A stretch of 64,000 bases of DNA from Theocolax elegans (Eukaryota > Arthropoda > Insecta > Hymenoptera > Cerocephalidae), in the NCBI GenBank assembly GCA_026168455.1, contig CM047426.1, positions 31,741,058 through 31,805,057 of the forward strand. Direction: 5' to 3'. Position numbers and translations under genes: made by a program. Below are positions 1 through 64,000 of this stretch, piece by piece (positions within the stretch are counted from its first letter, which is position 1; each line of letters begins with the position of its first letter). Under the pieces are notes generated by a model that was not told the origin of the DNA, ran no database searches, and saw nothing but the letters and a program-made list of their open reading frames with translations.

Positions 1-549
1 GGACAAAATAATTAAATTTTGTTGGTTAAAGTTGTGACAAATCACACACTTAACACTTGCACCAAATTAAAATTAATTATTTAACTTGCTCACAAGTCTA
101 AATAATTAATGTTTATAATAGTGTCTTGTGACTCACACGCACCAAGACTCTATACAATTGCTTCTACAAGCAAAAATAATTAATTATTAACAAAAAGAAA
201 TCCTTAAATTATTTCAATATCGTCGGTAATTTACCAGTAATGGTAAATTTAACGATTTCCCAAAATATTTCTTTCACCAGTTATAATCCAAAAGATTCCT
301 CACTGGCGAAAAGAATTTATTTTGTTATGGAAAATGCAATAATTAAAGTTTCAATCTATTAATAAATACAGAACAACAAATTATAAAGGAAGAAAAGACA
401 AAGAATAATATAAATTCTATATATGTATGTATTATCGGTCACACCGAACTAAATAAATTACTTTTAGAATAAAGTAGGCTCATTGTACTCTTTGTCCACT
501 ATGGTTGGTGGAATTTCCCAGAGCACGGCCTTTATTAAAAACAATTAAA

Positions 550-616
550 GGCGTTTCGTCCTCGATCTCCAGCTTGGACTCCTCAGTAAGGAACTGGAGA
601 TCTTACCTTAGACGTC
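550..616 (-). ncRNA. Type III hammerhead ribozyme (unit 1, one stem III mismatch)
   Basis: Same architecture as the copy at 942-1008: core CUGAGGA, GAAA, cleavage triplet GUC (between 611 and 610), and 9-nt loop-loop complementarity. One change (GACGUC instead of GGCGUC) puts an A-C mismatch in stem III, leaving three base pairs next to the cleavage site plus one outer pair. It is probably slower than the unit 2 copy but may still be active. Confidence 0.85.
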
Positions 617-941
617 TGTCGAAAGATGAACCGCGACGCCAGCAAGATGTTCCGCGGCTATATATATAGAAAAGAGACGACGATCTCTACAACGAGTGTA
701 GAGATATAGTCGTCTCCATCTGGTGGTGGGAAAAACCACCAGCCAGAGTGCGACGTATGCGACCTAGTCGCCGGTTATTTGAAAAATGAATCTATCGTTC
801 GTAAATTTCTATATATGTATGTATTATCGGTCACACCGAACTAAATAAATTACTTTTAGAATAAAGTAGGCTCATTGTACTCTTTGTCCACTATGGTTGG
901 TGGAATTTCCCAGAGCACGGCCTTTATTAAAAACAATTAAA

Positions 942-1008
942 GGCGTTTCGTCCTCGATCTCCAGCTTGGACTCCTCAGTAAGGAACTGGAGATCTTACCT
1001 TAGACGCC
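942..1008 (-). ncRNA. Type III hammerhead ribozyme (unit 2)
   Basis: Read on the minus strand, 5' to 3'. Stem III is GGCGU pairing with ACGCC. The cleavage triplet is GUC, with cleavage between 1003 and 1002. Stem I is UAAGG pairing with CCUUA. The catalytic core is CUGAGGA (consensus CUGANGA), stem II is GUCC pairing with GGAC, and the second core strand is GAA followed by the A of stem III. Loop I contains GAUCUCCAG and loop II contains CUGGAGAUC, perfectly complementary over 9 nt. Tertiary loop contacts of this kind are what make natural hammerheads fast at low magnesium. All invariant core bases are present. Stem III is closed, so stems I and II are hairpins and the ends leave from stem III (type III topology). 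Confidence 0.93.
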
Positions 1009-1333
1009 TGTCGCAAGATGAACCGCGACGCCAGCAAGATGTTCCGCGGCTATATATATAGAAAAGAGACGACGATCTCTACAACGAGTGTAGAGATATA
1101 GTCGTCTCCATCTGGTGGTGGGAAAAACCACCAGCCAGAGTGCGACGTATGCGACCTAGTCGCCGGTTATTTGAAAAATGAATCTATCGTTCGTAAATTT
1201 CTATATATGTATGTATTATCGGTCACACCGAACTAAATAAATTACTTTTAGAATAAAGTAGGCTCATTGTACTCTTTGTCCACTATGGTTGGTGGAATTT
1301 CCCAGAGCACGGCCTTTATTAAAAACAATTAAA

Positions 1334-1360
1334 GGCGTTTCGTCCTCGATCTCCAGCTTG
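1334..1360 (-). ncRNA. Truncated hammerhead ribozyme at the inversion junction
   Basis: Only the 3' half of the ribozyme (loop II remainder, GGAC, GAAA, CGCC) remains. The sequence switches to the inverted arm at 1361, inside loop II. Without CUGANGA and the cleavage site it cannot act. Confidence 0.75.
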
Positions 1361-1677
1361 TTTTTAATAAAGGCCGTGCTCTGGGAAATTCCACCAACCA
1401 TAGTGGACAAAGAGTACAATGAGCCTACTTTATTCTAAAAGTAATTTATTTAGTTCGGTGTGACCGATAATACATACATATATAGAAATTTACGAACGAT
1501 AGATTCATTTTTCAAATAACCGGCGACTAGGTCGCATACGTCGCACTCTGGCTGGTGGTTTTTCCCACCACCAGATGGAGACGACTATATCTCTACACTC
1601 GTTGTAGAGATCGTCGTCTCTTTTCTATATATATAGCCGCGGAACATCTTGCTGGCGTCGCGGTTCATCTTGCGACA

Positions 1678-1744
1678 GGCGTCTAAGGTAAGATCTCCAG
1701 TTCCTTACTGAGGAGTCCAAGCTGGAGATCGAGGACGAAACGCC
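1678..1744 (+). ncRNA. Type III hammerhead ribozyme in the inverted copy
   Basis: Identical in sequence to the ribozyme of unit 2 but on the plus strand, because it lies in the inverted arm 1361-1908. Cleavage is predicted after C1683. It is antisense with respect to the LTR element's transcript, so only plus-strand transcription would activate it. Confidence 0.9.
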
Positions 1745-3020
1745 TTTAATTGTTTTTAATAAAGGCCGTGCTCTGGGAAATTCCACCAACCATAGTGGAC
1801 AAAGAGTACAATGAGCCTACTTTATTCTAAAAGTAATTTATTTAGTTCGGTGTGACCGATAATACATACATATATAGAAATTTACGAACGATAGATTCAT
1901 TTTTCAAAAAAATTAAATTATTTATCTCACTAACGAGCCTAAATAATTAATTTTAAAATAAATATAAAAATAAATACAGTGTCTTGTGATTCACACACAC
2001 CAAGACACTATTTATTATTTTGCTTTTCCAAGCCCAAAACAACAAAAAAAAATTTCCTTTATAATTTACACTACACAACAAACACAAATTTAATTAAATT
2101 ATTTCAACAGTAGGTTTGCAACAAAATAATTATTTCACTAATTGTCGTCCCAAACGACAATTTTTCAGCGAAATATATTTATTTTATCCTAAGAAGGACT
2201 AAATAAATAATTTATGTTGCTACCAAGTTGAAATAATTTATATTTCCTTTTTTAAATACATTGAACGAAAAGGAAATGAAAATTTAATTATTTAACTTGC
2301 CAACAAGTCTAATCAATTAAATTTATACACCGAATTAATTTACTCAAACACACCAAAAAAATTATAACCAATTATTTAACTAACAAACAAGTCTAAATAA
2401 TTGGTAAAAATGTGTGGAGATATAATTTAAACACACAAAAAAGAAAAAGAAAGTTTTTTACATATATTAAAATTTCACAGCAAATAACGAATACGAAATA
2501 TTAGGTTAAATGCCGATCATTAAAATACGTGCAAAAAAAAAATTTAATTATTTAACTCACTCTCGAGTCTTAATAATTATATTTTATAACTCTCGTATCT
2601 TTGCGGAACAATCACACAAAGATACTTAACATTAATTGTTTAACTTGCAACAAGTCTAAACAATCAACACGAGCTATAAAAAAAATTTTCTCACACTCAA
2701 AAATTTCAAAAATATTTTACAAATATCGTGAGCAGTAATACTTAATAAATACCAAATATTAAATCAAGTAATTACTGTCAGATAATTGTAATAAAGAAAT
2801 AATTTTAATTATTTTACTCACACACGAGTTTAAATAATTAATATTACAACTATTGTAACTTTGCGGCAGTTTCACACAAAGTTACTTGCTGTTAATTATT
2901 TAACTTGCAAACAAGTCTAAATAATCAACAATAGTTATAAAATATATTTTATTCACACACAAATAAAATTACATATATTATAGAAATAAATAGTAATAAA
3001 TAATACAATTATTAGTTATT

Positions 3021-3769
3021 TTACTACATACAATATATGCGTGGGTCAGGGAGGGGAGGAGAGCCAAATAAAAATACTGCGCTCTCAAATTTAAATGAAA
3101 TAACAGTAATTTTATCGCCGCATCCCGTAGATAAGAAAAATTAAATTATATAAAATTTTCTTTAAAAGGGGGGGAGGTGGGGCAGCTACCTCACCCGAAA
3201 GGATCTATTTGAAAACACTCTCACACCATAAATCTCAAATAAATCCCGCGCGGGAACGAATTTATTTTATTAAAGCAAAATAAAAATAATTCGCCGCAGT
3301 GGTTTCTATCGGCGAAACCAGCTGCGAAGACTTATACACGCGAAGGGGCTAGGCGATCGCGCTATCTCTCTCACTCACACACCTATAGTCCGCCTAGCAC
3401 CTTACTCCGATCCCCCGCGACTAGGGATTCTCTCTCTCTCACTCCCACTCGCGGGCGCAATCGGAGAGAGCCGATGATGATCGGCTCTCGCAAAGTCTTT
3501 CCCGTTCGCTATTCGGGGGGGATTCTCGCTGCCCGCGATCCGCGGCGCAAGCTACTCTCTCCCTACTTTGCCGCTCCCATACAAGCTAGGCAAAGTTCTC
3601 CCGTCAAGCTTGCGATCGAGAGAGACCGATCTCGGTGAGATCGGGCGCTTCCGGCTGAACACGGTCGCGCGCGAACTCTCTCTCGATATACCGGTGTATG
3701 CCTCTCCTCGGATACCCGAGCAAGAGGGGGAATACTCCGGTATAGAGACGCGTCTCACACGCCGTCTCT

Positions 3770-3805
<36 letters not shown>

Positions 3806-3941
3806 AACTCGAACTACTCACTCTCTCTCTCTCTCTCTCTCAAACTCAACCCGCTCACGTTTCGCCGCGACACTGCTCGCGCGCGAAAAGATGGCCGACA
3901 AAATCTTACTTTAATTTAAATCGGTGAGGACGAAACCGAAC
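3021..3941. other. GC-richer hairpin-dense leader of the retroelement; (CT)n tracts
   Basis: This is the part of the retroelement next to the primer-binding site. It contains nested inverted repeats: GAGAGCCGAT/ATCGGCTCTC at 3466-3489 (4-nt loop), TATACCGG...CCGGTATA spanning about 3690-3744 with an inner CTCGG/CCGAG hairpin, and (CT)n runs at about 3775-3802 and 3823-3841. Short open frames here are low-complexity products of the CT runs and palindromes and show no recognisable protein family. Confidence 0.5.
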
Positions 3942-3959
3942 GTCCTGTCACGGTCGCCA
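3942..3959 (-). other. Primer-binding site, tRNA-Arg type
   Basis: On the minus strand the sequence begins TGGCGACCGTGACAGGAC, complementary to a tRNA 3' end reading GTCCTGTCACGGTCGCCA. From memory this is the 3' end of an insect tRNA-Arg, the primer used by 412/mdg1-type LTR elements. It lies 2 nt from the LTR end. The match is 18 nt, long enough to be unlikely by chance. Confidence 0.65.
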
Positions 3960-3961
3960 TT

Positions 3962-4994
3962 TGTGACGTGGTATTCGCGCACCCGATCTAATTTAATTAA
4001 TTTTAATAATTAGAATTAATCGTTGGGCCGCGTTGCCCAATACCGCGCACACAATTAATTATTTTATCGCGAACTGCGGGCTGTCGCCAGGAACACGAGT
4101 TCGCTGGGACGATCGGTATGGAGGATTCGGGCAATCCTCCTTGCCTCGACACGATATAAAATTAAAGGATGTCGGCGGGAGCGGGGAGAAATAATAATTA
4201 CACTCACTCAATTAAAATAATAATGAATAAAACATTTATTAATTTAATTTATTAACAATTGGCCATCCAGGCCGTGTGCCACAACAATGTTCTTTCGCGC
4301 GGGCGGAAGAATCGGGAGCCAACCGGATCGAGATCCTCGCCTGCGGTTGACTCCTTCTTGATCTCCGCTATTCGGGTACCGGCGTACCCGAATACACTCC
4401 CGATGTACACGCACACATACACTCGGGGTAATGGGGGGAACGCGCGGTAGTATATAATACACTTACCGGGGTGCGCCCCGTGGATGGCCCAGCCGATCCG
4501 TGTCCCTTTGTCCTCCTGGGCAACGGAGGACGACGTCGGCTGCGGTGGTGGAAGGCGGCCCTGTGCCGCGGCGAGTGCCTCGCGAACCGCGTCCGCACTC
4601 ACACACAACTTCCCGTCCTTTACACACACACCAAATCACTCGCGGCTCACTCACGAGGATGTCCGGGTAACCGATGGCTTTCGCGCCTCACGCGCCTTGT
4701 CAGCCAGAAAAACTCTCGATCGGTCCGGATATAGTTTGTCCGCCTCGAGCGGCGGATCGGGACATACTGATTAGGCAATCGCCTAATTTTCGAAAAAGGG
4801 ATGAGAGTGGGGAACACACACACACACTCGCGCTCTCATCCCTACGTACTATTGCGCGCGTAATCGTACATTTGTAGAAAAATAAACAAGTGTCGTCGGT
4901 TGGCCTTGACATACGAAAGGCTCCGACGACTTACAATTCGACAATTTAAATACTCTATTCGTCGTGAATAGATTGTGTGACGATTTCCGTCACA
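3962..4994 (-). repeat. Candidate 5' LTR of the hairpin-rich retroelement
   Basis: The 1033-bp segment starts and ends with TGTGACG/CGTCACA, a 7-bp terminal inverted repeat of the usual TG...CA form. Its 3' end on the minus strand is 2 nt from the primer-binding site. Inside are several perfect hairpins: GGAGGATT/AATCCTCC (4120-4140), ATTAGGC/GCCTAAT (4770-4787), an 11-bp stem at 4797-4843, and GTCGTCGG/CCGACGAC (4892-4930). A consensus splice donor (GGTAAGTG) occurs on the minus strand near 4465. It would end a short open frame reading through 4629-4467, but I cannot say that this frame is translated. No second LTR copy is available to confirm the ends. Confidence 0.5.
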
Positions 4995-5492
4995 ACTGTA
5001 AAAGGTCATTATTTATTTACGTACTTCCTTCTTTGATCGGATCTTACATAATAACTTTTTATTGAACTGCATCTTAACAATTTCGCCAAAATCCTTTAAA
5101 CACTTAGGAGCCTCGTTTTTAGATTTGAAGAAATAAACTGTACCGTATCTTGTTTAGTTATCTATAATTGTCAAAATATATTTTTTATTGCTTGGAGTTA
5201 CCATGTAACAATATAGGGATGATAATTAAGTTAGAACTAGATGCGATTTTTAAGGCGGAAATTAAGAGTGTATAAAGTTTATGCTTATATAAACTTTATA
5301 TTAACATTCTTAACATTCGGAATCAGACTTTGGTGAACTTGACTAAATTTTTATATAAATATAGCTAAAATAAAATAAATCTTCTTTATGAACAATTGTA
5401 ATTTTTGTCATTATGTTAAATTTTGGTTATACGGAAAAATTGAAACATGCTTCATCATTTATAATCAAAATTTAAGATAATTATATGTACAT
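4995..5492. other. AT-rich DNA, no feature recognised
   Basis: This sits outside the LTR element. I see no coding frame of note and no repeat beyond short A/T runs. Confidence 0.5.
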
Positions 5493-5562
5493 AATAAAAT
5501 AGCTCAGTTGGTAGAAACTAAGCCTCCGGAACTAAAGATTAGTGGTTCTTATCCCCCGAAAA
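5493..5562 (+). repeat. Decayed tRNA-like sequence (tRNA pseudogene or SINE head)
   Basis: A good A-box (TAGCTCAGTTGG, 5500-5511) is followed 31 nt later by a degraded B-box (GGTTCTTATCCCC, 5543-5555), then a T/A-rich tail. That is the spacing of a tRNA internal promoter. The acceptor and anticodon stems do not pair well, so it is a relic rather than a working tRNA gene. Confidence 0.5.
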
Positions 5563-6028
5563 ACGATTTTTTTTTTATTTTTTTTAATTGTTAAACATTT
5601 TTACATTTAAAAAAGTATTTTAAACTAAAAAATATTATTTATTTACCTTAATATTTATTTGTACCTATTTTAAAGTTTAAATAAAAATTAGTACGCATTC
5701 CTATACAATTTGGTAACTGTTACATATCTACCTTTATCGTCTTATTCAATTTACCTAACTGAGTTAGTAATGAATACAAATTTTATTAGTAGGCGTTAAT
5801 GGATTTTTCTCTCCGTGTACCTTTAATTACTAATCTAAGTACAATTTATTTATTTAACACTGTATTTTATACTTCGTATTTTCTCGCAACTTATCTTTTA
5901 TCCTACTTTGTATTTGTCAACTTCATATTTTAAATCTCGTTAATTTATTATTAATTGATGCTACATATAGGGGTACACCCCCGTAAGCCAATAAATGTGT
6001 AATTAAATATCAATGACACACACTCTCA

Positions 6029-6063
<35 letters not shown>

Positions 6064-6900
6064 TCTCTATCGGTAAATGTTCTGCAGGATTTTGCTCTGC
6101 TCTTCTATTAAAAACACTTTTCTGATGGTTTTTTCTACTCCTCGGGGTAAATATTGTTTCAGTAAGGTGTCCAAAGTCCGGCTTATCACTGAAAGTATTT
6201 TTGCTTGAATTATATCTGCATATTAAGCCGAGGGATACACTTTATCTGAAACGCTGTTCCTCACTAGCCATTTCGTATTGTATTGGAGCTCCAGTGGCAC
6301 AGTTTTTCAATCTCAACTGCCTCAGCTGCGGACTGATGGTGCTGTTTCAAGACTAAATAGTGTTTTATCTCCATATTGAGCTTTAATAGTGTCTGTGACT
6401 TTTTGTGACTCATTTTAAAATATAAAATTTGAACAGTGTATGTGTATTTAAGGTTATCTTTCGGCGTGGTTTTGTTTACTTTTTGCGCGGTCGAAAAATT
6501 TCAATTGCGTATTATATTTTAGTTTTTACTCACGTGTCACGCTGAAACATTTATTTATTTCTTATACACTGTTGTGTACCAAAAGGATTTCTAGATTTAT
6601 ATTTTTATTTTTAGTTGGTTAGTTAGTGTTGAGTTAATTGCTTGAGCTGATGTTAGTATTTTAATTTTTCATTTTAATTTTCATTTTAGTTATATCATTA
6701 ATCGCTTTCTTTTAAGTATAATATATGCGGATGACCGTTGATATTTTTGTAAGCGTTTTTTTTTACATCTATGATGCCTTATCACTGTCGATACATTATA
6801 ATTTTGTATCATCGTACATGTATGTATAGTAGATAGCGCTGCGCTTGTTGTTTTGAACATTTAGCGAAATAGTTTAAGTATTGTTTCTTTTCTTTTTAAT
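5563..6900. other. AT-rich DNA with a (CT)n microsatellite
   Basis: There is a (CT)n tract at about 6023-6068. The rest is T-rich and without recognisable genes. The last several hundred bases may be the 5' region of the LINE whose ORF1 starts at 6901. Confidence 0.45.
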
Positions 6901-7805
6901 ATGAACAATTCTAAATGCGTTTTATGCGGAGGTACTATTGATTTAGACCTTTACATTTAAGTTGCGTAAGCCGTCAAATTTATCGGAATCAAAAGAAAAA
7001 TTTTGTCGTAGTCTTAGTTGTACAAATTACAGCGAATTTAAAACTTATAATTTTCACACAAATAGCACAAATCCGGTGTCATCTAACTCTCATCTTACTT
7101 TAAATAATTTTAATTAGCGTAAAGCGTCACTAATTGCGCCGATTTTTTCGCAAGTTCAAAAACAACGCTGTGAAAACTCTTCCGTTAATAGGATTTCATG
7201 TACTTTGCAATCTAACACATCTTTCAAATTAAATATGGATACTTCTGATGCTGAAGCCCCACTTCGGTTTGTAAAATTAGAAGAAAAACTTGATTGTAAT
7301 TTTAATAGGTTAAGTGAGAGAGTATCTTGTTTGGAAAAACTTATTTCTGACTCGAATTCATCGGCTAAAGAAGAAATCGCTTCTATTCGAACAAATATGC
7401 AATGTATGCGTTCTAAGCAAGTCTTAGTTGATAATTATAAAATCAAAATTTTTGGACATCCTCCTTCTTTAAATCTTACACTAGAACAGACAGTTCATCT
7501 TGTTCTTAGTAAGATGGGGGTTTACTGGATTTATAGCTCAGGTTATTTTTGCCAGAATTTGGTACCCAAATGGTAATATCAATCATTCATCTGAAAATAA
7601 TACTGCAGCAGCCATCACTATTCCAAATGCGAGTTGGTCACTAGTAATTAAATTAAGTTCACCTACGATTAGAGATTTAATATTAACTAAAACTTCTACT
7701 CATAAAAATTGCACAGCCTCTTCAATCTTTGGAGTGGGAGGAAATGAAAAACTCTTTGTCTCTCCACTTTGTCCAAAGGAAGTTTATTTGATAGAACGTA
7801 AGTAG
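6901..7805 (+). pseudogene. Non-LTR retrotransposon ORF1, degraded
   Basis: The ATG at 6901 opens with a CxxC pair (KCVLCGG) and hits a stop after about 19 codons. A second open stretch, 7205-7576, encodes a charged helical segment that looks like a short coiled coil, then IFGHPPSLNLTLEQTVHLVL. The remaining part continues in another frame to a stop at 7803-7805 and ends with SPLCPKEVYLIERK. A zinc motif, a coiled coil and an RNA-binding-like C-terminus are typical of LINE ORF1 proteins. There is at least one frameshift around 7500-7560 and several early stops, so it is not functional. No ORF2 follows; the 3' end of the element appears to come soon after. Confidence 0.6.
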
Positions 7806-7813
7806 ATAGGCTA

Positions 7814-7918
7814 TGGCTCAGAGCTAGAACGCACATAGGTTTTGGAGGTCAAACCCCCTCTCCCTCCGCCTCTCAATAGCCCAGAGTCAGAAGGTATGTG
7901 CGTTCTAGCTCTGAGCCA
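7814..7918. repeat. Perfect 24-bp inverted repeat hairpin
   Basis: The arms at 7814-7837 and 7895-7918 are perfect reverse complements over 24 bp, with a 57-nt pyrimidine-rich loop. A second hairpin overlaps the right arm: AGAAGGTATG (about 7890-7899) can pair with CATACCTTCT (about 7928-7937). The two folds exclude each other. It lies at the boundary between ORF1 remains and a LINE 3' tail, so it may mark a rearrangement. Confidence 0.7.
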
Positions 7919-8263
7919 GAATGTGCATACCTTCTGGGATGAGAAAAATATTCACAACCTTCGAGTAACCCAAGCATCTCGGGAGCAACGAAGTGGCCCG
8001 GGCCGCCGGGTCTCGCGGAGTTGCGTGGATGGCCGAGTCGCGCGCGCGGGACCGTTTTATGTAATTGATGGAATTTATTTTAATAAAGATTATAAATGAA
8101 TGAGTGTGTGTGTGTATAATTAAAATAAAAAAGGTATGCTTGAGGTATGTACGAGTTTTTAATGTATATATGTGTGTATAGATGTATGTATGTGAATGAA
8201 TGTTTAAAATAAAAATAAAAAAAATATGTGTGAGTTTATGTGTGTGTGTGTGTGTGTTTTTTT
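7919..8263 (+). mobile_element. Likely LINE 3' tail followed by a TG-rich microsatellite
   Basis: A GC-rich stretch (7970-8055) passes into an AT-rich end with AATAAA at about 8082 and then TG repeats. This is how many insect LINEs end. It is probably the 3' end of the element whose ORF1 is at 6901-7805, with the middle deleted. The microsatellite from 8100 to 8257 is interrupted and variable. Long open frames on either strand here come only from repeats. Confidence 0.4.
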
Positions 8264-9633
<1,370 letters not shown>

Positions 9634-9829
9634 CAATTAGAAAGTGGAAAGGGCCCCAACCATCGCCCCTTCCTGTGAGACACTCCAATCAACATTTTCG
9701 TCCTTCCATGACCTTTCTAATCATTATCTTTTTTTTTTAATTTTCAATCCTTATTATTATACAATACAAAATATTATATATCAACATATACATTTATTAG
9801 AATTAGAATTATCGACTACAATGATTATC

Positions 9830-10330
9830 TTAATTATACATTAAATTGTTGTTGAACTTTGATATAAAGTCCATTTCAACGTCTTCTTTTTCTTCTCCAT
9901 GTAGTCCCCTTAATAACCACATCTGCAGGTTTTGTACGTTTTGTACTGCACACACGGAGTTAACACTCCGTGTATGTATAGAACAGATGTACTGTTCATA
10001 TCTAGTTAGTTTCTTCAAGCTTGGACATCTTAAATCATCTAGATTAAGGAATAGCCTGGAAATAAAAAAAGGTAAGTAAGAAATTATTTTTGCAGCATAT
10101 ATAAAGTTGATTAAAAAATATATTTACTGGTTTGGTAATAATTTATTAAGCCATATTTTTTCTCCAATCCTTTCACGAAAATTCTCCCTGCTTTATACAA
10201 ACGTTGTTTAACGTTCGTTCGAAATCTTCTTACGGGATTTCACCAGATGTCCACGGAATTCCATGAAAATTCATTTCCAGCCATTTGTTGGAGCTCTGAT
10301 ATTCTTTCGGTAACTCATTCCATTTGTGAG
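9830..10330 (-). pseudogene. Possible two-exon relic next to Maverick/Polinton sequence
   Basis: A minus-strand frame at 10018-9830 (KKLTRYEQYICSIHTRSV...) is preceded by a good acceptor (TTTATTTCCAG) near 10065. Upstream at 10320-10140 are fragments in two frames, such as HKWNELPKEYQ and WLEMNFHGIPWTSGEIP, then NVKQRLYKAG. At least one frameshift is needed to join them. I do not recognise the protein. The 60-bp GGGCCCC-containing block at 9655-9700 resembles one at 10870-10920, next to the integrase below. Confidence 0.35.
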
Positions 10331-10850
10331 GTGGTTTAAAATTGTAAACAAGATGTGGCTGCAGTTTAGTCTTCACGGAAGTAATAAATGGTTTGATATG
10401 TTACCAAATTTGATTGCTACGTACAATAATACAAAACATCGTACAATCGGAATGAAACCAAAAGATGTGACGGTAGAAAATGCACCTTTACTATTATCTA
10501 GATTTAACTATGACAATATACTTATAAAGAAACCAAAGTTCAAGGCTGGTGATAAATTACGAGTAAGTAAATCGAAGCATGTATTTGAAAAAGGTTATAC
10601 ACCTAACTGGACAACTGAAATATTTACAATTAAATCTGTAGCTAATACTAAACAAATTACTTACCTCTTAGAAGACTATCAAGGTCAAGCAATCTCTGGT
10701 GGATTTTATGAGCAAGAAATGCAAAAGGTTAAGTATCCTGATGTTCATCTAGTAGAAAAAGTAATCAAGAGGAAAGGAAATCAGGTGTTTGTTAAGTGGT
10801 TAGGATTTGATAATTCACAAAATAGTTGGATTGATAAATCTAATATATAA
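10326..10850 (+). pseudogene. Maverick/Polinton integrase, C-terminal part with chromodomain
   Basis: The translation keeps the end of a retroviral-type integrase core (WLQFSLHGSNKWFDMLPNLI, TYNNTKHRTIGMKPKDV). Next comes an SH3-like segment (KAGDKLRVSKSKHVFEKGY), then a chromodomain (VEKVIKRKGNQVFVKWLGFDNSQNSWI). This domain order is that of the integrase of Maverick/Polinton elements, which inserts the linear element into the genome. The DDE catalytic region upstream is missing, so the enzyme cannot be active. The frame itself is open for 174 codons. A chromo-Gypsy integrase is the alternative. Confidence 0.75.
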
Positions 10851-10857
10851 TAGATAA

Positions 10858-11000
10858 GAGAAAGTGGTGGGGGCCCCCTCCTACGCCCCTAACCCGTGAA
10901 AAACAACCAATCAATCGTCACTTATGAGTCTTATACAATGAGTAGACTCAATGTATAATAGGCACTCGTAACTCATTTTCTCTCCTTAAACTTTCTCTTT
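10858..11000. other. GGGCCCC box between convergent ORFs
   Basis: A block beginning AGAGAAAGTGG and containing GGGGGCCCCC and CGCCCCT shares its order of motifs with 9650-9700. In both places a plus-strand region ends and a minus-strand ORF begins within about 200 bp. It could be a shared bidirectional termination or element-end sequence. An imperfect palindrome around ATGAGT/ACTCAT follows at 10926-10975. Confidence 0.35.
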
Positions 11001-11070
11001 CTTTTTTCATCCTTTTAAATTTTTTATTTTAAAACAAATTATAATATTTATTAATATTTACAATACATTA

Positions 11071-11510
11071 TTATACATTATACATTCCAAACTCAAATTT
11101 ATCGTCACTGTGATACAATATAAATAAAGCAAATTTATTAGCCTTTTCGGTTAATTCGTCGAATAGGTTATCACTGGCCAGCAACGCCTTGGATACTCGA
11201 TCTGGTAAGAAGATGTCACACTTTTCATTGATGGTGACAACTATCTTTAATCCAAATTTTGTGAGAACTTTCTTATCTGTAGTCACCATATATTTTCTCT
11301 CCTTCTCCAAATCGGCTAGTCGCTTCCGTGGAAGATAAGCACTTTGTGCACTTTTATTCAACATTGAAAAATCCATTCTAAAACAAGAAATTAAATTTTT
11401 AATTATTTTTATATCAATAAAACATAAGACATAACCTACAATACTTACATTGGAGATTCAGACCTTCTTTATCTTTGTTGGAGGAGGTTCTTCTTCGAGC
11501 TTATATAAGA
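11071..11510 (-). CDS. Small element-encoded protein, 101 aa, with TATA box and 5' intron
   Basis: The coding frame is 11376-11071 and open throughout. The protein has the pattern YLPRKRLADLEKERKYMVT, TKFGLKIVVTI and DIFLPDRVSKALL. I have an impression of similar small ORFs in insect Maverick-type loci but cannot name a family. Upstream on the minus strand there is a consensus intron (donor GTAAGTAT at 11448, acceptor TTTTAG at 11378, 71 bp). The ATG lies 1 nt into the second exon, and a TATATAAG box lies at about 11508-11501. Promoter, intron and intact frame suggest it could still be expressed. The Maverick integrase relic is just downstream in the convergent direction. Confidence 0.55.
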
Positions 11511-11907
11511 GATGAATGTGTGAATCGAAGGATCGTGCTCGCTTCTCAGCTAGCACATATTGACTATTTGGATGTCTATATAAAGTCCGTTACTAGACGA
11601 CTTTTCGAAATGTCCAAAAGTTATCTAAAAGTTGTCTAGCAGACATACAATACTTATATCCATGAAAAAGATATCTACATGGCATCTAATTTTAGGTCAA
11701 AAGAAGAACAACTTATTATAGGCAACAAAAAGACATCCAAACTTTAGACGACAAAAAAAAGATATCAAAAGGATGTACAGAAAGTCGACGTCTTTTAAAT
11801 ATCAAATAATTACATGTCTATGGCGTGTCTGTTATCAGACGACTTTTTAGGAATTATAAAAAGTTATCATAAAGTTGTTAATGAAAATGATATCTTCATA
11901 CATCCAT

Positions 11908-12940
11908 AAAATAGTATATTACGATACATGGCCAGAAAGTTGGATTTCCTGGCCTGCGTGATATGACGGCCGAGGCGAAGCCGAGGTCGTCATAAAACGC
12001 AGGCCAGGGCATCCAAAATTCTGGCCGAGTGTCGTATACTATTTTTCTTTATCCCAGTCCGAAAGTACATTTAATAATTAGGTAAACTAATAGAAAATAC
12101 CCGGTGCCGCAATATTCGTCTGCAGCTTCTTTCGTGGCCTGCTTCAGAGCCATCCAGATGTAACCTCTCGTACCGCGACGTGACACGCGATATTCAATGT
12201 TTGTTATATATTTGATGCCCGCCCGACATTTGCAAAACCGAGGCGAAGCCGTGGTTTTTGCTGGTCGGGGGCGGGCATCAAAAATATAACATACATACAT
12301 AAGCATGTATAAATTTATTGTTAAATCGTATTACTTTAGAAGCGGTTTTAATGCAAAGTTGCGATAAACAACGTGCATAGAAGAAGTCGACTTTACATGA
12401 TTAAAATTTACATTTGTAGTCAAATATCAATTGCACTGTTAAAATTTGAACATAAAAAAATGAAACATATTTCTTTCACATGTATTTACATCACCGATAT
12501 TAAATCAATACTAAATTGATAATGTGAAATTTGAAAATGACACGAAATAGATAGAATGAGCACAGTCTACATAAGTATTCTATATATACTCTCGCTCTCT
12601 CTTTCTATCTCTCGTTTTATTAATTAAAACAATTATACAAGATAATTTATACGGCAATATTATAATACATTTTACATTTGAAAAACAAAAGTGCTTGTAG
12701 TAAATCAATTAATAAATTTAAAATAATTTAGCAATGTTTACTTGAGAGGTTAAGCAACGCACATGTTATATTGGGAACTTTGCGGCCGTTGCTACAGCCG
12801 TTGCTATGCATCGATGCTGCGATAATCTATGAGCCAATCAGAGCGCGCGAGACTCCGGCCGGCCGCAAAAGTCGCTCTTTCCGTATCCATATGCGGCCGG
12901 GAAACACGTACTTTCGGCGGGGGGGATGAAGAAAAAGATA
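11908..12940. mobile_element. Inserted foldback sequences with GCGAAGC-tipped hairpins and a GC-rich block
   Basis: The segment interrupts the subterminal repeats of the surrounding transposon. A long imperfect hairpin spans about 11910-12045 (AGTAT...ATACT, GGCCAGAAAG...CTGGCC, GGCCTGCG/CGCAGGCC), tipped by GGCGAAGCC at 11974-11982. A second spans 12214-12279 (GATGCCCGCC/GGCGGGCATC), tipped by GCGAAGC at 12243-12249. At 12760-12930 there is a CpG-rich block with CCAATCAG and repeated GGCCG. A minus-strand frame (12306-12049) reads through it with no recognisable family. Together this looks like one or two MITE-like insertions. Confidence 0.45.
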
Positions 12941-13474
12941 TCTACATGACGTCTGATTTTAATTGAAAAAAGAACATCTTATTATAGACAAGAAAAAGAC
13001 GTCTTAAGTCTAGACAGTCGCCTAAAAGATATCCTTTATTATTGTTATAAGTTTCTGCAATTTCGGTAAAAAACAAAAGAATTTATACGTCTAAATGTTG
13101 TCATATTTAAAGACATTTAATTTTACGCGCGCGGAAGTCGTATTATTTTAGCTGTGTATCGCTAAAGTGTAAGGTGCAGGAGACCAGCGACTCTATCAAC
13201 AACAAATATTTTGCATCAATAATAACAAATAAGTATCAGTATTGTATTAAATATAAATTTTAAACTTCTCTAAATTATAAATTTCTGTCTTCTATCGTTT
13301 TATAAAAAATATTAGATTAAAAATAAAAAATAAAATTCTAACCTAACTTTTATTAAATTATATTTTTAATTTTTCTTTTTGAATTGTTTGATCATTTTTT
13401 ATTTAATTATATATATATATTAGAAAAATATATTTTCCTCTAATTTGGATTAGAACTCTTGATATAGAGTAGAA

Positions 13475-15538
13475 ATGGAAAGAAGAAAAAGATTTAGTGA
13501 ATTAGGAAAAAAACAGAAGATAAGACGAATTAAACTTATTTTAAGTAAAAATTTAAAAAATGAAAATTGTCAACACACTGACAGTATTATTACAGTTAAA
13601 AATGTATCTGTTGATTGTGATAATGAAAGCATTATTTCAGCTAATCATTCATCTATTCATTGTGATAATGATACTGTCAGTGCTGAAGAAACTTTATGTA
13701 GTGACATTAATGTAGATTTTAGTAAAGATGTAGAAACACGTGAAAACAAAAGTTCTTCTGACTCTATTAATGATAATTGCAATGATGACGATAACATTAT
13801 TGCTTTATCACTTGCTTCATGGGCATGTAAGCATCGTATTACACACAGTGCTTTAAGTGATTTATTAAAACACATGAAAAAGTGGCCCGAAGGTTGTTTG
13901 CAGACATTACCATTAGATTCAAGAACGTTGCTTAGTACACCAAGGAATACTATAGTTATTCCATTAGGTTCAGGTGCTTATACACATGTAGGACTAGAGA
14001 ATTGTTTAGTGAAAATTATAAAAGATTGTAATTATCAATTATCTGTAATTTATATTGATATACATATTGATGGAATTCCGGTTTTTAAAAGTAGAAAATT
14101 AGGATTGATCCCAATTTTAGGCTAATTAGTAGATAACCAAAGACTTCAAGAACCGTTTCTTATATGTGCTTATTTTGGTAATGAAAAAGCTCCAAATATT
14201 TTTAAATTTATGGAACAATTTGTAAAAGAATACAATAGACTAATTACAGAAGGTTTTCATTACCAAAATAAGCTTTACACTGTACAAATTAGGTCATTTA
14301 TTGCTGATACAGTTGCTAGAAATTGGGTAATTTGTCATCCTGCACACAATTCACTGTATGCTTGTCAAAAATGTACGCAGAGAGGAGTAAAAGTAGGCGA
14401 AAGAATGCTTTTATTAGATGTTGATGCTCCACTTAAAACCGATACAAATTTCAGGCAAAATTTGCAAGATAAATTTAAAAATGTAATAAGTCCACTTGAG
14501 ATGGTAGGCATTGGAATGATTTCACAGGTTCCGTTAGACCCAATCCATCTGTTATATATGGGTATAACAAAAAAATTGTTAGGGATTTGGACAACTGAGT
14601 TTGGGAATGGCGTTGCTGTTCAAGAAATAAATAAAATATTCAGTGATAATTATGTTGCGTTAGGAGAATGTGTTCCGTCGGAATTTGCAAGGAAACCTAG
14701 GGCATTGGATGAACTTGATAGATGGAAAGCCACTGAATTCAGACTATTTTTATTATATCTTGGTACTGTTGCAATTAAAAATTATCTAAGTCCATGTAAA
14801 ATTATTCATTTTAATTCTCTTAGCTGTGCTATTAGAATTTTAAGCGATCCAAAGATATGTCAATATAATAATAAAGAAGCAGAAGAGCTTCTTAGATATT
14901 TCGTTAGACAAATGATAGTTCTGTATGGTGAACAGACAGTTATATTTAATGTGCATAATTTAATTCATTTGCCAGCAGATGTACTCCGGTTTGGACCGCT
15001 TGAAGAATTCAGTGCCTTTCCATATGAAAGTTATCTTCAAGTTTTAAAAAGTATGGTTCGTAATAGCTCTTCACCATTAGTTCAAATTAGAAGACGAATA
15101 AAAGAAAGAAGTCAGGTAGTTTGTACAAAATCTGAAGAATTAGAATATCCTTACATGCTAAAGAAAAAACCATTATATTATCAAAATGAACTTCCAGAAG
15201 GTTGTCATAGTGCTCATTCACAGCTTCAGTTTCAAAATTTCAAGCTAACCGATACAAAATTTAATAATTGTTGTTATTTGTCAGATGGTGCAATAATTGT
15301 AGTAAAATTTATTTGTTTTCAACATGAAACTCCAGTTATTGTCGGTCACTCATTTATTGACTATTCTTCTATACCAGATTACCCTTTTGATTCTCGTTAT
15401 ATTCAAATTTATCAAGTAAAAAACCTATCCAATAGATTAGAAATATGGCCGATAGATAAAATCGAAAGAAAAGGTTTTCAAATACCTTTTAAAGATTCTT
15501 TTTATATTTTTCCAATAATCCACTCATTTTATAATTAA
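13475..15538 (+). pseudogene. Tnp2-like transposase, one in-frame stop
   Basis: One frame of 687 positions runs from ATG 13475 to the stop at 15536-15538, broken only by TAA at 14123-14125 (position 217). After an acidic, low-complexity N-terminus come YIDIHIDGIPVFKSRKLGLIPILG, the stop, then LVDNQRLQEPFLICAYFGNE. These are followed by SFIADTVARNW, CQKCTQRGVK, PLDPIHLLYMGITKKLL and EFSAFPYESYLQVLKSMVRN. The series corresponds to Tnp2-type (CACTA/EnSpm) transposases: a DG...FKSS region, an F..D..AR motif, a CxxC site and a MH-like helix. The upstream sequence is AT-rich with no intron needed. A single point change could have made the stop. If it is real in the animal, this copy is non-autonomous. 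Confidence 0.7.
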
Positions 15539-15658
15539 TTATTTTATCAAATAATTAAAATAAAATAAAAAAAATAAAATTTTAAACTAATATAAATTAA
15601 ATTTACTGTTTGTAGATAACATATTTTACATTATAGGGATTCATTGGTCATCTATATC

Positions 15659-16366
15659 ATGAATTCGAACAAGAGAAGTATTGCTGTCGTTACAGCTGAT
15701 GCTACTGGGGAGAAAGAAAACATGCAAAACAAACGCTTCCAGATGAACGGTCCTACTGTTTCACAAATGTCAGCAGCTAATAATTCATATCAACAATCTG
15801 GTTTGTATTAATTTATTGGTATATAAATATATTTATTATTTATTTAAAATAATTTTTTTACAAACATAACCTAAAAATATTGTTTACTTCTATAAAGTGA
15901 TTTTTTAATAAAATAAAATTAAGAAATTTCATGTAGATTATAAAAAATTATAAATATTTACTAATTTTGTATTAAAGCAATATTTATATTATATATTTAA
16001 TTAAATGTTGTATTTCAGGTACATATCCAACAAATTTTGAATTGCCGCCTAATACATTTAAAATTATACCAAATAATTTTGTTGAAAGGGCTGAAACATG
16101 TGAGTACATAAAAAAGTAGAATATGGATAAAAATTAAAAAAGGTAATTTTAATTAATGATTGTCTTATATATGTTTTACAGCCAATTTTACTATGCAGCG
16201 CAGCCTTACAGAAAAAAATTTGAATACCTTTTTCAACTTACCTAAAAGTTCACTGCAGCCATCTACATCAAGGCAAAATCAAATTTACCTACAAAAAGGC
16301 AAAACAATAAATTTAACGTTAGGTATATCTTTACATTATATGATTATACGTACTAAATGTTATTGT

Positions 16367-16421
<55 letters not shown>

Positions 16422-17506
16422 TATTTATCTTTTAATTTTTTAGAAAATGGAACTCAAATTGAGTGTCCCATTATTGAAAACAATTTCACAAATTATGATG
16501 CATTAAATGCACAGGAAAATTTTATTATTGCTCCAGCTGATATCGAAAACGTTGATGTTGATAACAGAACTCCTGACACAGATTTTATCTCCACATCTTC
16601 GGTGAATGAAAATAGTAAAAATTTAATATATAATTCAAATGAAAGTATCTGTAATGATAACACTAGTTGTGATAAAAATGATATTGTTGATGACAATGGA
16701 GATATGGATGGAGATAATATTAATGAATGGCACCCTTGTTGTCGTAAGTAAATTATTTTACAATTAATATTGTATTAATTAAGTAATATTTAATGTTACA
16801 AAAATAATATAATAATACTTTTACAGTAAAACTACGTAGTATGTTAAAAAAACAGATGAAAATTAACGAAAAGATTTTATTTAAAATTTACGAATTATCA
16901 AATTCAGTGAAAATAGTGCAGGAAATTGTAGAGAATAAAGGAAATGTAGAAGTTGGAGAACAGCAGAAGAATATTACAATGAATATTTTACCAATATTTC
17001 CATTAAAGACCATTAAAGAATTTGATCATTTCAATGATGATCCTTCAGCTAATGAACAAATGCGACTTCAATTTGTAATATATATTATAAAACTACTTCT
17101 TTTTTATATAATTATTTTGTAACATTTTAACAAATATTATTTATATTTTTAGAAACATTATTTAAGAAGTGTTGGAGGTAAAAAAAAAGAAAATATAATT
17201 CGGAATGCTTTGGCGGAAACAATTTCAAATGACGTAGGATGTAAGCTAAATTGGACAGGGGTAAAAGATCGGAAAAAAATGTCGGACACACAATTTTCCA
17301 AAATTTTCATTGGTTAGTTTTATTTATATTTTATTGTTAAGTTTATAAATAATTTTTACGAATTCAAAATTTTGTTTTTTTCAGATTCATTGATTAATGT
17401 AAAAGGCGCACCAAAGGATGACATAATTAGTATTTTTAAAGAGTGGCTTCGTCGCTCCAGTGACCGTAGAAGTTTGGATCTTAAAAAGAAGAGTGAATCG
17501 ATTTAA
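15659..17506 (+). CDS. DUF4806-domain protein, 397 aa, seven exons
   Basis: Exons: 15659-15800, 16019-16099, 16182-16322, 16444-16743, 16827-17074, 17153-17312, 17385-17506. All introns are GT-AG, phases match, and the total is 1194 nt with no internal stop. The N-terminal two thirds is polar and acidic. A likely coiled coil (KKQMKINEKILFKIYELSNSVKIVQEIVE, about 228-258) precedes the DUF4806 domain (about 277-380: IFPLKTIKEFDHFN, YLRSVGGKKKENIIRNAL, NWTGVKDRKKMSDTQFSKIF, IISIFKEWLRRSSDR). DUF4806 proteins of unknown function often accompany Tnp2-like transposases in insects. This one starts 120 bp after the transposase stop, inside the same element. It may assist transposition, but that is inference. 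The model depends on hand-called splice sites. Confidence 0.75.
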
Positions 17507-18049
17507 GAACAAAATAACATGAGCTTTATAAAGTTTAATTTTATTTAATTTCATTATTACCTTTATGGTAACGTTTAAGTTCATTTATAATTTTATACAT
17601 TTAACAAATCTATATTTGTTTTTGATACTTTTAATTTTTATGAAAACAATTTGTTACAAAAAAACTATTTTTGTTATTTAGAAAAAGATTACATTTATAT
17701 ATTTATTTTTCTAATGTATAAAACTATAAACTAGTTCAACGCATTTTATTATATTATATTGTTATAATAAAAATTTATTTGTGTGCACTTTAAAGAAATA
17801 TTTGCTTTATTTTTATTAAGCAAATATGTTAATTGTATATTTAAATAACATTGCTAATTTTAGAAAATTAACCGTTACTTTAAAAATACTATTATTATAT
17901 AAAGCAGTTGGTTTATTTGGTTTTATATAATAATAGTATTTTTAAGTAACAGTTAATTTTCTAAAATAAGCAACGTGTTATTTAAATATTTAAATATACA
18001 ATTGACATATACCTGTATATATATATCCTTTTCCGGTAATAATATGACA
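17507..18049. other. 3' region of the transposon with an inverted repeat
   Basis: The region is AT-rich. There is an imperfect inverted repeat: the segment ending near 17900 (AATACTATTATTATATAAA) is mirrored at 17926-17945, with flanking TTAACCGTTACTTTAAAAAT against TTTTTAAGTAACAGTTAATTT. It forms a stem of roughly 90 bp in total at 17820-18000. No gene is seen. Confidence 0.45.
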
Positions 18050-18217
18050 TCCAAATAGACGTCTAAATGTATGTCCATATAGATGTCTAAATGTATATCC
18101 AAATAGGCGTCTAAATATATGTCCAAATAGATGTCTGAATGCATATCCAAATAGACGTCTAAATATATGTTCAAATAGACGTTAAAATGTATATTCAAGT
18201 AGACGTATTTTATTAGT
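18050..18217. repeat. 24-bp minisatellite, about 7 copies
   Basis: The unit is of the form TCCAAATAGACGTCTAAATG plus 4 nt, repeated head to tail with point differences. It is built from the GACGTCTA motif that is scattered in the subterminal regions of the surrounding transposon, so it probably arose by amplification of a transposase-binding-type motif. A minus-strand open frame (LDVYLDMHSDIYLD...) exists only because 24 is a multiple of 3. Confidence 0.8.
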
Positions 18218-18440
18218 CAAATATTAGTACACGCGATTAAAACAAAAATAAGTATGTCTTTTTAGATAACTAAAAGATATCTTTTTGATGTCTTTTAAGA
18301 CGTCTAAAAGGGTGGACTTAGGCTGTCTTTTTGGTATACATTTTGGTATACTTTGAGGCAAAAAGCAGACGTCCATATAGTTGTCTGTTATCCAATCTTA
18401 GACGTCTATATGACATCTATTAGGTAACCTCTTGCTAGCT

Positions 18441-18833
18441 GGGTTCGATCCCAGACGTGCACCTCTGAAAATTTTTTCATGTGCATTTTTCGAACACCGC
18501 GACTCAGTGGCTCGGCGTGTCACTATAATGTGACGCCAGTTCAGGTGCGCGTGCGTTTCGTGCACTTGTCAGTGCATGAGAGGCACGGGCATCTGAACTA
18601 TAGGGAACGTTAGGGACGCGAAGATGTAAAGAGGATCGCGGTGGTTCCATCGGGAGGACAGGAAACTGTAATTATTAGACTAATTACAGTGACCAAAGAT
18701 ATCTTCCGATGGACACAAGCACCACTGTTTTAACTACATGTGCTTTGTTTACAGACACACCGTTCACCTCCGACGCCGATTAGCCCTGGCAGCATAAATA
18801 GAGCGACGTTAAATAACAAAAAAAAAAAAAAAA
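18441..18833 (+). mobile_element. 5'-truncated tRNA-derived SINE
   Basis: It starts at the B-box (GGGTTCGATCCCAG) and is otherwise almost collinear with the full-length copy at 40781-41221. It ends with GAGCGACGTTAAATAAC and a poly-A of about 16. The tRNA-like head and A-box are missing, cut exactly at the right end of the 11.5-kb transposon. Confidence 0.85.
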
Positions 18834-19049
18834 GTTGACGTCTTTTAAATATTCATTAACAGTCGCCTAAAAGATATCCTTTATTATTATTATATAACGA
18901 AAGAACTTATACGTCTAAATGTTATCATATTTAAAGACATTTAATTTTACGCACGCGGAATTCGTATTTATTTTAACTGCGTGTATCGCAAAGTGTAAAC
19001 TGCAGGAGACCAGGGACTATCAACAACAAATTTTTTGCAGTAACAAACA
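18834..19049 (+). repeat. Second copy of the transposon block found at 13012-13210
   Basis: From the GACGTCTTTTAAATAT motif through CTAAAAGATATCC, ACGTCTAAATGTTATCATAT, TTTACGC(A/G)CGCGGAA and GCAGGAGACCAG to TCAACAACAAATTTTTTGCA, this parallels 13012-13210 with about 10-15% differences by eye. It is the remnant of another copy of the Tnp2/DUF4806 family, broken by the SINE on the left and by the CACTG transposon on the right. Confidence 0.7.
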
Positions 19050-19189
19050 CACTGGAAAACTTTTGGTAATCCAAGACCTCCGAGATATATGGTCTCAATC
19101 CGATTCCATCGTTCCGAGACTCCGAGTTTCTCGGTTTGGCGGCAATAGCAGTTTGGACGTGCCAGGCCCCCAACTCTGGCATCCCGGCC

Positions 19190-19238
19190 CCACTGTTTTA
19201 AATAAACACTCGCCTGCAGCGTTTTTGTATATAATATT

Positions 19239-19270
<32 letters not shown>

Positions 19271-19798
19271 AATAAAGTTTTTACAGTGTAAGTATAATTA
19301 CATCGTATAATAATATAAATAATTATTAATAATTTAGAAGTATAAGTAGAGTCTAAACGTGTGCTATATATTTTAAGGTTATAATCTAATAGTAAAAGAA
19401 TATTTTTTTAATTTAGTTAGTTAGATTATGCTAACTTTCTCATATAATGTTGATTAACAAATTTCTTTAGTTCTATTGTACCTTTTGGAATATAACTTAT
19501 GCATTGTATATAAGGGCTATGAATTTTCGAGCGTTATGCGTACTTTGCATATGACAAATTTTTCTTATTAGCATGGTTACAGGGAATATATTAAGTGTGT
19601 TATTGATCTAGGTTTTTGTGTACTTTTACATGAACCATAATAGTCGCATGGGTGTTTAGTGAAAAATTGAAAGTATATCACTTAAGAAAATCTCAACTTA
19701 AAGTATTGTTTCACCATATACATATAATAAAATAAATGTAAATGCAATAATTCATAAATCAAAAGGTATACACCATGCCCTTTAAATGCAAATTTGAT
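19190..19798. other. 5' non-coding part of the CACTG transposon
   Basis: An (AT)n-rich stretch at 19230-19275 is followed by AT-rich sequence with no gene. It lies between the left terminus and the 303-bp repeats. Confidence 0.4.
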
Positions 19799-20847
19799 GT
19801 AAGATGTTCAGAGTCAAGTATACCTTCTGCTATATAAAATGTCATGAAACTGCTGAAGTAAGTTTCAATATACCACAAGGGATTGTAAATAATATTTTGA
19901 GTCTGGGCGATGGATCAATTTTGAAAAATTTTCACATTTTTAATTTTAAACTAGAAAATATGGAATATTATTAAACTGATTTATCAGTTAGACCTCTTAC
20001 TTGATGTGCTACCCCTCAGAGTACTGTACAACATATCTGTAGAGTTTTTTGACTCTTCGGAAAGCATTAGGTGTACTTGACTCTGGACCTCTCCCGCAAA
20101 ATTGGCATTTCAAAGACGTACTACATCTTCTGCCTTATGAAATGTCATGCAACTGCAGGAGTAAGTTTCAATATACCACAAGGGATTGTAAATAATATTT
20201 TGAGTCTGGGCGATGGATCAATTTTGAAAAATTTTCACATTTTTAATTTTAAACTAGAAAATATGGAATATTATTAAACTGATTTATCAGTTAGACCTCT
20301 TACTTGATGTGCTACCCCTCAGAGTACTGTACAACATATCTGTAGAGTTTTTTGACTCTCCGGAAAGCATTAGGTGTACTTGACTCTGGACCTCTCCCGC
20401 AAAATTGGCATTTCAAAGACGTACTATACATCTTCTGCCTTATGAAATGTCATGCAACTGCAGGAGTAAGTTTCAATATACCACAAGGGATTGTAAACAC
20501 TATTTTGAGTCTGGGCGATGGATCAATTTTGAAAAATTTTCACATTTTTAATTGTAAACTAGAAAATATGGAATATTATTAAACTCATTTATCAGTTAGA
20601 CCTCTTACTTGATGTGCTACCCCTCAGAGTACTGTACAACATATCTGTAGAGTTTTTTGACTCTCCGGAAAGCATTAGGTGTACTTGACTCTGGACCTCT
20701 CCCACAAAATTGGCATTTCAAAGACGTACTACATCTTCTGCCTTATGAAATGTCATGCAACTGCAAAACTAAGTTTCAATATACCACAAGGGATTGTAAA
20801 TAATATTTTGAGTCTGGACAATGGATCAATTTAGAACTGATAAGGTA
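19799..20847. repeat. ~303-bp tandem repeat upstream of the transposase gene
   Basis: GCATTAGGTGTACTTGACTC recurs at 20064, 20367 and 20672, so the period is 303-305 bp. A diverged partial unit precedes it (19799-20063) and a partial unit follows (to about 20847). Copies are nearly identical. Each can encode a short frame (FCLMKCHATAGVSFNIPQGI...) that is not a known protein. The sequence GTAAGTTTCAATAT in each unit resembles a splice donor. The array lies in the presumed 5' region of the transposase gene, where it may affect transcription. Confidence 0.85.
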
Positions 20848-21196
20848 CTTTCATTCTAAATGATTAGACAAATATTTAATTATATATAATTCATAAAAGT
20901 TATAAACAGACTCAGCTGAAAGTAGTATACCTCTATTTATTTGTTTTCAATTCTGCATGTGTATATAATAATGGTTAAATGTAAATAATATTTATAGAAA
21001 GTTTGTTAGAAAAAAATAACATCAGTACTTGACAACCATTAATTCTGGCATGACTTCATAACGCAATTGATCTAATAATGCTTATTTTATTTCACGCTTG
21101 ACCAAGCTAATGCTTGTTTTTTTTTCATTTTCATTGTATTGCATGATTCTTAACACTTCTTATTTTTTGTGGGTATTAACAGTAAATGTCACCATC

Positions 21197-24100
21197 ATGA
21201 ATGAATCATCAGTAAATGTTCCATCATTGCATACGCAACGTACACATGATAATGGTACCTTATTTTTTCGAGATTTTTTTCGTTTTTTTTTTAACTTTTT
21301 TTCATTAAGTTTACTTTCTTTGGTGTTTTTGCTTTAGGTTTTCATTTACATAATTTTCAAAATGATATTCATCTTGCACCATCGCATATGTTTTCACATC
21401 AATCACATTACGAACAATATGATATTTTGAGTAATGAGCAAACTACGTTTGCTGAATTGACACCTCCTAGTGCTGATAATTATGTTGTTCGTGAAAACAG
21501 TAATCTATCCGTAGCGATAGATTTCTCTATTAATACTACTAATAGCCCAGAAGATTCAGGGCAGAGTTGCAAACGCAAATCAAGTGAAGCTTTGCAGCAC
21601 GATAAATCAAAGACAATTTGTTACGTAGACAATGTAAACGAAGTACAAGTAGATAATTCTGAAGTTTTCGGGACTGTATCGAATGGTATTTTCTCTCCTA
21701 TTTATTTTAGAGTATATTGTGTGAAAGTAGAACTGTTGACAAATTTAGAATAAACTGATCAACAAAAACGTTTCTTGATTGTAAAAAGATTATTTATTAT
21801 ACTTAATTTTTTTATTTAGATTCTATCCAAGAGCAAGTAGAAGATGCTAGAAATAAAAATTTAATATTTAATCTTCTAAACAAATCACACAGAGGGAAAC
21901 TGATTTTAGCTGCGTATGAATATGACCAAAAGTACAAACAACCTTTGAAAAAATTTGATTACTATGCAAATAAACTTGCTGATATTGTCATTGACTATGA
22001 ATTTATTAATCAACACTATGAGTATGAGATATCACCATGAAATATAATTTTTACATAAAAATATCATCACTTTAAGTATATGTGTAAAATATTTTACAGC
22101 ATTAAGCGAGAAAGATTCATGTTCTTGCGAAATGAAGTTTGTCAACTGTTCCCAGGACAAGTTTTAGAGCAATGGTACTCACCAAGTGTTGGTGATATTT
22201 CATCGAAAGGTTTTTTATACAGTTCTTATCGAAAATATAGGGAGCGATCTATAGAGCTTCAAATATTCCATGGAACTATAAGAGAAACGAGTCAGATTAA
22301 TGAGAACAGTGAACTGGATTATGAGAGTATATTGCAAGCGACGGAAATTGACGAAATCGTAATCCACAAGTGGGTTTCTGGAATCGATAGCAGGAGAAAA
22401 AGTTATAAAACTAAGGACTTATCAACACTTCTTGATATCTTTCCTTGTCTTACGCGTGATCTTGGTTACAAATTAGTAAATTTCTATTTTACTCTTTATA
22501 TTGAAATATGTTGTTTCTAAACAACAAAATAATATAACACTAATTTTTTTACCTGCAGATTTTAGCGGATTTCCAACACATTTATGGTGAGAAAAATGAA
22601 GCCTTGGTATCAAAGTGGCCAGAAGTGTCGGATAAATTAATAAGTGTGGCAAAAACAGAGAAAGACACCTCTAGAATCAAGAAAGTTTTTGATAAATACA
22701 ATTCGCTAGATATACGTAAGTTTCATTGTTTTATTATAAATAATTGTAACTAATAATTGTACTAATAACCATTGCAATTAATTAATTTTTTAGCAAAGGA
22801 AATACTTGCTCTTATTTTATTACTATCAATGCTAAAGGCTCCAAACCATAACGTCATAAAAAAAGGTTTCTCTTTAAATGATCAAGATATCTTGGACATC
22901 TTCATCGTTGAAGCAAAGGTTATAATTTTTTTCACTAAAAGTATTACATTATAAATAAATCCCAAATAAATGTTTTTTTATTACAGGTTTTATCTGATTT
23001 AGAAGATCCTCAGAATTTCTCGAACATTCACAACAAAGTTGTGGATATTTACGAAAAGATTGACGAAGACTGTGTCAAACCTTATATAGTTATTTGCGGC
23101 TCATACTCTTCAATATCCGAGACGTACTTCGTATTAAGCAAAAATTATAAATACAGACTCAATTCTTTCATAGATGCCGTTGATGTTTACATGAAATTTG
23201 TTTTGCTGGTATGTAAAACGGTTTCAAAGCCGTTAAAACCTTTTTGTCAATTTTTTGAGTTTTATATATTTAGTGCGACTAATAAGGGGATTTATAGAAA
23301 CGTTTCGAACGTCGTAAAAAAAATTCAAAATGTTTCATTATAATTTTTTGCAAAAAGGCATCGTAAATTTAACTTTAGCACTGTATAATGAATCATCAAT
23401 TTCGCGCAGTTCTGTTGACGTTATTGTAAATAAGACCGAACAATTCATATCTCAATATTATATTCCATTTTTGTATGAAAACTTGCGTGCGGAATTCAAT
23501 AATGATAAAACTATTTGTAATAAAATGTATTTAGTTCTAAACGAAAATAAGAATCCGTTTCAAAATTATTTAACCGAGAAACTGAGATTTAAAATGTTAA
23601 AAAAATTGTCTGGTTTTCAAATGCCTGAAAAATATCATCTTGGCTATGAAATGATTAACGATGTTAGATTACTTGTTGAAGGTAGTCATGTACCTTTACA
23701 ACGTACATTAAAAACTATATTGGAAATACCCGGACTTTTTGAAGAAATAAAACAATACATGCATAAACTTAATGATGAAAAAACAATAATTTCGAATATA
23801 ACACAAGGTAGAGTATGGCTTGATAAATATAGTAATGTTACGAATAAGACAATTTTACCTATAATATTATACTACGATGATTTTGAGACAGGAAATGCTC
23901 TAGGTAGCCATGCAGGCGAGCAAGCATTAGGTGGAGTTTACGTATCTTTACCTTGCTTGCCGCCTCATTTAGTTGCCAAATTGAATAATATTATTATAGC
24001 ATCAGTATTTTATACTAAACACCGAAAATCACTCGGCAATTACGCCGTTTTTAATAAAGTTATTGAGAATATTAATTCTTTGATTGATAATGGTGTAGAG

Positions 24101-25459
24101 ATAATTTTTAATGGAACGAAAGAGTTAGTGCATTTTCAATGTATTTTATTTGTAGGAGACAATTTAGGGCTCAACTCAGCATGCGGTTTTGTCGAAAGTT
24201 TTGGCAATGGTCTCCGTTATTGCAGAATATGCACAGCGACATCTGAACAATGCAGCTTAATGTGTGAAGAAAATTGTGCACTTTTAAGAAATCGCGAAAA
24301 TTATGAACAACATGTAAAAGAGATTTCTTTCAATTCGAAATCGTATGATTCTGGTATAAAAGAGGAGTGCCTCTTCAATCGAATAAAAAATTATCATATA
24401 GTCGAAAACAAATCCGTCGATTTGATGCATGACATTTGTGAAGGTGTCGCTTGTTACACAATATCAAAAGTTTTAACTATACTCATTTATGAGCAGAAAT
24501 ATTTTTCGTTAGCGACTTTAAATCGACGTATTACTAACTTTGATTACGGTGATGTAGACACTTCCAATAAGCCACGTTCAATAATAAAAGAATTTTCGAA
24601 AAAAAAAGTAAATGACACATTCAAAGACAAAATAAAATTAAAACAGTCATCTTCGGAAATGGTGTGCTTAAGCCGATATCTCGGTGCAATAATTGGTGAT
24701 TTAGTCCCCGAAAATAATGAGTACTGGAAGATTTATTTAACATTAAGAAAAATATTAGGAATCTTATTATCGCCGAGATTTGTCGAATCTGATACTGTCT
24801 ACATAAAGTATCTCGTAAAAAAGCACAATGAAAAATATATTAAATTATTTGGTCCACTGAAACCAAAAATGCATTTCATGGTGCACATTTCCGATATAAT
24901 GCGAGATTTGGGACCACTTGTTCACTTTTGGTGCATGCCATTCGAACGAAAAAACAAACAGTTAAAAGATACAATAACAAGCTCAACGTCACATAAAAAT
25001 ATTCCTTGGTCTGTTTGTATAAAAAGTCAATTACAACAATGCTTTTTAAAGGAACAATACGTGCAAGTAAATAGTGATATTTCCTTTGGTACTGTAGATA
25101 CTGAAAATGATGTACAAATACAGCAATATGTTCAATGCGCTTTATCTGATTGCAAAACGTACAAATTTATCACAATTTGCGGAAAGAAATATTCAGAAGG
25201 GTCCATTATTGTGACAAAAGTTACTGACGATGGTCCCCTATTTGGTAAAATAAAAAAGATTTTTCAAATTGGCGGAGAAAATTTTTTTCTAGTCATTGAT
25301 ATACATAGTATTTATTTTAAGCGTCATTATCATGCTTACAAAGTTGAAATTCTATCATCGCATACAGTTATTAATTTAGTTGACATACCGAGAATAGATC
25401 CTTGTGTACTAACTAATATACAAAACGATATGTACGTCATCACGAGGTATGACATTTGA
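21197..25459 (+). CDS. Transposase-like protein of the CACTG element, 1197 aa, eight exons
   Basis: Exons: 21197-21254, 21338-21685, 21820-22021, 22100-22475, 22559-22715, 22794-22918, 22987-23212, 23358-25459. GT-AG borders and phases agree, and the total of 3594 nt has no stop. Recognisable blocks: FPGQVLEQWYSP...KGFLYSSYRKYR (exon 4); YYDDFETGNALGSHAGEQALGG (about residue 668); GDNLGLNSACGFVESFGNGLRYCRIC (about 764); DLMHDICEGV (about 852); and KPKMHFMVHISDIMRDLGPL with MPFERKNKQLK (about 1000-1025). This series belongs to a family of large Tnp2-related proteins common in invertebrate and fish genomes and probably derived from CACTA-like transposases. Its position inside matching terminal repeats supports a transposase role. 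The exon 7 donor was chosen to keep phase (AT|GTAAAA); other choices break the frame. The start codon is less certain. Confidence 0.75.
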
Positions 25460-25902
25460 ATGTTGTTTTTATGTATACTTTTTTTGTAATAAAACAATTT
25501 TAATAATAAACAATATATTAATAATAATAAACAATTGTAATTATTCACAATTGTAATAATATTAATATGCATGCATATATTATATTATAATAGTAAAACG
25601 GTGCATAAATATATCCGAATATATAGTCAACTCGTCGAGAGCCGAGAGATACCGAGATTGGGGGCCTGGCGACTCCAAAGGTCGTATCCCCGCAACACCG
25701 AGAATCTCGGTGTTGCGGGGATTCCAATACGGCGCTACATAACCCCATTTTGAGATCCGTGTGTATCCGAAATTGTTGGAGTTTCTATATATCCATTTGG
25801 AAGCGAATGGATTCCAATTTTGACGCGTGTATATCCCATTTTTCTCGGATTTCTATAGTTTCCAAACCATGGATACTACAGGATTCCAAAAGTTTTTCAG
25901 TG
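25460..25902. other. 3' subterminal region of the CACTG transposon with a perfect palindrome
   Basis: At 25686-25722 ATCCCCGCAACACCGAGA is followed after a single A by its exact reverse complement (18-bp arms). Around it are repeats of GGAATCC/TTCCAA type at 25717, 25785, 25810, 25860 and 25885, likely binding sites in the subterminal zone. No gene is seen. Confidence 0.65.
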
Positions 25903-25929
25903 TATATGTTATATATATATGTCATATAT

Positions 25930-25966
25930 ATAAGTGTGTATGTGTGTGCGCGAGCGTGCGTGCGTG

Positions 25967-26009
<43 letters not shown>

Positions 26010-26109
26010 ATATGTGTGTGCGTGTGTGTGTGCGTGCGTGTGCGTGTGCGTTTGCGTGTGCGTGTGTATGTGCGCGTGTGTGTGTGTATGTGCGTGGGCG
26101 TGTGCGTGT

Positions 26110-26142
<33 letters not shown>

Positions 26143-26167
26143 CGTGTGCGTGTGCGTGTGTGTGTGT
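25930..26167. repeat. Complex (GT/GC)n microsatellite
   Basis: The tract mixes TGTG, TGCG and TGTGCG units. The long Cys-Val or His-Thr/Arg-Ala frames on both strands are artefacts of the repeat. Confidence 0.95.
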
Positions 26168-26176
26168 ACGTGTTAT

Positions 26177-29047
26177 TTGTTTTTTCAAGAATAGATAATA
26201 TATGTATTTTATCCGTGCGCAAAAAAAAGTTGTGAATATAACTTGAAAGAATGTGTATTATTTTACTTATTCCTGATAAAACTCATAAAATAAAAACGGA
26301 CCTAAAATTTAATGTAATGTTTTTAAAAATATGCACAATTTTTCGAAGATAAAATAAATATTAATCAAGTATAACATACACTTTTCCAAATATCTATATG
26401 TGAAATATACAATATATTAAAAATTAAATACATTAATTATTGCATTTTTAAGATAATTCTATTATAAACAGTAATGGCAAAAGAAAATTCAAATTTTAAC
26501 AGTGGCAATATAAAATACGAATTACATTTCAAAAGTTTTTCGAAATTATTATTTTAGTAGTATTTAATTTAAATATTATTCAAATCAAATTTAAAAATTG
26601 TATGGATATATAAGTAAGTAGATTACGTATATTTATATAAAACAATATTTTAAATAAACAAGTATGTATTTATTAGATACAAAAGGTTATTTAAGGAATG
26701 CCTTTGTTTATAATAATTAAAATAAATATATGGGCTCTGTAACTAAAGGAAAAAATAAATTGGATATAATTATGGATTAAAACGCAAATTTTGAAAGAGG
26801 GTGCAAATTACGAATTACGGGAGAAATGGAAGAAACAGGTTTTTATTTATATACCGCTAACATATTATAAATAATTCTTTAAAACTAATACAAAAATTAA
26901 TTTAATTAAGAAGAAAGTTTTATTACTCTATAAGTACAAAATATTAATGACATATAGAACTCTTGGCGATGACTTCAATAAATTAATTTTAGGAGGTAAA
27001 GTTCTATTTAAGAAAGACAAAAAATTCACAAAAATTAACATGGTATTTCCCATTTAAATTTTTAAAAAAATATGGTGTTTCTTTAAATTATCATAACTTT
27101 TTACAGAATTGAAGGCCATTAAAATGCTACAGACCATTTGAAATGTATTGCTCCAAGCTTTCTTTTAGACTTTTGGATAAAAAAATCAATTGTGGCGCAC
27201 TTACACTTTTTTTTAAGTTGAATATTGACATGTAGTTTAAGTAATATTGACCTTGAGATTAGAAATTCTAATCCAGAAGAATAAATTCTACACATAATTA
27301 GCAACGAATGTTACATATAATGTTGTATAGTAATAGTTGATAGATTTTGGGTTAAATAGCGATGAACCCAGCTTTTGTTGAAAAAAACTGGAAAAAGTTC
27401 ACTTCTTGAGGTTAGAATAACTTTTAAGCTAATAAATACCAGTACCTAAAAATTTTTTTCTGTATTCTGAAAAACATTTGCAATGTGTACCCAAAATTTG
27501 GTTCATTTTAAAATTTTGATCGGACCACTTCACGTGGAATACCGCATTTATATATTATATATATTACACCTTTGGTGTAAGTTATGTCCTAAAATACGTG
27601 AAAATTAGTGATTTTATGAGGTTTATGAGACATAACTTACAACAGCGGTCTTGGCCAATAAGCTAACCCAAGGCATTCGAAAGCTCGCGAAAAATGTGAA
27701 CTTTTGAGAGGTATTAGATTAAAATCGATTATGGTGTGGTAGCCTTTTTTTTTTGATATTCAATATGTCCGGGTGTTCTATCTCTTCGAGATTTTAAAAT
27801 TAAGAAATGTAACCATGGTAGATAAGTTCTAAAAATTAATTTAAACAAAAGTTGTTTGTAATGTTTTTTCAAAAAATCAACAGATTTTGAGATAAATGGC
27901 TTAAAAAATAGAAATTTTTCTAAAAAATTGAAAAATTTCCACTTTTCATGGTCGAATAACTCTTAAGCAAATTATTTTTAACACTTAAATTTTTTTTGTA
28001 TGATCTGGAAGATGTTTCCAGCCTGTTCTCAAATTTTGGAGTGATTTAAAATTTTCATCGTACCACTTGACGTGAAATAGATCATATAAATGTATATATA
28101 TGTATGTATGTATGTGGGTGTGTGTGCGTGCAGCGGAATATTTATATAATATATATATATTTTAAAATTGTTTTTTCAAGAATACATAATATATGTATTT
28201 TTTCCTTGCGCAAAAAAAAATTTTTGAACATAACTTGAAAGAATGTGTATTAGCTTACTCATTCTTGATGAAACTCATAAAATGTTTAAACGTATACTCA
28301 ATAATATAATAACGGATCTAAAATGCAATGTAATGCTTTAAATACAGATGCAAAATTGTTTGAAGATTAAATAAATATTAATCAAGTATAACATACACTT
28401 TTCCAAATATCTATATGTGAAATATACAATAAGTTAAAAATTAAATATATTAATTATTGCATTTTTAAGATAATTCTATTATAAACAGTATAGGCAAAAG
28501 AAAATTTAAATTTTAACAGTGGCAATATAAAATACTAATTATATTTCAATAGATTTTCAAAAACTATTAATTTAGGAGCATTTAATTTAAATATTTTTTT
28601 ATTAATATTTCAAAATTGAATGGATATATAAGTGAGTAGATTATGTATATTTATAGAAAACAATATTTTAAATAAACAAGTATGTATTTATTAGAAACAG
28701 AAGGTTTTCTAAGGAATGAATTTGATTATAATAATGAAGATAAATATATGGGCTCTGTAACTATAGGAAAAAATAAATTGGATAAAATTATGGATTAAAA
28801 CACAAATTTTGAAAGAGGGTGCAAATTACGAATTACGGGAGAAATGGAAGAAACAGTTTTTTATTTATATGCCACTAAAATTATATAAATAGTTCTATAA
28901 AATTAATAAAAGATAATAAAAAAATTTATTTATTTAAGAAGAAAGTCTTATTACTCTAAATGTACAAAATATTAATGCCATAGAACTTTTGGCGATGATC
29001 CTTTGTCATTAAAGAAATTAATTTAAGGAGGTGAAGTTCTATTTAGA
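26177..29047. repeat. Large direct duplication, copies ~840 and ~880 bp, plus an internal repeat
   Basis: 26177-27012 and 28169-29047 are collinear copies (for example CTTGAAAGAATGTGTATTA, ATCAAGTATAACATACACTT, GAAAGAGGGTGCAAATTACG) offset by about 1990 bp and clearly diverged. Between them, 27346-27545 and 27886-28085 are a second, older pair (GAATAACT(C/T)TTAAGC, ...CCACTT(C/G)ACGTG(G)AAATA). Microsatellite precedes both large copies. A stem-loop GTAAGTTATGTC/GACATAACTTAC lies at about 27576-27650. No protein family is found; it is probably non-autonomous transposon DNA. Confidence 0.6.
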
Positions 29048-29525
29048 TCCGTTTAAAATATTCCAAAATTTTCATAAGTAGTTACTAAATACTACAATTT
29101 AGTAAGTATATGCACTTTACTATTTTTGGTAAGTTAATTTTTCATTAACATTTATAATTATTAAAATATAAATTTAAGCTTTATAAGAATTCATATAGTT
29201 TAAAATTTACAGTTAACATTTAATGTCTTTATTTTTTTTATTACTATTATTCTGATTTCATTATACTAAATTTTGGTAAAAACTTTTATTTATAAATTAT
29301 AATCGTATTTAAAAAAAAATGAAATTTTTGGTATAAAACCCAATGCATTATAACAGTACCTCCAAGGTGTTGTGTAAATCGGTTTAATTTCTAAGGTGTC
29401 CATGGTAGTGAAAAAGTAATATAATTTAAAACATTATTTAAAATAAATTTATTACGAAAAACCTTTTTCGAAATTAAAAATAGGGGGTTGGCGCGCGAAG
29501 CGCGCAAGGGGGCGAAGCCCCCCTA

Positions 29526-29526
<1 letters not shown>
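29048..29526. mobile_element. AT-rich DNA ending in a Helitron-like 3' hairpin and CTAG
   Basis: After 430 bp of plain AT-rich sequence come two tight hairpins, GCGCGCGAAGCGCGC (29491-29505) and GGGGGCGAAGCCCCC (29508-29522). Both contain GCGAAGC, and the second is followed at once by CTAG and then T. Helitron elements end in a short GC hairpin plus CTRR inserted before T, so this may be a 3' end of such an element. The 5' TC end was not located. Confidence 0.35.
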
Positions 29527-29586
<60 letters not shown>

Positions 29587-29613
29587 TATATATATATTTT
29601 AATATCTAATATA

Positions 29614-29658
<45 letters not shown>

Positions 29659-29935
29659 TAGAAAACTATATTTTCCTCTAGTTTTATTTATATTTTATTG
29701 TTAAGTTTATAAATAATTTTTACGAATTCAAAATTTTGTTTTTTTCAGATTCATTGATTAATGTCAAAGGCGCATCATAGATGACATAATTACTATTTTT
29801 AAAGAGTGGCTTCGTCGCTCCAGTGACCGTAGAAGTTTGGATCATAAAAAGAAGAGTGAAGCGATTTAAGAACAAAATAGCCTCATCTTTATAAAGTTTA
29901 ATTTTATTTAATTTCATTATTACTTACCTTTATCC
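29527..29935 (+). mobile_element. Deletion derivative of the Tnp2/DUF4806 transposon
   Basis: After a (TA)n run, 29653-29683 matches the sequence just upstream of the Tnp2 ORF (about 13410-13441: ATTAGAAAA..ATATTTTCCTCTA). It is joined directly to sequence matching 17317-17565, the last intron and last exon of the DUF4806 gene. About 3.9 kb is therefore missing. The exon has acquired a stop (GCATCATAGATGAC) and cannot encode the domain end intact. Confidence 0.7.
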
Positions 29936-30421
29936 GTTTTTAAGTATAAATCAGCATATTTACCAAGTGTTTCGATGTTAAACGCATTCCAAACATTCAC
30001 AACATCTTTTTAGTCTGAGTCCGAGATGCCCGTGTCATACAACTTACTGAAAAATTCCTCTTGAGTTGGTAGATCTTTTTCTTTTAACTTTTCGAAGGAA
30101 CTTAAGTAATCATACGGAAAAACTCCCTTACGTAACAATAACTGTATCTGTTCCAAAGTATACCGATCTTCCTTTTGAAATATTAAAGTTGTAATGTCGA
30201 GATCTGTTAAGTATGACACTAATTTTTCAAGAGATGACGGTATAAACCTGAATGAATTGATGAATCTAAAATATACATCGCTACCGTCAATATATTTTGT
30301 GAAGGAGATATACCGTTGTTTATTCCCCGGGCTCAGTTGTACACGATCCTTGAGATTCGCAGCAGTCGCGAGCTCTTTAATAATAAAATATGAATCATAT
30401 ACTGTATATGTAAAAACAATT
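29925..30421 (-). pseudogene. Protein-primed DNA polymerase B fragment (Maverick/Polinton-type)
   Basis: An open minus-strand frame from about 30421 reads YDSYFIIKEL (exonuclease motif region), then YISFTKYIDG, FRFINSFRFIPSSLEKLVSY and GVFPYDYLSSFEKLKEKDLP. It continues with QEEFFSKLYDTGISDSD, an in-frame TAA at 30010-30012, then NVWNAFNIETLGKYADLYLKTD up to about 29930. This order is that of the 3'-5' exonuclease and linker region of family B polymerases of Polintons and related viruses or linear plasmids. About 165 residues remain of a protein usually near 1000; the catalytic palm is absent. It joins the DUF4806-exon fragment at its 3' end. Confidence 0.75.
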
Positions 30422-30527
30422 TAACCAATAAATGCTATTTCTTTGTTAATATACTTTAATTTTTGCGTCTATTATAATAATTTAAACTATTAATAATATT
30501 AATAAATTGTGAATGATATAAGTCAAT

Positions 30528-31151
30528 ATGACTCCGTTTGTGAAAATTATAATGCGCTTTTATGGTAGCAATACTTTTATGTTCGACGATACAGTTAAAG
30601 ATTATTACAATCACTCCAAAAAGCAAGAAGTTTTATTACATATACAAAGAAATATCTTTAAGGAACACAATATTAAAGTAACAGGTATGTTCTGTCAAAT
30701 GTGATTGGCATAAATATTAATTAATAAATAAATGTATCTTTCAGTGGTTCAAATTAAAGAAAAATATAAATATTTAAGAAAAATTTTTGTTAAAGCTGAT
30801 CAAAAAATGTGTGTGAAGTCACCATTGACTTATTTAGAAAAATGTGTTTTTGAAAGAATGTTTTATTTAAAACCATTTTTAAAAATTAATAAAAACCTGG
30901 ATAAAAGTAAAGAATTTGTACGTGCAACACCTTCTTCAGATAGATATGAGGCAAAAGCCATAATTACACCTGCAGAAACTGCAAATGCTGCTTATTTTGA
31001 GGAAATAGAAGAATACCTTTATAACACAAAGCAGAAAACCATTAATACATTTGTCATCAAATTAAACAAAGCGATAAAAAAGTATAGAGATAGTCGTATT
31101 CAAAGATTGTGCTTTTGTGTTATTTTAAATGCGATTCATAATTTTAACTAA
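30528..31151 (+). CDS. MADF-like DNA-binding protein, 187 aa, two exons
   Basis: Exon 1 is 30528-30684 (donor CAG|GTATGT) and exon 2 is 30745-31151 (acceptor TTTCAG), phase 1, with no internal stop. Residues about 1-95 resemble a MADF/Myb-SANT-like domain: an N-terminal helix, VKDYYNHSKKQEVLLHIQRN, then VVQIKEKYKYLRKIF with aromatic residues at MADF positions. The C-terminal half is polar and ends in a basic helix. MADF proteins bind DNA, and many insect copies derive from PIF/Harbinger-type transposons. No transposase partner is adjacent, so it may be either a host gene or an element relic. Confidence 0.55.
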
Positions 31152-31733
31152 GAAATACTATAATGTTCCTGCGATTTTATGAATTTCATGTTTATACTTA
31201 TCTGTAAAGGCACACACATTACTTGAAACTGTTTATTAATAACAAATAAATATATCTATAAAAAAATCGTGTTTTATTTATTTTTGAAAACCAATTCCAA
31301 TTTATGTTTTATAAAATAAGTAATTAAATGAGTAATGAATCGACCGCAAAAAGAAAAAGCAAAAAGAAAGGTCTGTATACAAAAAGAATGGTAATGTTGT
31401 ACATAATAATTTCAGGTGTTTTGAAACAACAGTTTAAAAAAAATTCATGAAGGGCAAGTTTGTTAACTCTTGATGACAATATTCATTTTTCTAAATATGA
31501 ATAATTTTTGATGAAATAATCATCTATCCAATTATTTCTTAAAATATATCATTCAAGTGCTGATATAAACAATGAATGTGCGACGTTACCAAATAAATAA
31601 TAACCTTAATTATTTCAATCCATTTAATTAATTCTATTTAATCAACAATGGTTTGTTCATTCCTTCAATGAATGAACAAGCCACTATTTACTTAAGTTAA
31701 TTTACCTATCAATTATAATATTAACCCTCAGTA
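31152..31733. other. AT-rich DNA, no gene recognised
   Basis: One imperfect hairpin (TGGTTTGTTCATTC/GAATGAACAAGCCA) lies at about 31649-31684, shortly before the Gypsy LTR. Nothing else stands out. Confidence 0.4.
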
Positions 31734-32062
31734 TGTGTCAATAGATATATCGTTATTTATTGACACGTACTCACCCAATACTTGTACCCTCACTAATATA
31801 TATATTCACATATGGGCGAGACGCACAGAGAGTATTTACCCGAAGTAGCCACCAGTTGGAGCTTCACAGCGAATGATGTAGAGAGAGCGGGCTAACCGCC
31901 GACAGTAAGTCGCGTCGTAGCTTCCGACGCATGAGACGAAAGTTTGTAGTAATAAAGACTAATAACTGTTATCTCTGTCTAGCTTCTTGCACCCGTCCTC
32001 GATATCCCGGTACGCTGAGTGTGGCAGCGATACGATTAAGGCAACAGACCCTGATCCCCACA
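31734..32062 (+). repeat. 5' LTR of a Gypsy-type element
   Basis: TGTGTCAATAG...CCCCACA, 329 bp, ends 2 nt before a primer-binding site. It contains a TTATTTATTGACA/TGTCAATA inverted repeat at its start and the polyadenylation signal AATAAA at about 31951. The 3' LTR is not in the window. Confidence 0.7.
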
Positions 32063-32064
32063 AC

Positions 32065-32077
32065 TGGTGACCCCGAC
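32065..32077 (+). other. Primer-binding site of the Gypsy element
   Basis: TGGTGACCCCGAC follows the LTR after AC. It is complementary to a tRNA 3' end GTCGGGGTCACCA, which I recall as tRNA-Trp-like. Confidence 0.6.
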
Positions 32078-33069
32078 TTCTAACCAGCACAAGCGGCGTG
32101 GACACACACCGAGCGGACGAGCCAGCGGCCGATACGAGAACGACCGGTACGCAGCGTGCCGACCGCCATTTTGTGAGTCCAACAACGGCGAGATACTGCC
32201 TACGTCGCAGAAGCTGAGAAACGAACACCACCGGGAAGTACATCGAGCACAGCAGTACGATGGAGGTATACAGCGTAAAAAGGGCGATCAAACAATAAAA
32301 GACGATTGACCACCGAAGCAAGTAGCCGTGACGTATAACGTTCAATGTTGTAGCGTCATAGCGAAAACCGTTACCGCAGACACAAAACCGATAACGCGAA
32401 TCAAGTTAAAACGTTATAAACGGACTCGCGAACGGAATATTTTGATATCTAAATTCGCGTATTAATGCATGTAAAAATTCTCGGGACGGCGTCGCCGGAT
32501 GAAGATGCCAATCATTAAAATTTTTTCTAATATAATGAGAATAACGTGTGTGCAGATAGTCCGGTGTAGGCCGTAGCTCCGAGCACTCAACTAGGATCGA
32601 GATCCTGTTATAGTGTGCTCAGTTGCAGACCGAAGCACACGCTGAGTAGTTTGACGAAAAGAGGCGTTTACAGCCCAAATTCAATAATATGCTTCATCCG
32701 TGTAAGATTAGGGAAGCCGAACTCGTGGGCGCGGGTAATCGACTCAGGTCGTAGACTGCACCACGCAGCTAAGGTCGCGACCTTGTTATAGCATGGTAAC
32801 TGGCAACTACTCGTATCCTAGAGGGAGGCCAAACAGCCAGTTAGGTTAGAAAGATTAGACGTAACGAGCGAGTGGCATGAGTAAAATTAGTGGAATTGCG
32901 AAGATTATGGTATCTGCGTATACCCGTAGGGCAATCCTGTAAACTCATGCACACATTGAAAAAGCGTAAAAAAGTAGTAGTTTTCGTAGGTCAATACGAG
33001 TGGCCAAGATCAATAGCAGAATTAAGTAGAAATTCTTATCTGCGTAACGGCAAAATATTCAGAAGAAAC
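32078..33069 (+). other. Untranslated leader of the Gypsy element
   Basis: About 1 kb lies between primer-binding site and gag. Partly repeated phrases (GCAC..GGTCGCGACCTTGTTATAG and GGATCGAGATCCTGTTATAG, near 32593 and 32772) suggest duplicated leader structure. The open frame 32067-32309 has no gag-like features and is not counted as a gene. Confidence 0.45.
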
Positions 33070-33775
33070 ATGCCGACAATAGGAAACCCGGAAATTAACG
33101 GAATGGATATCGCGTTGGAGACGAGCCCGCGTAAACAAACCATAGAAATTTTCAAGGACGAGTTCTTAGAACTCAAAGCCGAAACCGAAAGCTTGAAAGG
33201 TCTAATTAACGATCTAATCGCAACAACAAGGGCAAACAACACGCAAAGTCGCGAACCTAACGTAAACAGAATTAATAACGGTAACCAACTAGGGCCGAAC
33301 GATGTAAACACAACGCGATTTGAAAGAGTATTAGGTGATAATAACATGTTTACATTCGGATATAATAACACGGAACACGTACGCGGTTTTAATATCGAGT
33401 CGGATTATAGTCGTCAGTCAAGGACACTAAATATTAAATATCAAAACTTTTGGAGACACGACCCGGAAGCATGGTTCGCAATGCTAGAATCGTTATTTAC
33501 GGAGAATAATATTATCGCGGACCAAATGAAATATTGTAATTTATTAAAGAATATCGGAGATGATTTGATCAGGGAAAATCTCGACATTCTTAAAGCTCTT
33601 CCCCCGGATAACAAATATAATACAATTAAGAAGGCAGTGTTAAAGAAATATACGGAGACGAAAGAACAGAAACTAAATAGACTGCTGACTGACACACGAC
33701 TTAACGACCGTAAACCGTCAACATTTTTCAACGAGTTAGTTAACGCGGCAGGGACCCTCATGCCAAGACAATCCG
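33070..33775 (+). pseudogene. Gypsy gag, truncated by insertion of another LTR element
   Basis: The frame is open from 32890, but the likely start is M at 33070 (MPTIGNPEINGMDIALET). The capsid-like part has the typical block YQNFWRHDPEAWFAMLESLF, DQMKYCNLLKNIG, LPPDNKYNTIKKAVLKKY and NRLLTDTRLNDRKPSTFFNEL. It stops matching at 33775, where the LTR of a second element begins; the frame then runs on by chance to 33897. No protease or reverse transcriptase is present here. Confidence 0.75.
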
Positions 33776-34027
33776 TGTTATATTTTCTCTTTACAGATGC
33801 AGTGATCCAGGGGCAGGTGAAACCTCATCTTCCTGTAGATGAGAATCCCGGAACGGACAAACCCAACACCTCCAACACCACACTATCAACGTCCTGACCC
33901 TACGCTTCTGGCTAACCACCGAACCAGCTAAGTATTAACCTCTAATTAACTCCCATAACTAGATAATATTGTATTAATATTTCCTATTTCTTTTCAGGTA
34001 CCCCCTTTTTATGATGTCATCATCACA
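33776..34027 (-). repeat. 3' LTR of the gag-only element
   Basis: Read on the minus strand it runs TGTGATGATGACATCATAAA to ...GAAAATATAACA, 252 bp with TG...CA ends. It is directly preceded by the polypurine run. Its inner end coincides with the breakpoint of the Gypsy gag. Confidence 0.6.
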
Positions 34028-34042
34028 TTGCCCCCCCCCCCC

Positions 34043-34389
34043 TAAACTTTGACTTACCCCGTAAGAATTAAGTTTACTCTTATCACTCTCCTTCACCACA
34101 AAATTACCTGATTCATATCGAGGGACCACGAAGAAAAGGAAATAAAACACAATGAAATCATAATACTACAAAAAAAACATAAAAACAATAGAGTAATCAA
34201 AATAAAAGAAAAATAAAAGAAAACTCACACTGCTTCCTCTTCACTCTTCTTTCTTCACAAACTGAAAATTCCTACCATAATATGGTAGGATGGCCATACT
34301 ATCTACCCATCTACCGAATCACCCCACTAATATCTATAACTTTTTGCCCTAACAACCCCACAAACCCCAAACCCTAACCACCCCTAAGC
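34043..34389. other. Spacer between gag and polypurine tract
   Basis: A-rich and C-rich low-complexity sequence, with a CCTACCATAATATGGTAGG palindrome near 34271-34289. There is no coding sequence. Confidence 0.5.
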
Positions 34390-35139
34390 CTACAAATTGG
34401 TTTTTCCGAAAACGGACCGGAGAACCATGTCCCTTATGTCCCCCGGAACATCCCGTAATCCATCCAACAACCTAAGGGTAGCGTTCAGGGTAGGTGGACC
34501 CTCCTCCGCAATTTCCCTCAAGGGCACAGACCTCAACGGCCGAACGACACCCCTCGGCGTCCGGATAGGACCTCCTCCACTTCTAAAATCACGCTGATCC
34601 GACCCTGTCTCGGTCGGCTGGAGACTCATACCCGCTACGCGGGGTACGCTGGAGACCGACCTATCCAACTGCCCATATTTCATCCGGATATATTCGCGGT
34701 GCACCCTAGCACATCGTGGGCAATTGGAAAGGTCGACCCCCCTCCGTCCACAATTTCGACAACAAACAAACTCCACTGCTTTCGGACAAGACAGTTGCCC
34801 GTGACCCCTTTGCCAACAATTAAAACATGTCCGTTGGGGAGGATCCACCTCCGGATTGGTGGGAATTGGATCCAAACCCCCAAACATGGCTCCACTCCGA
34901 CGCACGGGTAGGGTATGAGACCCTACCGTGGTCTCAGGCAGCAGCTGTGGGATCCACTGGACCGCCGCGATGACTGCACGGGACGAACCATTAAGTTCGT
35001 CCGGTCCAGTCCTCCCAGCCCGTCCAACTGACCGATGGTCCCTACTAAATTCCAATGCGCTTTCATTTCTACGGGTAGGGGGCCCCGGCGGGGTTGGCGA
35101 GCACGACCGAACCAAATGCACCGTCTCGTAATCGTCCAT
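34390..35139 (-). CDS. Gag-like protein with zinc knuckle
   Basis: The frame is open from 35208, but MDDYETVHLV at 35139 is a likelier start. A proline/serine/arginine-rich N-terminus is followed by CFNCWQRGHGQLSC (CX2CX4HX4C), then CRNCGRRGVDLSNCPRC, and a C-terminal amphipathic segment. CCHC knuckles bind retroelement RNA. A knuckle followed by a CxxC-rich segment is typical of some insect Gypsy-type Gag proteins. No stop interrupts its 249 codons. Confidence 0.65.
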   Translation of the reverse strand: MDDYETVHLVRSCSPTPPGPPTRRNESALEFSRDHRSVGRAGRTGPDELNGSSRAVIAAVQWIPQLLPETTVGSHTLPVRRSGAMFGGLDPIPTNPEVDPPQRTCFNCWQRGHGQLSCPKAVEFVCCRNCGRRGVDLSNCPRCARVHREYIRMKYGQLDRSVSSVPRVAGMSLQPTETGSDQRDFRSGGGPIRTPRGVVRPLRSVPLREIAEEGPPTLNATLRLLDGLRDVPGDIRDMVLRSVFGKTNL

Positions 35140-35279
35140 TTGGATTACATGACACCATAACAAATGTGATAAAAAAATTAATATAAACAATACATAGCGC
35201 ACATACAAAAAATGAATATTACTGCATAAATCTGGAATATCGGAACAGTATTAATTTTCTTTCATTTAAAATCTGCGAT

Positions 35280-35492
35280 TGAGGCCTACGATGGCTCGGT
35301 CGGTAGGGCGTCGGGCTCGTAATCTAGAGGTCCCAGGTTCGATTCCCGGCCCCGGCCGATTGATACAAGCACCACTAGCGAATGTATTTTCAACAAGTGC
35401 TTTCTTCACCAAGACATCGTATGACCTCCGTCGCTGATTAGCACCGGTTTGGGAGCATAAAAAGAGCGACGTTAAAATAATAAAAAAAAAAA
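35280..35492 (+). mobile_element. tRNA-derived SINE with 12-bp target duplication
   Basis: The head has an A-box (TGGCTCGGTCGGTAGG, about 35291-35306) and a perfect B-box (GGTTCGATTCC, 35336-35346) with anticodon-loop-like CTCGTAA. The body ends with CTCCGTCGCTGATTAG, GCATAAAAAGAGCGACGTTAAA and poly-A. Flanks AAAATCTGCGAT at 35268-35279 and 35493-35504 are identical, showing LINE-mediated insertion. It shares the last ~60 bp with the other SINE copies but has a different head. Confidence 0.85.
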
Positions 35493-35504
35493 AAAATCTG
35501 CGAT

Positions 35505-35829
35505 AAAAACATATAAATATTTTGTAAGTTAACAATCCACGTATAAACATTCAATTATTCTCAGCACAATTCTAACTTTTCCTTAATAAAATGTAATATA
35601 TTAGTTTAAGAAATTCTAAAATAAGTAAAATTATCTTCATTTTTAAATGAACTCTAGTAAACTGTTTTCCTGTAACACAGGTACTGATATTTTTAAATAC
35701 TTTGAGACATGTAATTATATGCATAAGCATTTTTATCGCCTACAACTCTTCATCTGTAAATAAAACAAATTATATAAATTATTTATTTTATAATATTATT
35801 ATGAACTAATATTACAACAAACATAATTT
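35505..35829. other. AT-rich DNA, nothing recognised
   Basis: No open frame or repeat of note. Confidence 0.4.
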
Positions 35830-36822
35830 TTAATTAATACCTTTGTGAAGTTTATCAAAATTTTCCAATTTATGTAAGACGTACATCATGCACTCATCTT
35901 TAAGTCCATTTGGAATCTTGCTCAATGTACACGTTAAATGTTGCATATAATCAACATCTTGTTCATTTTTACCATTGATTGATTTCATCGAGTCCTCACC
36001 ATCTATATTTCTGTTTACTTTATCAAGAGTTTCGACAATTTTTGAAACAAATATTTTTAATTCACTCTCTTCTTCGATCATTTGCTTCTTTCTCTTTTTT
36101 GCAAATTCATCGTACTCAGGCACATTCAATGAACTACTTGATGGACGAAACCAATTTGATACAGAACTGCACATTGTTGTGGTCGATGGAGTTCCAGATG
36201 TAGATGGGATGTCTGGTGAAAATGTTGCATTTTACTGTTCAGTGAACGATCCTGGAAATCTTGATGAATTGAATGTTTGTGGTATGTTGCTGTTAGACGT
36301 ACTCGATGGAAATCCAAAAGATTGATTAATACTTGACAAGCATGTAAATATCTAAAGTATGGAAAATTATTAGACTTTGCTCCAGAGCCAGAAGGCAATG
36401 AATTTTCTTCGGACAGATACTTTTTGTATTCATCCACAAGACTCTTCCAGGCAGATATTATTTCAGGTACTGAAACAGAATAACTAAGCTAATTTTAATG
36501 TTTCTTATATTTTGTATTTATTTGCTTATTTATAAACATCTAAAAATTATAACCTCAAAATAACCGTAAAATAGTACAAAATACGTGACATAATAAATTA
36601 ACGTAACGTAAAAGTATACATTATATTTATACTTAATTTATACCTGTTTTATCGATTCCTAACTCGTGAAGATAATCAGAAATTGATTCAAGAATTCTAT
36701 TTTTTTCATTGTGTTTATGTAGTCGTCGTGAGACTTATCGTATAATTCGGGGTTATTCATGAAAGAATTTATAACAATATCGTAAAATAAGTTATCTTTT
36801 ATAATTATCGACGAATTCATTT
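35830..36822 (-). pseudogene. MADF/BESS-like gene, frameshifted
   Basis: Exon 1 (36822 to about 36645) encodes FYDIVINSFMNNPELYDKSHDDY, and after a 1-nt loss continues in another frame as HNEKNRILESISDYLHELGIDKT. The donor is CAG|GTATAA. Exon 2 starts after TTTCAG near 36468 with VPEIISAWKSLVDEYKKYL, shifts frame near 36310, meets a stop, and ends in the open frame 36174-35830. The tail YMQHLTCTLSKIPNGLKDECMMYVLHKLENF resembles a BESS motif. N-terminal MADF plus C-terminal BESS is the usual layout of this transcription-factor family. At least two frameshifts and a stop make it a pseudogene. Confidence 0.55.
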
Positions 36823-36929
36823 TAATTTTTGTATACAAATATTTGTTAATTACGATTTACACTTATAGTAAAAAAATCCGTTACTGGCCGGAACTGTAAC
36901 AATACAAGAACGTCGTTCATTTGTTTAGA

Positions 36930-38430
36930 AAGTAAAAAACAGCATTACTGGGCGTGTTAGAGGATGTGCGTTTGGCGATTGATCGAAGACAGGTGACAAT
37001 ACTAGTGCTCTTCGATTTTTCAAAAGCCTTTGATCGGATCCCGCACCTACTACTGCTTATGAAATTAAAAAACCTTGGCTGCTCGAACCGAGGTATAACC
37101 TGGTTTTTCAATTATATAAATGAGAGATACCAGTCTGTTATTGGGAAAAATGATCAGTTTTCAGATTGGCTTCCTACTCTCCCCGGAGTCCCCCAGGGCA
37201 GTGAACTCGGCCCATTCTTGTTTATTGTATTTATTAATGATCTTCCTTCTGTCCTACATAATTCTAGATATAAGATTTTTGCCGATGATACACAGATATA
37301 TGCACTACCATCCGAATGATTTAGACAAGGCTATCTTTTCTGTTCAACAGGATGTAGATGAAATTGCCTTGTGGGCGTCATTAAATGGTTTAGAGCTGAG
37401 CAACAAGAAAACGAAGGTCATGATTCTTGCTAGCGAAAATTTTATTAGCAAAATTAATTTCAATAACTTACCCAGGATTACTCTTCTGCAGATCGATTTG
37501 CCCTATTCAGTTGGAGTTCGTAACCTTGGCCTCTGCTTAACACCCACACTAAATTGGGATGAACATGTTCGTCATTTAAGTCGCAAAATTAATGGTCTCT
37601 TGTACTCGTTGAGATTTCATAGGCATGCTCTCACCAAAAATCTACGTAAACTTTTAGTTGAAAGTTTTGTTTTTCCACACCTTGACTATGTTTCAGTAGT
37701 TTTTCATGATCTTGATAACACACGCAGCCTCAAAGACCAACGGTTGCAAAATGCATGTGTTCGTTTTGTCCATGGGAATATTCCATGGCGCACCCATGTT
37801 ACCCCGTACCGTCTCGAATTGGGTTGGCTTTCTACGAGCAAACGGCGGGACTATTTGCTCATGACCCGTCTTACCTGCCTAGAAGATTCTCTCTCATTGG
37901 TCGTGACGTGACCAATGAGAGAGAATCTTCTCTCTCGGGAACCCTCGCATGTCTTCGCGGCATCATCTCCGTACTCTAACCTACTCTGTCCCGAAAACGG
38001 AAACGATGAATCGCTTCTTTACAATCACTCCTTCGAAGTTAATTAACTTCTTGCGTTTTTCAAATACAAATACAATTACTTAAAATCAAGTAAAGCTGGT
38101 GCTTTAGTTTTAACTTTAGTTTTAGCTCTAGTTTAGTCTTAACTTAGTATGTAGTCGATAGATTTAGTCATAAATCATGATAAATATATAATTGTGAACT
38201 TCAAGCTGAAATTCAATTAATTGTATTATTTTTAGTTATGCCATTCTCTGACCTTCTTATGTATTGCTACGTGCTTTTAATTCACCGCATTTGTACTTCT
38301 ACTGTATGTAAAATGATTATACCTCTGTACTTTTATTGTATGTATAATGATTGTATTACCTATGTACTTTCTTCTCAGCCTCATAGGGTTGTACCCCAAA
38401 GGCTACAAGAAATACACATCAATCAACCAA
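36930..38430 (+). mobile_element. LINE (Jockey/CR1-like), 5'-truncated, with reverse transcriptase remains
   Basis: The frame from about 36930 reads ALLGVLEDVRLAIDRRQVT, LFDFSKAFDRIPH, GVPQGSELGPFLF and FADDTQIYA (active-site FADD at 37278-37289). A frameshift near 37310 follows. The second frame continues DLDKAIFSVQQDVDEIALWASLNGL, NKKTKVM, LGLCLTPTLNWDEHV and LRKLLVESFVFPHLDY to 37911. The 3' UTR ends with GGGTTGTACCCCAAAGG...ATCAATCAACC and a (CT)n tract (38431-38458). The 5' truncation and frameshift inactivate it. A 51-bp palindrome disrupts the end of the coding part. Confidence 0.8.
37881..37931. repeat. Perfect palindrome with 22-bp arms inside the LINE
   Basis: AGAAGATTCTCTCTCATTGG plus TC, a 7-nt centre GTGACGT, then the exact reverse complement. 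It lies at the point where the LINE frame stops matching expectation, so it was probably created by a local inverted duplication. Confidence 0.8.
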
Positions 38431-38674
38431 TCTCTCTCTCTCTCTCTCTCTCTCTCTTTTGCTGTAAACGTTAATTTGTTACAATTGAGATCCTTTGTAA
38501 TTCTATCTATCCAGTAGTAGTCAACATGAAAGTCAGCAGTTTTACTCCTACTCTCGTCTAAGCGCCATTAGCCAAGGAGTTATAAGACTACTTTTGCATA
38601 GCCAAAGATTGTATGCCTATATCTATAAAACTATAAATATAGTTTTAATCAAGACATATTATCTGTAAGTTCCA

Positions 38675-38958
38675 CACGGAGAGAAGAAACAAACCAGCGT
38701 TGTATGAACGTTTCTGCAACCGTTACCCGCCGTGAAATCGTGCTATGGTTGCGCGATATCCATACTACTTTTGTGTGATTCCATACCACGTTGGTATGAT
38801 CGTCATACTATTGCTTGTTTAGCCACGCCCCCTGCTCGTTTTCACCTATGATGCCTATGGAAACTTTTGGCAGGGCGGCCATACCATCGCGGTATGACAT
38901 CCTGCAACTTTGCGCTGACAGCCTAACCTACAACGCTAGTCTGTTTCTTCTCTCCGTG
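38675..38958. mobile_element. 284-bp MITE with ~28-bp terminal inverted repeats
   Basis: CACGGAGAGAAGAAACA, a 4-nt mismatch zone, and AGCGTTGTA at the left end are mirrored at the right end. The interior has no gene, and carries CCATAC/GTATGG inverted motifs. Flanks both contain AAGTT, but a precise target duplication is not clear. Confidence 0.75.
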
Positions 38959-40258
38959 CAAGTTAGACTACAACGTGGCTGAGAGGGGTTGCTTTGTTGG
39001 TAATTTTAGGCGTGATCTATAAGTACTCTAAAAGTCGACTAGCTTTTACCGACACTTTCTAATCACTCACACTAGTATAAATAAATAACGTCATTTAAAT
39101 CATTGCGTAATAATAAAGCAGCTGTGTGAACTGCGCGGTCACATTATCGATCTATATTGTAGTGAACGCATTATGTGTCCAGCCTGCAAATGATTACTAC
39201 ATCCTAATTGCAGTAATCTGATTAGCTCGTTAGATCCTATAATAATAATCAGCGATGACTCAAACTGTTCAAAAGAATATCTTAATTATCAAATAAGTAT
39301 AATGATATTACTACTTTGTATCCCAGTTAATAGACAAAGTACAAGAAAGGCATCTGCTACATTGCCTGTATTTTCTAAGGTTTTCAAACAACGCGCCAAA
39401 AATTAAAAAAAAACATCAAAAACAAAACAAAAACGTCCAAATTATTATGTCTCAAATGTCGACCAACGCCTCATCCTGCCAACTTGTTTCAAATTGGAAT
39501 GACTTGGATAATAAATTTGTTAACTTAAAAATGTTTTATACTGACTCAGATTGCAGGAATACATACTTATCTAAAATTTTCTCATCTTAAAACTGGAACA
39601 AATAACCAATCGTATATTATGTGTTATGGAACTCGTTTTTGGTTTTTTTTTCTTAGTTTTCGGTTCTCTCACTATAGTGGCTAGACCTTGGAAAATAGAG
39701 TAATCAAGAACATCGAATAATGCACCACCTGCTGATCAGAACACCGAGTGGACAATTACCATCAAAGTGTGTGTTCCTCACAGACCGTAACTTAATCTTA
39801 TCTACAAGTGCGTCTCTAAAAACCCACTCAGTTCATTCCATCTTTGAGATAGGTAGAAGGGGTAAAACATCTTCCATGTGGCGTAAAGAGATATATTTAC
39901 TAGAAGAAATAGCTAAATTAGATGTTAAAGAAAGTATGTAAGACCCGTCATACGTAGCCTCATTGTTTCCATTAAATTGATGCTAATTCTAATCTTACCT
40001 AAACAGACCTCCACAATTTTTCACTTACTGAATCTAAAACAACATAAAGCGCCTTAATATCTGTTGAGGTGTTTAAATTTCCATCCCTCTCACTAGATTT
40101 TGCGTATTACCAAATTATTTAAAGTTTCTGATACGAGTTCTGCTGCTAAGCTGTGTGAAGCGTCAAGGATCTTAGAGAGTTGTGTACATGAGCATCTCTA
40201 TCATATTTTCTTGTAGAAAATTACATTATTGCTCCATAACAAGTGGGTGTTTGTCCGG
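38959..40258. other. Unidentified sequence with short open frames
   Basis: Frames such as 39447-39590 (SQMSTNASSCQLVSNWNDLDNKF) and 39720-39941 are short, and neither matches a family I know. The region may hold decayed element remains. Confidence 0.3.
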
Positions 40259-40259
40259 G

Positions 40260-40730
40260 TTATAGTACTCCAATGGCCCTTATACACCATATAGACGATA
40301 TATTTTTTTTAGACGATATTAAATATAAAATTGAGAAAAATATACTAATTTTCAGACTAAAATATCGCAAAATTTTTATTTCTTTCATAACTTTTGAAAT
40401 CAAATCTACCTGATCTCGATGTTCTTTTGCATTTGAGTTTTGAAGCAATATATCTCTAATTGTTGCCCAATAATCAAAGCAATCAAAGTCAAGGATTTTT
40501 TCGGTGAGATTTTTCGTGATTTGCTTATATCTATCGTAAGAAGAGGCATTGAAATCTATGACTCCGGCTTTCCTCATATTTTTATAGTAGAAAAAATATC
40601 CTTAACTTTGGTAAAGTTCCGTTTCCTGCATGGTTGGGCCTTCTTAGCTAATTCGTTCGTTATTTGACAGATGCAACATAGCTTGTCACATTTAAAACCC
40701 GCAGTCAATTGATTGGCACGTAGCTTCCTC
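40260..40730 (-). pseudogene. Unidentified element-like ORF, frameshifted
   Basis: Minus-strand codons from about 40730 read LRKLRANQLTAGFKCDKLCCICQITNELAKKAQP. After a frameshift near 40580 they read MRKAGVIDFNASSYDRYKQITKNLTEKILDFDCFDYWATIRDILLQNSNAKEH. The first half has a CDKLCCIC cluster. I do not recognise the family. It ends just before a SINE. Confidence 0.3.
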
Positions 40731-40780
40731 AAATTACATGTCGATCGTATATGTAATATATTACTGAAATATAATATTAT

Positions 40781-41221
40781 GAGAGCCGCGGTGGCTCATG
40801 GGTAGAGCTCCCGACTCTCACACCGAGGGTCGTGGGTTCGATCCCAGACGTGTATCTCTGAAAATTTTTTCATGTGCATTTTTCGAACACCGCGACTCAG
40901 TGGCTCGGCGTGTCACTATAATGTGACGCCAGTTCAGGTGCGCGTGCGTTTCGTGCACTTGTCAGTGCATGAGAGGCACGGGCATCTGAACTATAGGGAA
41001 CGTTAGGGACGCGAAGATGTAAAGAGGATCGCGGTGGTTCCATCGGGAGGACAGGAAACTGTAATTATTAGACTAATTACAGTGACCGATGATATCTTCC
41101 GATGGACACAAGCACCACTGTTTCAACTACATGTGTTTTATTTACAGACACACCGTTCACCTCCGTCGCTGATTAGCCCTGGCAGCATAAATAGAGCGAC
41201 GTTAAATAACATAAAAAAAAA
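40781..41221 (+). mobile_element. Full-length tRNA-derived SINE (~440 bp)
   Basis: The tRNA-like head GAGAGCCGCGGTGGCTCATG... has an A-box (TGGCTCATGGG, about 40792-40802) and B-box (GGGTTCGATCCC, about 40833-40844). A body of about 300 bp and the tail CTCCGTCGCTGATTAGCCC...GAGCGACGTTAAATAACAT plus poly-A follow. Flanks AATATAATATTAT and AATATAGTATTAT form a 13-bp target duplication with one mismatch. The 18441-18833 copy is a 5'-truncated member. Confidence 0.88.
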
Positions 41222-44200
41222 TATAGTATTATTTAATAATTTAAAACAAAATGTTATAACATTTCTGAAAATATTAAACTCTTCTGATTGAAACATATAT
41301 AGCTAGTAATTTGCGTTATTAATTTTAAATTAAATTAAAAAAAATATTTTATTCAACTGACATAGAAAATTTTAGATGACATCAATTCAAAATTTAAAAA
41401 TTTATCTTTTTCACTTTTTTTCAAATATTTAAAAACATTATTTTCCAAAAATACTAGAAAATGATTATATTATACACATAATTAGCAATGAATTGACAGC
41501 GGTTTTTATTCATAATAAGAAAATTCTGTTCATTAGATTGAATTTATTGCAACAGACTTAAAAAAGTTTTGTTGGTATCAATTAATAATATATAAAATTA
41601 TCTTTTTTATATATTATTGGTTAGTTCCACATTAAACTACTTTATAAGTAAACAAAATTTTAATAAAATTTACATATTATTAGATTCTAATTTTTTTCTC
41701 AAAAACTATTTCATAAAAGCTTTTAAAATTGTTACAACATAATGTTATTTTTATGTTCTATTACCACGATTTTTTCCAACATATTTGATGAATTCTTTTC
41801 AGAGATGTAAGCAATCAAACATCTTGTACAAAAATATATAATGCTCCATAATTTAGGTAATAATAGATATTTTGAGTTGAAAAACAATACAGATCGAAAC
41901 TACCAAAAAAAACTATTGTTTCCCAAAATTTCTAGTGGATTAAACGCTTTTTATTCCTGAAAACGTTTGACATAAAAACTCCCATTTGTTCACATTTTAA
42001 TTTTTCATTCAAAACTAATCGATATAATTACTTGACATTTTTACAGTTTATGACTATTATATGGTTCTTTCATGATAAATTTTTTCAGCTCATTTAACTG
42101 ATTAATTTCCAAAATATAAAATAATTAAAAAAAATCATTTGTTTTAAATAAAACAAAACTAATAGAGATAATTAGTTAATCCAAAATCGAGCTGATAGAT
42201 TTTTTTATTCTCTATGAACTATATTTAGTCTAATTCATAAAAATTAATAATATAATCAAAATTTAAAAAAAATTATTTTTTCGAAAATCGAGAATTGTCT
42301 TTAAAAAAAAATATTTGGAGGGTAAATGATCAAAGTCTTTTCCGAAATTCGGAAACTGAAAAGCAAGCTACACATGCAAGCTGGGCGATACTGACCGAGT
42401 AGTTTCGAAAATACGGCGGTATACCTACACACACACACACACACGCACACATCCATACAGACATTTTCTAAAAATACGTGAATTTGATTCCTAACATGTT
42501 AAAACATATTTAAAACATGTTTTTGGCGAGTCGAAAAATTTTACTATTACAAAGCTTCCTCTATGAAAAAGGAAAAATCTCTATTAATCACTCTTGCACA
42601 TATCTTTTTCACAAATAGGGATAAGAGAATTCTAGAAAATTTATGTCGTTCGAAAACTGAACTCGACGATTTTAAATCGAATAACGAGTTGAGTCAACTA
42701 ATGAACATATTTGAGCTGCTCTCAATAAACGAGTAATTCAAATTGTTTATGCTGCTCAAAAGGACCGATTTACTCGAGAGCCAAGTTATTTAAATTATTC
42801 GCGGTACTCGAAACGTCCAAGTTGTTCAGCCAGATCCATCTATGAAACTAATCGAATTGATAAAATCACTTAATCAACTAGAAAGCATGTAATAATAATG
42901 CAATTAATATATGTATAATAATTGTAATATAAACGTTCAACTCGGTCGGTAGGTAGGTTTGCGAGACTCTTGTCATATGAGTAGCTCGAAAAATTTTAAA
43001 TGTTTTAAAAACTGGGGTAAGTCATCGCTTTTAGTCGAGTATTTCGAGAACTAACTTATTCCAAATTCTAAATTGTACATATACCAGCGTGTCGTTTTTA
43101 CTTCTATACTTTTTTGCTTAGCTTAAACCTATATTAGACGTTCTTAGTCACACATTTCGGAATTTTTCAGTCACAATCTTTATATTCTGTTTTGCAGCAA
43201 CAATCACAGTCCATCCTACCTTTATATAAATATACTTACATGTCATGTTATAAAAAATTATGACATAATAAATTGTAAAATAATTTTTTTCTTTGTAACA
43301 CGTGAAAATGAAACATCATAAAATTTTGTATAATAATGAGTCGTCTATGAAAAACTTAAGACAATAATAATAATTAATTGTTATGTCAACTGCCCAATAA
43401 TTAATTACTTATTAACTAATTAAATTAATGAATTTCAAGATCAAAAAATTATATTTTAACTAAAGACAATATTTTTATTTTAAAAAGTGTGAGTTGCTTT
43501 AAAACTTTCACATGTACTGATAATATACGCATATAAGAGAAGATGAGTATGAGTGACAGAGAAGAAATTTGCAAGCTATAAATAACGTTTTCGTAGAGAG
43601 AAGGGACAGGTGCAAATATAGACGCATTTAAGTGCGTGAAAATGCAAAATTCAGTATAATAATAAGAGAGAGAATAATTTTGCGTCTATCAAGGAAATCT
43701 AGGTTAGATTTGCATAAAGAAATATTTTAAGAAAATTAAGACACTATAAGTGTTATAAATATTTATTATTGACATTTAAAAATTTTGTAATAAGTATATA
43801 ATTGAAATTATAAATTTAATATTTACAATTACAAATTATTTTAGAAATGACGTTGTTCTATATTCTATATGTAAAATTAAATTAAAAACCAATATTTAGA
43901 AATGAATTTTATTTTATTGAAGCCACAACACAAGAAAAGAAAAACGTCTGATCTGTATACGAGTGAACTGCTAAAACCAAAAATATAGAAAAGAAAAAGC
44001 ATACATTGGATTTTACTCATACTTATAAAATAAAATTAGAGAACTATAAGTATGAGATTCACATATTAGAGCATGAAAGCCTTTAATTCTTTTACGAACA
44101 TTGATTTGTGTTCGTTTTCATAGAATTACATTTCAACGATGCTCGTGTAATATGAATACTCTTACTTGTATATATTGTATATTCACGCTGCAATGCGGTT

Positions 44201-44455
44201 GCATAAAAGAATAACTTTGTTAACATAAAAACTAGAAATTCAAACATTACATATCAGCTTAATAATCAAAAAGTCAGTTTATAAACAAATATGTGCAGTT
44301 ATTAGTTTTTATTAATATATTATTGTAATGTACAACAAATTTTAATTAAAGATTTTTTTAAAAATTTTATAATTCAATTTTATAAGTCTATGTGAATTTT
44401 ATATTAGTTGCAAATAGATATATAATTCTTTTGAGATTTATTAATTTTATTATTA

Positions 44456-44492
<37 letters not shown>

Positions 44493-44659
44493 ATTATTAT
44501 TGATTTATTAACCAGAAAAGAATTAACACAATAGTACAATATGAATCATGTAAACCCCCCAAAGCTATAATATTGTAAGTTATTATACTTTTAAATAAAA
44601 CATAACATATAACAAATCTTAGTATTTCCAATCATAATGGTAGATAGTTTAGAAAAAAC
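41222..44659. other. AT-rich non-coding DNA with CA and ATT microsatellites
   Basis: No convincing gene. A (CA)n stretch lies at about 42427-42450, preceded by CGATACTGACCGAGTAGTTTC and followed by AATACGTGAATTTGATTCC. An (ATT)n run is at about 44440-44500. Confidence 0.45.
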
Positions 44660-44978
44660 AAAACTCAAATATATCTCATTGACAAAACACTTGATGAGTT
44701 TACCCCAATTCATTCTATAATTGAAAATGATACCTATAAGTATTTGGTACTTCCAACTCTTTTTAGCTTGACATTGACTATAAAAATATTAAAATTATTG
44801 TTTTTTTGTACACTATCACTATAATTACCAAATGTAATATAAGTTATTTCCTTTATATTTAAAGACAGCTCATTAGAAGCTAGCCACATAGCAATTAATT
44901 TTAATTTATTATTCATTACTCTTTCAAGTTTATTCCAAATTTTACTAGTGAGATTTATAACTATATCGTTTGCATATT
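44660..44978 (-). pseudogene. LINE reverse transcriptase fragment with YAND in place of YADD
   Basis: The minus-strand frame reads YANDIVINLTSKIWNKLERV, MWLASNELSLNIKEITYITFGNY, RVGSTKYL, then a frameshift and GIIFNYRMNWGK. Order and spacing match the active site and thumb of a LINE reverse transcriptase. The first catalytic aspartate of YADD is asparagine here, which alone would abolish activity. Confidence 0.65.
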
Positions 44979-47223
44979 AAATTATAATATTTGTTAGCAT
45001 ATAATTATTCTAAATTTGTTTCTGTTTTAGGATCCAGTTGAGTTATTAATTATTGATAATAGTTACATTAAGTGTATTACACATAGGTTTAATATTAAGT
45101 ATATATGAATTGATTTAAAATATTCATTGCAATGAACCATAGTTTATTTTTTACGTTAAATTTATCGATATCGAGTAATTACACATTTAAAGCAAAAACT
45201 ACACTTTAGTTTATATTCATATTTCGAAACAAAACACACTATCAAGAACGAATGATGCAAAGAGAAGCAGCGGTGGACGGGGGTGTGTATCAAATGTATT
45301 GAGAAATAAGATAATTATTAATTATTGTTAACTAATACACTTGCCGATTTGATGATGGAGCCTCTTTGTATACGGGTACGCCCGTATAGCCTAAAAGTTA
45401 AACGTGCATGGGGAAGAATATATCCACTGTGGCCCTCAACATGCAAGGTGAATAAATTGTAAAATTTTGTAAGATATTATTAATTGAAATATTACTTAAA
45501 AGAGAGAAATAGTTCGGGGTTACCGGTTGTCTATAAAAACGCAGTCACGTATCGAGTGAGGGCTTTTTTCTGTTACTATTCTCAAAGTACGTTTATATTT
45601 CGACTTAAAAATATATTCATTTTACTTCTAGACTTTTTAATCTTTAATATACCACGTTCCATCGTCTACATTATAGATTCCAAGATAGGTTTATTAATAA
45701 ATTTTAGTTACACGTATCTGCTTAAAATATTTTTATACTTAATTTATACGATGACAAGTAGCACTACACAATTTTCTAGAAGATTATACATATTTGCTTA
45801 TATATAACACTTTGGGTACAGTTAAATGACACAACATTACCTTAATTCATTAAAAAAAATATTCTCATATATATGTATGTCATTATTATACATATATAAT
45901 TTTTACTTTTGAATAGTTAGAAATTAAATACTTTCGTAATTAAGATAATTGAAGTAAGATAGTGTCATGAATTTATAATATCCCGCAGTAAAGTACTCTG
46001 TTTACGAGACTAATTTTTGTAAACAGATATTTTGCGAATATTAAATAGTATAAATCTGATGAATCGTCTTAACTTAAGAAATGCAAAGAATTATAAAAGA
46101 TAAGAAATAATAACTACGTATTAACTATCAACATACATTGTAGCGGTGTTGCATAGAGGCACTGCCAATTATTATAATTATTCTCTTGCGACATTTGGTC
46201 CGGTTAGAGCTGTTTGTTCAAACTCCATTACATAAACGAGGATGTCAAACATAAAATAGATCCGAAGTATCTATAACCATAATAAAATCGTAACATATAT
46301 AAAAATATAAATAATTTTAAAGTAGATAATTACATTGTTGTGATCTATGATAAATGGTATCCTGGAATAATTAACAGTTATTTTTTTTAATCAAAATGGA
46401 AAACATTTTTCTAGGTAAAAATACGATATTCCTAGATCAAATTGTATTCCCCATTTAAATGTTATAAACATGTATAAAATTGTAAAAATATATATTTAAT
46501 ATATTTAGGACAAGTGACAAAATTTATAATTATATAATGAATATATCAAATAATTGTATTAGCTATCGTTATTAAATAATTTTTTTAATATTTTTTAATT
46601 ATAATATTTATATAATCAACGCTCTTACATTATTTTTTATGAACGAAAAAGCTTAGTAACTTATTACTAAATATTGTATTTACTACTTCTTACTATTAAT
46701 AAAGTAGAGCAATATAACATATAATTAAAATTAAAATCAAATATTATAATATTTTCATCTAAATGATACTATAATAAAAGCAGTAGGCAGTTTTCTCTTA
46801 TTTTTATAAATACGCAGTATTGACTAATGCATTTTTAATGACATGAATTTTACTTTTAATTTATATAATAATACTTTTAACAATTAAATGCAAAAATATC
46901 TTATTGAAAATTAATTTTTATTTACAATTGTATAAGTTATATAAGCATGTTTTAAAAGAAAGCATTTTTTATTTGAAACTTCAAACTGAAAAAGGTGTGT
47001 CTTAAGCTTTTCTTTCATGTTTAAATTTCGTTCCAAATATACATATATAATACAAGAAGAAAAGTGAAGTTCGGAAAATGTGCCACAAAAAAATTCTTTG
47101 GTCGATTTCAAGAAACACGAGGAAAATTTCGCATGGATTTCCTCACATATACCTAAACATAATGTTTTGAATACACCGATAATCTCAAGTAAGATTTTTC
47201 TACAAGAATTGATCCTTACCTCA
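44979..47223. other. AT-rich non-coding DNA
   Basis: No recognisable gene. A perfect palindrome TATACGGG-TACG-CCCGTATA lies at 45369-45388. The open frame 45484-45807 is AT-driven and resembles nothing known. Confidence 0.4.
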
Positions 47224-47350
47224 TATTTCCTTGTTGATAAATGGTACACAGGTGAATACCAGGCGGTGAAGTAAATGGTTCCCACATCAACCCTCATAGG
47301 CAGTAATGGCGTGCCATGTACAAACCAAAAAGTGTGGGAGTAAGACTCTG
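47224..47350 (-). other. Possible exon with canonical splice sites
   Basis: On the minus strand a good acceptor (TTTATTTCAG) near 47351 and donor (GAG|GTAAGG) near 47224 bound a frame reading SYSHTFWFVHGTPLLPMRVDVGTIYFTAWYSPVYHLSTRKYE. The style (aromatic and hydrophobic, PMR...AWYS) recalls insect chemoreceptor exons, but I cannot place it in a family and found no partner exon. Confidence 0.25.
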
Positions 47351-47359
47351 AAATAAACA

Positions 47360-49070
47360 TTAATAAAAAAAATAATACGGTTTTTATTAACCAAGTTCAA
47401 TAACACAGAGGCAATTCCGTCATTAGCTCTGCATTCACCATTTTTGGATGAAAATAAAATGAAGCAAGTGTAATCGGTACATTTATCCTAACGTTGTACG
47501 CAACATCTTGCTCGATAGAGTTATGTATACTCCGGATAAAGTTAGGCGCTGTACAAGATAAGATTTTACGATTTATTATGTAATATAGGGCGAAGAAAAG
47601 TGCATTGACCTTTAACTCATGTACTTAGATGCACAGAGTTAGCGATAAAGAGATAGAGATGAAGGGGAGAGGAAAATGGAGAGAAAGAGAGAGTTAACCG
47701 CGCGAACGAGCAAAACGACTAGCGCACAGTCTCGCTCCCTCGCCTGAGCTCATTCGTAGGATTGTATCGCCCGGGAGCGTGCATGTGACGCGAGACTCAT
47801 TCATCGGGTGGGAAACTCTCCCACGAGGGCCGCGCGAGGCTTACAAATGAGCGATTGCGAGCTCCCGACGGGGGACAGAATTTTGGCACTTCACCTGCTG
47901 ACGACAAACCCGATCTCCCCGGCGTTTAGCTTGGCGCGTGCTTCTGATCCGGCAGACCTCGTCAACACCGTGTATACTCGCGATGACCGTCGGACCCTCG
48001 GCTCTCCGATGTACTTGCGGTTTCTCTTATACCTCCCACCGGCTCTACTGACAAATTATGTTTTCCTTTCTTGTCTTACCGTGCTAATGCCTCTAATACC
48101 TTGGTATGCCTCTATAAGCCATTATACCTCTTCTACCTTTTGGAAGATGTTCGTTTCGTTTAATTATATAATACTACGATTCGAAAGGAACAACATTATG
48201 ACAGCATGATTGCCGATTAGTGTGATTGTAACAGACATTTTCAATTTTCTAATTTACCATTAACTATAAAGCATTCCGTCGTTGAAACATTAACTTGCAG
48301 TAAAAATATATAATTTTTATAACAAATAGACATCTCAATAATATATTTATACAAAATTAACGGAATGCCATAGTCAATATTTATGTTCCCTATCTCACCG
48401 AAATAAGCGATAATTAGTAATAAGTATTAGAGAAGAGGCGCCTTCCTTTTGTCAATAATCTAACTGCTGAAACTAAAATATTGCGTTTCGAGGAAAGTCT
48501 TACTAAAAATGTGAACGTAACCTCAACAAGGTGTATAGACTTGACCTTTTTGATAAAGGTTTTCTCAAAAACAAAATATTTTAATCTGGAATTCAGCACA
48601 CAGTTAGATTATGGATAAACAAAAGCGCCATTTCTCTTATTTTTTGACGTATTTATTTTTTTATTAATTAAAAGACAAAAATTGAGTACCGAATCCTCTT
48701 ATGTAAAAGTTATCATATAATTTTATAATGCTAACACGTGATTAAAAAATATTGTTTTTGTAATTGTTATCCGTATATCACTCAAATATTCGAGTAAATT
48801 TTTTTACGGATAATACACACCGATATACACCTAAATAGTAGAAATGAGATTTCGTAAAAGAATCTGCAAATGAGATGATGCGTTAAATTACCGTGTCCCA
48901 AATCATTCATTAAAACTGTTATGTGTATTGTATGACGCAACTCGAATTCGTGAACTGAACAAATGAATTTTTGCGGATAACTACGTGGTCTTCCTTGCAT
49001 GCGGCATTTTGATATTTTCTGTGATATACATTACGCGCGGGCCCCAAGTTAAAGAGCATCTATACGGTAA
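47360..49070. other. GC-rich island in AT-rich DNA, no gene recognised
   Basis: 47690-48010 is clearly richer in G and C and in CpG than its surroundings (CGCGCGAACGAG, CGCCCGGGAGCG, GGGCCGCGCGAGG). The frame through it has no family features. In hymenopteran genomes such islands are often promoters or conserved regulatory DNA; that is inference. Confidence 0.35.
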
Positions 49071-49310
49071 ATTCGTAGCGTCTCAGTTCCTTGCGTGCTG
49101 GACGACGATTGCTCGAACTGCACCGAGAAGCAAATAAAGAAAGCACGCTCCCACGACCTCGCTCACACGAACCTACGGCTGCACTTGCGCATCCCGCTCC
49201 AATTCGCTTTACTGGACATGAATAAAAATCCCGCACCTAAGCGAGCTAACGCAAAATATACCGATTCACTTACATGTGTGAAATATTCAACGCGGTATGC
49301 GAACATATAG
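49071..49310 (+). pseudogene. Short chemosensory-protein-like segment
   Basis: The frame reads CVLDDDCSNCTEKQIKKARSH. Insect chemosensory proteins have a conserved CxxCTEKQK motif in the middle. Only about 15 residues resemble it, and neither the upstream YxxCLxDxGPC block nor the downstream helices are found. It could be a remnant or chance. Confidence 0.2.
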
Positions 49311-51200
49311 ATACACCGAGATAAGAAAATAAGAAACACTCGGAGCTTTAGAACAATTTGAGATAATTGTTTCTAAAAGCATTTCCCATACAAGTAGAAC
49401 ATGGAGACAAAGGTTCTACTAAAATTACACAATGCTATCGAGTTTTTAATAGAGAGACAGATTTGACAAATTGTTTATAGGTAACATTTTATAAGTAAAA
49501 TCTATTTACTATACATCTGGTAAATTTTCATATGAAAAATAGTAACTTTTATAGTTTGTCAAGACCGTTTTTCGATTGATTAATAATATTGTAATTTTTA
49601 ATCAAACTTTTTTCTTCTTGTATATTTTTCTTACACATTTTTATTTCCTTTTATTATTGTGTTAAACGTAGAGATTACGCGTATTCAAGACTTAGACTTT
49701 TATCGACATTAATCGTTTTCTTGTAAATTTTAAAAGTGCCTCTTTAAGTTCTAACAGGAAGTAATCGATTTATGAGTTATATCGGATGACCTGTTAATTA
49801 CCTTTATTTTAATGTAATTTAATTATTTGTAATAAAACAGTACATTTTTTTCAAGGAATTATGACTAAAAAATGAAACAAAATATACGTAAATAAATCAA
49901 TATTTTGATCGTAGAGTTATAGACGAGATAAACCAGGTGTAGAAGTGAAACAAGAAGCGACAGAAGAGACGTGATATCGTAATATTTAAACTTCATGAGA
50001 AAATACGTCAGCGGCGTATGCACATTAGAATGCAGTGTACGGACCAACATCGTCCTCCCACGCGGTTCCTAGACTGCATCGGCTGGTCTCCATCACCTTG
50101 CCCTCGTTCAAGATCTGTCGGAGCAATCGAGGACGCACCTAATCCTTAAACACGTTCCCGCAAAGATCGGCCAATTTGTCAATCACCGCCAGGGGATCTT
50201 CGATCCCATGTCCGAGCTCGGAATCTCTTCACTACTACTATTATAAGCAAAACGGTGTAAAACTACTCGCGGTCCTTACATGTACCACCATTACAATTAT
50301 GTATAGAACCTCGTTTATTCCCGACAGTTTTTCCAATTCGTGACCTCACTTTCCTACAAATCTATTTAATCTTCCTGGTTCCTCTTAACACCGAATAAAC
50401 AATATAAACAATATAAACAATGTAATAACTAGTCATTTCTGTGGTGAATCTGTGTGAAATTGCAATTTCTCCTTTGTGTGAAACACAATATTATTTTTTA
50501 TCATTTGAAGGTAATAATTTTCTTTTTACAATGGTAATAATAAATACAGTTTTAACAAAATAGAAATCCAAAATCTAAGGGGAAAAGTTTATTAATAAAA
50601 TGTGTAATAAAATGAAATGTAATTTATAGTATATAGTTGTTCGCTTATACCGAAAAAAGTAAATACGATTCATGCACAATCATTCGGTATAATATAGATT
50701 TCGTTATTAAACTGCAGCGTGACGTCAGTAAGCACGCGACTGATATTACAGAATATTTGATCTGAAATCTCCGCTGTCAAGTAAAAAGTCTCTAAAGAGA
50801 GATAGCAATTCAAGATACACAAGTTTTAAGGAAATTTAACAACGTTTTATCGCTCGACATTTTTTGAGTAAGTATATGGATTTTCTTTAAACCTATCTGT
50901 TGCATATACAAGTATTTGATTACACGAACTTTTACCAATTAAAAATAAATATATTTTGTCTCACCATACAAGATTGTAATGTGCACTAAAAGAAATGGTT
51001 AGAAAAGAGCAATATTGGTGATAATTGCAAACAATATTATTTATTTATCAATATTGTAACATTAAAGTATTTTGTATACTGTAATATAATTATATATATT
51101 GAAACGGGCTTATCGACGAATTCATAGGGTGAATGCATGCAGCATTTAAGTAGACCTAATAAATAGAAGGTCACGTCAAGTTAAAAGTTCGTGATTAGTA
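49311..51200. other. AT-rich DNA, one GC-richer patch
   Basis: 50045-50260 is GC-richer with many CG dinucleotides. No gene is recognised on either strand. Confidence 0.35.
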
Positions 51201-51960
51201 ATTAAAGTTATACGTATAATAAATGCGTATAGAGTGTTATTTGTAAACGAGGTTATTTAACTCTCCGGAAAAGCGTACTATACTCACCGAAACCGAGAAG
51301 CGTTTACGTACATTCGTATTAAGTATAAGTAAACCCGTGACTGGGTGTGCACGCAGTTTTACGCAAACTAGAGTCGAAGTACTTCCCCATATTTACGCGA
51401 TAAAATAAAATACGAATGAAAAAAATAATAATAACGTTAAAACGAGACCGTTGGTTATATTCGCATAGGCGAACCGAGGAAGCGAGAGATTCGCGGGATT
51501 GTTTGCCGTAGGAAAAGCGAGCAGTAGGATGTATTTGCGCGCTTTATAAACGGCTTGTCGTGAGCAGTAATTCTATAGAATGCGTTTCAAAGCTTTTTAT
51601 AATGACGTGTGAAATCCTCCGTTCTGTCTCGAGACAAAAAGGAATACATTTGAAATTCTGCCTTCAAGTCGCGAGCGCCCGTGCAAGGAAGAAGGGAAGA
51701 GTTTGCGAAAAATACACTCGCGTAAACGAAAACGAGAAGGCAATTACGGAGTTCGGCTCGCTTGTACAAGCGCAGAGATAAAAAGCCTTCCGACTTCGCG
51801 CCTTAGTTCCCTACTCACTCCCTCTCCATCCCCTCTTACCTGTCACCTTTCTCTCTTATTCTTCACCTGCATCGTTCTTCAAAACCTCTCGGCTCTTTTT
51901 CTTTTCCTCAGACTCTTGTTCACTCTTCCTTAATTTGACTTACTCGCTTATTATTTTTTA
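51201..51960. other. GC-rich island followed by a pyrimidine-rich tract
   Basis: 51270-51800 contains many CpG and GCGAG/CTCGC motifs and a TTTATAAA box at about 51542. 51800-51960 is C/T-rich. Open frames across it do not resemble proteins. It may be a promoter. Confidence 0.3.
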
Positions 51961-54960
51961 TTCACATATGATAGACTTACTATATTTATTTTTATTTAAT
52001 ACGTACAATGTAAAGAAATTGAATTATACTTTAATAGGGTCGCAGAATCGTATAAAATTGGACACAATTAAAGGAAGGCATTAATGTGTGGATTTGTATA
52101 AGTTTATTGCCCTTTCCTATTACGTAAATTACAATTATTTTGTACCATATGAACTCATCATGGATAAGAAGTTGCTCTTACTATAAATAACAACAAAAAC
52201 GAAATAATTTTTACAGATAATTATTGACAAAAAGTATAAAATGCTTTAATAGTTGGAATCGAGGTTTGAATTTATCATGATTTCTGTTTTTCTAGCACTT
52301 GTACTCCCAATACTTATGATATTTCATTATACTTTCTACATCGTCAAGTGATTGATTCGTTTAACTCAACGAATTTCTGTACCAGTTAGTAAGTTTAGCA
52401 ACTTGAAATAGTTATGATACAGATGATTATCGATTACTCAAAGTAGTGGTAGATTGCTCATTTTAACTTATCAAATAGTTATAGTAACTATTTTTAATGC
52501 TTATAGTAATAAAGCAATGGAAATTATATAATATTAGATTAGTTATTTTAAATATTTAAAAATGTTTGGCATAACTATTTTACAATGAAAAATGTAATTA
52601 TTTGCCTTATCTGCACTCTTTTAAAATAATCCAGTTGCTTAGTCTAACTACATTTTTTCCGTGATTCATTTATAATAAATTAAAATTTTTATAAGGAATT
52701 TTTTTAAAACTAATTAATATTTCTGTCCAATTTTTGTATACAGATAGGTAATTAGTAAAGTAAGGGCAATGAAAATCTTAAATTAATGTACTTATTAATC
52801 CTGTCCAAATTTAAAGAATTTTTTGGATCAGTAAATTAGAGATGGTGAAAATTGAGTCTAGAATTCGTTTAAATAAGCTATATTTCATAAAAAATTTCAT
52901 AAAGTGCGATAAAATAAAAATAAAATATTAATTGTCTTTAATGATATTTACAATAATAAAATAATAATAATACAAGAAGAATTAATGGATTAATCTTTAA
53001 TACAAAATACGTATTTGTAAATTTGATTTTCTCGATTTGACATTACTAACTTTTGAAAAATATTGCACATTAATATTTCATAAAAATTACTTTCTTACTA
53101 ATTATCTTGTCAGCTAGTTTATTTTAATTTGGTCATAAAAATTACGTTTAATATTTAAACTTTAAAGTACTTCTTATATTTCATCTTGTATTTTCCTTCC
53201 CCTCCTTTGCGGTTCACATTCCTTTGACTCTTATTTTCTTTCATTTCGTCTCAGCTGCTGGTACCTATTTTTCTTCCTGCTATAACACTCTATTTTGATT
53301 TTACCCTTTCCTTCCTAGTTTTTATCGTCTTTTTTATCTTACTTTTTCACTGTTCTTCTTTCCCCACAGTGAATAAGTCTTCCACTTTATCTCGCTATTT
53401 TTTTCAACTTCTCTCTATTTGGTCCACCCACTCCCCCCCCCCCACCCTCACTACTCTCTCTCTCTCTCTCTCTTTCTATATATACATATATATATATTAG
53501 ATTTCCATACGTAAGTTTCTCCGTCTCGCACTTATCTTGCACCTCTCTATTTCCTAGATGTTTATCCCCACCTCTTACTCCAAAGAGATTTTGCTCCTAC
53601 CCTCTTGGTGTCAGTCTTTCTCTCCTTCTGCTTACGGCTTTTATCTCCGTTTACGTCTGCTCGACTCTTTGTATCCGATCTTCACCTTGTATGTCACTTC
53701 CAACATTTATTCTTTCACTTTACGCACACATCTCGACTTCAGACTTCTAAGCTTCTCACTGTCGAACGCCTATGTATGTTTACTTAGGACCGAGCGTTAT
53801 ACGCACTAATTGTATAGTTTCAATTTATTAGTACGGTCATTGCATACTTTGAAAAAAGCAGAAAAACTCAATTCTTGTATCCACACTTGTTTTACGCTTC
53901 GCTTCGTTTATTGTTTTTCTTTCCTATTTATCATTGTTTATGATTTATTTAGTTTTTACAATAGTAGATACAATGAATCATTAATGTTTTAATTAATTAG
54001 TGTTAAATAAAGTAAAAAATATTCTACATAATTAGAAAATATGATTAATTAAATTATAAATTGTTTATCTAATGAGATACAAATAATTACATAGAGAGTG
54101 CGTTCGAACAACACATTATTTCCAACCTATCTTTATTTTGCACCAAGTTTCGTTTTAGTTCATTTACGCGTTCGTAAGAAAAAGATTTAATACAAATTTC
54201 ATATGCCGAGTTTTCTTTTGAATTTTTTACAGAGATATCAGCAACTATTTATCAATGAGTAATAATTAAATGTAACGAAATGTTAGATTGTGATACTGAC
54301 AATTAAAAATATAAAACAAAAACTTAGGAGGGAGGGGGGAGGAGAATTCATCTTCTTAGGCAACAACTGCTTGATGCTGACTAGATATTTTGCCGATGCG
54401 ATGCTACAAAGTATACTTCAAGGATAGTTGTAGTTTTGCATTTAGTTTGGTAATTTTAACTAAAACAGTTCGTCCATTTACAGTTTTTCTTAAAACCAAT
54501 GTATCTCGAGATAATGTATACAAATTGATTTTGTGGTATTTTAAAAATCACCACTATATTTGAAAAATACGTAAGCAATATAGCTGAAAATACGACTGTT
54601 TACTTGCCAAAATATGAGAAGGATACTCTATAAATTTCAGTTAAATCGGTCGAGAATTTTCTGAGTTATTCGATTAACTTGTTTACATACACATACACAT
54701 ACACATGTACACACGCACACATAATCTGAAAAACGCCTGAAATGATTTTGTTTTCTATAAAAACGTATTATTACGTATTAATACATCATTGTTTAAAGTG
54801 TTCCATTTTTGCGACGATTAAAGTGTACGGCACATGTAACGTTTGCATGTTCCAATAATTCGTAAAAAATTTTTTTATTAGCAATTTCAACATAATCTTA
54901 ACGTAGTTTACTATATATTAGTTAATTTTTTTGTATTCTAAATGACAGTTCTGTTCGATT
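51961..54960. other. AT-rich, then pyrimidine-rich DNA; microsatellites
   Basis: 53170-53760 is markedly C/T-rich on the plus strand, with a C-run at about 53433, (CT)n at about 53455-53472 and (TA)n at about 53480-53498. A (CATACA)n/(CA)n stretch at 54688-54720 is preceded by TCGGTCGAGAATTTTCTGAG, similar in layout to 42385-42450. No gene was found. Confidence 0.4.
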
Positions 54961-56212
54961 CTCTAAAGAAATAAGTAGAACAACGAAATTGCGAAAAAGC
55001 AAGGGTAAAAACATAGAGAGCCGCGGTTATCCCTAGTAGTTAGTCGCGCTTCTGTGTGTGCGGAAGGGCAATTAGTTAATTGAGTTGATCGATGGATTTT
55101 GTTCGCGACTAACGCGCTAAAGCACAAAGCTCGTGGATACAGACAGATAGAGAGAGAGAAGGAGGGAGAGAGAGGGAGAGAGAGAGAGACTGTGAGGGAA
55201 AGAGGAACTGAAGGGAAGCTCATCTGTGAACCGCGGCGCGACGGCTGATTGAGAGGAATCGCCCCACTCGTGGCCGTAGCACGCGGGGCATACGAGCTTC
55301 TACACATCACAAAGAGAAACGAGCCAAACAGTGCACGTCTAATTCGGTAATTCAGAGCGGTGGCGATCCATCATTAACGACGAGTGGGATTAAGTTTGAC
55401 ATTAAAATTAGTCGAAACATTGTTGCTTGGTTACTCCATCCCTTCGTTATCGTTGTTTCTGTTAAACGTGAAAGCTTCCATCCCAATTCTCTCGCTCACT
55501 GGTTACTTACCTATCTTTCAAAGAAATCCTTGAGTACGTACATTCCTCTGCGATTCTTTACATCCTTTATATACTTGAACAAAATTCAATAACAATATAT
55601 GTAATCATATAAGGGCATGTAGTGTTAAATTAGAAAATAACAAGTTCTTTTTTTGGACTAAAAAAATCTAACTAAAGATAAATTATTTAGTTTTATTTAT
55701 AAGAGGTAATTACGTCATGATGCTTATATAATTCAATGTTGAATTCTATTTGCAAAGCGGTGTACCCACTCTATTCTATTCATATGTGATTAATACTATT
55801 TATTGCATCAATATTAACATCGTCAATATATATGGTAATAATTACTGTATTGCATGTATGTAATTAATTTGCAAATGAACCCGTAACTCAAATTGGTATC
55901 ATTGCAAATGTTCTAAACTAATTTATTCTCCAAGCTAATTTAACTTATTCAATCACTACTGCTATTATTATAAAAAAATTATTCCACTTCGTCATTTTGT
56001 CAAAATAAGTACGTCTAAGATGTAATACTACAAATTTGATAAAAATAATTGTATCAAACTAGCATATTCTCCTCAGAGTAAATTAAAAATTAATTTAATT
56101 AATAATGAAAAATTAAGCGCATACTAATAATTATTAGAAAATGAAAATTTGCAAAACTTATTTTATTCGAATATTATATGATTAAATCAATATCCTTTCC
56201 TTCGAGTTATGC
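54961..56212. other. GA-rich and GC-rich island, then AT-rich DNA
   Basis: 55015-55380 is GC-rich with a (GA)n-type tract at 55145-55195. The minus-strand frame through the tract is low-complexity (SLSLPLSPSFSLS) and not a gene. Confidence 0.35.
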
Positions 56213-56271
56213 TGAATAGAACCAGTTGGGAACATGAAAAGAGCGACGTTAAAATAATTAAAAAAAAAATA
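56213..56271 (+). repeat. SINE 3' tail fragment
   Basis: GAACCAGTTGGGAACATGAA followed by AAGAGCGACGTTAAAATAA and poly-A matches the last ~45 bp of the SINEs at 35280 and 40781. The head and body are absent. Confidence 0.65.
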
Positions 56272-59200
56272 TCCCGAGTGTAAATACTTTACAAAAATGA
56301 CATTACATTAATTTGATTTAATTTTTCTTTATTTAACAAGGATAACGTATTAATAATATGCAATGTAACAGTTAAAGTAGCAATAGACCAATATGATAAA
56401 TATTACCATAAACAGCCCTAAAATAACTAAAATTTTAACATATGGTTTTACACAGTTCGCAGAGGTTATTTATACTTCCCCGTCGGCGCTTTTCCTATAT
56501 AATTTCACAATGCTCATCTCCTCGCAGAATTTATTCGCAGCTCGACTGCCGCGGCTGGTAATAAATAATCCGACAACTCCGGGACCCGTGAATTTATACA
56601 ACCGACGAATCTCTACCGTGCGTCCACCCCGTGTCGGTGTAATAATTCGGAGGGAAAATCTTGAATTTTAAACGACAAGCGACGCGAAAACCGACGTAAA
56701 AGATTGCAAAGTACTCGCAAAGATAACAAAAATGTTCACTTGATCTTCGTGAGATTTAGAATACTCATCGTGAACCAATATTTCAAACACTGATCCTATA
56801 GACAGTAACAAAATTCTGTTACACGGTTAAATAATAAATTCAGTGGTAAAATAGTTAAGGTCACTGTGTATACCTATGCTTTAAAAACAGTTACCGATAT
56901 TGCATTTACCTACTTTTTTGAGACTATTCAATTTTATTCTACAATGAAAAAAAGAACTTTTAAATGCAATGTTTCATTGAAGTACATAACATAAATAAGG
57001 CTCTTTTATTTTTCATTATCACTTTTTATTATTTATTTTTAATTTTTTTTCTTAATAATATAACAATATACGCTAATATATAATTGTACAATATTTAAAT
57101 ATTATTATAAAACATTTAATTAGGTATATTTTAATGTTGCGGAATTTATTATTAAATGTAATAAATATTTATATTTGTTACGTTGCTTCATATTATATGT
57201 CATAATCATAATCTTGATAGAGACATAAATATAAATAGACGTACCTATTGACAAACATTTGCAGAGAAAATTGCTCGCTCTTGCTTTCGAAAATCAGTTT
57301 GATTCCAATCGGTGCCGTGCCGTGCTATTATAACAACGGATAGTCAGAGCTTTATGTAGAAGCCTGAGGGTAGTTACTTATAGTTTATTGCTTTTACGTT
57401 TTATTTTTTTTCCTAGTTTTGTCAAAGATTGGCGCAGATTTGCAGGTATATGTAATACACTCAAGTGATTTTCAGTAATAAATAATTCAAAAAAGTGTTT
57501 TTTAAGTTACCAAACATATTTCATTGAGAAAATATGTAGCTATCGAAATATTTATACATGATAAATATTATAATTTATCGTTAGTTGGTAAAAAAGTAAT
57601 TTGTGCATTGTGAATTTGTGTGGTAGTTTTGTAGTGTGATTATCGCAATTGTAAATGTACAAGACATTATTGATGTACTATATTATTACAAAATCTAATT
57701 GAAATTTCGGAATCGTAAATGTACGTATCTTTGCGACGTGACAAAAAAATATTAATACACAGTGTTAAATAAATTAATTTTTGACATTTAAGTATTAATA
57801 TAATAAGATAAAAATATTTAGAATCAAATTGATCGTGTGACGTATACGTATAGTACTTAGCTGCTACATTTTTCCGTAATATAATCCAAACGACAATATA
57901 GTTATACTGCACTCATATATATAATTTACTTAGCGCAAATAATGTATGCGTAGAATAAATTCAAGAACAGAATAACTACTAAGAAAGACGTTCGTTAAAT
58001 ATAAAATTGACCATGAATTTATATTAGTTACTTGTAAACATATATTTTTATTTATAAACAACTTGAGATTTTGCACGAAGACAAGAAAGTCAGGCACACA
58101 AAAAAATGTTTGCCTTTTCGTCAAAGGATAGAATTTGATCGGGTACATTTCAAAGAGTATGCAAGTGTTAGCTTCAATCCTTTTCTATTTCGGTACTTAG
58201 TCCCTAACAATTAAAAAAACCTTTTATTTACATAAGAAACTAACTTGAATGTGGTTCTTTATTATTATAGAACCCATGTTTGAAATATTTATCCATTGGT
58301 AACAATATTCATAAAGGATTAGTCAGAAACACGAATGTATTTATAAAAATAGTATCTAACAAGAAATATATCTTAAACATTTGCAAACTCTATATACAGT
58401 ATTTTATATAAAAAAGTTACACAAAATAATTAAATTGTTATCATTTTTTATTTATACTAAATGTTCACAGGCATACTTTTTATTTTTATTTGTAGAAAAT
58501 TTTTTAATTAGTTTTATTGTTTTTGGTTTGTCTATAGCCTCCATGTGTTATCGTGTATAAGCAGAAATGTTCATTTACATGCAATATATTTATTAAAGTG
58601 GCACACATTAATTGAAGCGATACAAATAACAATTACATATAATATGAAGGGTGAAAGTAACGTTTTAATTAATTAACAATTATTAAACTGCATAAATAGA
58701 AAACTTACAAACAAGACTTTGAATTATTATGTATTTTACTTTATTATGAATTAAATAATCGGAACCGATGAACCCAACGTTTGGATAGGTCTTTATGTTG
58801 AGAGCTGTGCTCAATGTTCTTTTATTTTCACGACTTGATTGATCGATTTAATTAGAGCTAAGCCAAATTAACCAATCATGTAACGTAATGTGGAGCACAT
58901 CATATGACACACATTTTAAAGATCTGAATGTGGAAATGCTGTTACATTGCCACACTAGCAGAATTGTTTGACTCATTTATACTGGTGGCACCATCTAGAT
59001 ATTTAATACTGTACCTAACGCAGTAATCGACTGTATCTCTACCGTTCTGCTTTAAAATATTGTAAATACATTTAAAATTTTTAATTATCAAGAAAAAAAT
59101 TTTATATAAATTATATGATTATAAATGATCGAATATATAATTATTAAAATATTATTACTCACGTGCAATCCTTAAAGATAATTATTTCGAAACTATAAAT

Positions 59201-59700
59201 ATTAAGTGCATTAAAATTTAAGCAATTAAATATATTGGTATAATAAGACCAAGTGTAAATTTGCTTTCTCTATCGATTTTTAATCATTTTAATCGTTAGT
59301 ATACATCTAAAAAATTGTTTCAATACTGAATTCTAGTAAATAAGCTTAAAATAGATATAATTATTGGATTATTGAATCCTTTAAAATTACAAAATATATT
59401 AAGCAAGATAATAAGGAACAATGGTATATAAGTAATCCGTGAAAGCGATTAAATAAATATAATACTGCCAAGAGAGAGAGAGAGAGAGAGTGAGAGAGAG
59501 GAGGGAGGGAGAGTAAGCTTTAGAGATTGTATAAAGTAATAAGAAGAGCAGGTCATATTTATCGAAGATTCGTCAATAAAATATATGAGAAATCGATGTT
59601 TAAACATAGCCCCGAGCAAATATCGGTAGGTGAAAAATCCCTCGTGAACGTAAGAAATTGTTGCATAGGTATATTCACTATCTTTCCATCGTGTTACAGA
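56272..59700. other. AT-rich non-coding DNA
   Basis: A modestly GC-richer patch lies at 56470-56700. A (GA)n tract is at about 59470-59500. Nothing resembling a gene was seen. Confidence 0.4.
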
Positions 59701-61640
59701 GTTCCCGCGACATGAATAATTCAATAATTCCTTCTGAGATTCGCGCGCGGCGAAACGTGCGTTTTATTACATCATCCGAGATCGAACGAAGCGCGCGACC
59801 GTAACGTTTTCGAGACTGATGGGGAGAGAAATAGCTGACGAAGTTCTCACTTGACAGCGGGATAAGTGGTTTCGTTCCCCTCCATCCCTACAGCACAGCC
59901 CCTTCTCTACCAAGCTCGGATCATCCATCCACGCTCGAGTTTTTCGCATTCCCGAGCTTCGCCTTCCTATCCCTGCACGAGCCTATAAATTTTGCCGTGT
60001 TAAGCTTGCGCAACATTTCGTTGACGCACTTCCGAACGCACTTCCCGTCTGTCTATGCACGTGTGCATTTATCCTAACAATCATTTGAAACTCTTTCGTT
60101 TATTCACACGTACACCCACGTCTCCATTATTTTATTCGCTAATTGTTATTATTGTTTATTGAGAAAATAAGCTAAAATGCGAAGCTAAATGCTGCAAAAC
60201 ATGTATTTTCAAGAGCTCATATCTTACATTTTTTAATATACGCAGTATTACACAGGACCAGACTAGTGTATATATTTCGGAAATCTTGTTTATATCTATA
60301 TATTGATAATACTTTCCGACTGCCTATAGTAGCAACACAGTTGCGCGTAATACTGCACCTATACTCGAAGCGTTATTGAAAAGCTTGCAAGTTTCTAATG
60401 GGCTTGACAAAGACAAAAAAGAGCTGATGATATTTGTTATCAAAAGACTTAATGTACGCTGAGAAAAAATGTGCCTCGTTACAAGTAATTGTCATTAACT
60501 GTTGAACGTTCACTCTAAATAAATTGATCATTTATTTAAGCTTTCATTTTGATTATAAAAATACACGTACACATTATACATAAACTGTTAATAAAATAAA
60601 AATGTAAATTTATATTAAATGTAATCAATTCACTCGCAAAAGTAAGATGCGATATAAATGACTTTTTCTCTCGGAATATACGAAAAAAAAAAATATATTA
60701 ATAAGGATTTGATACAGGTGCGTATGACATTGAAGAGATTTTCAACAATAGTAAAATAGCTCAAATGGTCATTAAAAATACAACTAAACTTTCAAAGTAG
60801 ATCACGATTTTAAACGAAAAAATTTCGGGAAACCGACCATCAGAGCGACTGAAACCACAGTAAAATTGAATCGGTACAGAACAAGAGCTGAAACGGATAG
60901 GAAGAGAAGGGTGGAACATCCAGGTCGAAGCCCATTACGCGCGAGATCAATGCACCCTATGCGCCCATAATATTGCGCAGATAAGCGACCAACACCATGG
61001 CGCTTCTCCGAGTCGTCTTATCTCTTCATTTCCGGTCCAACGGTCCGGAAATGCGTAATAGAGGAAGAAAAGAAGCTAACACCACGTCTGCGACGTAAAG
61101 CTAATTTCACTGTCCCGCTTCAGCCCTTGGCTACTTTCGTTTACTTCGAAAACTCAAATTATTAAAGAGATTGAGTATCTTTTAAGAGTATTATTAATTA
61201 CTCAATTAATTTAAGAAACTAGGAATATATTCGTGCCTTTGATTACGATATTTTAGATATTTAAAAAAATATCGTTTTGTTCTGTTAATTAAAATATGGA
61301 CGTCTCGTAAATCATTTTCTTGGCTTGTTATGTCTAATACCATTCACTTACATTCTTATTTGATATGTAATATAAACTAAAATTCTGAAATCTAATATAA
61401 CCTAACTTCTGTTAGTGGTAAGAGAAGTAAAATTGAGTGATTACTTATTATTAATTTATATATCGTTTGAATTTACTCGGAAGCTGAACCAACCAAACTC
61501 TTTACCTACAAAAATTTAATATTTGTATAGTCACCCTCCTCACTGTTTAAATTTCTTATTTTTTCTCGATTTTTTAACAATTATCATTATTTCTCATTTA
61601 TTTTTATAAAATTTTTTAAATGATATTTCTTATTTCCTCT
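59701..61640. other. GC-rich islands upstream of the F-box gene
   Basis: 59740-60060 and 60820-61140 are GC- and CpG-rich. The second contains CATTTCCGG...CCGGAAATG (61027-61053). Together with an acceptor at 61650 just before the ATG, this suggests that the promoter and a 5' UTR exon of the F-box gene lie in this interval. The exact start was not determined. Confidence 0.35.
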
Positions 61641-61658
61641 TTTTCTTACAGAATCAAA

Positions 61659-63693
61659 ATGACTGAACAAACTGCGAAAGAAGTTGATACAAATCACGTA
61701 GAAAATAACCAATATTTGTCTTATCAAACAGGAATGTACAAATTAAATAAAGACTGTCTAATTTACATTTTTCAATATCTACCAATAGTGGACAGAATAA
61801 AGATAGAAAGAGGTATTTGTAATTAATGGAGTAATGAAAATTTTTATTTACAATAAGTAATTCAATTTATTTAATTTTTAGTGTGCAAGTTATGGCAAGC
61901 GGTCAGTCGAGATTCGTGGTGTGATTTAAAAGTATTAACTTTTGATAATGATTGTTGGGGATTTAAAAATGTTGACATAATTAGAAGAATAAGTAAAAAA
62001 ATTCTGAGACAAGTGCTTAATCGATGTGGTATATATTTACATGAGATTAAAATATATGAGCCATGCGCATGGTTGGGTCCCAACATGCTTCACATACTAG
62101 CGAACTTTTGCCCCAACATTAAAAAAATTGTCATTGTTGAACACATAATTTCACCAAAGAGTATACGGAGTTTAGCAAATAAGTGTAGCAACATTATTTG
62201 GTTATCAATAGAAGACTGCACAGATAATTGTGACGAGGAGCTTGCGTTGTTATTTGAAAGAAACCAAAATTTACAAAGATTATATATAAATTCTAATTGG
62301 CAAATAACTGGAGAATGCTTGGCGAAATTAAATGGCAACTGCATCCAAAAGATTGTATTGGAAAATTGCCCTTATATCTGCTTGGATCATTGTAAAGTAG
62401 GTAACAATTGTATTTTTTAAGGAGATGTCGGATTCAAAAATGCTCATATTTAATATTTTTTTATAAAAGAAGAATGATTTTTTTTTAAAATTCTGTTCAT
62501 CAGGATCTCAGGCATGTTGTTAACAATAAACCCAAATTTTTTCATATATTTCAATCTATATTTTAATTACCATGTTTGGGTTGAAAATTCATGGCTTTTT
62601 TCACCAATAATTACCAACCCAAAAATGTTTATTCAATTATTATAAAAAATATTGTTTTTTCTTAAAAGATCGATCCGTCAGGCCTTTTCCTATGTTTTAA
62701 ACTATCCTAATGAATTTTTCAGATTTTTAATTCCATATTTTAGATGTAATTTGTGGGTTGAAAGGTGTAGATCCCTGCAATTTCGGTTCGACATCCCCTT
62801 ATAAACATTAATTAATTCAAATATTAATGTACAATTCAATAAAAGTTTATTTTTACATTATGCTTACACAGGTTGTGAAGGATTTTAAAAATTTAGTATC
62901 ATTAAAAATTGATCATTTCCATGATTCAGATAGTAATAAAATAATGAATAGTATTACCTTACGCTCACCAACATTAAATTCACTGACATTATCTAGATGT
63001 CCTTTTTATTATAATTACCTTCTACAAATAACGAATTTAACATTTCTTGAAAAATTGAATCTTGAGTGTAACGCAGCCGTCAATGATAATTTACTTGTGG
63101 CAGTAGCTAAAAATTGTAAACTTCTAAAAAAAATAAACATCAATTGTAAGTAAAATTAAAATAATATAAGATATATAAATTAACTAAATGTATTTAAATT
63201 ATTATTTTTATTAGTTTTCATTGTTACATCTTCAATTGCAATTATGTCCATACATTACTATCGTTATTATTAATTACAATCTTTGAATATTTTTCCAGAT
63301 TGTACAGCGGTAACGAATGCTGGATTATCAAGTATAGTTACATTACCGCACCTTAATACACTGCATATCGAGGGGCTTTCGAACATTACCGATGAAGTTT
63401 TTAATAATGTGTCTTCCGATTTAAGACTTGTGAATTGCGCTTATTGTATAAATCTTTGTAACCGAGGTCTAATAAGACTAATATCGTTATCTGAAAATTT
63501 ACAAGAATTGATTTTATGCTACTGTAAGAACATTTCAAACGAATTATTGAAATCTGCGATAAAAGTTACAACAAAGCGGAGTAACGGTGTTATATTAAAA
63601 CTTTATTTAAATAATACAAAAGTTAAACCAGGTAAATTGATCTGTAAATCGCCATTTTTACAAGTTATACCTATACTTTATTTAAATCTTTAA
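61659..63693 (+). CDS. F-box/leucine-rich-repeat protein, 445 aa, four coding exons
   Basis: Coding exons: 61659-61812, 61882-62396, 62872-63145, 63299-63693; 1338 nt with no stop. ATG 61659 is 7 nt after an acceptor (TTCTTACAG), so a 5' UTR exon lies upstream. Residues about 28-64 are an F-box (LNKDCLIYIFQYLPIVDRIKIERVCKLWQAV), which docks on Skp1 in SCF ubiquitin ligases. The rest is a run of cysteine-containing leucine-rich repeats, such as NIIWLSIEDCTDNCDEELALL, TLNSLTLSRCPFY, FLEKLNLECNAAVNDNLL, HLNTLHIEGLSNITDEVF and NLQELILCYCKNISNELL, which would bind the substrate. It acts in the cytosol or nucleus. Intron 2 uses AAA|GTAGGT, chosen by frame. A donor-like CAG|GTAAAT near 63632 leaves open a different last exon. 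No specific FBXL orthologue is claimed. Confidence 0.85.
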
Positions 63694-64000
63694 AAAACAG
63701 CATAATTCTTTGATTTGTTACTATCGAAAGAAATTATTTTTTTATATGTGTAGATATACTGTTTTTATATAATTTTATTGCATTTTATGATTATAATATT
63801 ATAGACATTTATTTGTTCTACATAATAAGTTATAAAATAGGTAACTATTAATTTTTTGTATAGTGTATCAAGTTATATGTATTTAATTAAGTTATTAATA
63901 AATAATATTTATTTTTTTATATGAACATATATTATAAAAGAATTAATTTTTATTTCAAATAAAATGGTATGAATTTGAATTTAATAAAATGTAACCTGTT
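63694..64000. other. 3' flank of the F-box gene
   Basis: AT-rich sequence with AATAAA at about 63898 and 63958, which could serve as polyadenylation signals. No further gene. Confidence 0.45.

What the first reader, a model, noticed from the sequence alone, without database searches (positions are those of the whole stretch)
550..1744. Tandem 392-bp repeat with canonical type III hammerhead ribozymes and a 9-nt loop-loop kissing interaction
Four ribozyme copies (550-616, 942-1008, 1334-1360 truncated, 1678-1744 inverted) show CUGAGGA, GAAA and GUC with correct stems I, II and III. The loops GAUCUCCAG and CUGGAGAUC are perfectly complementary, which is strong evidence that the fold is selected. 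Tandem repeats with hammerheads are known from retrozymes, Penelope-like terminal repeats and salamander or schistosome satellites. A type III hammerhead with full loop complementarity, inside an LTR-type element of an insect, is to my knowledge not a standard case. The predicted product is a 392-nt RNA, linear or circular, with defined ends at 1003/1002 and 611/610.
Basis: partly seen in the sequence, partly recalled or inferred. Interest (0 to 1): 0.93.

Follow-up and report, generated by a model that had tools for sequence, protein, structure and literature searches.

The report
Insect jumping RNA with kissing hammerheads
An insect genome carries about two thousand matching hammerhead ribozyme sequences in small repeats; their RNA is predicted to cut itself and would likely form small circles, and most of the inserted copies examined end in the way Penelope-type retrotransposons leave, so that machinery likely pastes them into the DNA and this would be a new branch of the ribozyme-bearing jumping elements called retrozymes.

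Summary
In detail: three complete type III hammerheads and one truncated copy lie at the stated places in a 392-bp repeat. Rfam finds them, below its gathering cut-off. The host is an insect. The loop I/loop II complementarity is not a local accident: families A, B and C of the same genome have different loop sequences, yet each pairs with its own partner over 8-12 nt and with the others over 3-7. A pattern spanning the whole ribozyme matches 1,972 places, control 0.

The context needs correction. The array is a mobile insertion nested in another high-copy repeat; 3 of 3 other copies fetched are empty. Of 21 loci, 12 share 10-17 bp across the flanks. In 14 of 15 two-armed insertions one arm ends at unit position 188-201 and the other at 219-227. 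That short/long pair is the published "tail" signature of Penelope-like elements. Best reading: a non-autonomous retrozyme-type element with type III hammerheads, likely moved by Penelope machinery. Untested: cleavage, circles, kissing versus a nested off-state hairpin. The autonomous partner was not found.

The parts
404..416 (.). left target-site duplication, diverged (AATAATATAAATT; 10 of 13 positions as in the right copy)
   Evidence: empty sites in other copies of the host repeat, L071-L073; letters; the automatic flank scan alone gave only 6 bp here
417..1906 (.). the inserted element: two head-to-head arms of 2.4 and 1.4 units of 392 bp (right end uncertain by 1-3 bp because of shared A's)
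417..1357 (-). long arm, RNA sense on the minus strand; outer end at about unit position 195 (site 1, no tail)
1358..1906 (+). short arm, RNA sense on the plus strand; outer end at about unit position 225 (site 2, with tail)
1358..1360 (.). head-to-head junction with 3-bp overlap (TTG)
550..616 (-). type III hammerhead copy 1, stem III mismatch; predicted cleavage 611/610
942..1008 (-). type III hammerhead copy 2; predicted cleavage 1003/1002
1334..1360 (-). truncated hammerhead (3' part only) at the arm junction
1678..1744 (+). type III hammerhead copy 3; predicted cleavage 1683/1684; loops GATCTCCAG / CTGGAGATC
611..1002 (-). predicted 392-nt monomer RNA (GC 42.6%)
   Evidence: sequence
1453..1498 (+). 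hairpin region with the inferred reverse-transcription start sites (stem GTTCG/CGAAC)
1845..1890 (+). second copy of the same hairpin, next to the right end
797..841 (-). same hairpin, minus-strand arm
1189..1233 (-). same hairpin, minus-strand arm
1907..1919 (.). right target-site duplication AAAAAATTAAATT

Best explanation
It is a 392-bp repeat with type III hammerheads whose two loops are complementary, it sits in an insect genome as head-to-head insertions, and it is most likely a non-autonomous retrozyme-type element whose RNA is predicted to cleave itself, would circularise, and is likely reverse-transcribed into new sites by the enzyme of a Penelope-like element. Shown by sequence: hammerhead folds in several families; loop complementarity kept by different sequences in families A, B and C; two fixed outer ends about 30 nt apart; shared flank strings at most two-armed insertions; empty sites for the window copy; units of one insertion more alike than units of different insertions. 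Inferred: arrays are transcribed; the hammerheads, with loops kissing in the active fold, cut multimers into 392-nt monomers; monomers are ligated to circles; a Penelope-type protein binds a conserved hairpin at about u162-u207, cuts both strands of AT-rich DNA, and primes one cDNA at site 1 (u~191) and one at site 2 (u~225) of the same RNA, each able to run round the template more than once; the two cDNAs meet at random points and are joined, giving two head-to-head arms between target duplications.
For: Hammerheads. Insect host: 133 matches of Pfam 7tm_6 (insect odorant receptors, label recalled), none in the tool's 14 control genomes (the 12 named are prokaryotes). Loops: 8 representatives; own loops pair 8-12 nt contiguously with G.U allowed; between A, B and C 3-7 nt. 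Shuffled loops reaching the own value, of 20000: A1 0, A2 1, A3 377, B 14, C1 0, C2 3, D 214, D2 55. Abundance: 973+999 matches to a pattern spanning the ribozyme, control 0; family C pattern 433+374 raw matches, many counted twice, control 0. Ends: 14 of 15 two-armed insertions have one end at u188-201 and one at u219-227; family B ends about 40 nt apart over 4 loci. Shared flank strings of 10-17 bp in 12 of 21 loci, against 9 of 544 mismatched flank pairs. Empty sites 3 of 3 fetched. Hairpin at the start sites with changed pairs: GTTCG/CGAAC, GTTCGG/CCGAAC, GCTCGT/ACGAGC, GTTCGC/GCGAAC. Template: 24 of 28 arms cross the cleavage site and 0 of 35 inner ends lie within 5 nt of it. Divergence 0.41% within and 2.0% between insertions, 0 of 5000 label shuffles as low. 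Penelope-like elements are present, e.g. L070. Published mechanism (two adjacent internal start sites, both strands cut and extended, tail between the sites, AT-rich targets): PMC11167929, two of four parts read.
Against: No autonomous partner sharing the hairpin was found. The sample was small: of 8 stretches taken beside endonuclease matches, 5 showed no hammerhead within 650 nt and may miss the element's end, and 3 belong to the same family as L070. A motif seen in L054 occurs once. L070 has both ends at one site, no tail (by eye). The single-armed loci L011 and L018-L021 share 0-8 bp, and among two-armed loci L013, L015 and the window share 9, 7 and 6 bp, near the null. Rfam scores are below gathering. 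Folding prefers a nested hairpin (-26.7 kcal/mol) to the hammerhead without kissing (-11.3). Family C pairing of 12 nt, with stem II counted as 3 bp, seems long for loop kissing. Families D and D2 are not independent of A: D loop I pairs 8 nt with A1 loop II, as with its own, and D2 loop I pairs 11 with A1 against 9 with its own; with Watson-Crick pairs only, A2, A3 and D2 fall to 6, 6 and 4. Random inner ends also fit uncut multimers. Expression and cleavage were not testable.
Confidence: 0.73

Rival explanations
1. Same element, but the loop complementarity is selected for a nested hairpin that switches the hammerhead off and protects multimers or circles from cutting, not for kissing in the active fold.
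For: The nested fold is the predicted minimum-energy fold for A1, B and C1. Complementarity runs to 12 nt in family C, longer than a kissing helix should need. 24 of 28 arms were copied through uncut hammerheads. In a lizard Penelope-like element the hammerhead was silent without protein (PMC11167929).
Against: Stems I and II and the core are kept alongside the loop pairing; loop pseudoknots are required for fast cleavage in tested hammerheads (PMC3088659, passages). The program used cannot score the kissing fold, so the energy comparison is one-sided.
Confidence: 0.35
2. Reverse transcription used a linear multimeric transcript, and the hammerhead is dispensable for mobility, as reported in vitro for one Penelope-like element.
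For: Inner ends are unrelated to the cleavage site; cleavage-dead mutants of the lizard element still inserted in vitro (PMC11167929).
Against: 1,972 places keep the core and stem I pattern, which suggests the cut matters for spread; units and opposite arms within an insertion are nearly identical.
Confidence: 0.3
3. A fold-back or MITE-like DNA transposon, or a plain satellite that happens to contain a ribozyme.
For: Inverted arms, target duplications and tandem copies.
Against: The arms are not equal inverted repeats: outer ends differ by about 30 nt and inner ends are at scattered places. Shared flank strings vary from 10 to 17 bp.
Confidence: 0.05
4. A plant-style LTR retrozyme or a functional part of the surrounding LTR-like repeat.
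For: Type III hammerhead as in plant retrozymes; a primer-binding-site-like sequence at 3945-3963 in the surrounding DNA (by eye, label recalled).
Against: The 3 other copies of the surrounding repeat fetched lack it, and it occurs in other surroundings. Duplications are longer than the 4 bp given for plant LTR retrozymes (PMC7229834).
Confidence: 0.03

Closest known systems
Metazoan non-LTR retrozymes (Cervera and de la Pena 2020, PMC7229834, passages read)
   Same: Small tandem repeats (here 392 bp; reported 150-450 bp), GC below 50%, no coding capacity seen, dimers to multimers, target duplications longer than 4 bp; that paper names Penelope-like elements as a strong candidate mobiliser
   Different: Those carry type I hammerheads; this one carries type III with long loop complementarity, and its insertions show the two-site ends
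Plant LTR retrozymes (as described in PMC7229834 and PMC7761336, passages read)
   Same: Type III hammerhead; inferred circular RNA intermediate
   Different: Ends at two internal sites with head-to-head arms; shared flanks of 10-17 bp, not 4
Penelope-like elements: Poseidon of Anolis (PMC11167929, two of four parts read) and Penelope of Adineta (PMC3846280, passages read)
   Same: Two end sites 30-40 nt apart (the tail), inverted arms, AT-rich targets, short variable duplications
   Different: No reverse transcriptase or endonuclease gene; type III rather than minimal type I hammerhead
Type III hammerheads of termite and toad delta-like RNAs, termites and dipterans (PMC7936874, passages read)
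   Same: Type III with Watson-Crick pairing between helix I and loop II, in insects
   Different: Isolated motifs with about 4-nt pairing (GCCR/YGGC); their searches of hymenopterans, hemipterans and a cockroach found none
Pseudoknot hammerheads (PMC3088659 and PMC11300833, passages read)
   Different: Pairing of four to six base pairs in the examples in the passages read

Membership tests
Hammerhead ribozyme, type III | CUGANGA / GAAA / NUH core with stems I, II, III and stem III open | tested here: met
   copy 550-616 has one mismatch in stem III
Hammerhead ribozyme, type III | match to the Rfam covariance model | tested here: inconclusive
   RF00008 36.5 bits, E 8.1e-6 in 1.6 kb, but under the gathering score 48.5
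Hammerhead ribozyme, type III | self-cleavage | not testable with these tools
   needs in vitro transcription
Metazoan non-LTR retrozyme | tandem non-coding repeat of 150-450 bp with a hammerhead per unit, low GC | tested here: met
   392 bp, GC 42.6%, longest stop-free run 63 aa in the tripled unit
Metazoan non-LTR retrozyme | type I hammerhead (as described so far) | tested here: not met
   type III in the copies read; hence filed as a variant, not a standard member
Metazoan non-LTR retrozyme | expressed as linear and circular RNA | not testable with these tools
   no RNA data held
Penelope-mobilised element | two alternative 3' ends 30-40 nt apart (tail) | tested here: met
   14 of 15 two-armed insertions; family B over 4 loci
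Penelope-mobilised element | inverted arms with short AT-rich target duplications | tested here: met
   10-17 bp in 12 of 21 loci (12 of 15 two-armed, 0 of 5 single-armed); 3 of 3 empty sites for the window copy, imperfect 13-bp duplication
Penelope-mobilised element | autonomous element sharing the start-site hairpin | tested here: inconclusive
   Penelope-like elements present; no shared hairpin in L070 or 8 short stretches, 5 of which may not reach an element end
Penelope-like element, autonomous | own RT and GIY-YIG gene | tested here: not met
   longest stop-free run 63 aa in the tripled unit
Plant LTR retrozyme | 4-bp target duplications | tested here: not met
   10-17 bp
Plant LTR retrozyme | LTRs with PBS and PPT | not tested
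   no formal search; the ends found are at two internal sites

The most novel reading that the evidence does not exclude
A new class of animal retrozyme: type III hammerheads with a long, co-evolving kissing (or switch) helix make small RNA circles, and a Penelope-type enzyme copies one circle from both ends of a broken target at once, one cDNA from each of two start sites, so that each insertion is a fossil record of twin-primed, rolling reverse transcription of a single circle.
Probability: 0.5. Interest if true: 0.86.

Novelty: new variant of a known kind. Interest (0 to 1): 0.73.

Why it matters
How animal retrozymes move has been open: Penelope-like elements were proposed from shared type I hammerheads, tandem copies and co-occurrence (PMC7229834, passages). 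Here the insertion ends themselves carry the Penelope signature, which makes the proposal testable. It also puts type III hammerheads, described as mostly a plant feature among eukaryotic genomes, into an abundant insect element family, and offers at least three natural sequence solutions (A, B, C) of a long loop-loop helix for structure work. In the listings (titles and abstract beginnings) of my 8 searches of the held library I saw no report of type III tandem retrozymes in animals or of the tail signature on retrozymes; subscription papers and preprints are not held.

Tried and rejected
Rejected: chance; part of the surrounding LTR-like repeat; the cut linear monomer as main template (0 of 35 inner ends within 5 nt of the cleavage site); a fold-back DNA element. 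Viral source: the family A core has no exact match in viral contigs; a looser core pattern gave one viral contig with an unrelated hammerhead. A tail-like motif in L054 suggested a partner, but the pattern occurs once in the genome, so it was dropped. A protein search with a window open frame gave nothing. NCBIfam gave only a match far under its cut-off for L070, and the PDB sequence search gave none. A fuzzy-regex script timed out and one script failed; both questions were redone another way. No RNA model was built.

Choices and dropped rows. Of 21 places outside the window listed, 20 were fetched (C1:32877364 was left out). They come from the 40 best of 1130 candidates, so they favour young copies. 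One search counts 15 two-armed insertions; L028 (rearranged) and the single-armed L011 and L018-L021 are not among them; two left arms interrupted by later inserts (L023, L024) were left out of the 28 arms. One search used 24 rows, some loci twice; its strings are the longest exact matches and can include a few element bases. One search leaves out L012, L014, L022 and L028 (nested, duplicated or broken copies); with all 21 loci the means are 1.0% within and 2.5% between insertions. The representatives were chosen by eye from lists that show only the first places on chromosome C1, with stem lengths set by hand (3 bp for stem II of family C).

Full report
Observation. The repeat is 392 bp, 2.4 head-to-tail copies at 411-1360 with 99% matches, followed by an inverted arm to about 1906. 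Rfam finds RF00008 at 36.5, 36.5 and 30.9 bits, below its gathering score of 48.5. Copy 550-616 carries a stem III mismatch. The 9-nt loop complementarity is exact.

Place. The window lies in a 658-Mb genome with 133 matches of Pfam 7tm_6 (insect odorant receptors, label recalled), so the insect call holds. The flanks belong to a repeat with many copies; the other full-length ones scored are 96-99% identical to it (860 first-look candidates, 40 scored). Three copies were fetched, and all three lack the array and run straight through the site. The insertion therefore spans about 417-1906, between a right duplication AAAAAATTAAATT and a left copy that agrees at 10 of 13 positions; a blind comparison of the two flanks finds only 6 bp.

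Other copies. The first look for a 121-bp query gave 1130 candidates, of which 40 were scored. Twenty of the 21 other places listed were fetched (L010-L029). With the window that makes 21 loci, 15 of them two-armed. The arms meet head to head at varying points; the outer ends hardly vary: 14 of 15 insertions have one end at u188-201 and the other at u219-227, the exception being L013. If the two end types were equally likely and independent, 14 or more mixed pairs of 15 would have a chance of about 5e-4 (own arithmetic). The flanks share exact strings of 10-17 bp in 12 of 21 loci, against 9 of 544 mismatched flank pairs. All 12 are two-armed; the other three two-armed loci share 9, 7 and 6 bp, and the five single-armed loci 0-8 bp.

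Meaning of the ends. In an anole Penelope-like element, reverse transcription starts at two adjacent internal RNA sites, both DNA strands are cut and extended, and the stretch between the sites is the known 30-40 bp tail (PMC11167929, two of four parts read). A rotifer Penelope shows inverted arms, 8-10 bp duplications and a 31-bp tail on one arm (PMC3846280, passages read). The present insertions match this. Around site 1 lies a hairpin whose stem differs by compensating changes between families: GTTCG/CGAAC (A1), GTTCGG/CCGAAC (A2), GCTCGT/ACGAGC (B), GTTCGC/GCGAAC (D). Family B ends fall at two places about 40 nt apart over four loci.

Template. 24 of 28 arms pass through the cleavage site, and none of 35 inner ends lies within 5 nt of it. 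Within insertions, units differ by 0.41%, against 2.0% between insertions; opposite arms 0.55%, same orientation 0.22%; 0 of 5000 label shuffles were as low (59 laps, four loci left out; with all 21 loci 1.0% against 2.5%). Both arms thus come from the same template species. A circle explains this most simply; a uniform multimer is not excluded.

Ribozyme families. A loose core pattern matches 4442+4623 places, against 190+182 for the reversed control. Of the 30 loci fetched there, 7 are of the type III families (L041, L042, L043, L047, L053, L063, L065), and most of the rest look by eye like the minimal type I hammerheads known from Penelope-like elements. A pattern spanning the whole ribozyme with stem I TAAGG/CTTA gives 973+999 matches, control 0; the places listed, the first on C1, include families A, B and D. 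A pattern that catches family C gives 433+374 raw matches, control 0, many of them double hits on one place.

Loop pairing. For eight representatives, own loops pair 8-12 nt contiguously with G.U allowed, and families A, B and C pair with each other over 3-7 nt. Three different sequence solutions with the same complementarity are strong evidence that the pairing is selected. Families D and D2 add little independent weight: their loop I pairs with loop II of A1 as well as, or better than, with their own (8 and 8 for D; 11 and 9 for D2). Shuffled loops reach the own value in 377 (A3) and 214 (D) of 20000, and in 0-55 for the other six. Complementarity does not say which fold is selected: RNAfold prefers a nested hairpin with the same bases (-26.7 against -11.3 kcal/mol for the hammerhead without kissing), but cannot score kissing. 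The circular monomer is unusually well folded (-127.3 kcal/mol, z -8.0 against 60 shuffles of my own making).

Partner. Penelope-like elements exist here: 98 GIY-YIG matches at E <= 0.001 among 150 scored of 1713 candidates. L070 has two head-to-head arms with a minimal hammerhead near each outer end; one arm's open frame matches RVT_1 and GIY-YIG, the other's GIY-YIG only. L070 and 8 further short stretches beside GIY-YIG matches do not carry the retrozyme hairpin, but 5 of the 8 may not reach an element end and 3 are of the L070 family. L070 shows no tail (by eye). The autonomous partner stays unknown.

Prior work. Animal retrozymes were described with type I hammerheads and proposed to be moved by Penelope-like elements (PMC7229834, passages). 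Type III hammerheads with short loop pairing are reported from termites and dipterans as isolated motifs, with none found in hymenopterans, hemipterans and a cockroach (PMC7936874, passages). Loop pseudoknots are common in hammerheads (PMC3088659, passages). In the listings of my eight searches I saw no report of the combination found here.

Verdict. It works like a retrozyme moved by Penelope machinery; because animal retrozymes have been described with type I hammerheads, it is filed as a new variant of a known kind.

Noticed in passing
G000 whole genome: 9,065 matches to a loose hammerhead core pattern against 372 for the reversed control; most of the 30 loci fetched look by eye like minimal type I hammerheads with an extra G before stem II, in several stem-II sequence families.
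   Followed up: partly
L065 and C1:68254056-68257495: Family C: a tandem repeat of about 510 bp with a type III hammerhead and up to 12-nt loop complementarity (GGGACCGTCTGC/GCAGACGGTCCC), including compensating variants.
   Followed up: partly
C1:34222682-34244280: Array of about 20 kb of family B with many spacings near 497 bp or multiples of it.
   Followed up: no
window 3940-5000, minus strand: Sequence resembling a retrotransposon primer-binding site (TGGCGACCGTGACAGG, label recalled) beside a possible LTR (3965-4994, TGTGACG...CGTCACA); the surrounding repeat may be an LTR element with a long non-coding leader.
   Followed up: no
window 19824-20836: 303-bp tandem repeat, 3.3 copies, 96%; no Rfam gathering-level match and no hammerhead core.
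   Followed up: no
L070: Penelope-like element with two head-to-head arms, a minimal type I hammerhead near each outer end and both ends at the same site (no tail).
   Followed up: partly
L024 1640-7934: 6.3-kb insert with inverted ends (CCCTGTC...GACAGGG) inside a family A array; looks like a DNA transposon.
   Followed up: no
window 14126-15535: 470-aa open frame with a weak DUF4218 match, 25.5 bits against a cut-off of 27; possibly an old transposase.
   Followed up: no
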